Below the pieces are notes generated by a model. That model saw nothing but the letters and a program-made list of their open reading frames with translations. It did not search any database and had not been told where the DNA came from. From the NCBI GenBank assembly GCA_026874595.1, contig CM049314.1, positions 72,120,300 through 72,184,299 on the forward strand: a DNA stretch of 64,000 nt. The letters are read 5' to 3'. The stretch is from Sipunculus nudus. Lineage: Eukaryota; Annelida; Sipuncula; Golfingiida; Sipunculidae. Both the position numbers and the translations under genes were made by a program. This document shows, piece after piece, positions 1 to 64,000 of this stretch (position 1 is the stretch's first letter; each line of letters opens with the position of its first letter).

Positions 1-455
1 GACACACATACATGCATCCGTAGACACAATTATATATATACGACTAATGAGGTTAATGAAGTTAATTAGTTAAGTTTAATTTGTAACTTATATATGAGTT
101 TTCAAAAATATTGAGATAATTAAACGTACCACTGGGAGGGGGACGCCAGAAAATATTTGAAAAGTTATATTTAAGTCGTTTTTGAGAGGATCACGGCAAA
201 TTTAGTGTAAATGGGTACTAAAAATATTATTAATTTTTTTGTGGTTAGGATTTCACAGAATAAATCATAATTTGAAAGTATGCACATGTGTATTGTAAGC
301 AAAAGGTGTACGTTTTTCCTTGAAATGTAACAAATGTTGATTTTAAAGCTTAACAGGTGGGACAACTTGTCCCAGTCGCCCCACGTATATTTTATAGAGT
401 GCCCAACAGGAAGAGGTTATTCGTTTTGAACGGAAAGGGCCTCTAGCTGAAGGGT

Positions 456-532
<77 letters not shown>

Positions 533-2139
533 GACAGTCTATATAGATAAATGAGTTGGATGGCAATTAACCTTGTAGAACCTGAAAATATTGCAAATCT
601 ATGCAGTAATGTTTGGCTAACATATTAGTGTCATAGCTTTTATTTCTTCACATGTTAATAATGAAGAGCAAATAAAAGTGGTATCAGTAGTCCATTTGGT
701 TAATTCATATCGCCAACTTGAAGCATATTTTGTTCGTTTTCAGAAGTAGGCCCTGTAGGTTATAGTTAAGTATAGCGTATACATGCATTCAATATTCCGT
801 GCATGTTGATAGGAGCTCGATTACTTTTCATTTTGCAAGCACATTTATCATAGAGTTATTTTAGATCTTTATATATTAGCAACAAAAACTTGTTAAAATA
901 ACTATGAAAATTTTAATTATTTCGAAAATAACTCATTACTATAGTTTATAATCGATACTGGTTTCTATGCTTCAAACATTAAGAAAGTACTTTGTTGAAG
1001 ACAGAAAAAGGTCGACAATACACCTACTTAATTCAACCAAGTGCCAATATTCGTTTGTTTAAAAACAAACTGCCATAGAGGTTGAAAATAGTGAATGCTC
1101 ATACAACACCATACGAACAGGAAAAGTCAAGTGTTAAAACCTGAAATTGACAGGTGATTGGTACGAGTAGTATAGCAAAAATACTGTATGCGGACAATGC
1201 ATATATACGGACCATGGATACGGAATATGCGTATAAGCATGCATGGAAATTAAACCATTCCAATATTAGATGTAGATAAAAGTCAAAATCAAATAAAAAC
1301 TTGAGAAGCCAGACATGCAAAATAACGAGAAATATCGGATTGAAATGAATGGCCTATACAGTAGTTTCCTCCAAAACTGAGCTAGACGAGTGATACTAAT
1401 CAAATATAAAAGTAATAATTTTCATGAGGGGGGGGGGGCAATGGTGTCGTTTTGCTTCCCTGAACCCATATATTTCCAGTCCTAAATTTTAATAGTGTAA
1501 AATAAACCGAAATATTTATATTTCCCCTTTAACATTTTGTATGGGCTATTGCATGGTCTCAAAGGTACAAGGAATTAATTGAATGTGCCTATTTAAAAAA
1601 AAAAAAAAGAGATTTAAAACGCTCATCACCGTTTGAGGGGGCCGTCTTTTCCCATGGCTTTCCACCTGTTAGTGTTCTTCTATTCTTCTATGGTGATTTT
1701 TCATAGGGATGTTGTCAGAGTATGCCCATATATTTATACATAGGCCTAAACAACCCAACATGTATTAACTCTCCGACTCCCCCCCCCCCCCCCGATATAA
1801 TGATGTTCCCACACATATATGTAATAACACATTAAGTACACACATTTCTTAGAATTATATATTAAATTCGTTCATAGAAGTATATCGATGATAATTATAT
1901 AATTATTCCCATGTTATTCCCAAAACACCGCACATCTCGGTGTATATAATCAATAATTTTTTTACTATACTGTCCCTAGCTAACTTGAACCTCTAACGTA
2001 ATTCGGTCGGATTTCCGGAATTGATATTGTCGTGATTTAATAAAGTGGTAATAAACATATATTCGAACAAGAATATATCATTCATAAAATGAAACGTATG
2101 ATTATTGGACCTACTATGGCTGAGAACAGATTATGAAAA
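1..2139. other. Intergenic, no gene seen
   Basis: No exon-like or conserved coding stretch is visible on either strand. The region is AT-rich and carries an (AT)n tract at about 458-532, a G9 run near 1430, an A13 run near 1595 and a C14 run near 1782. The short open frames here have no recognisable protein similarity. Confidence 0.6.
458..532. repeat. (AT)n microsatellite
   Basis: About 75 bp of pure alternating AT. Confidence 0.95.
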
Positions 2140-2213
2140 TATTTATGACCCTAAAGGTCAGGCTAACGTCAACCGTCCACTTCCTCTTCCGCTTATCGGC
2201 CATACTGGTGCGT
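2140..2213 (+). promoter_or_regulatory. Probable RPL8 promoter and 5'-TOP leader exon
   Basis: A pyrimidine run starting with C (CTTCCTCTTCCGC, from about 2180) is followed by about 15 nt and a good donor (CTG|gtgcgt at 2208). An AT-rich TATTTATGA element lies about 35 bp upstream. Ribosomal protein genes typically start inside such a 5'-TOP tract and have a tiny non-coding first exon. The RPL8 ATG sits 10 nt after a splice acceptor at 4411-4412, so an upstream leader exon must exist. This is the best candidate found, but it is inference; a 5' RACE or RNA-seq start site would decide it. Confidence 0.4.
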
Positions 2214-3740
2214 AAGGATTCTTGAAAACACGATATGAATCCGGCTAAATCTACCACTAATGCTTGTCATCATAGGTTCACTGTGAAACATAACATGACA
2301 TTTGATTCATATATTCTTAATGTGCACATATTGTAACTGTATCATTGCTAGGTTTAAGTATATTTAACGTGTCTGTCCCCATGATACCTCTGGAACTGTA
2401 CCCACAACACGTTACCGGTGGGACACGAAATGGATAGAGTGGGATTCCACGAGCTTCCCCAGGGGAATACAAAGCAGCAGAAATCATAGAGGTTAAGCGA
2501 AAATTTGAAACTTTTATGCAGCCCTTACACGGTTAAGATTTGTGAAAAATAAAAGCATATCTTCTGGTGCCAAGTAATTGCGGGGTTCGGAATTTTAAAA
2601 GTGTGTGTCATCTTTGTCTTCGACTTCATGACATAAAAAAATAAAGTTAAACCAATCGGGGGGAAAAATCAAAACTCTGCTGTCGAGCAGGTAAAATGTG
2701 AATAAGAATGTGAATAAGGTTTTACGTAACCTTGTGGTGATTTAATTATTTTTAACTATATCAACCAAACTTGTCGATTACCCCCAACTTCATCTACAGG
2801 TACAACTATAGTATAAGCAGCCAGTGTAATAGCCCTATTTAATGTGACTCAATATTATGTGTCTGCAATATAAGTCTCAGACTACACACCACCCAGTGCC
2901 CTTGTCATCAGTGTCAACAGGTGTTTATTACCCTGTGCCAGTGCATCACATCGGAGCTGGGCCCGTTGAAACAAAATTTAACCAAATCGGGCTGTCAGTC
3001 GATCTGAGTCGGCAAGGCCGCTATTGAGGTCTGTAAACGGGCCCATTTGACTGTTTTCTGTCCCTACTAAACTTGCTGACATGCCTCTTATAAAAAAAAA
3101 GTCTGTTAATGTTTAAAAATGATCCAAGTTTAATTGTAGTTACTATTGAAACCATGTAATCCTTGTTATGCCTTGTTGTTTGGCAGTAAACAAGCAGGCA
3201 AAGAAGATGCAACGGATCTGTTGCCTGTTCCATGGGTTATATTGTAGAAACTCTCACTGTATGGCTATCGGACTCAATATATGGCAGGGCCTAATAATAG
3301 AGTCGATTAAATTGGGCTACCAGTATAAATGCTATTATTAAAGCCATTTATTAAAGGTGAGCTCCAGCAATCATGATTGACTGTTCCATTTATTAGGTGC
3401 ATATGAAACCCAAGTAGACCAGTGTTGGCAATATGCTGGACTAAGGCTTGATATCTAAATTTGACTCTTAGTTTTAAATCATCCTGAGAAGTTTTTAAAG
3501 CCAAACTATTTGAGTGATTCTGGTCTTTTATGGGCATGGAAGTGAAGTTGTGCTTGGTGCACAACGTGAGATAGTTGCATAAACTTGAAGATTAGATGTA
3601 TAAATGACCATCCGTGTTGAAGTTGAAGTTTGTACTCGTTCCAATAGCTTTAAAGTTTAGTATTGAATCAGATTTAAGAGTCTCATATTTTATTTCTATT
3701 TTTTGCATATTTATTTGAAACACGAATCAAGCACTCCATC

Positions 3741-3817
3741 ATTGTCATGATGAACTACATCCCCCTGAAATTCATTGAGGAAATTTTATGGGAATCCTCT
3801 AAGAAGTTCTGAACAAT
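3741..3817 (+). ncRNA. C/D-box snoRNA in RPL8 intron 1 (18S guide, pair A)
   Basis: C box ATGATGA is at 3747, a D'-like CTGA at 3765 and D box CTGA at 3809. A perfect 5-bp terminal stem (attgt 3741-3745 with acaat 3813-3817) brings C and D together. The guide directly upstream of D is CCTCTAAGAAGTT, complementary to the conserved 18S rRNA segment AACTTCTTAGAGG. The D+5 rule points to methylation of the second U in AACUU. From memory this is the region served by vertebrate SNORD61; that assignment is unverified. The sequence lies in the non-coding first intron, about 0.6 kb before the ATG exon. Confidence 0.8.
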
Positions 3818-4422
3818 AGGAGTCTGATTAACATATTTGTCAGGTAGCAAAAGGATTGAGTTTATTTACATATGCACCTCTACATGCAGTTTTCCTATTA
3901 AATTAAAGGTTGTATTCGGCTCCCTCAGTTTGACTTTTTTGACTCGGTAAATAGGTCAATGGCATAAGACCTTTAACTTTGAGGAACTGGGATATCACCT
4001 TTTATGCACTATCTGTTTTATAAGATGCATGGAAATGTATATGGACTGAAACCCATTTGGATCCTACCCATATGTCCTACAGAATAATTAACAACAACAT
4101 GTAACAACATCAAGACACTATTTTGTACTAAATGGAATTCCCAGTTTTTCCTGCGGGAACTTGAAACGTAACCGTTTTAATAATGAAAAAAAAATCAATT
4201 TACTTGCATATTTAATTGTATGTAGACTAGTTTCCATATATATGTAATGTATGCATTTTTGTTTGGTCAAACTTCCAATGTTTTGTGATTTGTTATTGTA
4301 AATGTAGCTGTGATATCTTGGAATATTTTGTCTAGATAACCGTGGTCAGTTGAAATAAGCCTCAGTGGTGACATTTGATGAATAAATCATTTAATTTTGA
4401 TATTTTTTCCAGAAAGACCACC

Positions 4423-7400
4423 ATGGGTCGAGTAATCAGGAGCCAGCGTAAAGGCCCTGGGAGTGTGTTCAAAGCTCACACCAAAAACCGCAAAGGGGCA
4501 GCCAAGCTCCGTGCATTTGATTTTGCCGAGCGACATGGCTACATCAAGGGTGTCATCAGGGTGAGTGTATCTGTCATGTTACGCCAATAATAGTTCTATA
4601 AACTGAATTAAACAGAATATACATGGTTGTGAAAGTGAATTGTTAATTTTTTGCCTATGAATATCATATTGAATGTATGATTAGTAGTGTTGGGAGTCAC
4701 CTCCTTGGCCATAATGGATCATGGACAGCATATCAACTAGCAGTTATGATGAACTTTGAAGGTCTGAGTTTCTCAATGAAGAAACATCGAATTGTCCTCT
4801 AAGAAGTTCTGAACACTTCTAATAATGTAAAGCCACATATTAAAGTGTTATATGTTGTATGTAAGGCAGCAACAACAAAAAATTGTACAGCCAAGAGATT
4901 TGACACTAGCAAGGTTTTCTTGGTAATATAACTGGTCCTTTTGTATATATGGCAGTGATGTAGGCAGGGCCAACAATGATAGGGACCTTGAAATCTGATA
5001 CCAATACCATAAGATTCCAGACCAGAATGGAATTACTCGAGACAGTGACCTAGATTTTATATATTTATCCAGCTGACATCAGGGTTGCAACTTAATTATT
5101 CCAGAGCCAGTGTCCCCATAAATATCAGTGAAGCCATGATCAAATGGTTTGTGAGCATTATATCATTACGGAACCAGGTCAAACAAACAATCGGTGTGGA
5201 CATATAACCTCTTTTCAATCAGGAATGCATCTTCAAACAGAGAGAAAATGATGTGTAAGCGTTGTTACATCAGTCATACTGTGTATCCTTCTGTAATTTG
5301 AGGGGCCTGGTCAGAAAAAGTGTTATTCCCCTCACAGGATGCTGACTTCTGGACAGATTTATTTTTCCTAATTCCCTAAATGGGGACTGCCATTTTGCGT
5401 GGAAACTAAAACTCAGATGTCACAGTTGGCATGTCTTATTTATCTGTACTGCTAGTATTCATAAAACTGGATTTCTGTTTAGTTTTGAAATCAAGAATAG
5501 AGTAGGGAACTGATATCATCAACTTGAGACACTGAAAATAATTTCTGCCACCAAGACTTGAGTCCCACAAGAAATGTTCCCACAATGCCTCGAGACCAAA
5601 ACTGGTCTTAAGATCTACATCACTGCTTTATAGCTTATTGGTTTGACACAGAGGTACCAGTATTAACTTCCTTTAGTTCAATAAAGATTTGTGTTTGATC
5701 CTCCATAAATCAGCAATTATCGGATGTAAAAGACAAGCATACATGTAATATTTTTTCTATACTTAATTACAATTGCTATGTCTGAACTCTGAGATGCTGA
5801 ACAGCTGTTGATGTGTTGGTATATTTATGACAGGACATCATCCACGATCCAGGCCGTGGTGCACCATTGGCCAAAGTAGTGTTCAGGGATCCTTACCGTT
5901 ACAAGATGAGGACTGAGACATTCATCGCTGCTGAGGGCATGTACACTGGGCAGTTTGTCTACTGTGGAAAAAAAGGTATCTATAATTGTCATATCTCTTC
6001 TTATTTTAGTCATGTATTCCAGTTGAAGTGGCATCCCTTGCATGTACTCAGTCATTCAAATTAACCCAGAAGGTGTTATTGATTAAATTCTGGTTAGGCT
6101 CAATTTAAAATATAGTACATCTAATTCTTCCCTTCTAAAAGTGAATTTTCAAAAAATAAATTAAAAAAAATAATGAACTTTTTAGCACTGTGCCAGATTA
6201 AAATATGTACATGTTTTACAGTCTAATATAAATACAAATGAAATTTTTGAATTATTTTTTAAAGCCTCGAAAGGTTACTGAATTTTAAACATCTTGTGGA
6301 GTTATTTAAATGACCCTTTTGTCTCTGACGCTATAGGAGAATGTCTTTATCCCCAGACTTTTACTAAATGATTTGTATTTCAAAAGCTGAATGTTGACAC
6401 AAATCACCAGTCACCAGAACATATCAGAAATTTTAATTTGCCATCTAGACTTGAGCAGTTTATTGTTAAATTGTATATGTAGCATTCACCTTGTGGGATG
6501 TGCAGGTCTTTCATGATTGCTACTGAAAACCCCTTTAGTATGCATATAGATTAACTGACAGCGTGTCTGGTAAAAAAGACTCCTCAGTCTGCCATGATGC
6601 TACAAAAATTTCTTCACTTTGACCTGAATGGTTCATGTGGACAAATGTTTTTAAATACTGAGCAGACACTACAGTGAGCAAGACTGGAAGTGGTGACCTT
6701 GTATTTCTCAAGTGGAGATGTATGATTTTAATGAAAATCTTAGAGATATTGTCAAATATAATATCTCCATTCATCTCTTGGCAAAATCCACACATTTGAT
6801 AAGGTCAGAGGTCACCAGTAAATGGCTCAGCTGTGATGAAAGATGAAAAATCTTATGGATTTTCTTGAAACTCGCTATATATATTAACCAGTCGAGTGTC
6901 TTGAATTAATAATAATTCAGTTATCGGGAAAATGCACACACATTAAATGTGGTCAGAGGTCACCAGGCTTCTTTGAGGTACTTCTGTGGTAAATAGGAAT
7001 CTTGACTGGTTTTGATGGTATTCAGTATAAATATGTTACCGTTAAAGTAACTGCTCCTATGTCCATTTATCTGCAGAATATGTGCATATTGAAAAGTTCA
7101 AATGTCACACAAAGTAATCTCTTTGTTATTTTCAGCCACCCTCCAGGTAGGAAACATCATGCCGGTAGGAACCATGCCCGAGGGAACCATCGTGTGTTGT
7201 CTCGAGGAGAAGACCGGAGACCGTGGACGTATTGCCCGTGCCTCCGGAGGTTACGCCACAGTGATCGCCCACAACCACGACACAAAGAAAACAAGGGTCA
7301 AGCTCCCATCTGGCACCAAGAAAACTATCCCATCAGCCAACAGGGCTGTTGTAGGTCAGTGAAAACTCTTTATTTCTGTTTTGCGAGTTCAATCCATTGT

Positions 7401-10400
7401 AGTCTAAATGTTAAACCCCTGTCTGCTGTGATGTAGAAAAATTTCTTCACTTTGACCTGAAGTTTTATGTGGACAAATATTCACAATGTACTGAGCAGAT
7501 TGGGAGAAATAGGATTTGCTGGTTGTGCAATTGAACATACTAATATAGTAAAAGTAGAAAATAATTTTTTTTTTGCTCATTGCTCTTTCATCCTCATTTT
7601 TAGCTCAGCTGACTTTCAGTCATGCTGGGCTATAGTGATGGGTCTTTGTCCGGCGTCCCTCCGTCTGTCCGTCCGGCCGTCTGTCCGTTAGCAGGGCACA
7701 AATCGTAACCGTAGGGGCTAGGGCCATGAACCCTATGCAGTCTAAGAGGTTATAAAAAGATCTTAAAAAAAGAAGTTATGGGGTGTGTTTGCACCCCCCA
7801 GAAATAACTCTTTGAGACAAAATTTTCATCCCAAACCTTCCATCTTTCACATACAGCTCATCTACCAACAGGGGAAGAACCATAATTTTTTTTAGGTTCA
7901 AAGGTCAAGGTCACAGGAGCCTCTTCTTTGAAAAGCCTGTGGATGCATTTCAAGCCAACCCTTTCATCCCAATTCTTTGATCTTTCACATATAGCTCACC
8001 TACTAAGTTGGAGAAGAATCCTATAGATTTTGAGGTCACAAGGTCAAAGGTCAGGGTCACAGGATCCACTTCTTTGAAAAGGTAGTGGACACATTTCAAG
8101 CTAGACTTTTCATTCCAAACCTTCCAGCACTGATATCGCTTCTCTGCCAACAGGGGAAAAGACCTGTTGATTTTGAGGTCAAAGGTCAAGTTCACAGCAC
8201 CCACTTCTTGCGTGGAGTCATTTTCAGGCAAACTTTTCAATCTGTACCTTCCATCTGTCATATATGGCTTACCTACCAATAAGGAAAGAAGCCTATTGAT
8301 GTTGAGGTCAAAAAATCAAAGGTCAAGGTCACAATATTTTATTGTTCTAAATGCTTGTGAGCATATTTCAAGTGTAACTGTTTAACCCAAACCTTCAGTC
8401 TTTCACATATGCCACATCTATGCATCACTCAGTTTGACTCAAACTTCATATTTATGGGTCTTTTTGCTTGAATAAATAACTTATTGATTTTGGGGTCAGC
8501 TGGTCAGCAGGTTAAAGGTTGCAGGTCAGAGTTATTCACCCATTGGTTGCCAAGTAATTACACCAGATTTAAGTGGTCAGTAGTTACCCATCATTTAGAA
8601 AGAATCCAGTTGATATATGGGCAAAAGGCCAAGGTCATAGGTCAGGGATGTTCACAATTACTTATTTTATAGACCATCTCTATTTTTCTTGTATATATAA
8701 CCATCCCACTCCAGCTGTTACATCTCCCTGTGTGGCTGTAATTGTGAGTGACACTGGTGACATATGACTCCCTTTTGTACCAGCCTATTAAGTGATAAGG
8801 CTCAGTGATAAGTACCTCGTTACTTCATAACAAAAACACTGTTGTCAGAATGCTTCAGCCAGGCATTAAGACTATGAGAGTATAGTACTAAGGTTTAGCT
8901 ACTGATTTATAAGATGATGGGAACATTTTGCAGTTTATTTTATGGAATCCTAGCAATAAACTTAGTTTCCTAGATATCTGAATATTTTAATATATATCAC
9001 CACATATAAAAGCAAGTGTTTGTTCTCATAATATGTGGATGTGAACCTTGATTTAGGATGGCTTTTTGTTTTATTTCAAGACTCTTAGTCATGCTTTCTG
9101 CATTTCTTTTCTTTCAGGTTTGGCAGTTTACCTACCCTGCTGACCCCATTCAAAAGCAGAGTGATAATAAAAATATTGGACTTACACTTTTTACAATTGC
9201 ATATCTATAAATCTTATATGAGGGCCTGGACATGCCTTTTGAATTATTTTGGGCATTTATTACTGGATAATTTGCCCCAAGTTTGGTCTCTTATTGGAGA
9301 ATGTGGGATATCAAATGTCATACTTGTCAGAAATCCATTATGTCTGCCATTTAGCCACCTTAGAAATTCTTTCTTCAGGGCAGTTTCAGTAATTTTTCTT
9401 TAATGTTTGGTCCGATTTAGAGAATGTTTGTTGTCTGATTTCAGACTTGTCAGAAGTCCAATATGGCCACCAGGCAACCATCTTTTAATTCCTTTTGATC
9501 ATATTATCTCAAGAACAGTTAAAGTGAATGCAGTTGGATGTATATTTATGTAATTTTGTAAAGGATTGGGTCAAATATTTCTGAATAAATATTACCATCA
9601 TTTATAAAAGTGCAGTACAGTTGGCTTGTATTGAATAAAAATTCATACAGAAGCACCTGTTTCTCAATAATTCTTGCATGTATTTCCTTGATTTTTGCTA
9701 TATATTTTGATCTTATATTTGCCCTTTGTGGTGTTCCTTTGAGACTGACAGGTTTCAAGCAAGCTGTTGGAATAGTTCCTGATAGCTTAACAATCATGCA
9801 TTTTCCTCAGACCATCAATTCATCAATTCTTCAAAATTTGACTGGAAGTTGTGAATCTCAGTCCATGATGTCACAGGTCATGCTTGGCAGCTGAGCGTCA
9901 TGACCCATGGGTCACTTGTTAAGATCTCCCCTATAAATATTTAATTTTTTCCAGAACTGATTTGATTTGATTTGAATTCTTTTATTTAGGGGGGGGAGGG
10001 GGGAAAGCAACATTATAATTAAAGAAAATGTGATTGCAGGAATCGTTGCCGGTGGTGGCCGTATTGACAAACCACTGCTGAAAGCAGGACGTGCCTACCA
10101 CAAGTACAAGGCCAAGAGGAACTGCTGGCCTAAAGTCCGTGGTGTGGCTATGAACGTAAGTGTCCCCAACCTCTTAATTTATACCATAACTTCCTTTCAA
10201 GTAATGCACATGTGAAATTAACCTTTCAAACTATCACAAGTTCATTTTGCAGAATTCCCACTTTGATGATAAACAAGTTTGAAATTTTATTGGCACATGA
10301 TTTCTAAAAGCCAGGTTAAAAAATGATAGGCTTCATTTAACAGTAAGCACATTAAGTTTATAGAAGAGGGCTTTATGATGAGACTGAAGTATCTGATCTC

Positions 10401-12362
10401 TGTGATAGATGTATTAACTTCAGAGGCTGTTTCTGAAAGCCCTAGCAAGCTTTTACTTACATAGTGATGCAAATTTATATCCTAAAGCTCTTAAAAAACA
10501 AATTTGCTGCCCCAGAAAAAAAAATTATTTCTGTATGTATGTAATTATTACATGTTAAAAAGATGAGTTACGGTATGCTAAAAAGCAGTAAAGCTGAATC
10601 TTGTATATGTCATAAAAGCATGAACCTGGTGCCCTGAAAAATTTGAAATTGCAGATTGACATATAAACACATACCAGTATTTAACTTGTATGCCAACTTT
10701 TGTTTGGATGTACGGTTGATATATTTATATTGTTATAAAAGTCTGATCATATACATGGCAATCATGAATTCAGTGTTGGTTAATCATATCCATTTCTTGT
10801 TGTTTACAGCCTGTTGAGCATCCTCATGGTGGTGGTAACCATCAGCATATTGGTAAAGCATCCACTGTCAGAAGAGATACTTCTGCAGGTAGAAAGGTAA
10901 GATATCACACATGTTTCTACACCAAACCATTTTCCTTACATGATCAAATGTATTGTGTCACCACGACTCAACTGTTTGCCACTGTGACATTTGAATCAAC
11001 CTTTTCATTAAGGATATATAATTTATAAATCAATCTTTTAGTTTGTCATAGCATTATCAGATGTAGCTAATTCAGAGACATGTTCAGGAAGCAGTATTTG
11101 AAAACCCTAACAGATAAATATAAAGCTGATTATATTAGGTTATCTTGAATTTTTATTGCTTTTCTCTGTATTGCTTGTTTAGTAACCTTGATAAATATGA
11201 TATGACGATAAAGGAACAAAAAAGGTTGACCATTTGAACTGCTTACAGTTTAGGAAATCACTGCCGCCTATATATAAATGGAAAAGCTGCCTGTGCCTTT
11301 TGGAAGGGAGATGACTGATAAACAGGGTTGAAATGATGATGACTGGAGTACCTGAGTTTAATGAGGATCTCATACTTCAGAGGCTGTTTCTGAACACCCT
11401 GCTTTCATGATCTCATTCTATTAATGACATAGAATTGTTTAGGAACTGGTCGGTTTACCATGGTTTAATTCTAAAATTGCTATTCACGTATGACTGTTAT
11501 ATTAGAGATTGAAAATTTTATAATTAAAGTTGCTGTGAAACCTAGATGGCTAAGTGGTTATAGTATAAGACTGGAAACTCCTTCCCAGCTAATCCACTCA
11601 TTTCAAGCATGACATATATTTGCAAGTCTCACTCGTGATGCTTAAGGCTTGCCTTATTAGGTATAACCATAAGTCCATAACTTACTTGCATTACCAAAAT
11701 ACACAAACTCAACTGGTAACAACTAATTCACTCGACTTCAATAGTTAATCACTTTCCAAGGGCAAGTAAAAGTTCCTGGAAATTTTGGTATGGCAACTAA
11801 GTTGCATCTAGTTGCCTCACTGGGCCAGTTGGTCCAACATACTCAACTAAGGGTCTGAATTATAACTTCTCTTCTTATCTTCGGCTAACCATTTTCTTTC
11901 CTGGAGAAAAAAAGTCATATTGCTAACACCACTCTACCTTAAGTTACGAGCATATATGTATGAACATATACTTAAGGGAAATTGAATGAACAACAAACAG
12001 TTGAATATATTGTCTATCATGCAGTAAAATGGGCAAAAAAAATCATATTGAACATTATTTATGGAGTGATCTTGTAAGGCAAGTGAAACTTAATGTAGGG
12101 GAGGTAATTTATTGATGTCAGGCAAGAACTTTCAAAAGGGTGTCTGACCCTTGATTGGCTGTGACTGGAACTTCCATTGTCACTTAATTTTTAGACATAC
12201 AGACTTCCTAAATGTATTCGACAAACCATGTTACATGTATTAAAAAAACATGCTGACTAATGTTGTTTGTTGCATTGACAGGTTGGTCTGATTGCTGCCC
12301 GCCGTACTGGTCGTCTCCGTGGTACAAAACAACTGACAGGAAAGGCTGCCGAAAAGGAATAA
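4423..12362 (+). CDS. RPL8: Ribosomal protein L8 (uL2), six coding exons
   Basis: This is a large-subunit cytoplasmic ribosomal protein that binds 28S rRNA next to the peptidyl-transferase centre. Coding exons are 4423-4560, 5834-5975, 7136-7354, 10040-10155, 10810-10896 and 12282-12362. All junctions are GT/AG and the phases agree. The joined frame is 783 nt, 260 residues, against about 257 in vertebrates. The start is [11 protein letters not shown] in a strong context (ACCATGG), 10 nt after an acceptor. Family hallmarks are [19 protein letters not shown], the ARASGGYA segment, and [16 protein letters not shown] with the conserved histidine at residue 216, which is a hydroxylation site in the human protein. 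The C-terminus ends [17 protein letters not shown] poly(A) signal AATAAA is at 12386. No break is seen. Each intron carries one C/D snoRNA-like sequence, and intron 4 also carries a 2.3-kb mobile element. Confidence 0.98.
4740..4818 (+). ncRNA. C/D-box snoRNA in RPL8 intron 2 (18S guide, pair A paralog)
   Basis: C box ATGATGA is at 4746, D' CTGA at 4764 and D box CTGA at 4809. It has the same 13-nt D guide, CCTCTAAGAAGTT, as the intron 1 copy, but a different D'-side sequence and a weaker terminal stem. The same 18S target is predicted. It is most simply a duplicate of the intron 1 snoRNA moved to the neighbouring intron. Confidence 0.75.
6587..6667 (+). ncRNA. C/D-box snoRNA in RPL8 intron 3 (28S guide, pair B)
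   Basis: A perfect 6-bp terminal stem gtctgc/gcagac encloses a C-like box ATGATGC (6594) and a D box CTGA (6658). A D' CTGA lies at 6624. The sequence just upstream of D' contains AATTTCTTCACTTTGAC, complementary over 17 nt to the highly conserved 28S segment GTCAAAGTGAAGAAATT. The D'+5 rule points to the second A of GUCAAAG. The last base of the C box departs from the RUGAUGA consensus. Confidence 0.8.
7422..7499 (+). ncRNA. C/D-box snoRNA in RPL8 intron 4 (28S guide, pair B paralog)
   Basis: The terminal stem is tctgc/gcaga, the C-like box GTGATGT (7428), D' CTGA at 7457 and D box CTGA at 7491. The D' guide AATTTCTTCACTTTGAC is identical to that of the intron 3 copy, so the same 28S nucleotide is predicted. 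The sequence lies about 70 bp after exon 4 and just upstream of the mobile element that enlarged this intron. The C box is the most degenerate of the six, so activity is less certain. Confidence 0.7.
7601..9918 (+). mobile_element. Non-autonomous element copy 1, in RPL8 intron 4
   Basis: It starts TAGCTCAGCTGAC inside a T-tract and ends CAGCTGAGCGTCATGACCCATGGGTCACTTG. GCTCAGCTG near the start recurs inverted near the end, and a perfect 14-bp palindrome TGACCCATGGGTCA precedes the terminal CTTG. A (GTCC)n-like run follows the 5' end, then ~140-bp modules rich in AGGTCA. No coding capacity is seen. It is about 97-98% identical to 19554-21991, whose flanks differ, so the element moved as a unit. 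Short subterminal inverted repeats, a 3' palindrome and insertion in T-runs suggest a Helentron/Helitron2-related non-autonomous family. That classification is inference. Confidence 0.8.
10367..10443 (+). ncRNA. C/D-box snoRNA in RPL8 intron 5 (pair C)
   Basis: The 7-8 bp terminal stem (agggctt with aagccct) is the strongest of the set. C box ATGATGA is at 10375 and D box CTGA at 10433. The D guide ends ACTTCAGAGGCTGTTT. Its complement begins AAACAGCCTCTG, which I recognise from memory as a conserved 28S core segment. The D+5 rule points to the A in AAACA. The rRNA match should be checked against the species' own 28S. Confidence 0.8.
11323..11401 (+). ncRNA. C/D-box snoRNA in RPL8 intron 6 (pair C paralog)
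   Basis: The stem is caggg/ccctg. The C box is within ATGATGATGA (11333-11342), a D' CTGA is at 11352 and the D box CTGA at 11390. The 16-nt D guide ACTTCAGAGGCTGTTT is identical to that of the intron 5 copy; other parts have diverged. The same 28S target is predicted. Confidence 0.78.
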
Positions 12363-12385
12363 ACAAAAACGTTAACAATACAGTC

Positions 12386-12391
12386 AATAAA
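12386..12391 (+). terminator. RPL8 poly(A) signal
   Basis: AATAAA lies 24 nt after the RPL8 stop codon and is followed by a GT-rich stretch. The short 3' UTR is typical of ribosomal protein genes. Confidence 0.85.
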
Positions 12392-12399
12392 AAAACTAT

Positions 12400-13640
12400 C
12401 TTGGAGTCTGGCTCATGTCTTATTTTTCAATTTCACAGCTTGAGAAGGTCCATCTTTACCTTAAGGGTAGGAACAGCTCAAAGGTCATCGAGGCTATGAA
12501 TTTCGAAATTGGCAAAATTAAAATATTAAGGTCCTTAATTTTCCATTTCTTGTGTCAAAGGAAATTCAATAATTTGGTGTTAACACAATTGATATTTGTA
12601 ATGAGTTCTGTTGTGTAGTGTTAATTCAGTCCATGATTGAAATTATTTCCATAATTTGGTGTTTTTACAATCAGTTATTATAATATGTTCCTTAGTTTGG
12701 TACATTCCATAGTTTGGTGTAATTACAACTGATTACCAGCTGGGTAAAATCCATCAGTGTGTGAGGAATTTGTGGTGTATGTGGTTGCATTTTGAGCTTT
12801 AAAACGTGGTGGTGAGCAGTCATTCCATCAGGTTTACTCTTGGTAGTAACAAATCACATGTAGAAATTTCAGACTTGGGGGGGGGGGGGGGGGGGGGGGG
12901 GGAATTGGAAGGACCTTCTTTATCAGGGACTGGGGATATCTTACTCTGGGTTCCCTCCTTAAAATCTAATGAAAATCATTAAATTTGTATACGCCCGTCA
13001 CTTACCTGACAAGGTAGACCCACTGTCCTGGCCTTAAATATTTGAGACGGTGGTTGTGAAGATGTGCAAACCCATTAGTAGAGATTCAATAATGAGATCA
13101 CTTGGCTTCCTTCTGGTGTCACTGGCTAGGAAAATGGTTGGTTTGGTGAAACTGTAAGGGATATTTATCAGAAGTTCATTATCCTGGAATACAAACGCAT
13201 ATATAATGAGGTCTGGTAATGCCACAGTTTCATCTGAAAAGTCTTCTGGATATACAGAATTTAGTTTCTCAACTTAGTTTCCCCAAACTTATTAAATTCT
13301 CGGCAAAATGCACAAATGTTTGATTAGGTAGTAGGTTGACAGACTTGCGACAGACGCATTTCCCTTGTTGTATCCGCCCAAAACAAAATTTTCGGATACT
13401 ATGTCTTTTACCGGGTTCCGCCGCCACCGCTGTGTTCATTTCCGGAATAGAACTTAGAGACCACTGAACAGATTTTTCTGAAACTTTGCATGATTATTGG
13501 GTCATGTGAACTGGTGCCAAAAGATTTTGCATTGACCTCTGACCTTTCCTCTCTCCATTGCTTCCATCTGTTCATCTGGTTTGACACATTAACCCACATA
13601 TCTTTGGACTCATTAGACCAATCAGGAAAAAAAAATTGCA
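12400..13640. other. Intergenic 3' of RPL8
   Basis: No gene is recognised. It includes a G26 run at 12877-12902. Confidence 0.5.
12877..12902. repeat. Poly(G) run, 26 nt
   Basis: This is an uninterrupted G run. Similar runs occur at 14686-14706, 36656-36676 and 43536-43551. Confidence 0.95.
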
Positions 13641-13649
13641 CAAATATAG

Positions 13650-14310
13650 CCCTTGGATAGCTTTATAACATACATTGAAAATGGTGGCGCCTCCTGCAAC
13701 CATTTTTGCACAGCGTCCATCTGTTCATCTGCTTTGGGGTATCTCTGCAGTGGTTTGACTTATCCATCTGAAATTTTGCATGTTTATACATATTGGATAG
13801 CTTTCTCGATTTTGTGGCAGGTGGCGCCACCTACATTCACGTTCAGGCTGCAGACATCCAGGCTTACATCTCAGGACTGGTTTGATGTATCCTCCCGAAA
13901 TTTTGCGTGTGTATAGATCTCACAAAGCTCTTTATCATACGCTAAACTGGTGGCGCCATCTGCAACCATTTTTGCATAGCGTCCGACTGTTCGTCTGCCG
14001 TGGGATAAAATCACTCATATCTCGGCAGTGGTGTGACTTAGCTGCCTAAAATTTTGCATGTATATACATCTTGGATAGCTTTCTCGATTTTGTGGCAGGT
14101 GGCGCCCCTTACTTTCAGCGCCCCCTACGTTTCGTTCAGGCTGCAGACATCCAGGCTTATATCTCAGGACTGGGTTCACTTCTCTGCCTAAAATTTTACA
14201 ATTGTTTACAACTTGGATAACTTTCTGGATTTTGTCGCAGAGGGCGCCACCTACATACACATTTCGGCTGCAGACATCCATGCTAATATGCAACACACCT
14301 CTATTTCCCC
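13650..14310 (+). repeat. Tandem ~140-bp modules with GGTGGCGCCACC
   Basis: GGCGCC occurs at 13686, 13823, 13952, 14101 and 14243, giving spacings of 137, 129, 149 and 142. It usually sits inside the 12-bp palindrome GGTGGCGCCACC or a near match. Between these sites each unit repeats diverged phrases such as CATCTGTTCATCTG, AAATTTTGCATG and TATACATCTTGGATAGCTTT. The array is diverged and non-coding. Confidence 0.85.
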
Positions 14311-14685
14311 TTGCTACTCAATCCATGCCTCACTAAACCCGTCCCACTCTGGTTTCGGCAGATACACGTAGTCACTTGTCGCTACCTGTACTAGTTCCTA
14401 TTGTATTACAGAGCCCTGAAAGTGCAAAGAGTTTAGCCTGTGGTAGACCAAGGACGTGAGGGGGGTGTATAGCGTGCTTTAATATGTTGAAAAACCTTAT
14501 TTTTTGTCTACCGCCATATCAGGGAGGACTATTAAAATGGCTCCTTCCGGCCCGCCCGCCTGTAGATAGTGCCACCTCTTAAACAATTTTCTGTGATAAA
14601 AATTTTCTTTTCCATTTTCTACAAGATAAGTCTATGAATTGGATCATATCATACTTCAAATCATATAAAAGAATTCCTTGGAATT

Positions 14686-14706
14686 GGGGGGGGGGGGGGG
14701 GGGGGG
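14686..14706. repeat. Poly(G) run, 21 nt
   Basis: Uninterrupted G run directly 5' of another partial GGTGGCGCCACC-family unit. Confidence 0.9.
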
Positions 14707-14942
14707 TCGGATTAAAGTACTTAAATATTGAATGGAATCATTGCATCAGCAAAAATTTTTGCGGATACCGTTTTTACGCGGGGTCCGCCACTGCCATGTT
14801 CGTTACCTGGAGAACTCCTCTTGGACCCTTGGACCGGTCATTCCGATACCTGAAAAAATTACTGGGTCACATGTGAACTGGTGCCTAACAAAGACTTGTG
14901 GCGCAACCTGCAATCCTTTTCGTGCAGTATAAATCTGGTTTT

Positions 14943-17900
14943 TAGCTCAGTTGACTGTAAGTCATCTGAGCAATAGTCATGGTCCATTGTCCGTCGTCCG
15001 TCCGTCTGTCTGTCCGTCCGTCCGTCTGTCCGTCTGGATGTCCGTCCGTAAGACTGGCACGTTTCGACACCGTTGGACCTACGAATCTGAATTTCGGCAT
15101 ACAGTTAGATGTCCCCATAATCTCCTACCATGCCAAAAATTGGGTCAATAGGACTTCGTTCCTTTGAGATGTTAAGGATAAACCTCAATTTTTTATTAGA
15201 AATCTATTTTCACACTTCAGGACTGCCTAATATCAAAACCACTCATCCGGTTTTCTTCATATTTACCATAAATATTCCTCTATATAGTTCCTATGTACAT
15301 GCCGGATATTAAGTCAGTATTATATAATTTAAAAAAGTTATGGGCCCAAACATAATGGACTTTGTAAAAAAATCAGGAAGATTTTTGGTCACTTAAGACC
15401 AAAAGTGTTAAAGTTAGGGACTTTTTTCCAGTAATACAACTTTAATTAATCAAAATTTAATTGTATACCAAAAATTAGATCAAAATTTGTTAAATTTTTT
15501 TAAATATTGGCAAAAATATTAAATTGGTACCTTAAATTTTGCCCAACTTTGGCCATGGCACGTTTTTTTCCTGTAAGTACTGTGGATTTAATTTTCACAC
15601 CATGTATACATAAGGTCTTAATCTGTTAAAATCTGAAATTTGAAAATAAAAGCTGCAAAATTAGGCTAGTTATTGAATTTTTTTTGGAGGCTCTTGTTGT
15701 ATTCCCTTACATTGTCAAGCAGTCCAATTTGATGACTGTAGGTCATTCAGTGCACATCTCTATGCTCCCCAGGCTGTTGACATTATTTTAGATGTCCCCA
15801 AAATCTCCTACCATACCGAAAATTGGGTCATTAGGACTTTGTTCCTTCGAGATATTAAGGAAAAAAAACTCCGTTTTCCATAAAAAAAGCCATTGTTACA
15901 CTTCAAGGCTGCCTAATATCAAAACCACTGATCTGTTTTTGATCGTATTTAGTATTCACATTCTTTTATAAATTTTCTATTAACATACCAAAAATTAGGT
16001 CAGTATTGGGTATTATTTTGAAGTTATGGGCCAAAACATAATGCAATTTTTTAAAAAATCAGGAAATATATTTACTCACCTAACATGAGAATTGCTGAAC
16101 CTAGAGACTTTTTTTTCAGGAATATAACTTTATTTAATCAAGATTCAATTGTTTACCCAAAATTAGATCTGAATTTTGCAAATTTTTCAAGTTATTAGCA
16201 TAAATAAAAAATCAATACCTTAAATTTTGTCCAACTTTGGCACTGTTGATTTAATTTTCCCAGCATATATGCATAAGGATTTAATCTTTTAAAGTCTGAA
16301 CTTTCAAAAGAAATTGATAGGATTGAATAGCTTTTATTCATGTTTTCATACACCATGTCAAGTGTTGTTTACATCTAGCCCACCTAGTAGTACAGCCTTC
16401 ACTTGCATTATGTAACCCACCCCAGGCAGCTTACCTTGGCCCAGCTTGGCCACTACTAGCAGGCTTCCCCTCTGCCCTGCACTCATCCCCCCTCCAGCTG
16501 GTGCATAAACTAGATGAATGTTATTATTTTATTTTTTTTTCTTGGACATGCTACATTTTAGATTTTGTATTGAACCACCAGGGTTACAATGATTAAAGTG
16601 TACATTTAATTGTGTCCACAAAGTGGTGTATTGCTGTGAAAGTGTGGATGTTCATGAGATAAGTAATTCCTTACTTCAGAAGAGTAAAAACTTCACCAGG
16701 TGTGAAATTGACTATTAATTCCAGTAATTAATTAAAACTGGGATAGTAATTAGCACAATGATATTGTTTGTCCCTCATTCAACCAACAGTGTGTATACTT
16801 TATTTGAAAAGATGTTTTATTTTATCAAATTTACTTTTATTTTATTTTGGTGAATAAAATTAAGCATGTCCTGAAAACTCCAATGCGCAAAACTTTTTAA
16901 TAGTGATTCAAGGAATATTCTTGTAGATGCCATGTTGTGGCATTATTTTCTTTTAAAATTAGTTTAAACATTTATGATTTAAAAATAATAAAATATATGT
17001 GTATGCATAATATGACCCAATGTTTTTTACTCTGTATGTATAATGATTGCAACTTTTGCAACAATTCTAATATTTTAACTTATATTTTCAGGTTTTTTAA
17101 TTAAAAATTTATAAACCTGTAAATAAAAAAATGATTCAGATAAAAACTTCTTAATGGAAACAAGTGAATCTGCTTAAAAAAATAGGATTATATATAAACT
17201 TAAATGCATTATTCTCTTGAAAGTGAAATAAAGGTATTAGTCCATTCTGTCCACTTGCCTGTCCATCTGTAAATTTTCGTATGCAACACAGTATCTCAAA
17301 ACTTTTACTGTTTTTCTTCATGACAGTCTTGATAGAGTATTAGTTTGCAATCATATATTTAGAACTTTACTATAACCAAGTAGGAGGGCCCCTTTCCTCT
17401 TAGCTTTTCATATTCTTATATAAATGAAAAACATTACAATAGAATATTTCTACATCCACCTTCGTGCTGCCCTCACTTTTCCCTTCTACGAACCCCATCC
17501 CAAAGTCAGCCTCAGTAAGCAAGAACAAGACGAATCAGATATATTCATACTTTAATATTTTGTATAACTATTCGTCCATAGGTACCTATGTACATGCCAG
17601 AAATTATGTCAATATTGTGTAATATGTAGACATAGTGGGCATCACAATAATGTACCTTGTCAAGACTAAAGAGATATTGTGTCATACAGTCACATATTCA
17701 TAAATCACTTCATCAGCATAGTTAATCATAACATCATATCTGTCAAATTGAATGCTTGCAGACTACCATACACTTTAGATCCTTCAACAAATAGCCTTAT
17801 CATCATTCTACTACTGCTTATTACTGCTGTCATTGCATTCATATTTGCTCAAATATATCACAATTTTCAACCCCTCCTAAATAAATAAAAAATAAACCAC

Positions 17901-18095
17901 TTTATTTGACTCTATTAATCCATCAGTCAGGTAATTTCATTTATCATTTACTCACATATTACATAACATTCCTTTATAATAGCCCAACATGTATATGATA
18001 TTCATAAGCTTTATCGACTCGATATAGTATCACAGTGGAGAAACATTTATAGTCCAATCACGATCAGCTGAGCGCCGTGACCCATGGGTCCCTTG
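14943..18095 (+). mobile_element. Non-autonomous element copy 3, 3.15 kb, with internal tandem units
   Basis: It has the family 5' end (TAGCTCAGTTGAC, followed by a GTCC/GTCT-rich run at 14990-15050) and the family 3' end (CAGCTGAGC at 18065, then TGACCCATGGGTC, then CTTG). The interior differs from copies 1 and 2. Two ~680-bp units start near 15108 and 15791, sharing GATGTCCCCA, CTCCTACCAT and AAAATTGGGTCA. A third, decayed unit resumes near 17580. No intact reading frame is seen. Confidence 0.75.
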
Positions 18096-18149
18096 TTTGT
18101 TAAACAACCCATTTATCAGCAGTTGTTCAGTGTATTGGGGTGAAATTAC

Positions 18150-19250
18150 ATAGATCTTGGATAACTCCCAAGTCTTACTTAGGTCTGGTGGCGCCACCTA
18201 CAATCATTTTCGCGTGGCCTCCATTCATGCCTTTGCCATTTGTTCGTCAAAGTGATTGGTTCAATGTACTGGGCTGAAATGGTGCACGTCTATACATCTT
18301 GGACACTGCCATCTCGTACTCAAGACTGGTGGCGCCATCTCCAATCGTATTTGTGTGGCATCTATCCATGACTTTGCTTTGGATGAAAATCACATATCAG
18401 GATTAGTAAAATGTACCGGTCTGAATTGTGGCATGTCCATCTTGGAAAGTTTCTTTGCGGACCAGACAGTAGTGCCATCTACCTTCCCGTTTTTTTTATT
18501 GTTGAATGCATTAAGACCCTGCAATTGTTTTCGCGTGGCATCCGTCTGTTTGCTTTGGGTGAAAACCGCTGATATATCAGGAGTGGATAAATGTATCAGC
18601 CTAAAATTTTGCATGTTTATCCGTCTTGGAAAGCTATGTTGTAGACAACACCGGTAGCGCCACCTGTAGTTTCGTTTTTGTAGAATACATTGATGCACTT
18701 TTTCTCGGTTGTGATTTGGTGCCTTGACCTGTATTTTTGCTTTTACATCCGTCATGGGCAGATTTCTCATTCACGAGACTAGAGTCACCACATGCAATCA
18801 CGTATTTGTAGAACACGTTCATATTTTTAACTCTCGGGACTGATTTGATGCATCAGTCTGGACTCTCACATGTTCACAGATTTTGGATACCTCCATTTTG
18901 TACATCTACAAATGTTAACACATAACGTGTATTCACAATAGACCAGATAGTTGGCGCCACAAACCTTTTGGTTTTTCTTAGAATATATTGCCTTTTTTCG
19001 TGGATTACCTTGGTGTATTAACCTGAAATTTTGCTTGTCCATAGATCTCGAGTGGTCTATCTTGTATACAAAACTGCACATGCCTCCTACAATCAATTTC
19101 ATCTCGTATCCATTTGTAGATCTGATTTTGGTGAAATTTGCACATATATAAGGAGTTTAATTGGCATCCCTGATGCAACAAATTTGGAGCCTTCAATGCC
19201 TTACTTTACTCATACCTCTGTGATATGGCAGATAACTGTAGTCGCTTTTA
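18150..19250 (+). repeat. Tandem ~140-bp modules with GGTGGCGCCACC, second array
   Basis: Unit markers are at 18190, 18331, 18472 (decayed to gtgcca), 18656 and 18953, mostly about 140 bp apart. Recurring phrases are GTGGCATC and ATTTTGCATGT. It is the same family as 13650-14310, starting directly after the 3' end of element copy 3. Confidence 0.8.
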
Positions 19251-19261
19251 ACTGCCCATTT

Positions 19262-19361
19262 CAGGGGCGTAGCCAAAGGGGGCCGCAGGGGGCCATGCCC
19301 CCCCCCCCCCGCCCCGGTCGTATCCAGTACTCGCCGTCCTTTCGGAATTTCACTTAATCTA

Positions 19362-19424
<63 letters not shown>

Positions 19425-19500
19425 TTAAATCAGTGGCAGATATATGCTATCAGTGGCGGATCCAGAGGGGGCACCTTCGGCGCGCGGCCCCCGTTGAGAT
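19262..19500 (+). mobile_element. Nested MITE termini and (TA)n
   Basis: CAGGGGCGTAGCCAAAGGGG at 19262 and CAGTGGCGGATCCAGAGGGG near 19450 are typical 5' ends of two small inverted-repeat elements. Both lack a clear partner end here. A (TA)n tract lies between them at 19369-19421. Confidence 0.5.
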
Positions 19501-19553
19501 GCAAAATCTCTCATTTTATCATATTTCCGATTTTCCAGATTTATTTTCGTTTT

Positions 19554-21991
19554 TAGCTCAGCTGACTTTCAGTCATGCTGGGCTATAGCGATGGGTCTTT
19601 GTCCGTCGTCCTTCCGTCTGTCCGGCCGTCCGGCCGGCCGGCCGTCCGTTAGCAGGGCACAAATCCTAACCGTAGTGGCTAGGGCCATGAACCCTATGCA
19701 GTCTTAGAGAATATAAAAAGATCTCCTTGCAAACCTGAAATTAGGTCACTGCGACCTATATTCTCGAAGTTATGGGGTGTGTTTGCACCCCCCAGAAATA
19801 ACTCTTCGAGACAAAATTTTCATCCCAAACCTTCCATCTTTCACAGACAGCTCAACTACCAACAGGGGAAGAACCATAATTTTTTTGAGGTCAAAAGGTC
19901 AAAGGTCAAGGTCACAGGAGCCTCTTCTTTGAAAAGCCTGTGGATGCATTTTAAGCCAACCCTTTCATCCCAATTCTTTGATTTTTCACCTATAGCTCAC
20001 CTACTAAGTTGGAGAAGAATCCTAAAGATTTTGAGGTCACAAGGTCAAAGGTCAGGGTCACAGGATCCACTTCTTTGAAAAGGTTGTGGACACATTTCAA
20101 GCTAGACTTTTCATTCCAAACCTTCCAGCACTGATATCGCTTCTCTGCCAACAGGGGAAAAGACCTGTTGATTTTGAGGTCAAAGGTCATGTTCACAGCA
20201 CCCACTTCTTGCGTGGAGTCATTTTCAGGCAAACTTTTCAATCTGTACCTTCCATCTGTCATATATGGCTTACCTACCAATAAGGGAAGAAGCCTATTGA
20301 TGTTGAGGCCAAAAAGTCAAAGGTCAAGGTCACAATATTTTATTGTTCTAAATGCTTGTGAGCATATTTCAAGTGTAACTGTTCAACCCAAACCTTCAGT
20401 CTTTCACATATGCCACATCTATGCATCACTCAGTTTGACTCAAACTTCATATTTATGGGTCTTTTTGCTTGAATAAATAACTTATTGATTTTGGGGTCAG
20501 CTGGTCAGCAGGTTAAAGGTTGCAGGTCAAAGTTATTCACCCATTGGTTGCCAAGTAATTACACCAGATTTAAGTGGTTAGTAGTTACCCATCATTTAGA
20601 AAGAATCCAGTTGATATATGGGCAAAAGGCCAAGGTCATAGGTCAGGGATGTTCACAATTACTTATTTTATAGACTATCTCTATTTTTCTTGTATATATA
20701 ACCATCCCACTCCAGCTGGTACATCTCCCTGTGTGGCTGTAATTGTGAGTGACACTGGTGACATATGACTCCCTTTTGTATCAGCCTATTAAGTGATAAG
20801 GCTCAGTGATAAGTACCTCGTTACTTCATAAAAAAAACACTGTTGTCAGAATGCTTCAGCCAGGCATTAAGACTATGAGAGTATAGTATTAGTGTTTAGC
20901 TACTGATTTATAAGATGATGGGAACATTTTGCAGTTTATTTTATGGAATCCTAGCAATTAACTTAGTTTCCTAGATATCTGAATATTTTAATATATATCA
21001 CCACATATAAAAGCAAGTGTTTGTTCTCATAATATGTGGATGTGTACCTTGATTTAGGATGGCTTTTTGTTTTATTTCAAGACTCTTAGTCATGCTTTCT
21101 GCATTTCTTTTCTTTCAGGTTTGGCAGTTTACCTACCCTGCTGACCCCATTCAAAAGCAGAGTGATAATAAAAATATTGGACTTACACTTTTTACAATTG
21201 CATATCTATAAATCTTATATGAGGGCCTGGACATGCCTTTTGAATTATTTTGGGCATTTATTACTGGATAATTTGCCCCAAGTTTGGTCTCTTATTGGAG
21301 AATGTGGGATATCAAATGTCATACTTGTCAGAAATCCATTATGTCTGCCATTTAGCCACCTTAGAAATTCTTTCTTCAGGGCAGTTTCAGTAATTTTTCT
21401 TTAATGTTTGGTCCGATTTAGAGAATGTTTGTTGTCTGATTTCAGACTTGTCAGAAGTCCAATATGGCCACCAGGCAACCATCTTTTAATTCCTTTTTAT
21501 CATATTATCTCAAGAACAGTTGAAGTGAATGCAGTTGGATGTATATTTATGTAATCTTGTAAAGGATTGGGTCAAATATTTCTGAATAAATATTACCATC
21601 ATTTATAAAAGTGCAGTACAGTTGGCTTGTATTGAATAAAAATTCATAAAGAAGCACCTGTTTCTCAATAATTCTTGCATGTATTTCCTTGATTTTTGCT
21701 ATATATTTTGATCTTATATTTGCCCTTTGTGGTGTTCCTTTTGAGACTGACAGGTTTCAAGCAAGCTGTTGGAATAGTTCCTAATAGCTTAACAATCATG
21801 CATTTTCCTCAGACCATCAATTCACTGTGTTTTAACCAGACATAGGTGATATATAATTCTGTTGTCATAGAAAATTTTCAACAAATTGGCCAATTGGTTC
21901 TTTAAAAAAATTGACTGGAAGTTGTGAATCTCAGTCCATGATGTCACAGGTCATGCTTGGCAGCTGAGCGTCATGACCCATGGGTCACTTG
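19554..21991 (+). mobile_element. Non-autonomous element copy 2, twin of the RPL8 intron element
   Basis: It is near-identical to 7601-9918 at a constant offset of 12,001 bp through most of its length. It keeps about 40 bp missing from copy 1 (near 19715-19760) and has an extra ~75 bp near 21826-21905. Ends are TAGCTCAGCTGAC and TGACCCATGGGTCACTTG. The flanks are unrelated to those of copy 1, which argues for transposition rather than segmental duplication. Small open frames inside are mirrored in copy 1 but show no sign of protein function. Confidence 0.85.
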
Positions 21992-22479
21992 TTCATGTTT
22001 CTTATGATTAATACGGAATTAGACTTTATTTTAGTTATCTGCAGTTACAATTACTTTCAAATTTATAAACCGAGTATAAGGATATTTATTAACAGCTGCA
22101 GAACAACTGCAGATCGATCGAGCACTGGACCCTTGTTGGGGTCGACCGTGAACAATCTTCCGGCTCCTCTGGTTATACCGGTACTAAAACTCTCAATCTG
22201 TGTTGAGCTCTCTAGAGTCCTGTGTGCTGTCGAGACCACGGAACCCGGTAAAATGCAAAGTTTAACATAATAATTCAGTTTATCAGTTACTTCACCACGA
22301 GCATTACATTTAAAAGATAATATTTTGATAGTTTCAAACGTGATTGCGCTTTTTGCGCCATTGACTCGTTTGAAAGCAATTGAAATTTTATATCCTAATT
22401 TTAAGATATATAAATATTAAATATTGAACCTCTCAACAGTTCGACTACATAACGCAGTGACGTCAGAGAACTGTTTTAC

Positions 22480-22720
22480 AGGAGCCTGGACAGCTGAGTG
22501 GTAAAACGCTTGGCTCTCACCGCTGGCGACCCGGGTTCGATCCCCGGCGTGTCTACGAGAGTGGGTTGTAGTTGCCCGTCCAAGGCCGGTGGTTTTCTCC
22601 GGATACTCCGGTTTCCTCCACCCCTGCAGACTACCGAACACCATCAACCGAGCCAAGGAGAGTGCCTCGATTAGTTATAATTACTATTTGTACAATCCAT
22701 GTAAAATAAGTAAGTTCATA
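22480..22720 (+). mobile_element. tRNA-derived SINE
   Basis: A tRNA-like head has an A-box region (GAGTGGTAAAACGC, 22496-22509) and a perfect B box GGTTCGATCC (22534-22543) inside a stable T-arm stem (ccggg/cccgg). It is followed by a conserved body block (GGTGGTTTTCTCCGGATACT and TTTCCTCCACCCCTGCAGAC) and an AT-rich tail near ACAATCCATGTAAAATAAGT. The body resembles the central domains shared by widespread metazoan SINE superfamilies; the exact superfamily is not assigned here. Confidence 0.85.
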
Positions 22721-22810
22721 TAATAACAGGAAATCCTTTAATTTTTTGTTAAAATTGCCTCAAATGTCCTCTTAACATTGTATATTAAAAAATGTCCCAA
22801 TATGTGAGGG

Positions 22811-22812
<2 letters not shown>

Positions 22813-22851
<39 letters not shown>
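22813..22851. repeat. (AT)n microsatellite
   Basis: About 39 bp of alternating AT. Confidence 0.95.
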
Positions 22852-22852
<1 letters not shown>

Positions 22853-23049
22853 TTGTATATATAACCGTTTTCCTATTGCCCATACATGCATATTAGCATA
22901 AACCTAGAATACTCATTAGAATTATAATGACTTTTCCAGGTCTTTGAAAATCTGGCAAAATGGGGACTTTTAATATACACCTAAAATATCTCTCAAATTT
23001 GACCGTAGGTCATGTCAGCTAGCCGCCGCAGATATTGTTTCATAAGCTC

Positions 23050-23120
23050 TGCACACGTGGATTAGCGGTAGCGCGTCCTGGCGTCTGTTGGGGAAACTAT
23101 CGACAGGTTCAAAGGATTCT
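23050..23120 (+). other. tRNA-like sequence (pseudogene or SINE head)
   Basis: GGATTAGCGGTAGCGC resembles an A box, and ACAGGTTCAAAGGATTC about 45 nt later resembles a B box. Acceptor-stem pairing is not evident, so this is not called as a functional tRNA. Confidence 0.3.
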
Positions 23121-24785
23121 ATTTAGACTTGCTGTCTACTTCGTCAGCTCCAGTGTTCAGTAAGATATGTGCTAGTTTAGATCTCAAGAGAGACTTAGTG
23201 ATGCTCTTATGTGAATATCTAATGCCCCTTTTTCATCATACTAATTATAAATTGTTGCCCTGGAAAAAGCCCTAAAGGACCTGGAGTATTAGTTTACCAG
23301 GCGAGATCAAACCCTGTGATTGTATATATGGTGCAAATCAGCTACCCGTTATCTCATGAACCTCAAGATTAATCTGAATCATTACCAAATTTCCCAGAAA
23401 TATCAATAACACGATGCCAGCAATTTCTAGTTTTCAAAATGATGTTTCCACAACTGAATTTTACTGATCAAGAAATTTTATTATATTACGTCTCTGCAGA
23501 TAAGGTGCAAAATCTGTTTCCTTTTATCTCAGGAACCACTTTACCAGACATTACATAATGCTTATTCTCGTGACCGCCCTGATTTTCCCTTGCAGTTGGC
23601 GCCTCATGCTGTAGTTCACTCTCCATAATTGAAATTGTATTACCTGCTCATTCCGGAATACGTCATAAATATTTAAATTTTAACCTTCATACCATGGTCA
23701 GCGGTGTGTCAGAACAAGGGGAATTAAACGTTTGCGTAGAATGGTTTATTTTCAAAATGGCTTCTTAAAAAAATACAAACGTTAACAATTTAAAATTTTA
23801 TTATTTCTGGTGTTTGCATACTTAATGTAGAACCTAGTACCAATATCCTTGGAAGAACAAAATATCCAGAAGGAGCTGTAAGAACAGCAGGAGCTTTTGG
23901 CCTTCTCAATTCAAATTTTATTTTTCATGGATTATGAATTTAAAAGCGGTTCTTACCATGGTTTAGGGATAGTAGAGCGTGATGCTACAGTTTCCTTGTC
24001 ACATATATTCCGAGGGACTATCTGTGCATTCCGTCCATTGTTGTAAATTAGACATATATGTAGAAATATGGCAAATAAATGGATGGACATTCAGGTGAAA
24101 GAATGGTTATTGACGCCATGAAGAAAAGGTCCAGAAATTCGAATTACTGTCTTTGAATAATAATAAAAAAAAAACAAAACTCAAAGCTAATTAATTCCAC
24201 TCCAATGCCATGTGCACAGAATGCGGAATTAGTAAACACATTTATATGTACTAAGAGCCGCTATGCGGAATGCGTATACGGCCAAACTAATCGCTAAATT
24301 TAGCGATTTTGCTGGTTCCGCTCGGTATACTTGTGGGCCCTTTAATTAAATTGACGGGATTGCTCCTAGCATATGATTGATTTAGTCCAAGATAGTCTAA
24401 AAATGTAATGTTTTTAGTGAACAGTGAGAATCCTTAAACAGAGGAATTTGACTAGAGTGGCAAGAAATATTACTGAAAGTATAAAAAAAGAGCTGAAGCT
24501 TTACTACGAAACGTCAACATAAATGAAACCTCATTTTTTGTCATAAACCAAACATTAACAGACATTAAAACTTTACATACAAAACAATGACGGGTGAAGG
24601 GAAACGTAGAAACCAGTAACTCGTGAACCAAAGTTTACTAAATATGAGATATTACAAATAGAATCCTATTCTTACGTACTGTTGTTTACATTGGTGGCAG
24701 TGATAGAGAGTTAACCTTCACAAGCAGGAAAACGACTGCTGCCGACCAAACAAAACGTCTGTATAATGCCCGAGCTTTCACTTAC

Positions 24786-24893
24786 CACGTTTTTTCTACG
24801 GTTCACCACGTTCTTGAAGGTTGTACTAGGATCTGGCCTGTACCTATTTGGAGGACGTTGCTGGTCGTGAGGATCCACGTTATCTTTGAAATT
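24786..24893 (-). CDS. Possible exon of an unknown gene
   Basis: A 108-nt minus-strand stretch is bounded by a strong acceptor (acattctcttttag) and a consensus donor (AACGTG|gtaagt). It is open in one phase-0 frame of 36 residues, starting NFKDNVDPHDQQRPPNRYRP. The peptide is hydrophilic and proline- and arginine-rich, with no family recognised. It lies downstream of the SLC5-like exons on the same strand but does not look like an SLC5 tail. Confidence 0.3.
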
Positions 24894-25701
24894 CTAAAAG
24901 AGAATGTGACAGAAAGTGGGTTCTTGTACAAAAATGTTCACCTCGTAGCACCCTAGGTGTTTTGGGGTGGCAAACACTGGGAGCTGGACATCAGCAGATT
25001 CTCTCTTTTTTTTTACTCCAAAACGCGTACGATCGCCGTGGGATACCATTAGAAATGGGTCTTTTCTTGGTTACAGTGACGCTGCCGTGTAATGGTGATG
25101 GCATTTACTCAACATCTTGAACAAAAATTAAGAATTAAGAAAAAAAGTACGTCTATACGCTTCATAAGCAGCGGTTACGCTCAACTATTCGCTTCACTAC
25201 AAATATCACAGACTTTTCCAACCCCCGTTTGAATTCGCACGATGCAATCGTCAACTATCAACACAGTATGTATACTGACTTGCTGGTGCGGTCTGAGTTC
25301 AGTTATCCCCCATGCACTGTCTTCATATTCTCATTCTTTCAGTGCTACACGAGTTTGATACGGGCGCAGCCGTGTTTATTTAATTTCTAAGCCAATCAGA
25401 TTTCTTCTACCAGTTCTGCAGATTTGTTTAAACGCAGAACCAAACAGATTTTACTTTATCCAGTACAAACTGACTGGGTTTTTGCAAAACCTGAATAATC
25501 CAGCTATTTCTCACAGAGTGTGAGTGGAAGGTTAGCAGGAGGTAGAGAGTACAATATCTACTGAGCTAAATGTGTGTACCTCAATGTTGATTCATGACAA
25601 TCTGAACACCAAAAACAAACTATGTGCCCCCATGCCCTGTTAAAATAAAGGACTTTGAATTACCAAGAACTACTAATAATGCGGCTGTGCAGATGCCTTA
25701 C

Positions 25702-25860
25702 CTGATTTGAATCTGAGATTTGTCTGGATCGCAGTGGGTCACACCCCAGATTTAAGTAATAAGCAAACAGAACCAAAGATGTGATATAACGCAGCAGAGT
25801 TATAACGACGTCAATGGGAAGCATGAGCATAACACATGTATCAAAATAATAAGAGACTGG
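25702..25860 (-). CDS. Exon of the SLC5-like transporter (TM segment plus CDP motif)
   Basis: On the minus strand a frame reads TLLRYITSLVLFAYY, then CDPLRSRQISDSNQ, and ends at a good donor (AATCAG|gtaagg). A hydrophobic helix followed by CDP...I...DQ/NQ is what SLC5 monocarboxylate-type transporters have after the VQR segment. The length from VQR to CDP also fits. The 5' boundary is unresolved: the available acceptors do not give the phase left open by the preceding exon (26673-26774). A missed boundary or a second frame break is possible. Confidence 0.55.
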
Positions 25861-26672
25861 TTTAGGTATAAAAATGCATGTCGCATTAAATAACGGCCCT
25901 GATCAATAAACACGTTGATCTGACACGGCTCTATAACTGTTAATTATCAACACGACTTCCCCACAGGCGTTGCTCATATACATGTTGTTATCGCGCGGTC
26001 CATTGCTGCAAGTTATTTTAGGTAATATTTACCATCTGGTTCATATACTCTTAAAGTTGTATGTAAAAAAGCATGTGTAAAGGCTGACATTCATGGGTTC
26101 CTCACTTTTTATAAAATGCATCAAATATATACATAGATATTAAGATATCGTTTTGGTTTAATAAGGTATAACGCAATATTTTTCCTGAATTCACTAATAT
26201 ATGAGTATATGAGTATATATATAGACATGTATATACATAATTAAAAACTCAGTATATGTGTGATTATAACGCAAAAATGATTTATCCCACATTATCTGCA
26301 CGTGATTCCTAACTTGGTGACGGTGCTTGGCTTTTATTCATAAACAAATCATAAATAAACAAGTAGGCAAATTCAAATTGTATTATAAAATAATGTCCTC
26401 ATGTCATAGGAGCTAAAGTCTTGATCAAATAAGTGTGAAAACATTTTTCCATAGATCAGGTGGCCATGGATATAGGAAGGATTACTCTACGCATGGTTAT
26501 ATAGCTCTGGCTATCCAAATGTGGTAACATATGCGGTTGAACATCCATTCGACGAAATTCTACCCTTATTCACTACGCAAGTCGGATGCCCGGCCCTTTT
26601 ATTGTTTACTTGTGTTAAATACAAACAAACTTAATATACTTACAACCTGGCTTTGGTCAAAGTAGGAAGTAC

Positions 26673-29239
26673 CGCTGAACGTTATGTTGGTTTGTCCCAA
26701 AGTATACAAACTCATTGAAGTGGGCCACAACAATTGACCAAACTGTCATGCGCTTGGTTGGATCAGGATCAAAGCTGAAAGGGGGAAACATATCTTGAAA
26801 AGCAGGGTCACAATTCGCAGAAGAATCAAATAAGTCTGTTTCCATTGATATGCCGTACTAGTAGAGCAAGTAGCACCGACATATGAAATATGCCATACAG
26901 TTTAATATAAATCTGTACCTTAATAGAAAAAAAATTATTAAAGTCAAATAATAATAGGAACAAAAACGTGAGAGCTAACTTGAAGAAATTTAATCGTCCG
27001 CCTTCCTCTGCCAACTCCCACACTCGAGTAATACTTCCAACTTCAGTCACACCCTGATGATAAAAAAATAATAGATATAAGTCAATACAGGCGATTAATA
27101 TCCGTCCAGTGCATAATTAGGTAAATTATTTTATAATATTTTACTGCTTAGCTAGAAAGACCAAATGCTTAGGCGTTGTCGGCTTTAAATGTTGTTGCTA
27201 CTCAAATGTTTATTTGACTTGACTCACATTTTTTGTTGCTACACCATATACTGTCAGTTTATCCATGTAAGTTGAAGAGTGACCGGGACATAATCAGTTC
27301 ATAAATTTAATTGTGAACATACATGCATATACTGATATAGTTACCTAACCATATCAATTAAGAAACAATGCAGACAGGGGGTTCAAACATTTATCGAGCT
27401 CAGGATCCCTGCACAGGCTTTTATGCCTTTTAGAGATTTGGACGTTAAGAAATTTTATTTACATACCAGAACAGCTATAGCAATGAGCCCAAGTATCATA
27501 ACGGTACCCTGAAACATATCCGTCCAAACTACAGTTTCCATGCCGCCCTGTTAATGCATAGTCCATACATTAAAAACATGATTAGGTTATTTTCAGGGAA
27601 TCTGAGAACTAACATCAAAACTGTGGGACTTGTCCTATCTAGAATATACACTTTAATTCTGAAAGCAATATTTTAATTACTCATTGGTATTGTCGGGCAC
27701 GTTTGATTTATATTTATTGAAAAAGGAAGTAATAGCTATAAGTGAAAACATTAAGGTGTGATAATGGAACTATTTATCGGAAACATTAAACTCACGAGTG
27801 CTGTGTAGGCTATTGCCACTCCTGATATAACTAATATGTTAACCCATCTGGGATATCCAGTAACTGTGAGAAGAATAAAGAAGGACCTTAATTACAAACA
27901 ATATGGGAGTGATGTTTGTTTTGCCGCCTTATTGTTAAAGCAATTCAACATCAGTTTGATCCCATAGCAAAAGATTTACTATGCCTATATATTACATTTA
28001 ACTATTTAATTTTATAACAGTTGTCTTCGTTTAATTTTGTAAATTTGGTACTGATTAAAAAGGCCCAATTTCCAATACAACTGTTTGTATTTCCAGCTAA
28101 AATCAAATCAATTATTTTCATGTAAACATCAAGCGCGTACCTGCTTCGACCGAGGTACTTGGGATATATATGATTAACCCCATGTAGAAAATCTGGAAGA
28201 TATTTGGGAAAGATTTCCATCGTTATTTTACCGCTGAGGGCCAGGAGAAGGTTATACGTGAAAACAATGTAAGGAAATGGTATGCTTAAAATGTAAAGAG
28301 GAATTTTCTAAAAACTTAATAATTTCTTTTGTGTAAACAATTACGCAAAGCAACAATGATTAAACATGTTATGTCCTTTTTCTACATAAGCTTTTATAAA
28401 TACCTGGTACACAGATTGAAAGAAAACACAAAGCCTCCTCAGGTTGAGTGACTCGTACCTCAGGTACAGATACTAAAAATACAGATACGGAGAAATGCCA
28501 CATTAATTATTTATGAAACGTTTTCCGAATAATACATTGAATCAGCTGATGTCCTGTTTGGGGCAGAATACTGAGGAAAAAGATGTGGTTCTCATGGGCA
28601 AAGAAGTTAAAACATATATTCGTTCGTCACTTTAATGACAAAATAAAGCGATATTTGGTATTCTGGACTTTGTCAAATCGCTGGTTAAAATGACTGCCAG
28701 TCCAAGTGATATCATGCATGATTCATCAGCCATATGTATCCTTTTATACGTGGTTTTCATTATGGCAGTATGTACAAGAATATAAGACCAGTCTGTTGAT
28801 TTTTTTTTTAATTTTAAAGGAATGGATTGCTATGCTACAGTTGGTCGGAAACACCAAAATCAAGAGGGGCCTCAGTAGATAAAATACCGTATACAGTTTA
28901 CCTGGACGAAACTGGTGATTTTCAGGTGGTACAGCCGAGGGACGATTACCACGGCCGAGATCATATAATTGAAAGCGTTAGCAATAATTTCCATGTAAGT
29001 CTGGCTTCCATACAAGTAGAATTCTGTTGTTTGGCCAATAAGCGACAGAGCCGATAGGGTAGACATGGTCATCGACATGGCAGTCGGAAGGACCCACAGG
29101 TTCCGAATACCTGTGAAATACTCAGACGTGTTGTTCTTGCGATGCCCAGATGTGGAAAAATATAGACCAATTCCAGCGGAGAAGGCGAGCATCAACCCAA
29201 ACAGAATCCAGTCAACCCACCGAAACCGGTTTCATCCAT
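26673..29239 (-). CDS. Sodium-coupled solute transporter, SLC5/SSS family, N-terminal exons
   Basis: Seven minus-strand exons are 29239-28902, 28472-28404, 28307-28232, 27863-27796, 27547-27467, 27053-26980 and 26774-26673. From the second exon on, all GT/AG sites and phases agree. The protein resembles the SMCT/SLC5A8-like branch, a plasma-membrane Na+ symporter. Landmarks are VDWILFGLMLAFSAGIGLYF (TM1), EYFTGIRNLWVLPTAMS, TGYPRWVNILVISGVAIAYT, GGMETVVWTDMFQG, FDPDPTKR and GTNQHNVQR. About 269 residues are covered, under half of a ~600-residue transporter. Oddities: the only good ATG (29239, MDETGF) is one base out of frame with WVDWILF, as if one base were lost near 29221. After 25702 no further exons are recognised in the remaining minus-strand sequence. 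It may be a decaying gene, an assembly indel, or a gene with a 3' half I cannot see. Confidence 0.85.
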
Positions 29240-29269
29240 GTTCCTGTGAAGTGAAATATACTACTTGAA

Positions 29270-30440
29270 ATAATATTTACCCTAACCAATTACATCAGTC
29301 TTCCTTAGGAGGGTCACCGTGGTTGCTGACACCTGATCCAGCTAGCTGCTCTCTGATTTAATGTCATGCGTCACGTGATATTCCTTATAACAAGTAGCCC
29401 ATAGGATACACTCGGCTGAATTTGACATAAAGGCAATCCTTGAAATAATTATTAAAACAGCAGATAAAGATATTTTTGGGGGGATATTTGAGTTCGTGGA
29501 AAGTAATTACAAACATTTATAATTGGTGGTTTATAAATCTTTAGAGCTTATTATCGGTTAATGCATGGCCATCGCAATTGAGTTCCCATTGCAAGGACAA
29601 TAGTTTGAAACCTGTATACCTAGAAAAGATACATTTTTTGCATATTATTTTTACAACTGTCCGTCAGTGTAAGGGTTAACAGGAATAAATAAAAATTAAA
29701 TAACATTTATCTCTACATATTACTATTTTTACACCACCTGAAAACATTTAATACACAAATATCAGCAGGTCGTAGAATTCACTACCCATCCACGCAGTCT
29801 CCGAGGACGCTGCATGTCGTTTGGGTGCTGCCGTCACGTCACAGATGATGGAATAGTCAGCAAACTAACACCGTCACAGTCAGTTACCTATTGACATCAC
29901 AAAGAGCTTGGGCCGCAAGTGTCTAGATTTTCTAGATAATCTACGTCCCTGCCTTATGCACAGACAAATTACAGCCATTGGACTTAAGTTTAAATTAGGA
30001 GTACAAACAGGCACTGAAGGCGCTGAATGATAAGTTGCAGGTGTTGACTTATCTTGTTAAGCGTAAAGAGGAAAGTGTCCACGACATCTCTGTTGATTCG
30101 GCACTAGAGCAAGTGCAGGTGCAAACCGTTTGTCAGAAATTAAGCCTATTCGCGCTGCATTGGTGATATAGGTGCATCATAAGATATGCAATCGCTGCAG
30201 ATTGATCCAAGATAGGGACATCAAAGTTAGCATATTCGCGTGAAACTAGATTGGTCTTTTATGAACTAGACGTTTTGACGTTGGAATATATGTTTACTGA
30301 GTTTTTGCCAGATGCCAAAGAAAAGAATCGACGATCATATTGTTTTCATATTACTGTATTTTTAAGTTATTGTTGACAACGTATATATGTGCTTTACTGA
30401 ATCTGTGGGGTATATTTCAATACGGTATACCTATATATTT
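29270..30440. other. Intergenic, upstream of the SLC5-like gene
   Basis: It would contain the promoter or leader exon of the minus-strand transporter gene, but no convincing promoter element is seen. The ATG at 29239 follows a possible acceptor (cttcacag), so a 5' leader exon may lie here. Confidence 0.35.
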
Positions 30441-30449
30441 CTAAAGTAT

Positions 30450-31960
30450 ATATTTCTAACGTTTTGAAGCACTATCGGCCAATATCTAACCTTTTGTTCC
30501 TTACTAAAGTGTTAGAAAAGATCGTTGCCACTCGTATCACTTCATACATGAAGGAAAACCATTTGTATGAAGACCAACAGTCTGCATATAGACCTTTTCA
30601 TAGCACTGAAACATGCCTGCTCAAAGTATATAACGATCTTGTCTGGGCTATGGACTCCCAACAAGTATCCATTCTCATACTATTGGATTTATCTGCTGCC
30701 TTTGATGTAGTGGATCATCAGCTCCTGTTACAACGGTTGTCCACCAGGCTTGGAATAAGTGGAGATGCCTTGCAATGGATAAGGTCATACCTGTGCAATC
30801 GAAGTCAGTGTATCAGTGTTGCAGGTCATAAGTCTTCTCCAACTGAGATCACCTACGGTGTTCCACAAGGTTCTGTGCTGGGGCCTCTGTTTTTTACAAT
30901 TTACACATTACCACTTGGTGAATTAGTACGACAGCATGGAATGGATTATCATTTTTATGCTGATGACAGTCAAATTTATGTATCATTTAAACCAGAATCA
31001 AAGGTTCCTATTTCTACCATTGAAACATGCTTGCATGACATAGGTGTTTGGATGTGTCAGAATCTGCTTAAACTCAATGCTGATAAAACTGAGGTTCTGA
31101 TTATCGATACAAACCAGCAAAGGTCAAAAATTCAGTTGAAAACTCTTAATATATTTGACTCTGTAGTTGTGCCAACAAACTGTGCTAGGAACCTGGGGGT
31201 TGTTTTTGACCAAGGGCTTTGCCTTGATAAGCATGTAAATAATATTTGTAGTTTGGCTTTTTACCACCTGCGTAATATAGCTAGGATAAAGGGTTTCCTA
31301 ACTCAAGATTCACAAATAACATTAATTCATGCGTTCATCAGTTCAAGGATTGACTGTTACAACTCTTTGCTATGTGGTCTTCCTAGCAAGTTACTGGACC
31401 GGCTTCAGCGAGTGCAGAATGCAGCTGCTAGGCTTGTAACTGGTGCCAAGAAGCGCGACCACATTACACCTATATTTAAAGAACTCCATTGGCTCCCGGA
31501 GCGACAGCGCATTGATTTTAAAATTTTATTATTAGTATACAAAGCCATAAATGGTCAATCGCCTATTTACATTAGGAACCTCTTAACTTTTTATGTTCCA
31601 GTCAGGCAGCTTAGGTCATCTGACCAAGGGCTTTTAGTGATTCCTAAAGCACGAAGTGAGATGTGTCGTTCGAGAGCTTTCTCAGCTGTGGCACCAAGGT
31701 TGTGGAATGAACTTCCGCACTCAATCAGAGCTTCACCATCTTTAGCTTCATTTAGAAGAAATCTTAAAACTTACCTTTTTATATTAGCTTTTGGTAGTTC
31801 TTAGGAATTAGGGTTTAACTTTTAGGAATCTTTGTTTTAGTAGGAATCTACATTTTATGTTTTAGAAAGACTGTGCTTTGTGTCTTGTAAAGCGCTTTTG
31901 ATAACTATTTTGATTAATTAGCGCTATATAAATTAAATATATTAATATATTATTATAAGT
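30450..31960 (+). mobile_element. 5'-truncated CR1/L2-type LINE
   Basis: The element starts abruptly inside the reverse transcriptase and runs to a 3' UTR with the paired motif AAGCGCTTTTG ... TAGCGCTATATAAATTAAAT and an AT-rich microsatellite tail. That 3' end is characteristic of CR1/L2-like non-LTR retrotransposons. No endonuclease or ORF1 is present, which fits incomplete reverse transcription on insertion. The long unbroken frame indicates a fairly recent copy. Confidence 0.88.
30464..31804 (+). CDS. Non-LTR retrotransposon reverse transcriptase, 5'-truncated
   Basis: The frame is open for 446 codons without a stop. There is no true start: the first codon of the open stretch is TTG, and the protein begins in the finger region (HYRPISNLLFLTKVLE). 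RT motifs appear in order: motif A LLDLSAAFD (residues 73-81, catalytic Asp), motif B GVPQGSVLGP (132-141) and motif C FYADD (164-168). The C-terminal half carries HITPIFKELHWLP and RAFSAVAPRLWNELPHSIR, a domain shared by CR1/L2/jockey-like elements. Its enzyme would copy element RNA at the target site. This copy lacks the endonuclease, so it is unlikely to move on its own. Confidence 0.92.
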   Translation: MKHYRPISNLLFLTKVLEKIVATRITSYMKENHLYEDQQSAYRPFHSTETCLLKVYNDLVWAMDSQQVSILILLDLSAAFDVVDHQLLLQRLSTRLGISGDALQWIRSYLCNRSQCISVAGHKSSPTEITYGVPQGSVLGPLFFTIYTLPLGELVRQHGMDYHFYADDSQIYVSFKPESKVPISTIETCLHDIGVWMCQNLLKLNADKTEVLIIDTNQQRSKIQLKTLNIFDSVVVPTNCARNLGVVFDQGLCLDKHVNNICSLAFYHLRNIARIKGFLTQDSQITLIHAFISSRIDCYNSLLCGLPSKLLDRLQRVQNAAARLVTGAKKRDHITPIFKELHWLPERQRIDFKILLLVYKAINGQSPIYIRNLLTFYVPVRQLRSSDQGLLVIPKARSEMCRSRAFSAVAPRLWNELPHSIRASPSLASFRRNLKTYLFILAFGSS

Positions 31961-33991
31961 ATACTGAATGAATTCAGTTTATTAAAACTTGCTTGCTCTG
32001 TGAGACTACTTGTTTTTGCATGCGTTATAATTAACCTTGGAGAATCTTATGCATGATCCGTTTTACCCCATTAAGAAATGTGAGAATGAACAAGTCTATT
32101 GCTCTTTCTTGGAATTTAATTGCACTTAAATATGAAGCCTGTCATGCGGGTTTATCTTGAATGGTTGCAATTCAATATAACATGGAAACCCACTTTCAAG
32201 GTAAAACGTCCAATATTATACATCGATTCAGTACGACATAAACAAATGTGATATGAAAATCAAAGTATTCTTGAGCGATATTGGAAGAAATTTACATGTG
32301 TTATCGAAAACCTAAAAAATTACGGATATTTGTTTGTTTCATAAATCAGTACATGAAAGTTACAAATATTTTTCCTATTATAACCAAAAAAAAAAAAAAG
32401 ATAGTGCAGTAGGCTTTCCGTCGTTGTCACTGAATGCAGGTAACTTCTCAAAGGATATCAGTTAATAACCGGGTGATTTTTTATCGTTGGAATCTCATAA
32501 AACCGTCGATTCCCATTGCCCACGAAATCCCCAATATATAAATGAATGCTTGACTTTTAACTTGAGATTGAATACGTGTGAAACATAACAAGTGCTTCTG
32601 ACATTTCTTTAGAAGTGATTGGACTTATTTTGTTCAATCTCTACATTCTGTCAAATTTACATATGTGGCATATCATTTTACTCTAATGATCTTATAAAAA
32701 ATATCTGTTACGCAACCTGAAACACTGTGAAGAATGACTTTAAGGATACTCAAAATGATGATTCCCAAAAATTGACGGTAAGAAAAACATAATACAGTTC
32801 AGGTTTCAGGGCAAATATATCCCAGATCTCATAGAAAATTTTATATTACATTGAGAGATCTATTTGATACGTTATGTGCCAAAATGATTTTAGGGTGCAC
32901 AACTTTTTCAAAGAGCCAGCAGAATATGGGTCACAGATGAAATATGTCTGGTTCCAAAAGAGACCACCAGAGGCCCCTAGTTTTTTTTGTACGAGGGTTC
33001 TTGTAATAAATGTGAACAATCTGTTAACTGTCTGATTATCAGGTGCTAAAAATACAGTTTGTTGTCCATATTTTACATAATATAGGTAACATTAATCTTA
33101 TTTCACTGTAAAAACATGATTTTACTAGGCCAGAAGTCAAGTTTGCTGCCTATGGTATGGAATAGGTCACACTAACAAAATTTCCTGGTACAAATAATAA
33201 TTCACAAGGGTCAACCAGGAACTAAATTTAGGCATAACAATTTGTGCAGGTCCGACTTTCAGGGTGATAACATCATTTTTCTGTTCCAAAAGGCTTGCAG
33301 AATATAGCGGACCGTGACCTAAATTAAGGTTTCCCATGAATTGGGAAATGGGATTTCTTCGTGAAATGGCCCAGGACGTGCCTGGATGTTAGGTCAGAAA
33401 TGTTTATGCGAAAGGGTAAGAGTTGTGACTGTCTCACTCTGAGGATATTCAAATCATATTTCTTTTCCCTTAGGTCGAGGAACTATGACCTATTTTTTTT
33501 CACGAAAAAAGTGGTCCAGGACCTGCCTGGTTATTACAACAGAAGATTAGGATTTGTGTCCTGTCTCACTTTTAGGCTGTTCACGTTGAATCACGTTGAA
33601 CGGGTACCAATGATAAGGAAATAGAAAATTCTCAATAGAAAATTCTTATGATTGGTACTGAAGCTATATTTCTTTCATAAAAGAAATGTATATTTACCGG
33701 GTTAAAAACCAGAGGCATTGTTGTTTGATTGGTTATACATATGTAAAAGCAATTGTAAGCATAGATTTAACCATTCAAAATGAATGGACACGGACACAAT
33801 TACAAGAAAAAAGTGTTGATTAGCGTCCAGTTGTATGTAAATATATGCTGAACCGCTATTGCTTAATTATTAGTATATAGGCCGTAACACATACGTTGAA
33901 AATAAAAAATAAAAAACAGATTTCATGGATTGAATATGATCTGTTTATAATAGATGAACCTATCATTACTATTGGACATTGTACAAATATT

Positions 33992-33994
<3 letters not shown>

Positions 33995-34051
<57 letters not shown>
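33995..34051. repeat. (AT)n microsatellite
   Basis: About 57 bp of alternating AT; it produces a spurious Tyr-Ile frame on the minus strand. Confidence 0.95.
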
Positions 34052-34052
<1 letters not shown>

Positions 34053-36655
34053 CATTTTCAATTTGAAACATATGGGTGGGTTGGGCTTGTATTTAGAGGA
34101 TGAGTTAAAATTTATTTTCTTGTAATGAAAACATATCCATTAAAGAGAGATATACTGATGTATTAACTGCAAAAATGTTATTGAACAAGTACGGTAATTG
34201 TATATAAAAGTAACTAATACAAAGTTCTAATGGCTACAATACAAGTTTATTCATATAGAATAAGTATATGGTTTTACGAGAGTATTTTAAACAGTATTAA
34301 TATAGTAAAGAATATGTGAATATTATTAAGTACGATGAATGAACTTTGTTTGAACTTCCTTTTATATAAACATAAAGTGAAACATATTGATAATATAAAG
34401 AAATCTAGTTCCACCGTCCCTGTAAAAGGCAAAGATCCATGAATGTTCCTATTCATACGATCTGAAGTAAATGTTAAATAATTGTTCACTCAATTCAAAT
34501 TGTACTAAGCTTTAGTCAAAATAAGACACAAAACACCTAAAATAGATAAAAGATTCGTTTGGTGGCACCAGATCCAATGCGACGTCCTTTTCTCAAGTGA
34601 GTTGTGACTTAATTTAAATTGAAGCCTTCTACGCTTTTTAAAAAGAGTTTGGCTGCTACTCGCCTTGAATAAGAGGCGTTTTATAATATTATTACCGATA
34701 ACACGGGGGAGACAGTGCAAGCGTGAATACACATTACGAGAGACACAGTACTACTTGTACAAAGTATTGCTCGAATACAAATTTGACCCGACCTCACAAA
34801 ACCATACAGGAGGAAAAAATACTTTGTTGTCTGCCTGGAGATAAACTAATACATTTATGCCAGGGCTTAGTCTACCACATTTTTTGTGATATCATATAGA
34901 TGCTATTAAAAAGGTACATTAATGCACGAGACAAGTGTGAGGAGCTCTGTAACTGGCAGAATGGCAGCATGTTTGTAACTCATTAATACAATTAATAAGA
35001 TATGGATTCCTGTATTATAAAAAATATAATCATTGAAAAAAAAATTAAATTTTAAATTATAACTCAATAAGATTATCATTACTTTAATGAACTTTCTCAT
35101 GTAAAGCTTATTGATAATTTTTGTATATATTTGCAAGGTTATATACACAAGGTCTCTCAGGGTTTCAATCAAGCTTAAATATATCCCTGAATAGTCTTTT
35201 CAATAGATTAATTAATTTCCTTCTTTGTAACAGATTTATTTATTTGCTTCTTTTCATCCTGTATCTGGTATCTTTAGGCTTCACCACATGGAGCAGGCTA
35301 AAGCCTGATACAGTGGTGTAATAATTATCACGGCGATGTCATGGTATTAAAATTGTCAGCCTTCTGTCAAACGTTACTTGCAATGTCAATGAATCTTTAT
35401 TAGTAAAATAGTTACTTCTCGCACGCAGGCAACTGCACGAAGATATTTTATGTAAATTTGTATTAAGTAAAAGCCATAAATGATATTATTTTGTGGATCT
35501 TACATTATTTCACGAACCACCATTCTAAATAAGCGTACTATGAGCTAATATGTACAGTCACAATAAAATAATTTAATATGTAAATAGTTTTAATATTGTT
35601 AATCAAAGCCTGCTTCACTTGAATTGAGAACAAAAATAAAACATTTCAGTTATATGTAATTAGGAAATCTATACGACGGCTTCGTTTCACCAGAATTAAA
35701 GTGGGCAAAATATGACTGAAGCTGTTATGGTTCATGATCTGATTCATTAGTTCCTGTATTATTAGATTTGACTTTTATACAAAGACAGTTGATGTCAAAA
35801 CTTTAGTGATTTTTAGTGTTTGACTTCTTTTTACTTTTGTTAATGAAGAACGATATTTCACAGCCATTAAGTGTTGAAAAAGTTTTATTTCAGCACATGG
35901 AATCTTAAATATTAAGCTTTAAAACAAATTTTATTTTATTTTATTGTAAATCATTCTGGAAAAAATAGAAAATGTTTCACACACTCATGAGCCAAATCTC
36001 TGAGACCTAAGAAAGCAGATTCTGTATAAACGAGTCCGCTTCATTTCATTCCATTATTCATTCCATTAATGATATGGCCTTTGTTGATGTCTAGAATTAC
36101 TTTTACAACATCCGTTCAACCTTTGTAAAGCCTAGAAGGACTGGAATGCTAGGCTGACCTCTCTGTAATCGATAACATTGTGTAAAATTCTTTGAAGCAT
36201 CAACTAATTTGCTGATAAATTGATTAGTGTATATATTTACTGGAACATGTGTGAATGGAGAGATATTATTAGCACATGTACACAACACACGGAGGATGAC
36301 CTACCTATGAGGAGTAAGTTTTTGCCGCTCAGCCGCTGACCAGACCATGAATCCACCGGATTGAAACAATAGCGGTGCAGTCCTTAATAAAATTTCTTGC
36401 ATCATGTGTTCAAGTTTGCTTAATGAGCCACATTTCCACAGAATAAGCTATTTTTTCTCTAGGATCCTGGAACCTTTAATTTCCATACATAAAGGTTAAT
36501 TTCAATAGATCTTGCACCCTTTTCTTAACACATTATCCAAATTAAACGAAGGAAAGAATGAACATGCAATTATGTCTTTTAAAGCACGTATAGTGTTTAG
36601 CGGAATGGACCCAAAGCAATGTCAATTTTATGCCCATCACAAGTAGTCTATTGGT

Positions 36656-36676
36656 GGGGGGGGGGGGGGGGGGGGG
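36656..36676. repeat. Poly(G) run, 21 nt
   Basis: Uninterrupted G run. Confidence 0.9.
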
Positions 36677-39420
36677 ATGTTCCCTTGTGCTTGGATGTGC
36701 CCTGAGTTACTAATATTTCATTACTATTATCAATATACAAATTAGTATGTTAATGAAGTCACCAGAGGTCAAAAGGCCATTTCTTTCTCGTTAAGAGTTG
36801 CGCTGAGACAATGGAAATGCTCCAAATTACACTTCAAATAGTGAAATTACCAGAAAACATATAATGGCATTGTTGCCTCCTTTCCGAGGGCGTGCACAAA
36901 TATTAATTGTAAAATTAAACTTGTAAAAACATGCATGGTGTTTCCCGGCTCATGTGTCTTCAAAGGTATAGTCTGTTTGATGAAATATCTTTCACAGTTA
37001 TCTGCTGTTTCATCATGGCCATAAATCCTTGATTCCATTTTTTGCGTACTTTACATCAGTGCCTTAAAAGATAGTCAGAAAAGGCCATTGCAGCAAAGAC
37101 CAGGTTGAAGCAAGAATAACATTGAATTATTCTCTTTACCTTTGACGATTGATGGGCAAAGAATAACATTCAGATGCTGCAAACAATGAACTTTAGCTAC
37201 AATTAGTTTTCATATGAACGTCATACATAAGTTAATTTTATCACTCGAAGTTAAATATGTCTTGAACATTGTCAAGGCAAAATATACAAATGAAGAATTA
37301 TGCACATTCCATAACTTTTTTTATTGATCCAACGGGTCTTCTTTAAATAAATGTTCTCATGCAAAACTTATCTAAGTGAATGGCTCGGGATGGGTTCATA
37401 AGGACAATCCATGTGATATGTGTTTTGGGTAGGGGGGATTACGTTTCTTCCTCAAAACATTTTCCCCCAATTTTAATGACCATCAACCATTTTCATGTCA
37501 CATATCCCATTGTATAAGAATAAATATCTTATCTTCACATTAATCAGATAGATCATCCTTTCAGAATCGCACGAGCTCAGTTTTAAAGATCCCTATACAA
37601 ATACCTGCACACACAAACACTTATAACTATGTATATTTAAGATAACAGTTATCCATGAAAATGAAGTTTCTCATGATAAGGCCCATACTAAGATTTAAAG
37701 AGAATCAAGACAAAGAACATAATATGTTACATTTGTGCGGGGAGGGAACCATTTATTATGGAATTCAAAATAAATAGTCTCGTTGTATTTGAGGCTATGG
37801 CCTATTTCAGGTAAGTAAGTCACTCCCCGTCTCCCCCATTTTTAGCTTAAGGTGGAAGACTGGTCCCCCCGCATGACCTGAGTTTATGTGTTTGTTTTTT
37901 TATTTGCATTGAAGAATCTGTTGCCTTAGGAACCCTTAAAGTATTCATTTTCTGAAAGCTGAGAAGATTTTCAACATTTTGGAAAAAATAAACTCATGTT
38001 TGCATTTATTTGCGTTTTCATTTTATTTTAATTTTAACAAGAAAAAAAAAAGTTTATTCCAGCACATCTTAAGTAGATAAAGATTATATTTTTAAAGTAA
38101 TCGATAATGAATATAATCATCAGAGGGTTAAAAATACGATTTTACAGATTATTTCATTTTGAAGCCGTTACAATTCATTTTTTACGTTTTTCTAAGTAAA
38201 ATATTTAAAATTAACTTAAGGCGTAAAATAAAAAAAAAGTTTTATAATTGACACATTACATATATATGTCAAAAATGGCATTTTTCCGGACAAGCAATTG
38301 CTGTAGAAAATAACGCTCTAAATATAAAGTTGTCAGGTGAAATGACGTTTTGAGAAAATGCCTTAAAACTACATTCGAGGAGATCACTTGGTCTACAGAC
38401 GTAACTAAGCACAACTACATTCTGACAGTCACAGACTTTAGTTCTTTTCAAACCATGCCACAATGTACAGAATTGGTTGACTATTTTGATTTAAAAACTA
38501 ATCAAAACGATTAAATTGAGTCCTGTTACAACAGCGACCTGTCAAACACGTGCTCCGGCTACAGGATCGAAGCTTATTTTGGCCGTGTGCCAAGGTTAGC
38601 TGAGTACCAGAAAGCGGGGACCATGTACAATTGTTAGCCGGGCCTAATTGGATACCGTATGTATACACAAAGATCTACGAGAACAGGGGATATGGCCATT
38701 TTAAAGAAAACGAGGGTCGACTAAATAATCCTGGTTTACACCTTTTCAGGTGTTTGGGAGTTTACACTAGAAATTAATTTATAATGGTCATACATATACA
38801 AGTCAAATGTGAAGTCTTGACTTTTTGTTTTTTTTTAAGGTAAGCAGGGTGAAGACGGTTTGTAACATTCATTCAACATCATTCAACATATGCTGATTTT
38901 AGGAGCATTCGAAATTTTTGCGTCGTAGTTTTGTTTGCAATAATGTACGTAATATTGAGTTGTAGCGATGTTAACTGTATGAATATCATAGACGTTATGG
39001 TTAGAATCCGAAGAAGCTGATTATTTAACAAATTTTGTGAATTTTTGCAAGACTCATATTTAGATATAGACATGATGTCATATAATTATGTGTTTTAATA
39101 TTATAAATCAAATAAATTAAATTAATAAATAAAATTAATAAAAAAATAAATTAATTAATAGATTAAACCCTGTTTCTAAACCTTATTTGCCTAACTTTCC
39201 CCTACTTTTTTCTTGCTCTGTAGCATGCAATTTCAAAATATAGTGAATTGCTTTTCTTATAAGAAGTAAATAATTATGAACAATTAAGGCACTATGTGGT
39301 GTTAAAACCAGTTTAAATCTGCCCACTACCATTGTTATAACTTTTATGGGTCCAGTCCTACTTTGTTCTGGGTAGTAGTGACAGTGGACAAGTTAAAATT
39401 CTTGTGCCTGATTAGTAAAG

Positions 39421-39422
<2 letters not shown>

Positions 39423-39462
<40 letters not shown>

Positions 39463-39521
39463 GCAGGTGAATGAAGGACTATATGGCTCTATAGCTTATT
39501 CACTGTCTAAGCAACTCCTCG

Positions 39522-39558
<37 letters not shown>
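39423..39558. repeat. Two (AT)n tracts and spacer
   Basis: Alternating AT at 39423-39459 and 39527-39558 is separated by about 67 bp of unique sequence. GA-rich sequence follows near 39590-39612. Confidence 0.9.
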
Positions 39559-39562
<4 letters not shown>

Positions 39563-40767
39563 TATAAATATATACTTATATTTATAAAAAGACAGAGAGA
39601 GAAAGAGAGAGATTTTTATTCTCTCCAGAAAATTAAGATCTATGTAAAATTGTTAATATAAATCTTCTCCAATACAACACGAAACCACATTATTGATCAA
39701 TCCATAACAAATAAATATTGTGCTTAGTGCATACCAATGATCAGGCATGTTGATGTTACGAACTAGGATTCAATGAAATCAATGATTTATTACCCATTAT
39801 ATAAATATTCTTTAAAATAATCATGAATAATTACATTATGCAACCTGTGACTTAAAGCGTTTAAGCAAACTGCAAGTTAATGCACTTTTTAATAGATATA
39901 TTGTATGTAGACGTATAGTGAAATGTTATTGACCGAAATTTCTACAAAATGTATCCTTTCACACGCAGGAACATGCTCTTATAGAGTCTGCTTCTTCATT
40001 GTCGTACACTATAATAGCATATATACATATACTATATATCCACTAAAATGTGGATGAAGTGAAGAAAAATTTTAAAAGTTTCATAATATGCTGTGTGTAA
40101 AGATTCCTCTGCGGCATTCCAAAACCACCTGTGGCACTGAATAAAATGAAAATTAATGTATACATTATTTAATTAAATAATGTATATGATCCTTTGGCAG
40201 GCGGGACGTTGTCAAATATTGCTTCTCTATTTTATTATTGTTCTACTTGCATCAAATTCGATGCACTTTGCCTTTTGAGGTTTATTTTCATATTTAATTC
40301 AAGGATACACTCGCTTCTGCTTGGTATTTGATGCAATATATTTACTGTTAAAGGATATTATCAGCAGACACCACGTGTACATCAGTACCTTAACTGAATT
40401 TTTTTCTGATTATTCCATGCTTTTATAGTGTAGACAGGAGCAATCCGATTGTCGGAACAAACACCCTGGAAGGATGTATTATTTTTACCTAGGCCAGAGT
40501 TTCGTGACAGTTTGTCATCTGATGACTTAATTAACATGTTAGTTTTCGCAGTGATAGTGGTAATGAATAGATGAATTTAATAGTGACATTATAAGGGATA
40601 ATTTTTCAAAACATTTTTACTGAGAAATGTTAAACGTTCACTTGTTCCAGAGTTTTAGACCTTTTGACTCATTGCAATACTAATTTGTATATCGATAATT
40701 GTAATATGTAAGGGACTTAAGTATTAACAAATTCAAAAGGTCATGTATTGTTCTTTAATTTGTATAT

Positions 40768-40769
<2 letters not shown>

Positions 40770-40811
<42 letters not shown>
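40770..40811. repeat. (AT)n microsatellite
   Basis: About 42 bp of alternating AT. Confidence 0.95.
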
Positions 40812-40814
<3 letters not shown>

Positions 40815-43535
40815 CGTTACTTAAAAGATAAATTATGAAAATGTATCATTATTGTGCCCTTCTTGTTAAAAACAGAATATGTTAATTGCAGTACGTTTTA
40901 ATAAAATCTAAACTATGCTTGGCCTGCGGTTTGGGTAACCGAGCTTAATCTGTTTGAAAAGGGCCCTATCATATATTTTGCAAATGCATTTGTGAATATA
41001 AAAAAGTATGTACCATGCTGATGAGTATATCACACTAGCTCATTTGACGATGCACATGTCCCATAGATGATATAATTTACATAAAGTCTTTGTATAATTT
41101 TGAATGGTACAGACTTTCAATATTGGAAACATTGATATCTTCTATAATAGAGATGAAAGATATATTTAATTAAGTTCAACAGCCAAAATAAAATTCTTAT
41201 TAATGGATACAATGCTTCATGTACTGCAAACCCGTTAACACTGGCACCTGAAATGAACAACCGGGGTAAACTGGTTCACTACTCAAAACACCAGTGTAAT
41301 TTTTCTGTAAACCAAATATTTTTTTTGTATACCTATAATTTGGTTACGAGTGTCTAGTTAGTCTGATTTTTTTCCACAATGCAACACAATCCCCAAAACG
41401 GAGAGCAGTTTCAGGCTTGCGTCTTGTAATGCTAGACGTATAAGTCCTATGACATAACATAATATCGAATGCCGTCAAGCTCCTGATCATTCCTACCTAA
41501 TAATTCCCTACTGCGAAAATTATGAATTTGTGCAGCCTCATGTTAGGTGTAATCAATTATATTTTTAAAAATGATTACCAGTTATCTGGAATTTGTTCTC
41601 CTCAAATCACGAGCGTGCGTTTGTTATGTAGGCCTCTTATGTAAAACTTACATGTTTGTGTATACTAGTATATAATGAATAGTGTTAGTCTGATTTATTT
41701 CACGTTTCAACACAATCCGATAAAACTAACAAAATATGTGTCCTGTTGTGACTAGTTTACTAATAGGCCTCATAACACGAAAGAAATTCGCGTCATGCGG
41801 CATCTAATTATTTTCACTTTAACCTTAACTATTGCTCAATTATTATTTTGTCAAGTCTCGTTTTAGGTTTGATCAATAATAAGATTTTTTTTATTTTATA
41901 ATAGTCGAAAGTTTGTATAGGCTGACAGTATAAGCCTCTGCGATTAGATCAAGGTCTTATTATTGTTGTTTTCTTATTTAAGAACCGTTTCTGTTGTTTA
42001 TCTACTAGGTTATATAATAATAATTATATATTAATTTAAGATTTTTATCGCTAAACCTATTATTCTCCAGAGTTACGTATGATAAATTAAACGGTCACGG
42101 CAGTTACATAATTAAACAGAACAAAAACAATGGGATTTTGGTTTAATTATAGGCAATACAGTAAAAATAAATGACGAATAACTGACGTGGACAAGTGTTC
42201 AGTTTTTTTATAAATCAATTACGTCATCACCTGACATCAGCCTCTGATGGTGCCGCCGTGCGGTGTCATTGCATGGCTTATATTCCTAAGGATAATTCTT
42301 TTATTCCAAATTGCTACCTTCCATGTGATAAGCTATCATTTTCCTAAACAGGGTACCTCTTCATGCTAATCAAGTGGGCCAATGATAAGAAATCGTAACA
42401 GATCTTTTTTCATCTTTTAGAAGAATTAAATGATTTTAGGAGACTCTTAACAATAAGTATTCATATAATTTGATGATATCAGTATCTTATTAAGTAAGAT
42501 TAAAAGTCTAAAAAATGTCGTTTACTTAATAAACTTTAGTTTATATAAATATATGGTGGCAAATATTGATAATATAGAAATTTTGTTCCAACGTTTATGT
42601 AGATCCTAAAACTGGCAAATATCCATATGGTGTAAACATTAGTGATTAATTGCGTTCTTAATTCATAGTTTGATAAACTTTAGTCATTACTAAGTCATGA
42701 AAACTTAAAATAGATAGCAGTATTGTATGCTTGCACAAAGTCCAATGGAACGTCTTTATCGCAAGTGAGATGTACCTGAATTTTAGTTCAAACGTTCTTA
42801 TCATTTCGAAGAATGTTTTGCCCATTCCAGACCTTTGCTTCTACCTGTTTTGAATAAGTGGCGTTTTATAACAAAATAACAGCGGACACACACTGCAAGC
42901 GGGACAATAAAATTACGAGAGGACCATTATTACTCGTAAAAAGTATTACTTGCATACAAAACCGGTTAAGCAAACCTGAACAGACCTCACGAATCCACGC
43001 AGTAGTAAAAACTATTTTGCTTATCTAGCTGTAATCTAATACTTTTAACAAAGCGCTACGTCTACCACTTCTTTCACATATCTTGCAGAATTTAGGTTAC
43101 AGTAACTCGGAATAGATAGATCGCAGTAAATTAATCAAAGTGTATAGGGATATTTTAAAGAACTATATGGATGTCAATTTAGAAATTTCTGGGTGCAACA
43201 GTAAAATTTTGTGCCCTGTATTATTATCTGGGTGGTTAAAATCATGGTTATGGCCAGAAGTTTGCAGAATATTAATTATGACCTAATTTTAGGTTTTCGA
43301 GGGGATTTGCCCATAACCTGCCCAGATGTACAGTTATAAGTGTCTAGGTTAACGATTTCAGTTTGTGCTATATTAACGGCTGGACTCCATCATTTGAAGG
43401 TCTTGTTAGAGGCAAAAAATAGTTAAAATACAGGTGGCTTCGCCAGTCTTCCGGAATAGATAAAACAATTCATGATCAATGTGCATAGACAAAACCATGG
43501 CAATCATTGCATTATAGTTTAGATGTTTAATTATT

Positions 43536-43551
43536 GGGGGGGGGGGGGGGG
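43536..43551. repeat. Poly(G) run, 16 nt
   Basis: Uninterrupted G run close to the 5' end of the second SINE copy. Confidence 0.9.
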
Positions 43552-43624
43552 CACTTCGGAGCCCACAGCCCAAAGCTCGGAGGATATGGGTCGAACTGAC
43601 CTAATTTCTGGTTTCCAATTAAAT

Positions 43625-43835
43625 TTCGAGAGGTTAAGCTCTCGCTCTCTCCGCTGGCGACCCGATTTTCGTCCTCTGAATGGTCATGAGAGTGGGTTGT
43701 TATTTCCAAGGCCGGTGGTTTTCTCCGAGTTCTTCGGTGTCCTCCACCCCTACAGACTACCGAACACCATTATCTTACTATTGGTTGATTAGATAATATT
43801 TTGAACAATCCGTGTATAATAAAAAAAGTTTATAT
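43625..43835 (+). mobile_element. tRNA-derived SINE, second copy, degraded head
   Basis: It shares with 22480-22720 the blocks CTCTCCGCTGGCGACCCG, GAGAGTGGGTTGT, AAGGCCGGTGGTTTTCTCCG and ACAGACTACCGAACACCAT, plus the tail ACAATCCGTGTATAATAAA. The B box is decayed (GATTTTCGTCCTC), so this copy is older or inactive. Confidence 0.8.
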
Positions 43836-46800
43836 TATGGACCTCAACGGGTTTTCAGTTTGAAGTTTCCAGCGGTTAAAATTAGAGCCCTGTTAACTAA
43901 CGACCGAAAGGGCCGGCAGGATTAAGATGGACAAAGTGTGATTGCTAAGGCTCACATGACGTACAGTTAGTTTAGCTTAAAATGTATTAAACCATTTATA
44001 TTAAATATAATTCATAACATTCCAAAGTCAGTTTAAATATATATTGATCTTTATGATTGATCCTATGTCCACAGGTACTTAAAATGGATTGCATCATGTG
44101 TTCAAGTTTGTTAAATGAAACACCTTATCACATAATAAGCTGTTTTTGATAAGACCCTGGAACTCTTGAATTCCTTACATATAGGTCAATATCTACAGTT
44201 TTTACATCCTGCTAATTGAAACACATAATCCAAATTAATAAAGAAGGAAAATAGTACATTGGAATAACTGACAGTGTGACATGCATCTTAACCAACAGAC
44301 TTAAACCACCAACAACGAATATAATAATAAGAATTAGAAATTTGTATGTTCCTCTTACTCGGATCTAATGCCAGAGTACAAGTGTGCTTTTTTTTTGTTT
44401 AAAGATATTTCATAATTTATTAACAAGTTAGCTCAGCTGTCAATACAGGAGGTATAGCGTAAATAAATATTAAAACTCCATGGAGGTGGTGGTTTCATTT
44501 CTTATATAAAATCAACAGAATAGAATCCGATGTGCCCACGCTTAATTTCCCTATATATTAATAACAGACGTACGTGTGAGAGTATCACGCGCAGTGCAAT
44601 GGGCAATCACTACTATTATAAGACGAATTAACATAAATTGACTTATGCGAAGGTAAAATGGTTGTTTTGAAAGAGTTTTGAAAAAAAATAATTTCTTTTA
44701 ACGACGGTGATTACTATTTTGCAGCCGTTTGATTATCACACCCTTCTGATATGTTGCTAGAAACTGAAGGTCTAGATTTTGTGCATTGCACTCTCGAGTA
44801 AAAAACAAAAGAATAATAATGGTTTTAACTCCACTGCGAATAGGAGATGTATAGCAAAGAATCAAATTTGGCATATTCAAAACCATAAATGTTGAAAGTT
44901 ACCAACATATTTGTATATACTCATATTGATAATAAAAAGGACGAGTGTTCTGTTTCGAAAAATTTGCATTATAAAGGTATATACCTTGTTCAAACACCCT
45001 TCTCTACCTTTTTTGGCGATATTTCTTTTTTTTCAAATCTAGTTGGTTCATCACTACAAATTAGCTGTTATTTCCGGGGGGAAACGTTACCATTGAAATA
45101 AGAATGATTTATATATTTCCGTTGCGATGCCATGCCAGGTTTTATCCCTCTAAAGAGCTCCAAAGATGATGGCGTCAGCTCAAGTTGCCCTATCTGTATA
45201 TCCATGTAATGCAGGAAAGAAATATCTGTGACCTAACAAAAGTGTGACGTACAAAAGCCACTGTGACGTCATCATTATGAATATTCCAATGCATACGTTT
45301 TAAGATCGTCAGCTTAGGTCGTCAATGATAAGTCGCAAAACCGTGAATCTGTCTGTCGTATTTCTTTTTTCTGAATTAATCATATACAATCCATACACTC
45401 GAGAGTATTATTTTGCTGTAAGAAATGTTTGTTTTTTTAATCCTCTGTTTAGCCTTTAGGTAACTACAATTAAGCTTCAGTGCATTTTTTAAATATTTAA
45501 AACAACAGGTGGACAGGGTAGTAGAGTGAGTATAGAAACCCACCTGTTTGTTTTTCTTCCAATCGAATACTGTGGTGACCTGTTGGAGAATGTGGGATTC
45601 GCGTACTGTGTCAACCTTCTCGTACAACCTTGACACTGCCTATAATTTATCTATCTTGTCTTAAGATAAATAAAATTTGTGTATACAAATAATCAAGTTT
45701 AATCAGCGATTAATCACAGGAGGAGGTTAGGATGCATGAGGCCAAGACAGGCTGTTAGATTTTTTATTAGATGCGAGAAGTAACTACCATATTACTGGAC
45801 AGGTGTTAAACTCTCGTTTATATTGGGGATGCTGTCATGTGCTATGAATATGACAACCTTCTTCACCCAGCATTTTAGTAAACCATCATATGGATAAGGT
45901 CCTCGAGTTAACCCAAAGTATTGTTTTAAAAAAGTAAAGTTCAAAAGCTGAAATATCAATATTCCGAACACCGTTAGTGGATAAATTTAAGAATTTACCA
46001 AGCATGATACGATCTTATCCTTAGTGTCATTGAATGTTATTTGATATGGAAGCTGGCTTAGTTTCCCTATAAAATAATCGTTATGTGCAGTGAAACGATA
46101 AATTCATGTTGCAATCCTCAAAATATAAAACATAGCACTACGAGGCCATTAATGGATCCTTATACATACATTACATTATAGTCGTGCTGAAAACCGCAGC
46201 AATATAAATGATGAGAGTGACATTAAACGAGATCTTTTAAATAGGTTAATGCCTTGTTGCCTTGAACTGCCTTGCGCCTGGCGGAGTGCGATGACTCATG
46301 GTTTCGATCAGAGTCCCAGATAATTGTATTTGTTAGGTCATGGATTTTAGTACATTGTACATTGAGTCTTAACTTTGTCAGTTTTTCTTAATGTATATTA
46401 CATTCATAGAAAACTGTAGAAAGGGTTCCCTGTGTCTCTTTTTATTTCAGCTGACCACTTTTATACATTTCACTATTAGTGAATGACTACGCTTTCATAC
46501 CCATTCTTCCATATTACCCAGATTAGACGTGAAAGCTTATTTGATAAGAAGCGAGTTTCCTGCGGCGAACCTCAGTCCTGGTGTCATGGTAGCACGCATT
46601 AATTTAGTTCACAGATTAGGCACATGGTTCACATATGAGATTCACCATATTTTTAAAGGAACACAAATTACCAGTCTGGTCCTTACACTGGACCTCTAAT
46701 ATGCAGTCACTTTGGTTACATAGGATATCGTTCCAAAATACAGTTTCTGTACATAAATTTATGAATACAAAAACACAGGTATAACATTTACCTATAGTTT

Positions 46801-48540
46801 AACTCTGGTAAGCTCACATTACATCAAGGAAATTACTGGATATCACCGACCTGGTATTTCTTTCCTTATTAAAATACACTAATTGACCAGCGCGACCACT
46901 ATAGGGAGCAAGCCCTGTGTTGTCTCGTCCTAAGACGCATACTTTTGATTCGTTCTTTTTGTTTCACAATACGGAGTAGGCTAAAGTAATGGAAGCAACA
47001 CTCCCTGGAGATTTCATGTTTCCCTGTTGTTTAATGGGGTACCTTTAAACAAGATTTTTGGTATTTACGGTAATTATCGCTTTTTCGGCTCAGCGCTATC
47101 TGTAATTCAAACGTGGAGCGAATTGGAAGTTTAAGATTTCTGTCTTTCGCTTATATGTGAACTTTACTTATATTCCAGCTCAAAGTAGTGTACTTTATGT
47201 ATTCTCGTTGGCAATCCAGTCAAATGTACAAGAATATACAAAGGAATTATCCAGTTTTCATGCTTAACTCAAACTTTATCTGCTTCACTCAATGAACACA
47301 AGATGGCGCTGATATGCAATAGCGGTTAACCTATTTAATGATTAAGACAAAATGCTGAAGTACCCTATTTTGTAATGAACAGCTGAATAACCAAGGAAGA
47401 TCATTAACATTTATTGATGAGTTAGCAGTTCCATATAGACGTAACCTCCAATGATAGAATCAAATGACAAAAGGTCACGGAGCCATATTGACATTTCTTA
47501 TACAATATTAAATATCTCTAACTGTTATCAAAATTTCTTTTCCTCGCTTAATCAGCCAGTTCATGTGATTGTATTGATTTCCTTTTTTAATATGCTGTCA
47601 TCGCATTGGTTTTCACTTAATCGTTTATTACAGATGGCTGAAAGGTTTCCTCCTTAATATCCATTTTCAAAAATTGTTATGGTTCTTGGTGTGATTAAAC
47701 ATAGGCCATGTGTCTGTTTACCATAACAAGGCCGCCTGACCGAAGGTCCGATTCTGCTCATGCCACACAGATCCCTAAAAAAGGACTAGTCTGAACTTGT
47801 CTATACATGGACTTTCATATCCTCTGATATATTTCCTGGATGGACATAACAGTCAATTGGCCGAAAGTAGAACTGTATGGGAGCCTCTGCTGAACTTACG
47901 GAGTATAAGACCGTGTATTGCCCGCAACACGCATTGTTGCAACAAGGTGGATCATGTAAAACATTGTTTGGGCAAGTCAGTCATGGCAACTCTTGATTGA
48001 CAGGTGTTGTGGCCCACGCGCTGTGTTTATGTTGACCCCTGTCAACCATTATTAACGCTTTTAACGGTTTCATGACAATATTTTGCCGATACCAATTTAT
48101 TTAAAATTGACGCCTCTGTTTGTTGTGTTAATTCAACATGCCTAATAGGTGATTAGGCCCCTATAAACTGTGTATATGCATTTTTGAAAAAAAAAAATAA
48201 TTCCGGTAAAAATAACCTGTTATTTCGATCAGTTTGCTACGATGCCAAACATAATATTACTGTTATCAGGACTGTTATGCGGTGGATATAAGTGTGGGCG
48301 ATGCACTACCAGTCATTATTTTTTTTTAACATGTAACAGGCACCACGATCGCACAATATCCTAGAATTAGTAAAGTAAGGTAAGAAATAAAGTAAGGTTT
48401 TCCAAGTTTTCAAAACCCATAAGAAAGTCTACACTCCTCGGGCGCCTTTTATATACTACAGTCGTTCTGTATCACTATCGCTTTTACCACTGCACTGTAC
48501 AGCAATAATCTCTGGTTTTTGCCAGAAGGGCTTGCACCGG
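43836..48540. other. Gene-poor intergenic region
   Basis: No gene is recognised. One exon-like stretch on the minus strand near 45545-45635 is treated as a finding. Confidence 0.45.
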
Positions 48541-48543
48541 GTT

Positions 48544-48679
48544 AAGAATTGTAATCAGATGAGTGACAGGATGGTATTTTATTGTGCATCCAACTCCGTT
48601 TCAAACCCGCGAAAGAGAGCTCTCATCGGTCTGATGCACAATGCGATACTATGCTGTCGTCGGTCGTATTACAATTCTT
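48544..48679 (+). ncRNA. Long RNA hairpin, candidate structured ncRNA
   Basis: Two 47-nt arms (48544-48590 and 48633-48679) are inverted repeats around a 42-nt loop. The outer 12 bp (AAGAATTGTAAT/ATTACAATTCTT) and the inner 10 bp (ATTGTGCATC/GATGCACAAT) are perfect. The middle 25 positions hold matches plus several pairs that are G:U only when the plus strand is transcribed. About 41 of 47 positions pair in plus-strand RNA. It could be a miRNA-like precursor, another structured RNA, or a small foldback element. Confidence 0.5.
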
Positions 48680-48829
48680 GGCTCTGTGCCAACCCTGGTG
48701 TCGAAACCCGGAAAAAGTCCTATGCAAAGCAGCGGTTGAATTTAAGGAGACCTGGAACAACTGCAGTGCATAACCGCTGGGGAAGCTGAGGTGTGTAGTA
48801 GAAGACGAATAAAAGCATTTAGACAAAAA

Positions 48830-49900
48830 AAAGTTTAGTTCTCAGGCACTCTTTTTTTTTAGAAACCAGTGCGCGCGGGCGATATTTTTCGATGAAAATG
48901 TCATATAATCAGGGAAAAAGCATGAAAATAACAAAATTGTTATGCTGAACAGGCAAAAGCCTACATAACAAAGTAAATCTTATCAAAATTGTATTATTTT
49001 ATCTTATTTAAAGATGAAATTCAAAATCAAAATTTTTGATGCGGGAGATTAAAATTGACGCCGGCAGTGCCTGAGAACCATACCTTTAATTTTCTTTTTG
49101 CCTTAGTGTGTTTGTTACACTTGTCGCAGCATATACACCTGCAAAAACACTGATTCTGTTCCGTCCAGCACTTGCTGACGAAAAAAAAAAAAGATGAAAA
49201 ACGGGCCATGCGGGATGTGATAAAAATCCTAGCTAAAATACATTTACACCAGTTGCTGTACCCTTTTTATTGTTTGGATGGTCAAAAAACCAGAGGTTAC
49301 CAAAAACTTAAGCCCCGGCTTTCGTGATATCTTAAATGTCTACAGGAGCTGGAGTTGCAAATCGTCGTTCTGGCTGAACGCTAGTTACATTTTTGGTCAA
49401 ATAATACAGAAAACTGGAGGTGTAGCAAGAGCCCGTTTCTTCCCCTTTTTATTTCCCAAAAAATTGAACATGGAAGATAACTTTTCACTTATGTATTTAG
49501 TAATATTATTTTAATAAAAATACCTGTATTAATATTGTATTCGATAACCATCAAGCAATATCAATTTAAGATTTAACCAAGATCTGGAAAAAAAGGCGCA
49601 ACAATAATAACACGTTATACCTACCTTCCCTTTCCTTTCATTACTAAATATAAATAGATTGATACAATTATGTTAATAATTCTATAACTTAAACAATGCT
49701 TTAAAATGGATTTGGTTCTTTGCTTAAATTTGGTTAAAATGTAAACCACCGTATGCCAGGAACATATCTCACTAAATCAACGGTGGTATATAATACTGAA
49801 AACTGCATGACAATAACTGAAACATTCATGCAAAGACAGGCTCCTTCGAAAAATACCGTTTATATTTCTTTGTTCATATTTCCTCTTGCATAAATACAGA
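48830..49900. other. Region 3' of the PTB gene, no gene seen
   Basis: It would include the 3' UTR of the minus-strand PTB-domain gene. Minus-strand AATAAA motifs occur near 49445 and 49267. No other coding feature is recognised. Confidence 0.4.
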
Positions 49901-49908
49901 CCGTCCTG

Positions 49909-50568
49909 TCAGTGACCACTATCTGCGTTATCTGAAACTGAAAGGTTGTCCGCTTGTGTTATGTTCATTTCAAAGTCCGGATCCCTGGCATCCACGGACT
50001 CACGCAGGGCATCTCTAATTAAGTCAGCCTGTGCTGCTTCGTCAGACGAGGGCGCGTCCCCAGTAACGTCACCAATAACCACGCCTGAATCTATCCCGTG
50101 CGTTATCTTACCAAGCTGTTTGCATCTTATCTCTTTATCTTTACTGTGTTTCCAGTCTTTATATGCAATCTGGAAAGCTCTTGACATGAGTATGGCGAGG
50201 ATTTTGGTTTTATCACGACTTGAACATATTACAGCATGGCACTCGTACCCTTCTCTACCGGGGTTTTTGTAAATCCATGAAAACACTCGCTCGTGGTTGG
50301 GCACCTCACTGCTAAAATGTGATATGTTGTGAATGTCGAAAACGTGAATGTTTTTACCGTTACTGTCACTTAGATGGAGGCCGTTTGGATTAATCAAGAT
50401 ATCATATTTTGTCATTCTCCTTTCGTCTACAGAGTTGTCCCATAGCCTTTGAAACGGAAGTGACGCACACCCGGTCCCTTTTGGCGTGTATGTCTCTATC
50501 TTGCCCACATAGCGTACTCCAAACTGTGGGTCGCCGGGGGTTACATCCATTTTCTTCTTCGCAAACAT
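49909..50568 (-). CDS. PTB/PID-domain protein, FAM43-like, single exon
   Basis: An intact 219-residue frame starts MFAKKKMDVTPGDPQFGVRY and ends at TGA. Residues ~14-150 read as a phosphotyrosine-binding domain. VRYVGKIETYTPKGTGCASL is the first strand and helix region. KYDILINPNGLHL, then VFDIHNISHFSSEV, is the sheet core. VFSWIYKN followed by YECHAVICSSRDKTKILAIL is the Cys-His-Ala-Val strand and a start of the final helix, which continues SRAFQIAYKDWK. The spacing and the VFxWIY...CHAV order are closest, by memory, to FAM43 adaptors; other PTB adaptors are possible. The ~70-residue tail is acidic and looks disordered. A possible acceptor (tttctttctgttag) 16 nt before the ATG suggests a 5' UTR intron. 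PTB proteins bind NPxY-type peptides or lipids at membranes; the ligand here is unknown. Confidence 0.85.
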   Translation of the reverse strand: MFAKKKMDVTPGDPQFGVRYVGKIETYTPKGTGCASLPFQRLWDNSVDERRMTKYDILINPNGLHLSDSNGKNIHVFDIHNISHFSSEVPNHERVFSWIYKNPGREGYECHAVICSSRDKTKILAILMSRAFQIAYKDWKHSKDKEIRCKQLGKITHGIDSGVVIGDVTGDAPSSDEAAQADLIRDALRESVDARDPDFEMNITQADNLSVSDNADSGH

Positions 50569-50647
50569 GCTGATTCAAAAGTGCCTAACAGAAAGAAAGA
50601 ATGACAATAAATTGTTTGTACATCATATACTCAAAAATTAGTGAGAT

Positions 50648-50855
50648 CATTAGCGGATCCAGGGGGAGAGCCCAGGGGGTCAGGAACCCCCCCCCCCCTC
50701 TTTTCAGCCGCTGAAACCTTTTTTAAAGGGTTTCTGGTCATTTTTCCCGGCTTGGCCCCCCCCTCTTTTCCAGACCTATGGACCTTATTTTAGGCTTTGT
50801 AGTTTGTTCTCTCGAGTTTGACCCTTCCTTTTCCTAAATCCTGGATCCGCCCCTG
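50648..50855. mobile_element. 208-bp MITE with TIRs and target-site duplication
   Basis: The ends are CATTAGCGGATCCAGG and, inverted, CAGGGGCGGATCCAGG. They are flanked by a direct GAGAT on both sides (50643-50647 and 50856-50860). The interior is C/G-run and pyrimidine-rich and non-coding. It sits just upstream of the PTB-domain gene, possibly in its promoter or leader intron. Confidence 0.75.
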
Positions 50856-50860
50856 GAGAT

Positions 50861-53590
50861 ACCGAGTTATTTCTTTTTTAAACTTTTATTCTTACTACAA
50901 TAGTTAATTTGACAGCATAATGCGTTTAATCTCTTAGAGTACCAGAAAACAATATTTCTCAAGAGTCAGTGGATTCGTGATCTTATTTTTTTTTACTCAC
51001 ACGCGTCATTGTGGTAACTTATTGTTGTACTTGCCTAATATGCCTACGTCGATTGTATGATTAAATATAAGTAGGTCTATATGATATCGCATTAGTATAA
51101 ACACCAGATTATTTCTCACTGACATTGATATAGATATGAAAGAAAACATCATATTTGAAAGTGCCTTTCTCTAATTAAACCTAACCATAAAGTCGAAGCG
51201 CCAATCAGATCGACACCTCAAATGTTATAATACATATTAATCTTCAAACAGTTTTGTTAACAAAACTTATATTTTATCAAAATATATTTTAAAATGTCGT
51301 TGACAGGTCAACTTACATGCGTTCCTGTGCATTATTATCAGGTCATGTTTCATCGTTCAGTGTTCAGTTTTAAATACTCCTAAAGTCAATTCTATGAGAA
51401 GACTTTCGTGGGGCATCGATACCACGTGTTGAAACCATAGTAACGGGGGGAGAGATCCATTTGTGGCAGAATGGTATTAAGTATGACTGTGTGGGGTCAC
51501 ATTATGTGTAGCCAACCGTGACCCAACAAGATAGCGGGTCATTTGCATAAACAAAAATCACTTGCTAATAACCATCTGCCACTCTCTGAACCATAAAGGG
51601 GTGTATCGAAGCGTGGTCGGTATTGACCCCAAGTCAAGTGGTGCTAATATTAAAGAAAACGTAAATATTAGAGTGGTGGTTAGGATCACGGGGTGGGGAG
51701 GGGGGTTAGCAAGAAATTCTGTCAATGGGGCGGAGGGGCAGGGGTATACAGGGCGTACAGAAATAAATTAACACCCTTGAAGAAGCATTTTCTGTATAAA
51801 ATAATCAGAATTATGTAGTATCCTACTTGTACAGTAAATCAAATACTTTTCCCAGGATTGTACGCAGTTAATTGCGTAAGGGTGTCAGTAAGCTTCTTTG
51901 GATTTTAACAGGTTTCATATAAATAATGTACGACGTGACTGGTCGAATTCGGATGCCTGGTTATTTACTTTCATTTAAAACAATCTAGATTTGACAGACT
52001 GATTATTTCCGTCCATATATATTTACAAGTATGTTTTAAAGACAATATGAATATATCCGTTCGGGTCTGAGAGAGCTCATATATTCATGGCGCTAACAGT
52101 ACACCACTAATCATTTCAAAACAGGTATGCAGCAGACTTGCCGTAGATGTAAACGGTGGCAGTGGCCCCAGGTGTTCCCAGAAGCACCACTGATGGCATT
52201 TCAAGGAGACATTGCCACGGGCGGCCGACATGACGATGTTTGTCTATGATTGATTGGGACCGTTATAGTCGCCCATTACGTGCTTGTCCTACCTGGCCTT
52301 AATGCGTTATTGACACGGGTCTACAGTCAACATGGCGGGGGCCGTGTGTTTAACCGCGTCTACGTACTGTTCGATAGCCGCATCAGATGTGAAGATTTGT
52401 GCACACAGCCCCTGACAGACCACCTGGACGTCTGTGTTGGAATTTTACAGAACGGAACCTTAGCCTATGTTTTCGATCACTATGATAAATATGTGAATTT
52501 CATAATATTCAAATGAAAGTGAAGCCCGAAAACATGTTGCATGTTTCAAATAAAATACCACCTGAAATTAAAATGTACCCACGTATCTCTCTCTCACTCT
52601 CTCCCTCTATATATATGTGTGTGTGTTTGTGTGTGTGCACAGTAAAACCTCGACTGAGTGAGGTGTTATATAAAGAGCAATATAGAATCGGTACCGGGAA
52701 CAATACACACACACACACACACAAACATATATATATAGAGAGAGTGAGAGGGATTATTAAATTAAGTATTTGTTTAACCTATACACGAATGTCAAATTTG
52801 ATAGTAAATATACATTTATGAGAAATCTAAGGAATCACGAACGTAATATATCACGATCAGCAAATTAATATATATGTAATAAAGTTTTGCAAGAAGTACA
52901 CTGCATGCAATTTAACGGCAGCCTAGACAAAATGACTCACTTTTTGCAGGACATAGAGTACATGTTTGGTCCTAGTAACGGCACCGCAGTGACGTCACCA
53001 TTGTGTCCATGGCCAGTCCTTACTGTGACCCAGTCTCAGAAATGGAGACCACGTATAGTATACCTGCGGTCAGCTGCGGGCGTTCTGCAGTACGGGTGTC
53101 AGGCAGTGACGTAGCAACCGAGCACACACCAAACTTGCATGCCTCAACGAACACATTTATCTTTGGGACCAGCCTAGCGTCCTTCCGGCACTTTAATGTA
53201 GCTACTGTCGCAGGTTTCCAGTCAATATTCCTGTCTGGTAAACTCCTGGAAAAAAAATACATTTATATTTAATTCTCTATGCACAAACCAACAGCTAGCG
53301 GTATGAATTGCTAATTCCTGAGTGTCACATTATTTTGGCTCAGTGCCGTATCATCAATACGTATCGGCTATCATCATGTGTATTGCTATATATATACATT
53401 TTCCTAAGGGGGGGATTTGCCACCTATGTTTGATTTAATTTTCAAGATAAAAATCAGGGTCGCTTTAAGGACAAAATGTTGTTTAAGCAAACCCCAAGAA
53501 CCCAATTACGGGAGAGCCAAAAAAGGTTTTGGTTGGTTACAAACAACCCCGTTTTTTGTTACAGTGAACCAGTGCAGCAGCACTTTACAG
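50861..53590. other. Intergenic with simple repeats
   Basis: No gene is recognised. Short (GT)n near 52616-52638, (CA)n near 52706-52722 and CT/GA-rich patches are present. An 88-codon plus-strand frame at 52250-52516 has no recognisable domain. Confidence 0.45.
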
Positions 53591-53604
53591 AGGATCATAA
53601 CGGC

Positions 53605-53915
53605 AGGGTGTCTGACCACACAAGTGTCACACCATGAGGGCAGGATATATGACTACAACTGTGTCACACAATGAGGACTAGATATATGACCACACCTGTG
53701 ACACACCATGAGGACAGGATATATGACCACATCTGTGTCAAGCCATAAGGGCAGGATATATGACCACACCTGTGTCACATCATGAGGGCTGGATATATGT
53801 TAACACCTGTGTCACACCATGAGGACAGGATATATGACCACATCTGTGTCACACCATAAGGGAGGGATATATGACAACACCTGTGTCACACCATGAGGGC
53901 TGGTTATATGACTAC
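53605..53915. repeat. Minisatellite, 37-bp unit, about 8 copies
   Basis: The unit GTGTCACACCATGAGGGCAG + GATATATGACCACACCT repeats at about 37-bp spacing (near 53624, 53660, 53697, 53733, 53770, 53808, 53845 and 53882), with 5-15% divergence between units. Confidence 0.92.
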
Positions 53916-53959
53916 TGTTACGGGCGACATAAAAGCAGACCGCAGTGTTTCGCTAGTGA

Positions 53960-54045
53960 AGATGGCTTTGCTAGCTAAGGCGTTGGTGCGCCGGACTTGT
54001 GCACCAGCCACATGAGTTCGAATCCCGGATCGGTGGCGGTGTATG
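53960..54045 (+). other. tRNA-like sequence (SINE head or pseudogene)
   Basis: TAGCTAAGGCGTTGG resembles an A box, and GAGTTCGAATCCC (54013-54025) is a perfect B box at tRNA-like spacing. Acceptor-stem ends do not pair well, so a functional tRNA is unlikely. It directly follows the 37-bp minisatellite. Confidence 0.5.
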
Positions 54046-54049
54046 TATA

Positions 54050-56750
54050 TACGATCACTTACACTTAAAAAGACGCATAACAAATTATAACGAACAGCGA
54101 CAGTATTACTCGAAACTAAGTTTCATTATGAGATGGTCATTGAAATCTGACGTACTTTTATTTTACAAATCGGTTAAAAAAAGGATAATCAATGAGAGAA
54201 CAAGGCCAGGGCCATCAAATAAACCTGAAATTTATCAAAACAGCACCTTTCCAACCATTCAAAAAGGCATGTAATTAAAAATTACAAAATTAAATTAAGT
54301 TAAAAATTAGAGAGCAGTCAGTTTTATCCACCATTTCAACCTTACGGTTGGCCAATATAAAAAAAAACAATATTTACTCTTGGAGAAAACATCAGCAATG
54401 ATCCAATACCACGGAGCAGTGGGAGTGTGCGTGTGTGTGTAGGTGCGTGTGTGTGTTTTTGGAAGGGGGGTCAACACTCTATAACGTCCATTCATTTAAA
54501 GGTGGCTATTCGATATCTGACAGCTATTAACTTAAGGTATTCCCTTGAATCTTTTATAAAAAAATAGGCCAGAAAACGCCGATAACACGACAACTAGGCT
54601 ATATGCTTTGTTTACACCCAGGTGTTTATAACATGCATAGGGCACCGCCAAAAGAATCCAAACACACTGGCAAGGACATTTTGCGGCACGTCAGACGAAC
54701 CGTAGTTTTGTAAAGAGCGTTTGTTTTGCACCTACTGCTTCCGTACATATTCAACTGACCGTCTTAGCTTAAATGAGTTTTGTGTTTGTCAACATTATAG
54801 TGCATGCACCGTGTGTACTAACAGCTTGTTGGTAAACAAGCTCATACAACCGCCACAGAAGCATTGTAAGGACGTTTGGTGACAGGAATTACCTACATTT
54901 CATTAATATGTTTGCATAGTTAACAAGACATCACATACATCTACAGTAAAGGTAGGTGAGCAAATGGCTTTAAACTCTCCCGCCCAAATTGATTGATGGA
55001 TTTAGCTATCTTAAACCTTTCATTTATCCGTGAACCGGATACAATACGCCAAATACACAACAGCGCACATGCTTAATTATGTTTGCAACCACCGGGGCTG
55101 CACAAATATCAATTCTACTGCACAACACTTGAATGAATGCATGTGTACACTTACATGTATCTCACCTTTTTTACCGGAATCCTTATGGTAACCAGGTCTC
55201 AGGTACTCATCTCATGTTATCGTCTGCTCCAGTACCCGCTGAATACTAATCCCACTATCTACACTCGCATTGTATTTCTCTGTTACAGCTGTTCAAATCA
55301 TCCATTGTCTTTGGGTCGCATGGCCACATTGTATGAATACAACATAAAATAAACCTACCTGCATGCAACGTGACAGGTTTACATAGTCTGTGCATATATA
55401 CGGCATATGGGCTAAGCTTTACTATTGGCCTTGGTGCCGCTCAATAACTGTTCATTATATCTGAATAATGGCATATCGGTTTGTACGCCTCGCTGCCATC
55501 ACCAGATCAATATATCGGCGTTTTGTTTTGTCTCCGGATGTTGGAGCCCTGATCGACCGTGTGTAGGGCCCACGGGGACCGTGCTTGCGTGAATGTCAAC
55601 TAGTGTTGACACGTTTTGATTCATGTATGCACGATTTTTTTTCTAAATGGGAGCTCACTGATGCAATATTTACGGGTGCTTGTTTAGGTATCCAATTCGG
55701 GTGTCATTTGAACAATATTACATGTTAAGCAAATGAAAGTATTCGGTACAGTGGCGTATCAATGTTACCTGAAAGCCAGGAAGTCGTGAGAGTCAGGTGA
55801 AAACAAACACCTGTCGGCAATGATTAACACTGAGTCATCGAGTCGAGTTTTTTTTAAACAAAGATGCATCATTAGCTTCAATAATGAAAGAATGACAATG
55901 TAAAAGGTCCCAGAGATTTATTTTGTTATAGTAAGAAAAGTTCGTACAGTTCTGTCATCCTTAATAAAAAATATTTCAGGAGCGCGGAAAAAAAGCGTAT
56001 TTATAAAAACTTCATGCTAACAGCTCAGTGTTATGAAACGTAATTTCGGGGAACTGGTCGGGATCATTTCTCTTTAGAGCTTTGCACCTTAGAACAGTTT
56101 TACTGTGAAAGAGATTTTTCTGTATTTATTTTTGTTATTATATCCACGTTTGAGCAACCTTAAACATATTAACACATACGAAATTTTATTTCTTATTCAG
56201 ATTTTGTTTCACGCTGTTAATGTTAATCTTTATACTAGTTTTGAATTTATGCAAGGAGGGCATTGTAAATTTGCAATGCAAAAAAAAAAAAAAAAATCCA
56301 GACACTGAAGTTAAACTTTTTGTTGCAAGTCTTGAAACGGTTGTTCAGCTGTAGCTGAATAAGACATCCTGCGACATCTACCAGCTGGTAAAGAAATCAG
56401 AAGTGATAGCCTTTGTCAACTAGACCCGTCTCTCATTGCAATCACTTTGGATAGAGGTTGCACTGGTTTCTCGTACCACTGACATTAGACTGGAGGTTCA
56501 ACCCGTATTCCAAATTCCACTGTTTTATCAAATAACACATACGACATATTGGTTATAGCCGAATGAAATGTAATGCAAGCCGTGAGGTTTGCGAGGTCTA
56601 TTTTACCATGATCGAGAAATCACGGTTTGCATTACATTTACTCGGGCTATATCTGATTAATTTGTCCCACATGCGCCACCTCCTGGTCGAAGGTCGCGTG
56701 TCACTTTTTTTTGTCAAGCACCGCGTATTCTATCTCAGAATGTAAAACTT
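54050..56750. other. Intergenic, no gene seen
   Basis: A GTGTG-rich patch near 54425-54455 and an A17 run at 56280 were noted; no exon-like feature is supported. Confidence 0.45.
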
Positions 56751-56755
56751 GATTT

Positions 56756-57940
56756 TAAGCTCAGCTGACTGTAAATCATCTGAGCTTTAGCAATCACTCT
56801 TTGTCCGTCGTCCGTCTGTCTGTCTGTCCGTCCATCCGTTAACCAGGCACAAATCGTAACCGCTGGACCTGGAATCTTCTAACTTTACATCCAGAGAGGT
56901 CCATGAAAAGTCTCCATGGAAACCGGGAATTAGGTCTCTGTTACCCATATTCTTCAAGCTATAGGGCTCTGAAGTACCCCCCCCCCCAGAATAATGAAAA
57001 AATTGACACAAAAGCTCATGTATCTGAACAACTAATGTATTGATCATCATGATTCTGTGCACAAATATTAATCATGGAGTGTTTCATTAGTTTCTGCAGA
57101 CTGGTGGCGCCACCTATATTTTTTCGATTTTTTACGATTTTTTTCTCTCTATTTTTAAGACCTTAAAAGATGTGGTCATCTGTTAACAGGGCACAAATCG
57201 TAACCGCTTGACCTGAAATCTTCTAGCTTTTCATCCAGAGAGGTCCATGAAAAGTCTCCATGGAAAACTGGAATTAGGTCTCTGTTACCCATATTCTTTA
57301 AGCGATGGGGCTCTGAAGTATCCCCCCCCCCCCCCGAATAATGAAAAATTTGATACAAAAGCTCAAGTATCTTAACAACTAATACATTGATTACCATGAT
57401 TCTTTGCATGGATATTTGTCATGGAATGTTTCATTAGTTTCTGCAGACTGATGGCACCACCTGTATTTTTTTTTACTATTTTTTCTCTGTTTTTAGCCAA
57501 AGCAGGGCACAGATCATAACCATTGAACCTGGATTCTTCTTACTTTAAATCCAGGGAGGTCCATGAGAAGTCTCCTTAGAAATGTGAAATTAGGTCTCTG
57601 TAACCCATATTTTTTTAGCTATGGTGCTTCTAAACACCCCTCTTTGATACCAAAGTAGGGCACAAATCATTTATAACCATTTGGCCCAGAAATTTCTCAC
57701 TTGACATCCGGAGAGTTCCTCAAAAGTTCTTCCCAGAAACTGAAATTCGGTTCACTGTGACCTATATTCCCAGAGTTTTGGGGTATGTTTTAGCACCCCA
57801 GAAATAATGCAAAAAAAAAAAAAACACACAAACTGCCAGATTACTCAGGAAAGGCTGGACATTATCTTAATTAGTTGCCTGTGCAAGGACATATTGTCAA
57901 CATGTCAGTTGGCTGAGCGTCATGACCCATGGGTCACTTG
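56756..57940 (+). mobile_element. Non-autonomous element copy 4, with four internal tandem units
   Basis: The 5' end is TAAGCTCAGCTGACTG with a GTCC/GTCTGT run. The 3' end is GGCTGAGCGTCATGACCCAT, then GGGTCACTTG. Inside, units beginning AGGGCACAAATCGTAACC (or AGGCACAAATCGTAACC) start near 56845, 57189, 57503 and 57656. The first two carry a CATCCAGAGAGGTCCATGAA block, a C-run and then TGGTGGCGCCACC or a decayed version. This ties the GGTGGCGCCACC modules to the same family. The flanks show ATTTT on both sides, a possible target duplication. Confidence 0.8.
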
Positions 57941-58321
57941 ATTTTGTTTGCTCTTGATCCAGGAGGCATAGTTACTATGCTATTAATAATAAACTAGTTC
58001 TTTGCCTTATTTGAAAAGTCGCATGTAACCTTACTTACGTGGTAATTTTTGGCATTACCCTTGGATGCAAGCAGATGTAAACATACCTTTAGAACATAGG
58101 AAAGTAGGCCGCATGAGGGACAATAAATATAAATATGAATATATATATATATATATAACGGGTCTGTCTTAAACTCGTCTGGTTCTTTCCTGTGTTCTCC
58201 CTCAGGGAGTTGCTTTATATTTTTTTTTGCTCAATCCAGACCATAGTTCCCCCTTAAGATTTGGTCGTTTTACATAACAAAAGAGCAGGTAATAGCGGGA
58301 ATTCTTGCCGTGGAGACGGCA

Positions 58322-58733
58322 TTCCGCTCATACTGTTGGTTGTGGCAGCACGCCATATCTCTATTTTGTCTATCTTGTAGGTGAGTTACCACTTTTCATA
58401 TTGTTAAAGGTTTCTTATTTTATTACCACCTTTATAACTCTCGTCTCTAAATAGTCTCTGAATATATGCTTTAACTTACCTTGTAATATTGACGAAGTTT
58501 TCACTCGAGCTTAATCATGGTTTCCGTTTTGCTCTCGAGCTGAAACGTAATTTTTACTCTCTCTGAACCCGTCTTCATTTTTACTCTCATGCATGAAATA
58601 CATGCATGCGAGTGTTTTCTTATCGTATATCTCCGTATGTCTTTATGTATGTTAACATGTGTTATAAAGCAGGTTTCCGCTCATACTGTTGGTTGTGGCA
58701 GCACGCCATATCTCTATTTTGTCTATCTTGTAG
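58322..58733 (+). repeat. 59-bp exact direct repeat (58322-58380 and 58675-58733)
   Basis: The 59-nt sequence starting TTCCGCTCATACTG and ending CTATCTTGTAG is identical at both places, 353 bp apart. The first copy is followed directly by a consensus splice donor (gtgagt); the second is not. Confidence 0.95.
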
Positions 58734-58774
58734 TAAACGTATACACCACCACTGGACGTCTTTTTTTTCTTGGT

Positions 58775-58775
<1 letters not shown>

Positions 58776-58811
<36 letters not shown>

Positions 58812-58846
58812 AACATCTCCCGAACGCTTATTTCCGACCCCGTTAC

Positions 58847-58902
<56 letters not shown>

Positions 58903-58908
58903 GTATAT
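58776..58908. repeat. Compound microsatellite (GA)n, (TA)n, (CA)n, (TA)n
   Basis: (GA)n at 58776-58809, then unique sequence, then TA, CA and TA tracts at 58847-58908. These give rise to the overlapping low-complexity frames seen here. Confidence 0.95.
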
Positions 58909-59319
58909 TAGAACCTCGAATATCCGAAGAGTTGGGGGGGGGGCATTAATTTGGTCGGATAGTTATGCTTAGGGATATGCGAGCTACACCATTTTTTTCA
59001 ATAGGTAAACTATTACTTGTATCAGAAGGTACACCTGAGCATATCAACTTTCCAGTATACGTGCCAGTTAATCCAGATCTACCAGTAACCATATCCTTTC
59101 TCAAGATCTCTTAATAAAACAGGGAAGCCTTTATATCTAATGAATATACAGTTGTTTTTTTTTTTTGGTCGAAGGCACCACAATGAATGTTACACACAGT
59201 ACGCTTATATTTACAGGCTTACTAATGCTGCCATCTACGGGTAGTAAAGTGAATGATTTTACATATATCTTCGTATGACGCATGAGCAACATAGTACTAT
59301 ATTAACAGTGTTGGAGGTC

Positions 59320-59690
59320 TTGAGACCGGTCTTGGCCTCAAGGACGGTCTCGAGGCCGGACTCGGCCTTGGCCTCAAAAGGAAATGAGTCAGACTCGGCC
59401 TCGAGCCTTCGGCCTCGGTGATATGGCACGAGGCCAGCTCGAGGCCGCGCTCAAGTTTGACCTTTTTCATATATATGCATTTGAGCTATAAATCATGCCA
59501 GAATTTAGACATTGAATCTTAGTTGTATGGACTCTGACTTGGTTGATGGTGACTCGGCCTCGGTAGTGGACGGCTGTGACTCGGACTCGGTCTTGGTCTC
59601 GGATTGTCGTGACACGGACTCGGCCTTGGTCTTGGAGGGCCACGACTCGGACTCAGCCATGGCCTCGGAAGGCTGTTGTAGGATTTTCCC
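59320..59690. repeat. Cryptic GACTCGGCCTCG-type repeat
   Basis: Many imperfect copies of GACTCGG, GGCCTCGG and GGCCTTGG occur over about 370 bp. On the minus strand 59505-59711 this yields a Ser/Glu-rich open frame, which looks like a by-product of the repeat. Confidence 0.85.
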
Positions 59691-60529
59691 ACAGATAATA
59701 GAAAACAACACAGGACTTTACGTTTAAAATCACCAAATGGCCGAAGGGTCTGTCCGAAACATAAACTGCCCGTCTAAAAGTAAACCGGGATAAACATGCA
59801 GGGAGCTAGTACGGTCACGGCAGGCTACTGAGCTTCCCCTTATGTCGATTAACGTTTAGCTCCTTGCCACGTTAGAAGGACATAACCAAGTGCCGACCAG
59901 ACGTGTGGATCATTCAGCACAAGCGGAAGAGTGGGTTGGCCTGTATATTACCGGCTGTAGGCCAGCCTACTTTACAACTGGGGTGGCCTATTAATGGGTC
60001 TGGTCAAATATATATAAGGGTTAGTAGGCCTGATGTCTAACACCGCAACTCGTACAATTATAGGGGATGGGTCGAATGTTTGCACTGTAACGGCTTAGTA
60101 AATACAGCTGTCGATAACCAATTAAGCCTAATTAGACGAGCCATTTTTATTCTTCACGACCGACTGAACGACACTCAGCAAAATATCCCCAGAGTCACAT
60201 TCGGTTATTTGGGAAATATATATTTTCCGAATGTCATTAATGTACTTCTCGGTTAACAGAGGTAGTTTTTGGGTCCTCAATTTGAATTTCGGGGAAAACG
60301 AATTTTCGGAAAATAAAATCATACCGAAGGCTTAATGCGAAGCTGTCCAATGTAATAAACATCAGGTATAATCTCTAACTGATAAAAATAATGGACCATA
60401 ATTTGAAAAGTACTGGATCCCTTGTCAAGTACATGTGATACATGAACATGCACAAAGTAATTACTACAAAATTTGAACCCGAGTATATAACCACCAATTA
60501 TACTAATTCGCTCCTGAAACACTGGCATG

Positions 60530-60920
60530 GGTGTACACAACGCAAAATGATTGTAGGTGGCGCAACCATTCTCTATGTACAAGAAAATCATCGGAGCTGC
60601 ATGCATGACCATAAAAATTCCGTCAAACAATTCTCTGGTGCAAAAGCAATTGTAGGCGGCGCCACAGGTCTTGAAAACGCTAAGTGATTCACGGGCATAT
60701 AACATTTCAGGCAGATACAACAAATCATTCCTGAAGTACTTACATGGATATGTAATACACAAAAGGGGTTGTAGGTGGCACCATCAGACTTCTTCATGCG
60801 AATGTAATCACAGAGTTATGATCATGCAACATTTAAGGCAGGCAGATCAAACCAATATTGAGTTATCTGCACGGTTGCAAGCAACACAAAAACAATTGTA
60901 GTTGGTGCCACCGATCTTGT
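60530..60920 (-). repeat. GGTGGCGCCACC modules in inverted orientation
   Basis: Markers are at about 60553, 60655, 60772 and 60902. Here the motif precedes its partners in the reverse order (TTGTAGGTGGCGC), so the array runs on the minus strand. Unit spacing is about 100-130 bp. Confidence 0.75.
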
Positions 60921-61278
60921 ATACGACTAAACTATCAGAGATGTATGGATATGCAAACATTCAGCAAAATGCATCACTAAACTAAAATATACATGACAAT
61001 GCAATACCTACAACAGTCAGTTCTACAGCAGCCTCTAAATAACAGCCACAATCCTTTCAATCGTAGCAATGAGCCAGAGCCATTTATGCTTCTGCATTTT
61101 TGCATTTGTGCATCTATCACATTCTGATTGGTTACCTAAGACTTTAACATTATTGACAGTTTATTTTCACTGCAAACCTGCCTCGATCACTACTGATAAT
61201 TATTAGCATTAATGTTAGGCTACTATCTTTTTACTCTCTGGTTAATTTATAAATTACATCTGAGACTTGTCTATTTAC

Positions 61279-61368
61279 ACTCATCCTCCGTCCTTGAAAA
61301 AAATCTTTGAGTGTGTTGCTGAACCTTTTGGAGTATTTCAGAAATTCTCTCTTTCTTTGTTCCAGGCT
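61279..61368 (-). CDS. Exon resembling PDCD10/CCM3
   Basis: A 90-nt phase-0 exon on the minus strand has acceptor ttaattttcag and donor AGT|gtaaat. It encodes 30 residues: SLEQRKREFLKYSKRF, then SNTLKDFFQGRRMS. The pattern LE.(Q/R)K.EF.KYSK.FS.TLK..F matches, from memory, the penultimate exon of PDCD10, a small adaptor that binds GCKIII kinases and STRIPAK. The exon edges also fit. The expected last exon (ending in a VFVSANRLIHQT-like stretch) and the preceding exons were not found in the window. It could be a distant intron, a retained fragment, or a similar helical protein. Confidence 0.5.
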
Positions 61369-61399
61369 CTGAAAATTAAAGAATTCACGTTAACATTTT

Positions 61400-63000
61400 A
61401 AATTAAAGTGAAATTTCTTAATATTGATCTAAACAGGAATTTCATGAAGTTCGTAGGCAATGGCAATGGACGTTCGCACAATATGACAGATGTTAATGTA
61501 GACCTTTGACAGAATAAACTAAGATGTTAAAGTAACAAGGACTTATTCTCTTACAAGTCAGCAACATAGTACAATCACATATACCATATGTGATAATTTT
61601 ATAATCAAAGGGGGAACATGGACACAAACAAAAATCACATTCTGCAATTTCAAATTATGCAAAAGCTATGATAGGATCTTCTCATGTTTTGTCTCAATGA
61701 AGTTCAAAACTTAAATGAACACTGGTTGAATAGTAAGTATCAGTACAATTATTTTAAAATAAATTACAAAAGTATATATCTTGGACCTGGGCTTAGACAG
61801 GATAATTACAAAAGTTCCCAGTGCCTGAAATTATGATTTAAGAAGTTTGGGAAATTCTACGCTTGTGATTTATGCATATTACAAGAAGTTATATTATTAC
61901 AAAACTAGTGACCCCGAGTCATATAGTAAGCAGCTGATTTGTTATGTGTTGCACCTAAACTCATAATTTGATCACTTCTAAACATCATCATACATGGCAA
62001 ATTTCAATGCAAGACCAAGTATAATTAGTAACTGAAAAAATTGTCTCTTTGTTTTAAATTTGTTTTAAATTTCAAATTTTAATTTTTAAAGTGACAATTT
62101 TTAGCAATGGCTGAGGCATTTTTTAGGCATCTCATGATAATCGGGATATATGTATGCCAGATGTCTATTTTTTCAGTTTACTAATACATTGTTAACAATT
62201 AAGCATCAAAGCATAATTTATCACAAGAAACTAAATAAAGCAAATAAAGTTACTATATGTGGCTCCATCAATTTTACACCATAAAACTGTTCATAATAAA
62301 TTTTCAAGGTAATCTATATTCCAGTGAACCTTGGTGGAACTCTCACATGAACAGGCTGAAAAAATATCATTAGCATCTGGAATATTTAACAATCTAATGA
62401 AAACTAAATAGTACCGGTGTGAATCTGACAACTATCACATGAATACATCATAGGTGTACTGGATGTCAATGGTCACACATATCTACGTTTATCCTATTTT
62501 GATTCTTTTTATTAATGAAATACCTCTTTATAACATTATTAAAAATATCAACTCCGGGACTTACTTTGCAAGTTGCTGTAGCTTTCCAACCGTATCAAGC
62601 ATGCCATTCTGATGATGATGACCGTGTAATATGATCGGAAGCAACAGCTACGAACAATGCAAGTCCCTGAGTTGAGAGTTTTACTAATGTAATGGAATCT
62701 CCAGGGACGAGATCCAACATACTGTCGCAGTTGGGATTTTGTTCGCAAGGCTTTCAAAAATGTGATATTTGTGAAAGGGGGAAAACAACAAGGGACCTGT
62801 TGGTCACGGCGCCAAGCTGAAATTGATTATGAGAATTTTTTTTAAATATAAAAACCTAACAAATGGAAATGTGGCAACAGTTAGCCTCTCATGATGATAT
62901 CAGTATTGATATCTGAACAAATATGCATGCAAATTATGAAAAAGGAAGAAAGTGGAGATGAGTTGATCAAAGTTTAATAATACACATTTAATATATAAAC
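61400..63000. other. AT-rich intergenic or intronic sequence
   Basis: If the PDCD10-like exon is real, this is its upstream intron sequence. One weak exon candidate (62565-62647, minus) is given as a finding. Confidence 0.4.
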
Positions 63001-64000
63001 TGAAATAACAGCTAGGGCCTTAAAAAAATCAAAATTTTCAATTTTTCAAATCAGAACAAGTTTAATATTCATTTGTCATTCTAAATTGGAGCTATCATTT
63101 GTAAACAAATATGTGGACAGATGGCCTCTGTGAACTTGGCTTTTGACCTTGTGACCCCAAAATCTATAATTTTCTCCCGCTATTAGAAAGTGAGCAATAC
63201 GTGGAAGATGGAAGGTTTTGGATGAAAAGTTTGGCTTAAAATACATCCGCAATCTTTCTAAATAAGTGGGTCCTGTGACCTTTGACCTCATGACCCAAAA
63301 ATCAATAATTTCTTGCTTTAGAAGTGGGCCGTATATAATTCAAGGTTGAAGTTAGAAATTGATATGTCAATCCAAATTGGAGTTTTTATCAGGAAACTAA
63401 TTTGACGGACATACAGGAAGACGGACAGACGGACAGATGGACAAGATGATTATTATAGGGCATCTCCTTATTCAAGTGGGGCCCTTATAAAACACAAGGT
63501 TTCAGGATACTAGATGAAACCACAGTTGCAAATCTGATAGTATCAATATAATTTGGCAGTCCCAAAATAAAGGGAAAATATAACAAATAAAAAAAATACA
63601 GGTGGTGCCACCAGTCTTCAGGAACTCTAGAAACCAGTCAAATTCAATATACACACCAGGTTTCTGGACACTAGATGAAACTACAGTCAGAAAAAAATGA
63701 CATAATTGCTCTTATTTAACGGGCTAAAATAACAGAAGAAAAACAATCTTAAAAATTAGAAAAAAATGCAAGTGGCGCTATCAGTTATCGGGAAGTGATA
63801 AACCTTGCCATAGTTAACATTCAAGGCAAAATTCACTGCAATCCATGAATTATCTAGATACTTGAGGTTTTGTATCAAATTTCTAATTAATATGGGGGTT
63901 CTTACAAGCGCCATAGCTTGGAGGATATAGGTCACAGTGACATAATTTCAGGTTTCCATAGAGATTTTTCATGGACATCCCTAGATGTCAGGTTAGAAAA
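63000..64000 (-). mobile_element. Inverted member of the large repeat family, running off the window
   Basis: TGACCTTTGACCTCATGACC (63278-63297) and GACGGACAGACGGACAGATG (63420-63439) are reverse complements of the AGGTCA modules and the GTCC run of copies 1-4. GGTGGTGCCACC (63602-63613) is a decayed palindrome. The last 100 bp are the reverse of the CATCCAGAGAGGTCCATGAA block seen in copy 4. Confidence 0.7.

Follow-up and report, generated by a model that had tools for sequence, protein, structure and literature searches.

The RPL8 locus in the 64-kb stretch of DNA analysed here (the window) raises the question of whether a single ribosomal protein gene carries a C/D snoRNA in every intron, and whether these snoRNAs are copies of one another. 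We consider it highly probable (roughly 0.92) that RPL8 is a multi-snoRNA host, with six putative intronic C/D snoRNAs in three neighbouring duplicate pairs.

Joining six coding exons across introns that are all GT-AG gave a protein of 260 aa, RPL8/uL2, which matched RPL8/uL2 of solved eukaryotic ribosomes (best E 3.7e-195) as well as the Pfam domain Ribosomal_L2_C. Upstream of the coding region, the sequence is compatible with a non-coding exon that starts pyrimidine-rich (CTTCCTCTTCC at ~2180) and has its donor at 2208 or 2212, and with this putative 5′ UTR exon the element at 3742-3818 would sit in intron 1. The gene features are:

2180..2211, + strand, putative RPL8 5′ UTR first exon (from sequence only)
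4423..12362, + strand, RPL8 coding region, six exons (splice joins, protein match, Pfam)
4423-4560, 5834-5975, 7136-7354, 10040-10155, 10810-10896 and 12282-12362, + strand, RPL8 coding exons
2208-4412, 4561-5833, 5976-7135, 7355-10039, 10156-10809 and 10897-12281, + strand, RPL8 introns 1-6, the first from the putative 5′ UTR exon

The first-pass annotation had assigned one C/D element with a C or C-like box and a CTGA D box to each of the six introns, including the putative 5′ UTR intron, and both elements and boxes were found where it had put them: a TGATG core, a guide and a CTGA D box are present in 6/6 intron elements.

3742..3818, + strand, intron 1 element, SNORD61; C box 3747-3753, D box 3809-3812, guide TCCTCTAAGAAGTT
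4742..4817, + strand, intron 2 element, SNORD61 copy; C box 4746-4752, D box 4809-4812
6588..6667, + strand, intron 3 element, SNORD37-type; C box 6594-6600 (ATGATGC), D′ box 6624-6627, D box 6658-6661, D′ guide ATTTCTTCACTTTGAC
7422..7500, + strand, intron 4 element, SNORD37-type copy; C box 7428-7434 (GTGATGT), D′ box 7457-7460, D box 7491-7494
10369..10442, + strand, intron 5 element, SNORD95 guide; C box 10375-10381, D′ box 10393-10396, D box 10433-10436
11325..11399, + strand, intron 6 element, SNORD95 guide, copy; C box 11333-11339, D′ box 11352-11355, D box 11390-11393

Box C/D RNAs were recognized by a C box (RUGAUGA) and a D box (CUGA) separated by some 60-70 nt, and the RPL8 elements have this arrangement, with an off-consensus last base in the C box of intron 3 (C) and of intron 4 (T). 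Terminal stems had also been claimed for all six. The pairing energy of the 12-nt flanks was compared with that of 2000 random window pairs, which set the 1% and 5% marks at −8.3 and −6.0 kcal/mol. Flank pairing was strong in introns 3, 4, 5 and 6 (−10.4, −15.5, −11.2 and −10.1 kcal/mol respectively), so the claim stands there; it is not borne out for introns 1 and 2, where pairing was weak (−4.8 and −3.0 kcal/mol, neither past the 5% mark). The SNORD61 Rfam consensus itself has a terminal stem of just 2 bp. The distance from element to 3′ splice site in the RPL8 introns is 364-2537 nt. Mammals favour roughly 70 nt between an intronic snoRNA and the 3′ splice site; in contrast, the RPL8 elements lack such short spacing.

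Comparison with Rfam covariance models, a check proposed with the first-pass annotation, gave a divided result for the elements' own families. The intron 1 and 2 elements scored 50.4 and 56.5 bits with SNORD61 (RF00270), both above the cut-off of 43, and those of introns 3-6 remained below theirs. For SNORD37 (RF00440, cut-off 45), intron 3 reached 30.4 bits and intron 4 reached 35.4 bits (E 0.00062). The SNORD37 guide and D′ consensus, AAUUCUUCACUUUGAC next to CUGA, is matched at 19/20 letters in each of the two introns, and both elements would work like SNORD37; formal family assignment is left aside. Intron 3 also scored 33.8 bits with SNORD36 (RF00049), above its cut-off of 30. Six inserted letters in that alignment separate the guide AAUUUCUUCA from the D′ box. 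We dismissed SNORD36 as an identity for the intron 3 and 4 elements, the D′ box being in the SNORD37 register, and read its score as a cross-match via the overlapping guide.

The elements of introns 5 and 6 gave partial matches to SNORD95 (RF00189) of 17.1 and 16.1 bits, short of the cut-off of 55. Both contain the SNORD95 D guide CAGAGGCUGUUU next to CUGA and 16/16 letters of CAGAGGCUGUUUCUGA, with 19/21 (intron 5) and 18/21 letters (intron 6) of the guide and D consensus; intron 6 also matches 17/18 letters of the guide and D consensus of plant snoZ119, which has the same guide word. Their top-scoring families differ from SNORD95, namely snoR160 for intron 5 (24.1 bits, cut-off 42) and sR1 for intron 6 (20.8 bits, cut-off 45); most sub-cut-off matches to other C/D families are read as generic C/D resemblance. 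The D′ guides of introns 5 and 6 (GACTGRAGTAY) are alike, not identical. The SNORD37 guide is thus at D′, and those of SNORD61 and SNORD95 are at D. The first two guides had earlier been described as complementary to rRNA, in agreement with their known families; the third had been missed, and is the SNORD95 guide shared with snoZ119. On the strength of these known families, all three guides are likely to be complementary to rRNA.

Searches of the 1.43-Gb assembly led back to RPL8. RF00270 had two matches at E 0.001 (61 candidates scored), both in RPL8. The 19-nt SNORD95 guide and D word occurred twice exactly, both times in RPL8, never with one mismatch and 32 times with two (vs 2 in the control), 7/32 being one identical word; no TGATG was found ≤ 75 nt upstream at the 10 of 32 two-mismatch loci examined. 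The 17-nt SNORD37 guide had two exact matches, again both in RPL8, and 43 with one mismatch (vs 42 for the reversed control). The 10 of these 43 that were examined comprised a single C1 match and a nine-copy C1 tandem repeat, in which no TGATG was found in the preceding 40 nt and one copy (L033) has CTGA after it. With word counts that are lower bounds, no exact third copy of any of the three guides was found in the assembly. The SNORD37 profile, run at E up to 10, a threshold at which it also matches in 11/14 prokaryote control genomes, gave 10 assembly matches, none over the cut-off and introns 3 and 4 among them; the 14-nt guide word was absent from the six examined of the other eight. The best match outside RPL8 (L003 on C15) scored 35.5 bits, vs 35.4 for intron 4. 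Its letters, read by eye, include a near guide, not the exact one, and no TGATG C box, and it may be a chance match or a decayed copy. Because of this match, and because other families outscore SNORD95 in introns 5 and 6, our confidence in the host reading was trimmed slightly.

That introns 1 and 2, 3 and 4, and 5 and 6 have guides in common, as first proposed, is borne out by the longest same-strand words they share (21, 25 and 21 nt respectively): only these three of the 15 intron pairs exceed 12 nt, and the remaining 12 share words of ≤ 12 nt. On opposite strands, common words were ≤ 15 nt and low-complexity. A common word of 21-25 nt does not settle the matter by itself, because 1.5-kb blocks from the rest of the window also share at least 21 nt in 20/561 pairings; the homology of the pairs rests instead on identity with known guides. 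Rfam scores, alignments and assembly-wide searches together lend support to the proposed three adjacent duplicate pairs. Across whole elements, identity is 53/80 aligned columns for introns 1/2, 67/81 for 3/4 and 57/77 for 5/6. Outside the identical core it is 54% (z 2.2, weak), 75% (z 8.8) and 66% (z 6.0) respectively.

This divergence bears on a rather improbable alternative, in which each pair consists of one working snoRNA and one decaying pseudocopy. Such decay would suit the strongly different bodies of introns 1 and 2, the minimal terminal stem of intron 2 and the imperfect C boxes in the 3/4 pair. Against it, the two members of every pair agree letter for letter in guide and D (or D′) box over the 21, 25 and 21 nt, and the SNORD61 consensus stem is no longer than 2 bp either. 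Identity of guide and box amid a diverged remainder points to selection on both copies.

In six comparisons of the 200-nt flanks, z ranged from −1.9 to 1.6, and similarity ends with the snoRNA, so that what can now be seen to have been duplicated is the snoRNA and nothing more. These dissimilar flanks ruled out the doubling of an entire exon-intron segment, and the end-to-end alignment of the RPL8 protein with other RPL8 proteins also speaks against it. Pair 3/4 looks the youngest or the most constrained. A single species does not reveal which way or in what order the snoRNAs were copied, and the 'clear evolutionary series' seen by the first-pass annotation overreaches.

For the same reason, the pairs could represent an older arrangement or separate arrivals by trans-duplication rather than copying between neighbours in this lineage, since neither direction nor age is readable from a single species. 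RPS8 of the same genome, which has one pair in non-adjacent introns, lends this some weight. We nevertheless regard it as improbable: all three RPL8 pairs occupy neighbours, one of 15 possible pairings, and no exact third guide copy turned up in the assembly, by counts that are lower bounds. The RPS8 gene (L041), with exons recognized by eye and a permissive Rfam threshold at which all matches stayed below their cut-offs, has four introns in a row with a single C/D snoRNA-like element apiece, the elements forming two pairs:

L041 4454-4558 and 7293-7396, RPS8 SNORD46-like (28.6 and 23.1 bits, cut-off 40)
L041 5236-5311, RPS8 SNORD96- or Me28S-Am982-like (SNORD96 35.6 bits, cut-off 43; Am982 36.0 bits, cut-off 49)
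L041 6252-6326, RPS8 SNORD96-like (25.2 bits)

The SNORD46-like pair flanks the neighbouring SNORD96-like pair (order SNORD46, SNORD96-like, SNORD96-like, SNORD46), and the copies are identical at 94/105 and 62/84 columns respectively. No snoRNA match was found upstream of the first RPS8 exon seen in the L041 stretch. Paired elements in successive introns are common to both genes; in RPS8 only the SNORD96-like pair is adjacent.

Chance C/D-like hairpins, to which the short boxes and the weak Rfam scores of introns 5 and 6 taken alone might point, are dismissed as extremely unlikely in view of the Rfam and guide consensus matches, the known guides in duplicate pairs on the sense strand only, and a strict C/D scan of the 64 kb that returned three + strand and no − strand matches, where random 64-kb strands gave 0.35 on average (20 first-order Markov runs). 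All three strict matches are RPL8 elements (introns 3, 4 and 5). Those of introns 1, 2 and 6 were missed because their stems fail the filter of the scan, which also misses both SNORD46-like elements of RPS8.

That RPL8 was not known as a snoRNA host, as the first-pass annotation supposed, agrees with our searches, which covered open-licence PMC papers only and in which we found no RPL8 host, did not meet its combination of host and guides, and saw no mollusc snoRNA host survey among the matches listed. The wider novelty had been overstated, since the same-genome RPS8 is similar, chicken RPS8 is a close precedent and cis-duplication into adjacent introns is already a named process (excerpts of PMC2653536 and PMC3412847). 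According to the excerpt on chicken, most novel snoRNA paralogs (about 18%) are said to arise in adjacent introns, and RPS8 there is listed with U39/U55 in its first intron, followed by two introns with U40/U46 (2 and 3) and two with U38 (4 and 5) (PMC2653536). Chicken RPS8 is like RPL8 in being a ribosomal protein host with adjacent duplicate pairs; unlike RPL8, it has other guides and a single intron 1 snoRNA. The excerpt on Suberites sponges describes four snoRNAs duplicated in neighbouring introns, citing nematodes and platypus as well, and an H/ACA snoRNA of RPL13A duplicated in the adjoining intron (PMC3412847); the latter is also cis-duplication in a ribosomal protein gene, and differs from RPL8 in class and in involving one pair. 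Of the cytoplasmic ribosomal protein genes of Drosophila, 27 are snoRNA hosts (excerpt of PMC2246290). RPL8 would be a neat repeated case of cis-duplication, in an arrangement with precedents in other ribosomal protein genes.

The chicken counterparts of the three guides lie in separate hosts, SNORD61 in RBMX, SNORD37 in EEF2 and SNORD95 in GNB2L1, with guides of 12 nt on the 3′ side, 17 nt on the 5′ side and 13 nt on the 3′ side, and sites at an 18S U, a 28S A and a 28S A respectively (excerpt of PMC2653536). Guides, D or D′ side and predicted target letters of the RPL8 elements agree with these. Three conserved guides that are single copies in three chicken genes, as far as that excerpt goes, are here gathered in one ribosomal protein gene and doubled. 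The case would add RPL8 to the snoRNA hosts and opens no new system class; its three natural pairs, differing in apparent divergence, offer material for studying snoRNA copying between introns. We put forward tentatively, as a possibility somewhat less probable than its opposite, that RPL8 is the sole genomic source of the three deeply conserved guides here, each as two functional neighbour copies, and that doubling is habitual in ribosomal protein hosts, RPS8 included (a single comparator, picked for the chicken precedent, that gives no base rate), perhaps matching guide dose to ribosomal protein output.

Three founders would each have gained a second copy in an adjacent intron by a cis-duplication limited to the snoRNA, boxes and guide being retained in both copies while the remainder and the flanking intron diverged. 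After splicing, each debranched intron would be trimmed to one snoRNA protected by C/D proteins, and the RPL8 snoRNAs may steer fibrillarin to 2′-O-methylate rRNA. Position 5 of the guide would face a U for SNORD61, an A for SNORD37 and an A for SNORD95, which predicts one 18S site, the U in AACUUCUUAGAGG, and two 28S sites, the As in GUCAAAGUGAAGAAAU and AACAGCCUCU. Two 18S words (0 matches) detected no rDNA in the assembly, and no exact antisense 28S match to the SNORD37 guide word turned up; the 28S word was not found in viral contigs either. The scan of genome contigs led to a bacterial chromosome (L023), read as a chance match, and to L024, which ends in a eukaryote-like 18S stretch with a 13-nt complement of the SNORD61 guide.

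The C/D snoRNA-like elements in introns 5 and 6 of RPL8, which carry a SNORD95 D guide, also have the following D′ guides:

window 10382-10392, D′ guide of intron 5, GACTGAAGTAT
window 11341-11351, D′ guide of intron 6, GACTGGAGTAC

These differ by two transitions, both of which could be compatible with pairing to a single target, given G-U pairs. Judged from sequence, a second guide function of the two snoRNAs through their D′ guides is possible.

In RPS8 of the same genome, successive introns are likewise occupied, and the arrangement is nested, with one pair enclosed by the other (order: SNORD46, SNORD96-like, SNORD96-like, SNORD46):

L041 (RPS8 locus, contig C5) 4454-7396, four C/D snoRNA-like elements, one in each of four successive introns

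The top SNORD37-scored match in this assembly lies outside RPL8:

L003 (contig C15) ~1510-1560, SNORD37-scored match, 35.5 bits, below cut-off

A near guide and CTGA boxes are present, and reading the letters of this match revealed no TGATG C box; it may be a decayed copy or a chance match.

Within RPL8 intron 4, 3′ of its snoRNA, lies a degenerate stretch with internal repeats (window 7811-8420), whose copies of 39-111 nt are ~60-80% alike and spaced ~130-146 nt or double that. Because frames within window 19683-20476 resemble it by eye, the sequence suggests a dispersed repeat. Other open frames in the window, likewise classified by eye, were:

window 30401-31804, + strand, 467 aa, non-LTR reverse transcriptase-like
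window 28872-29231, − strand, SLC5-type transporter exon-like
window 49909-50574, − strand, PTB/PID-domain exon-like

Separately, a GTDB bacterial MAG contig begins with a short eukaryotic 18S rRNA-like stretch joined to other sequence (L024 1-100), an apparent chimera.
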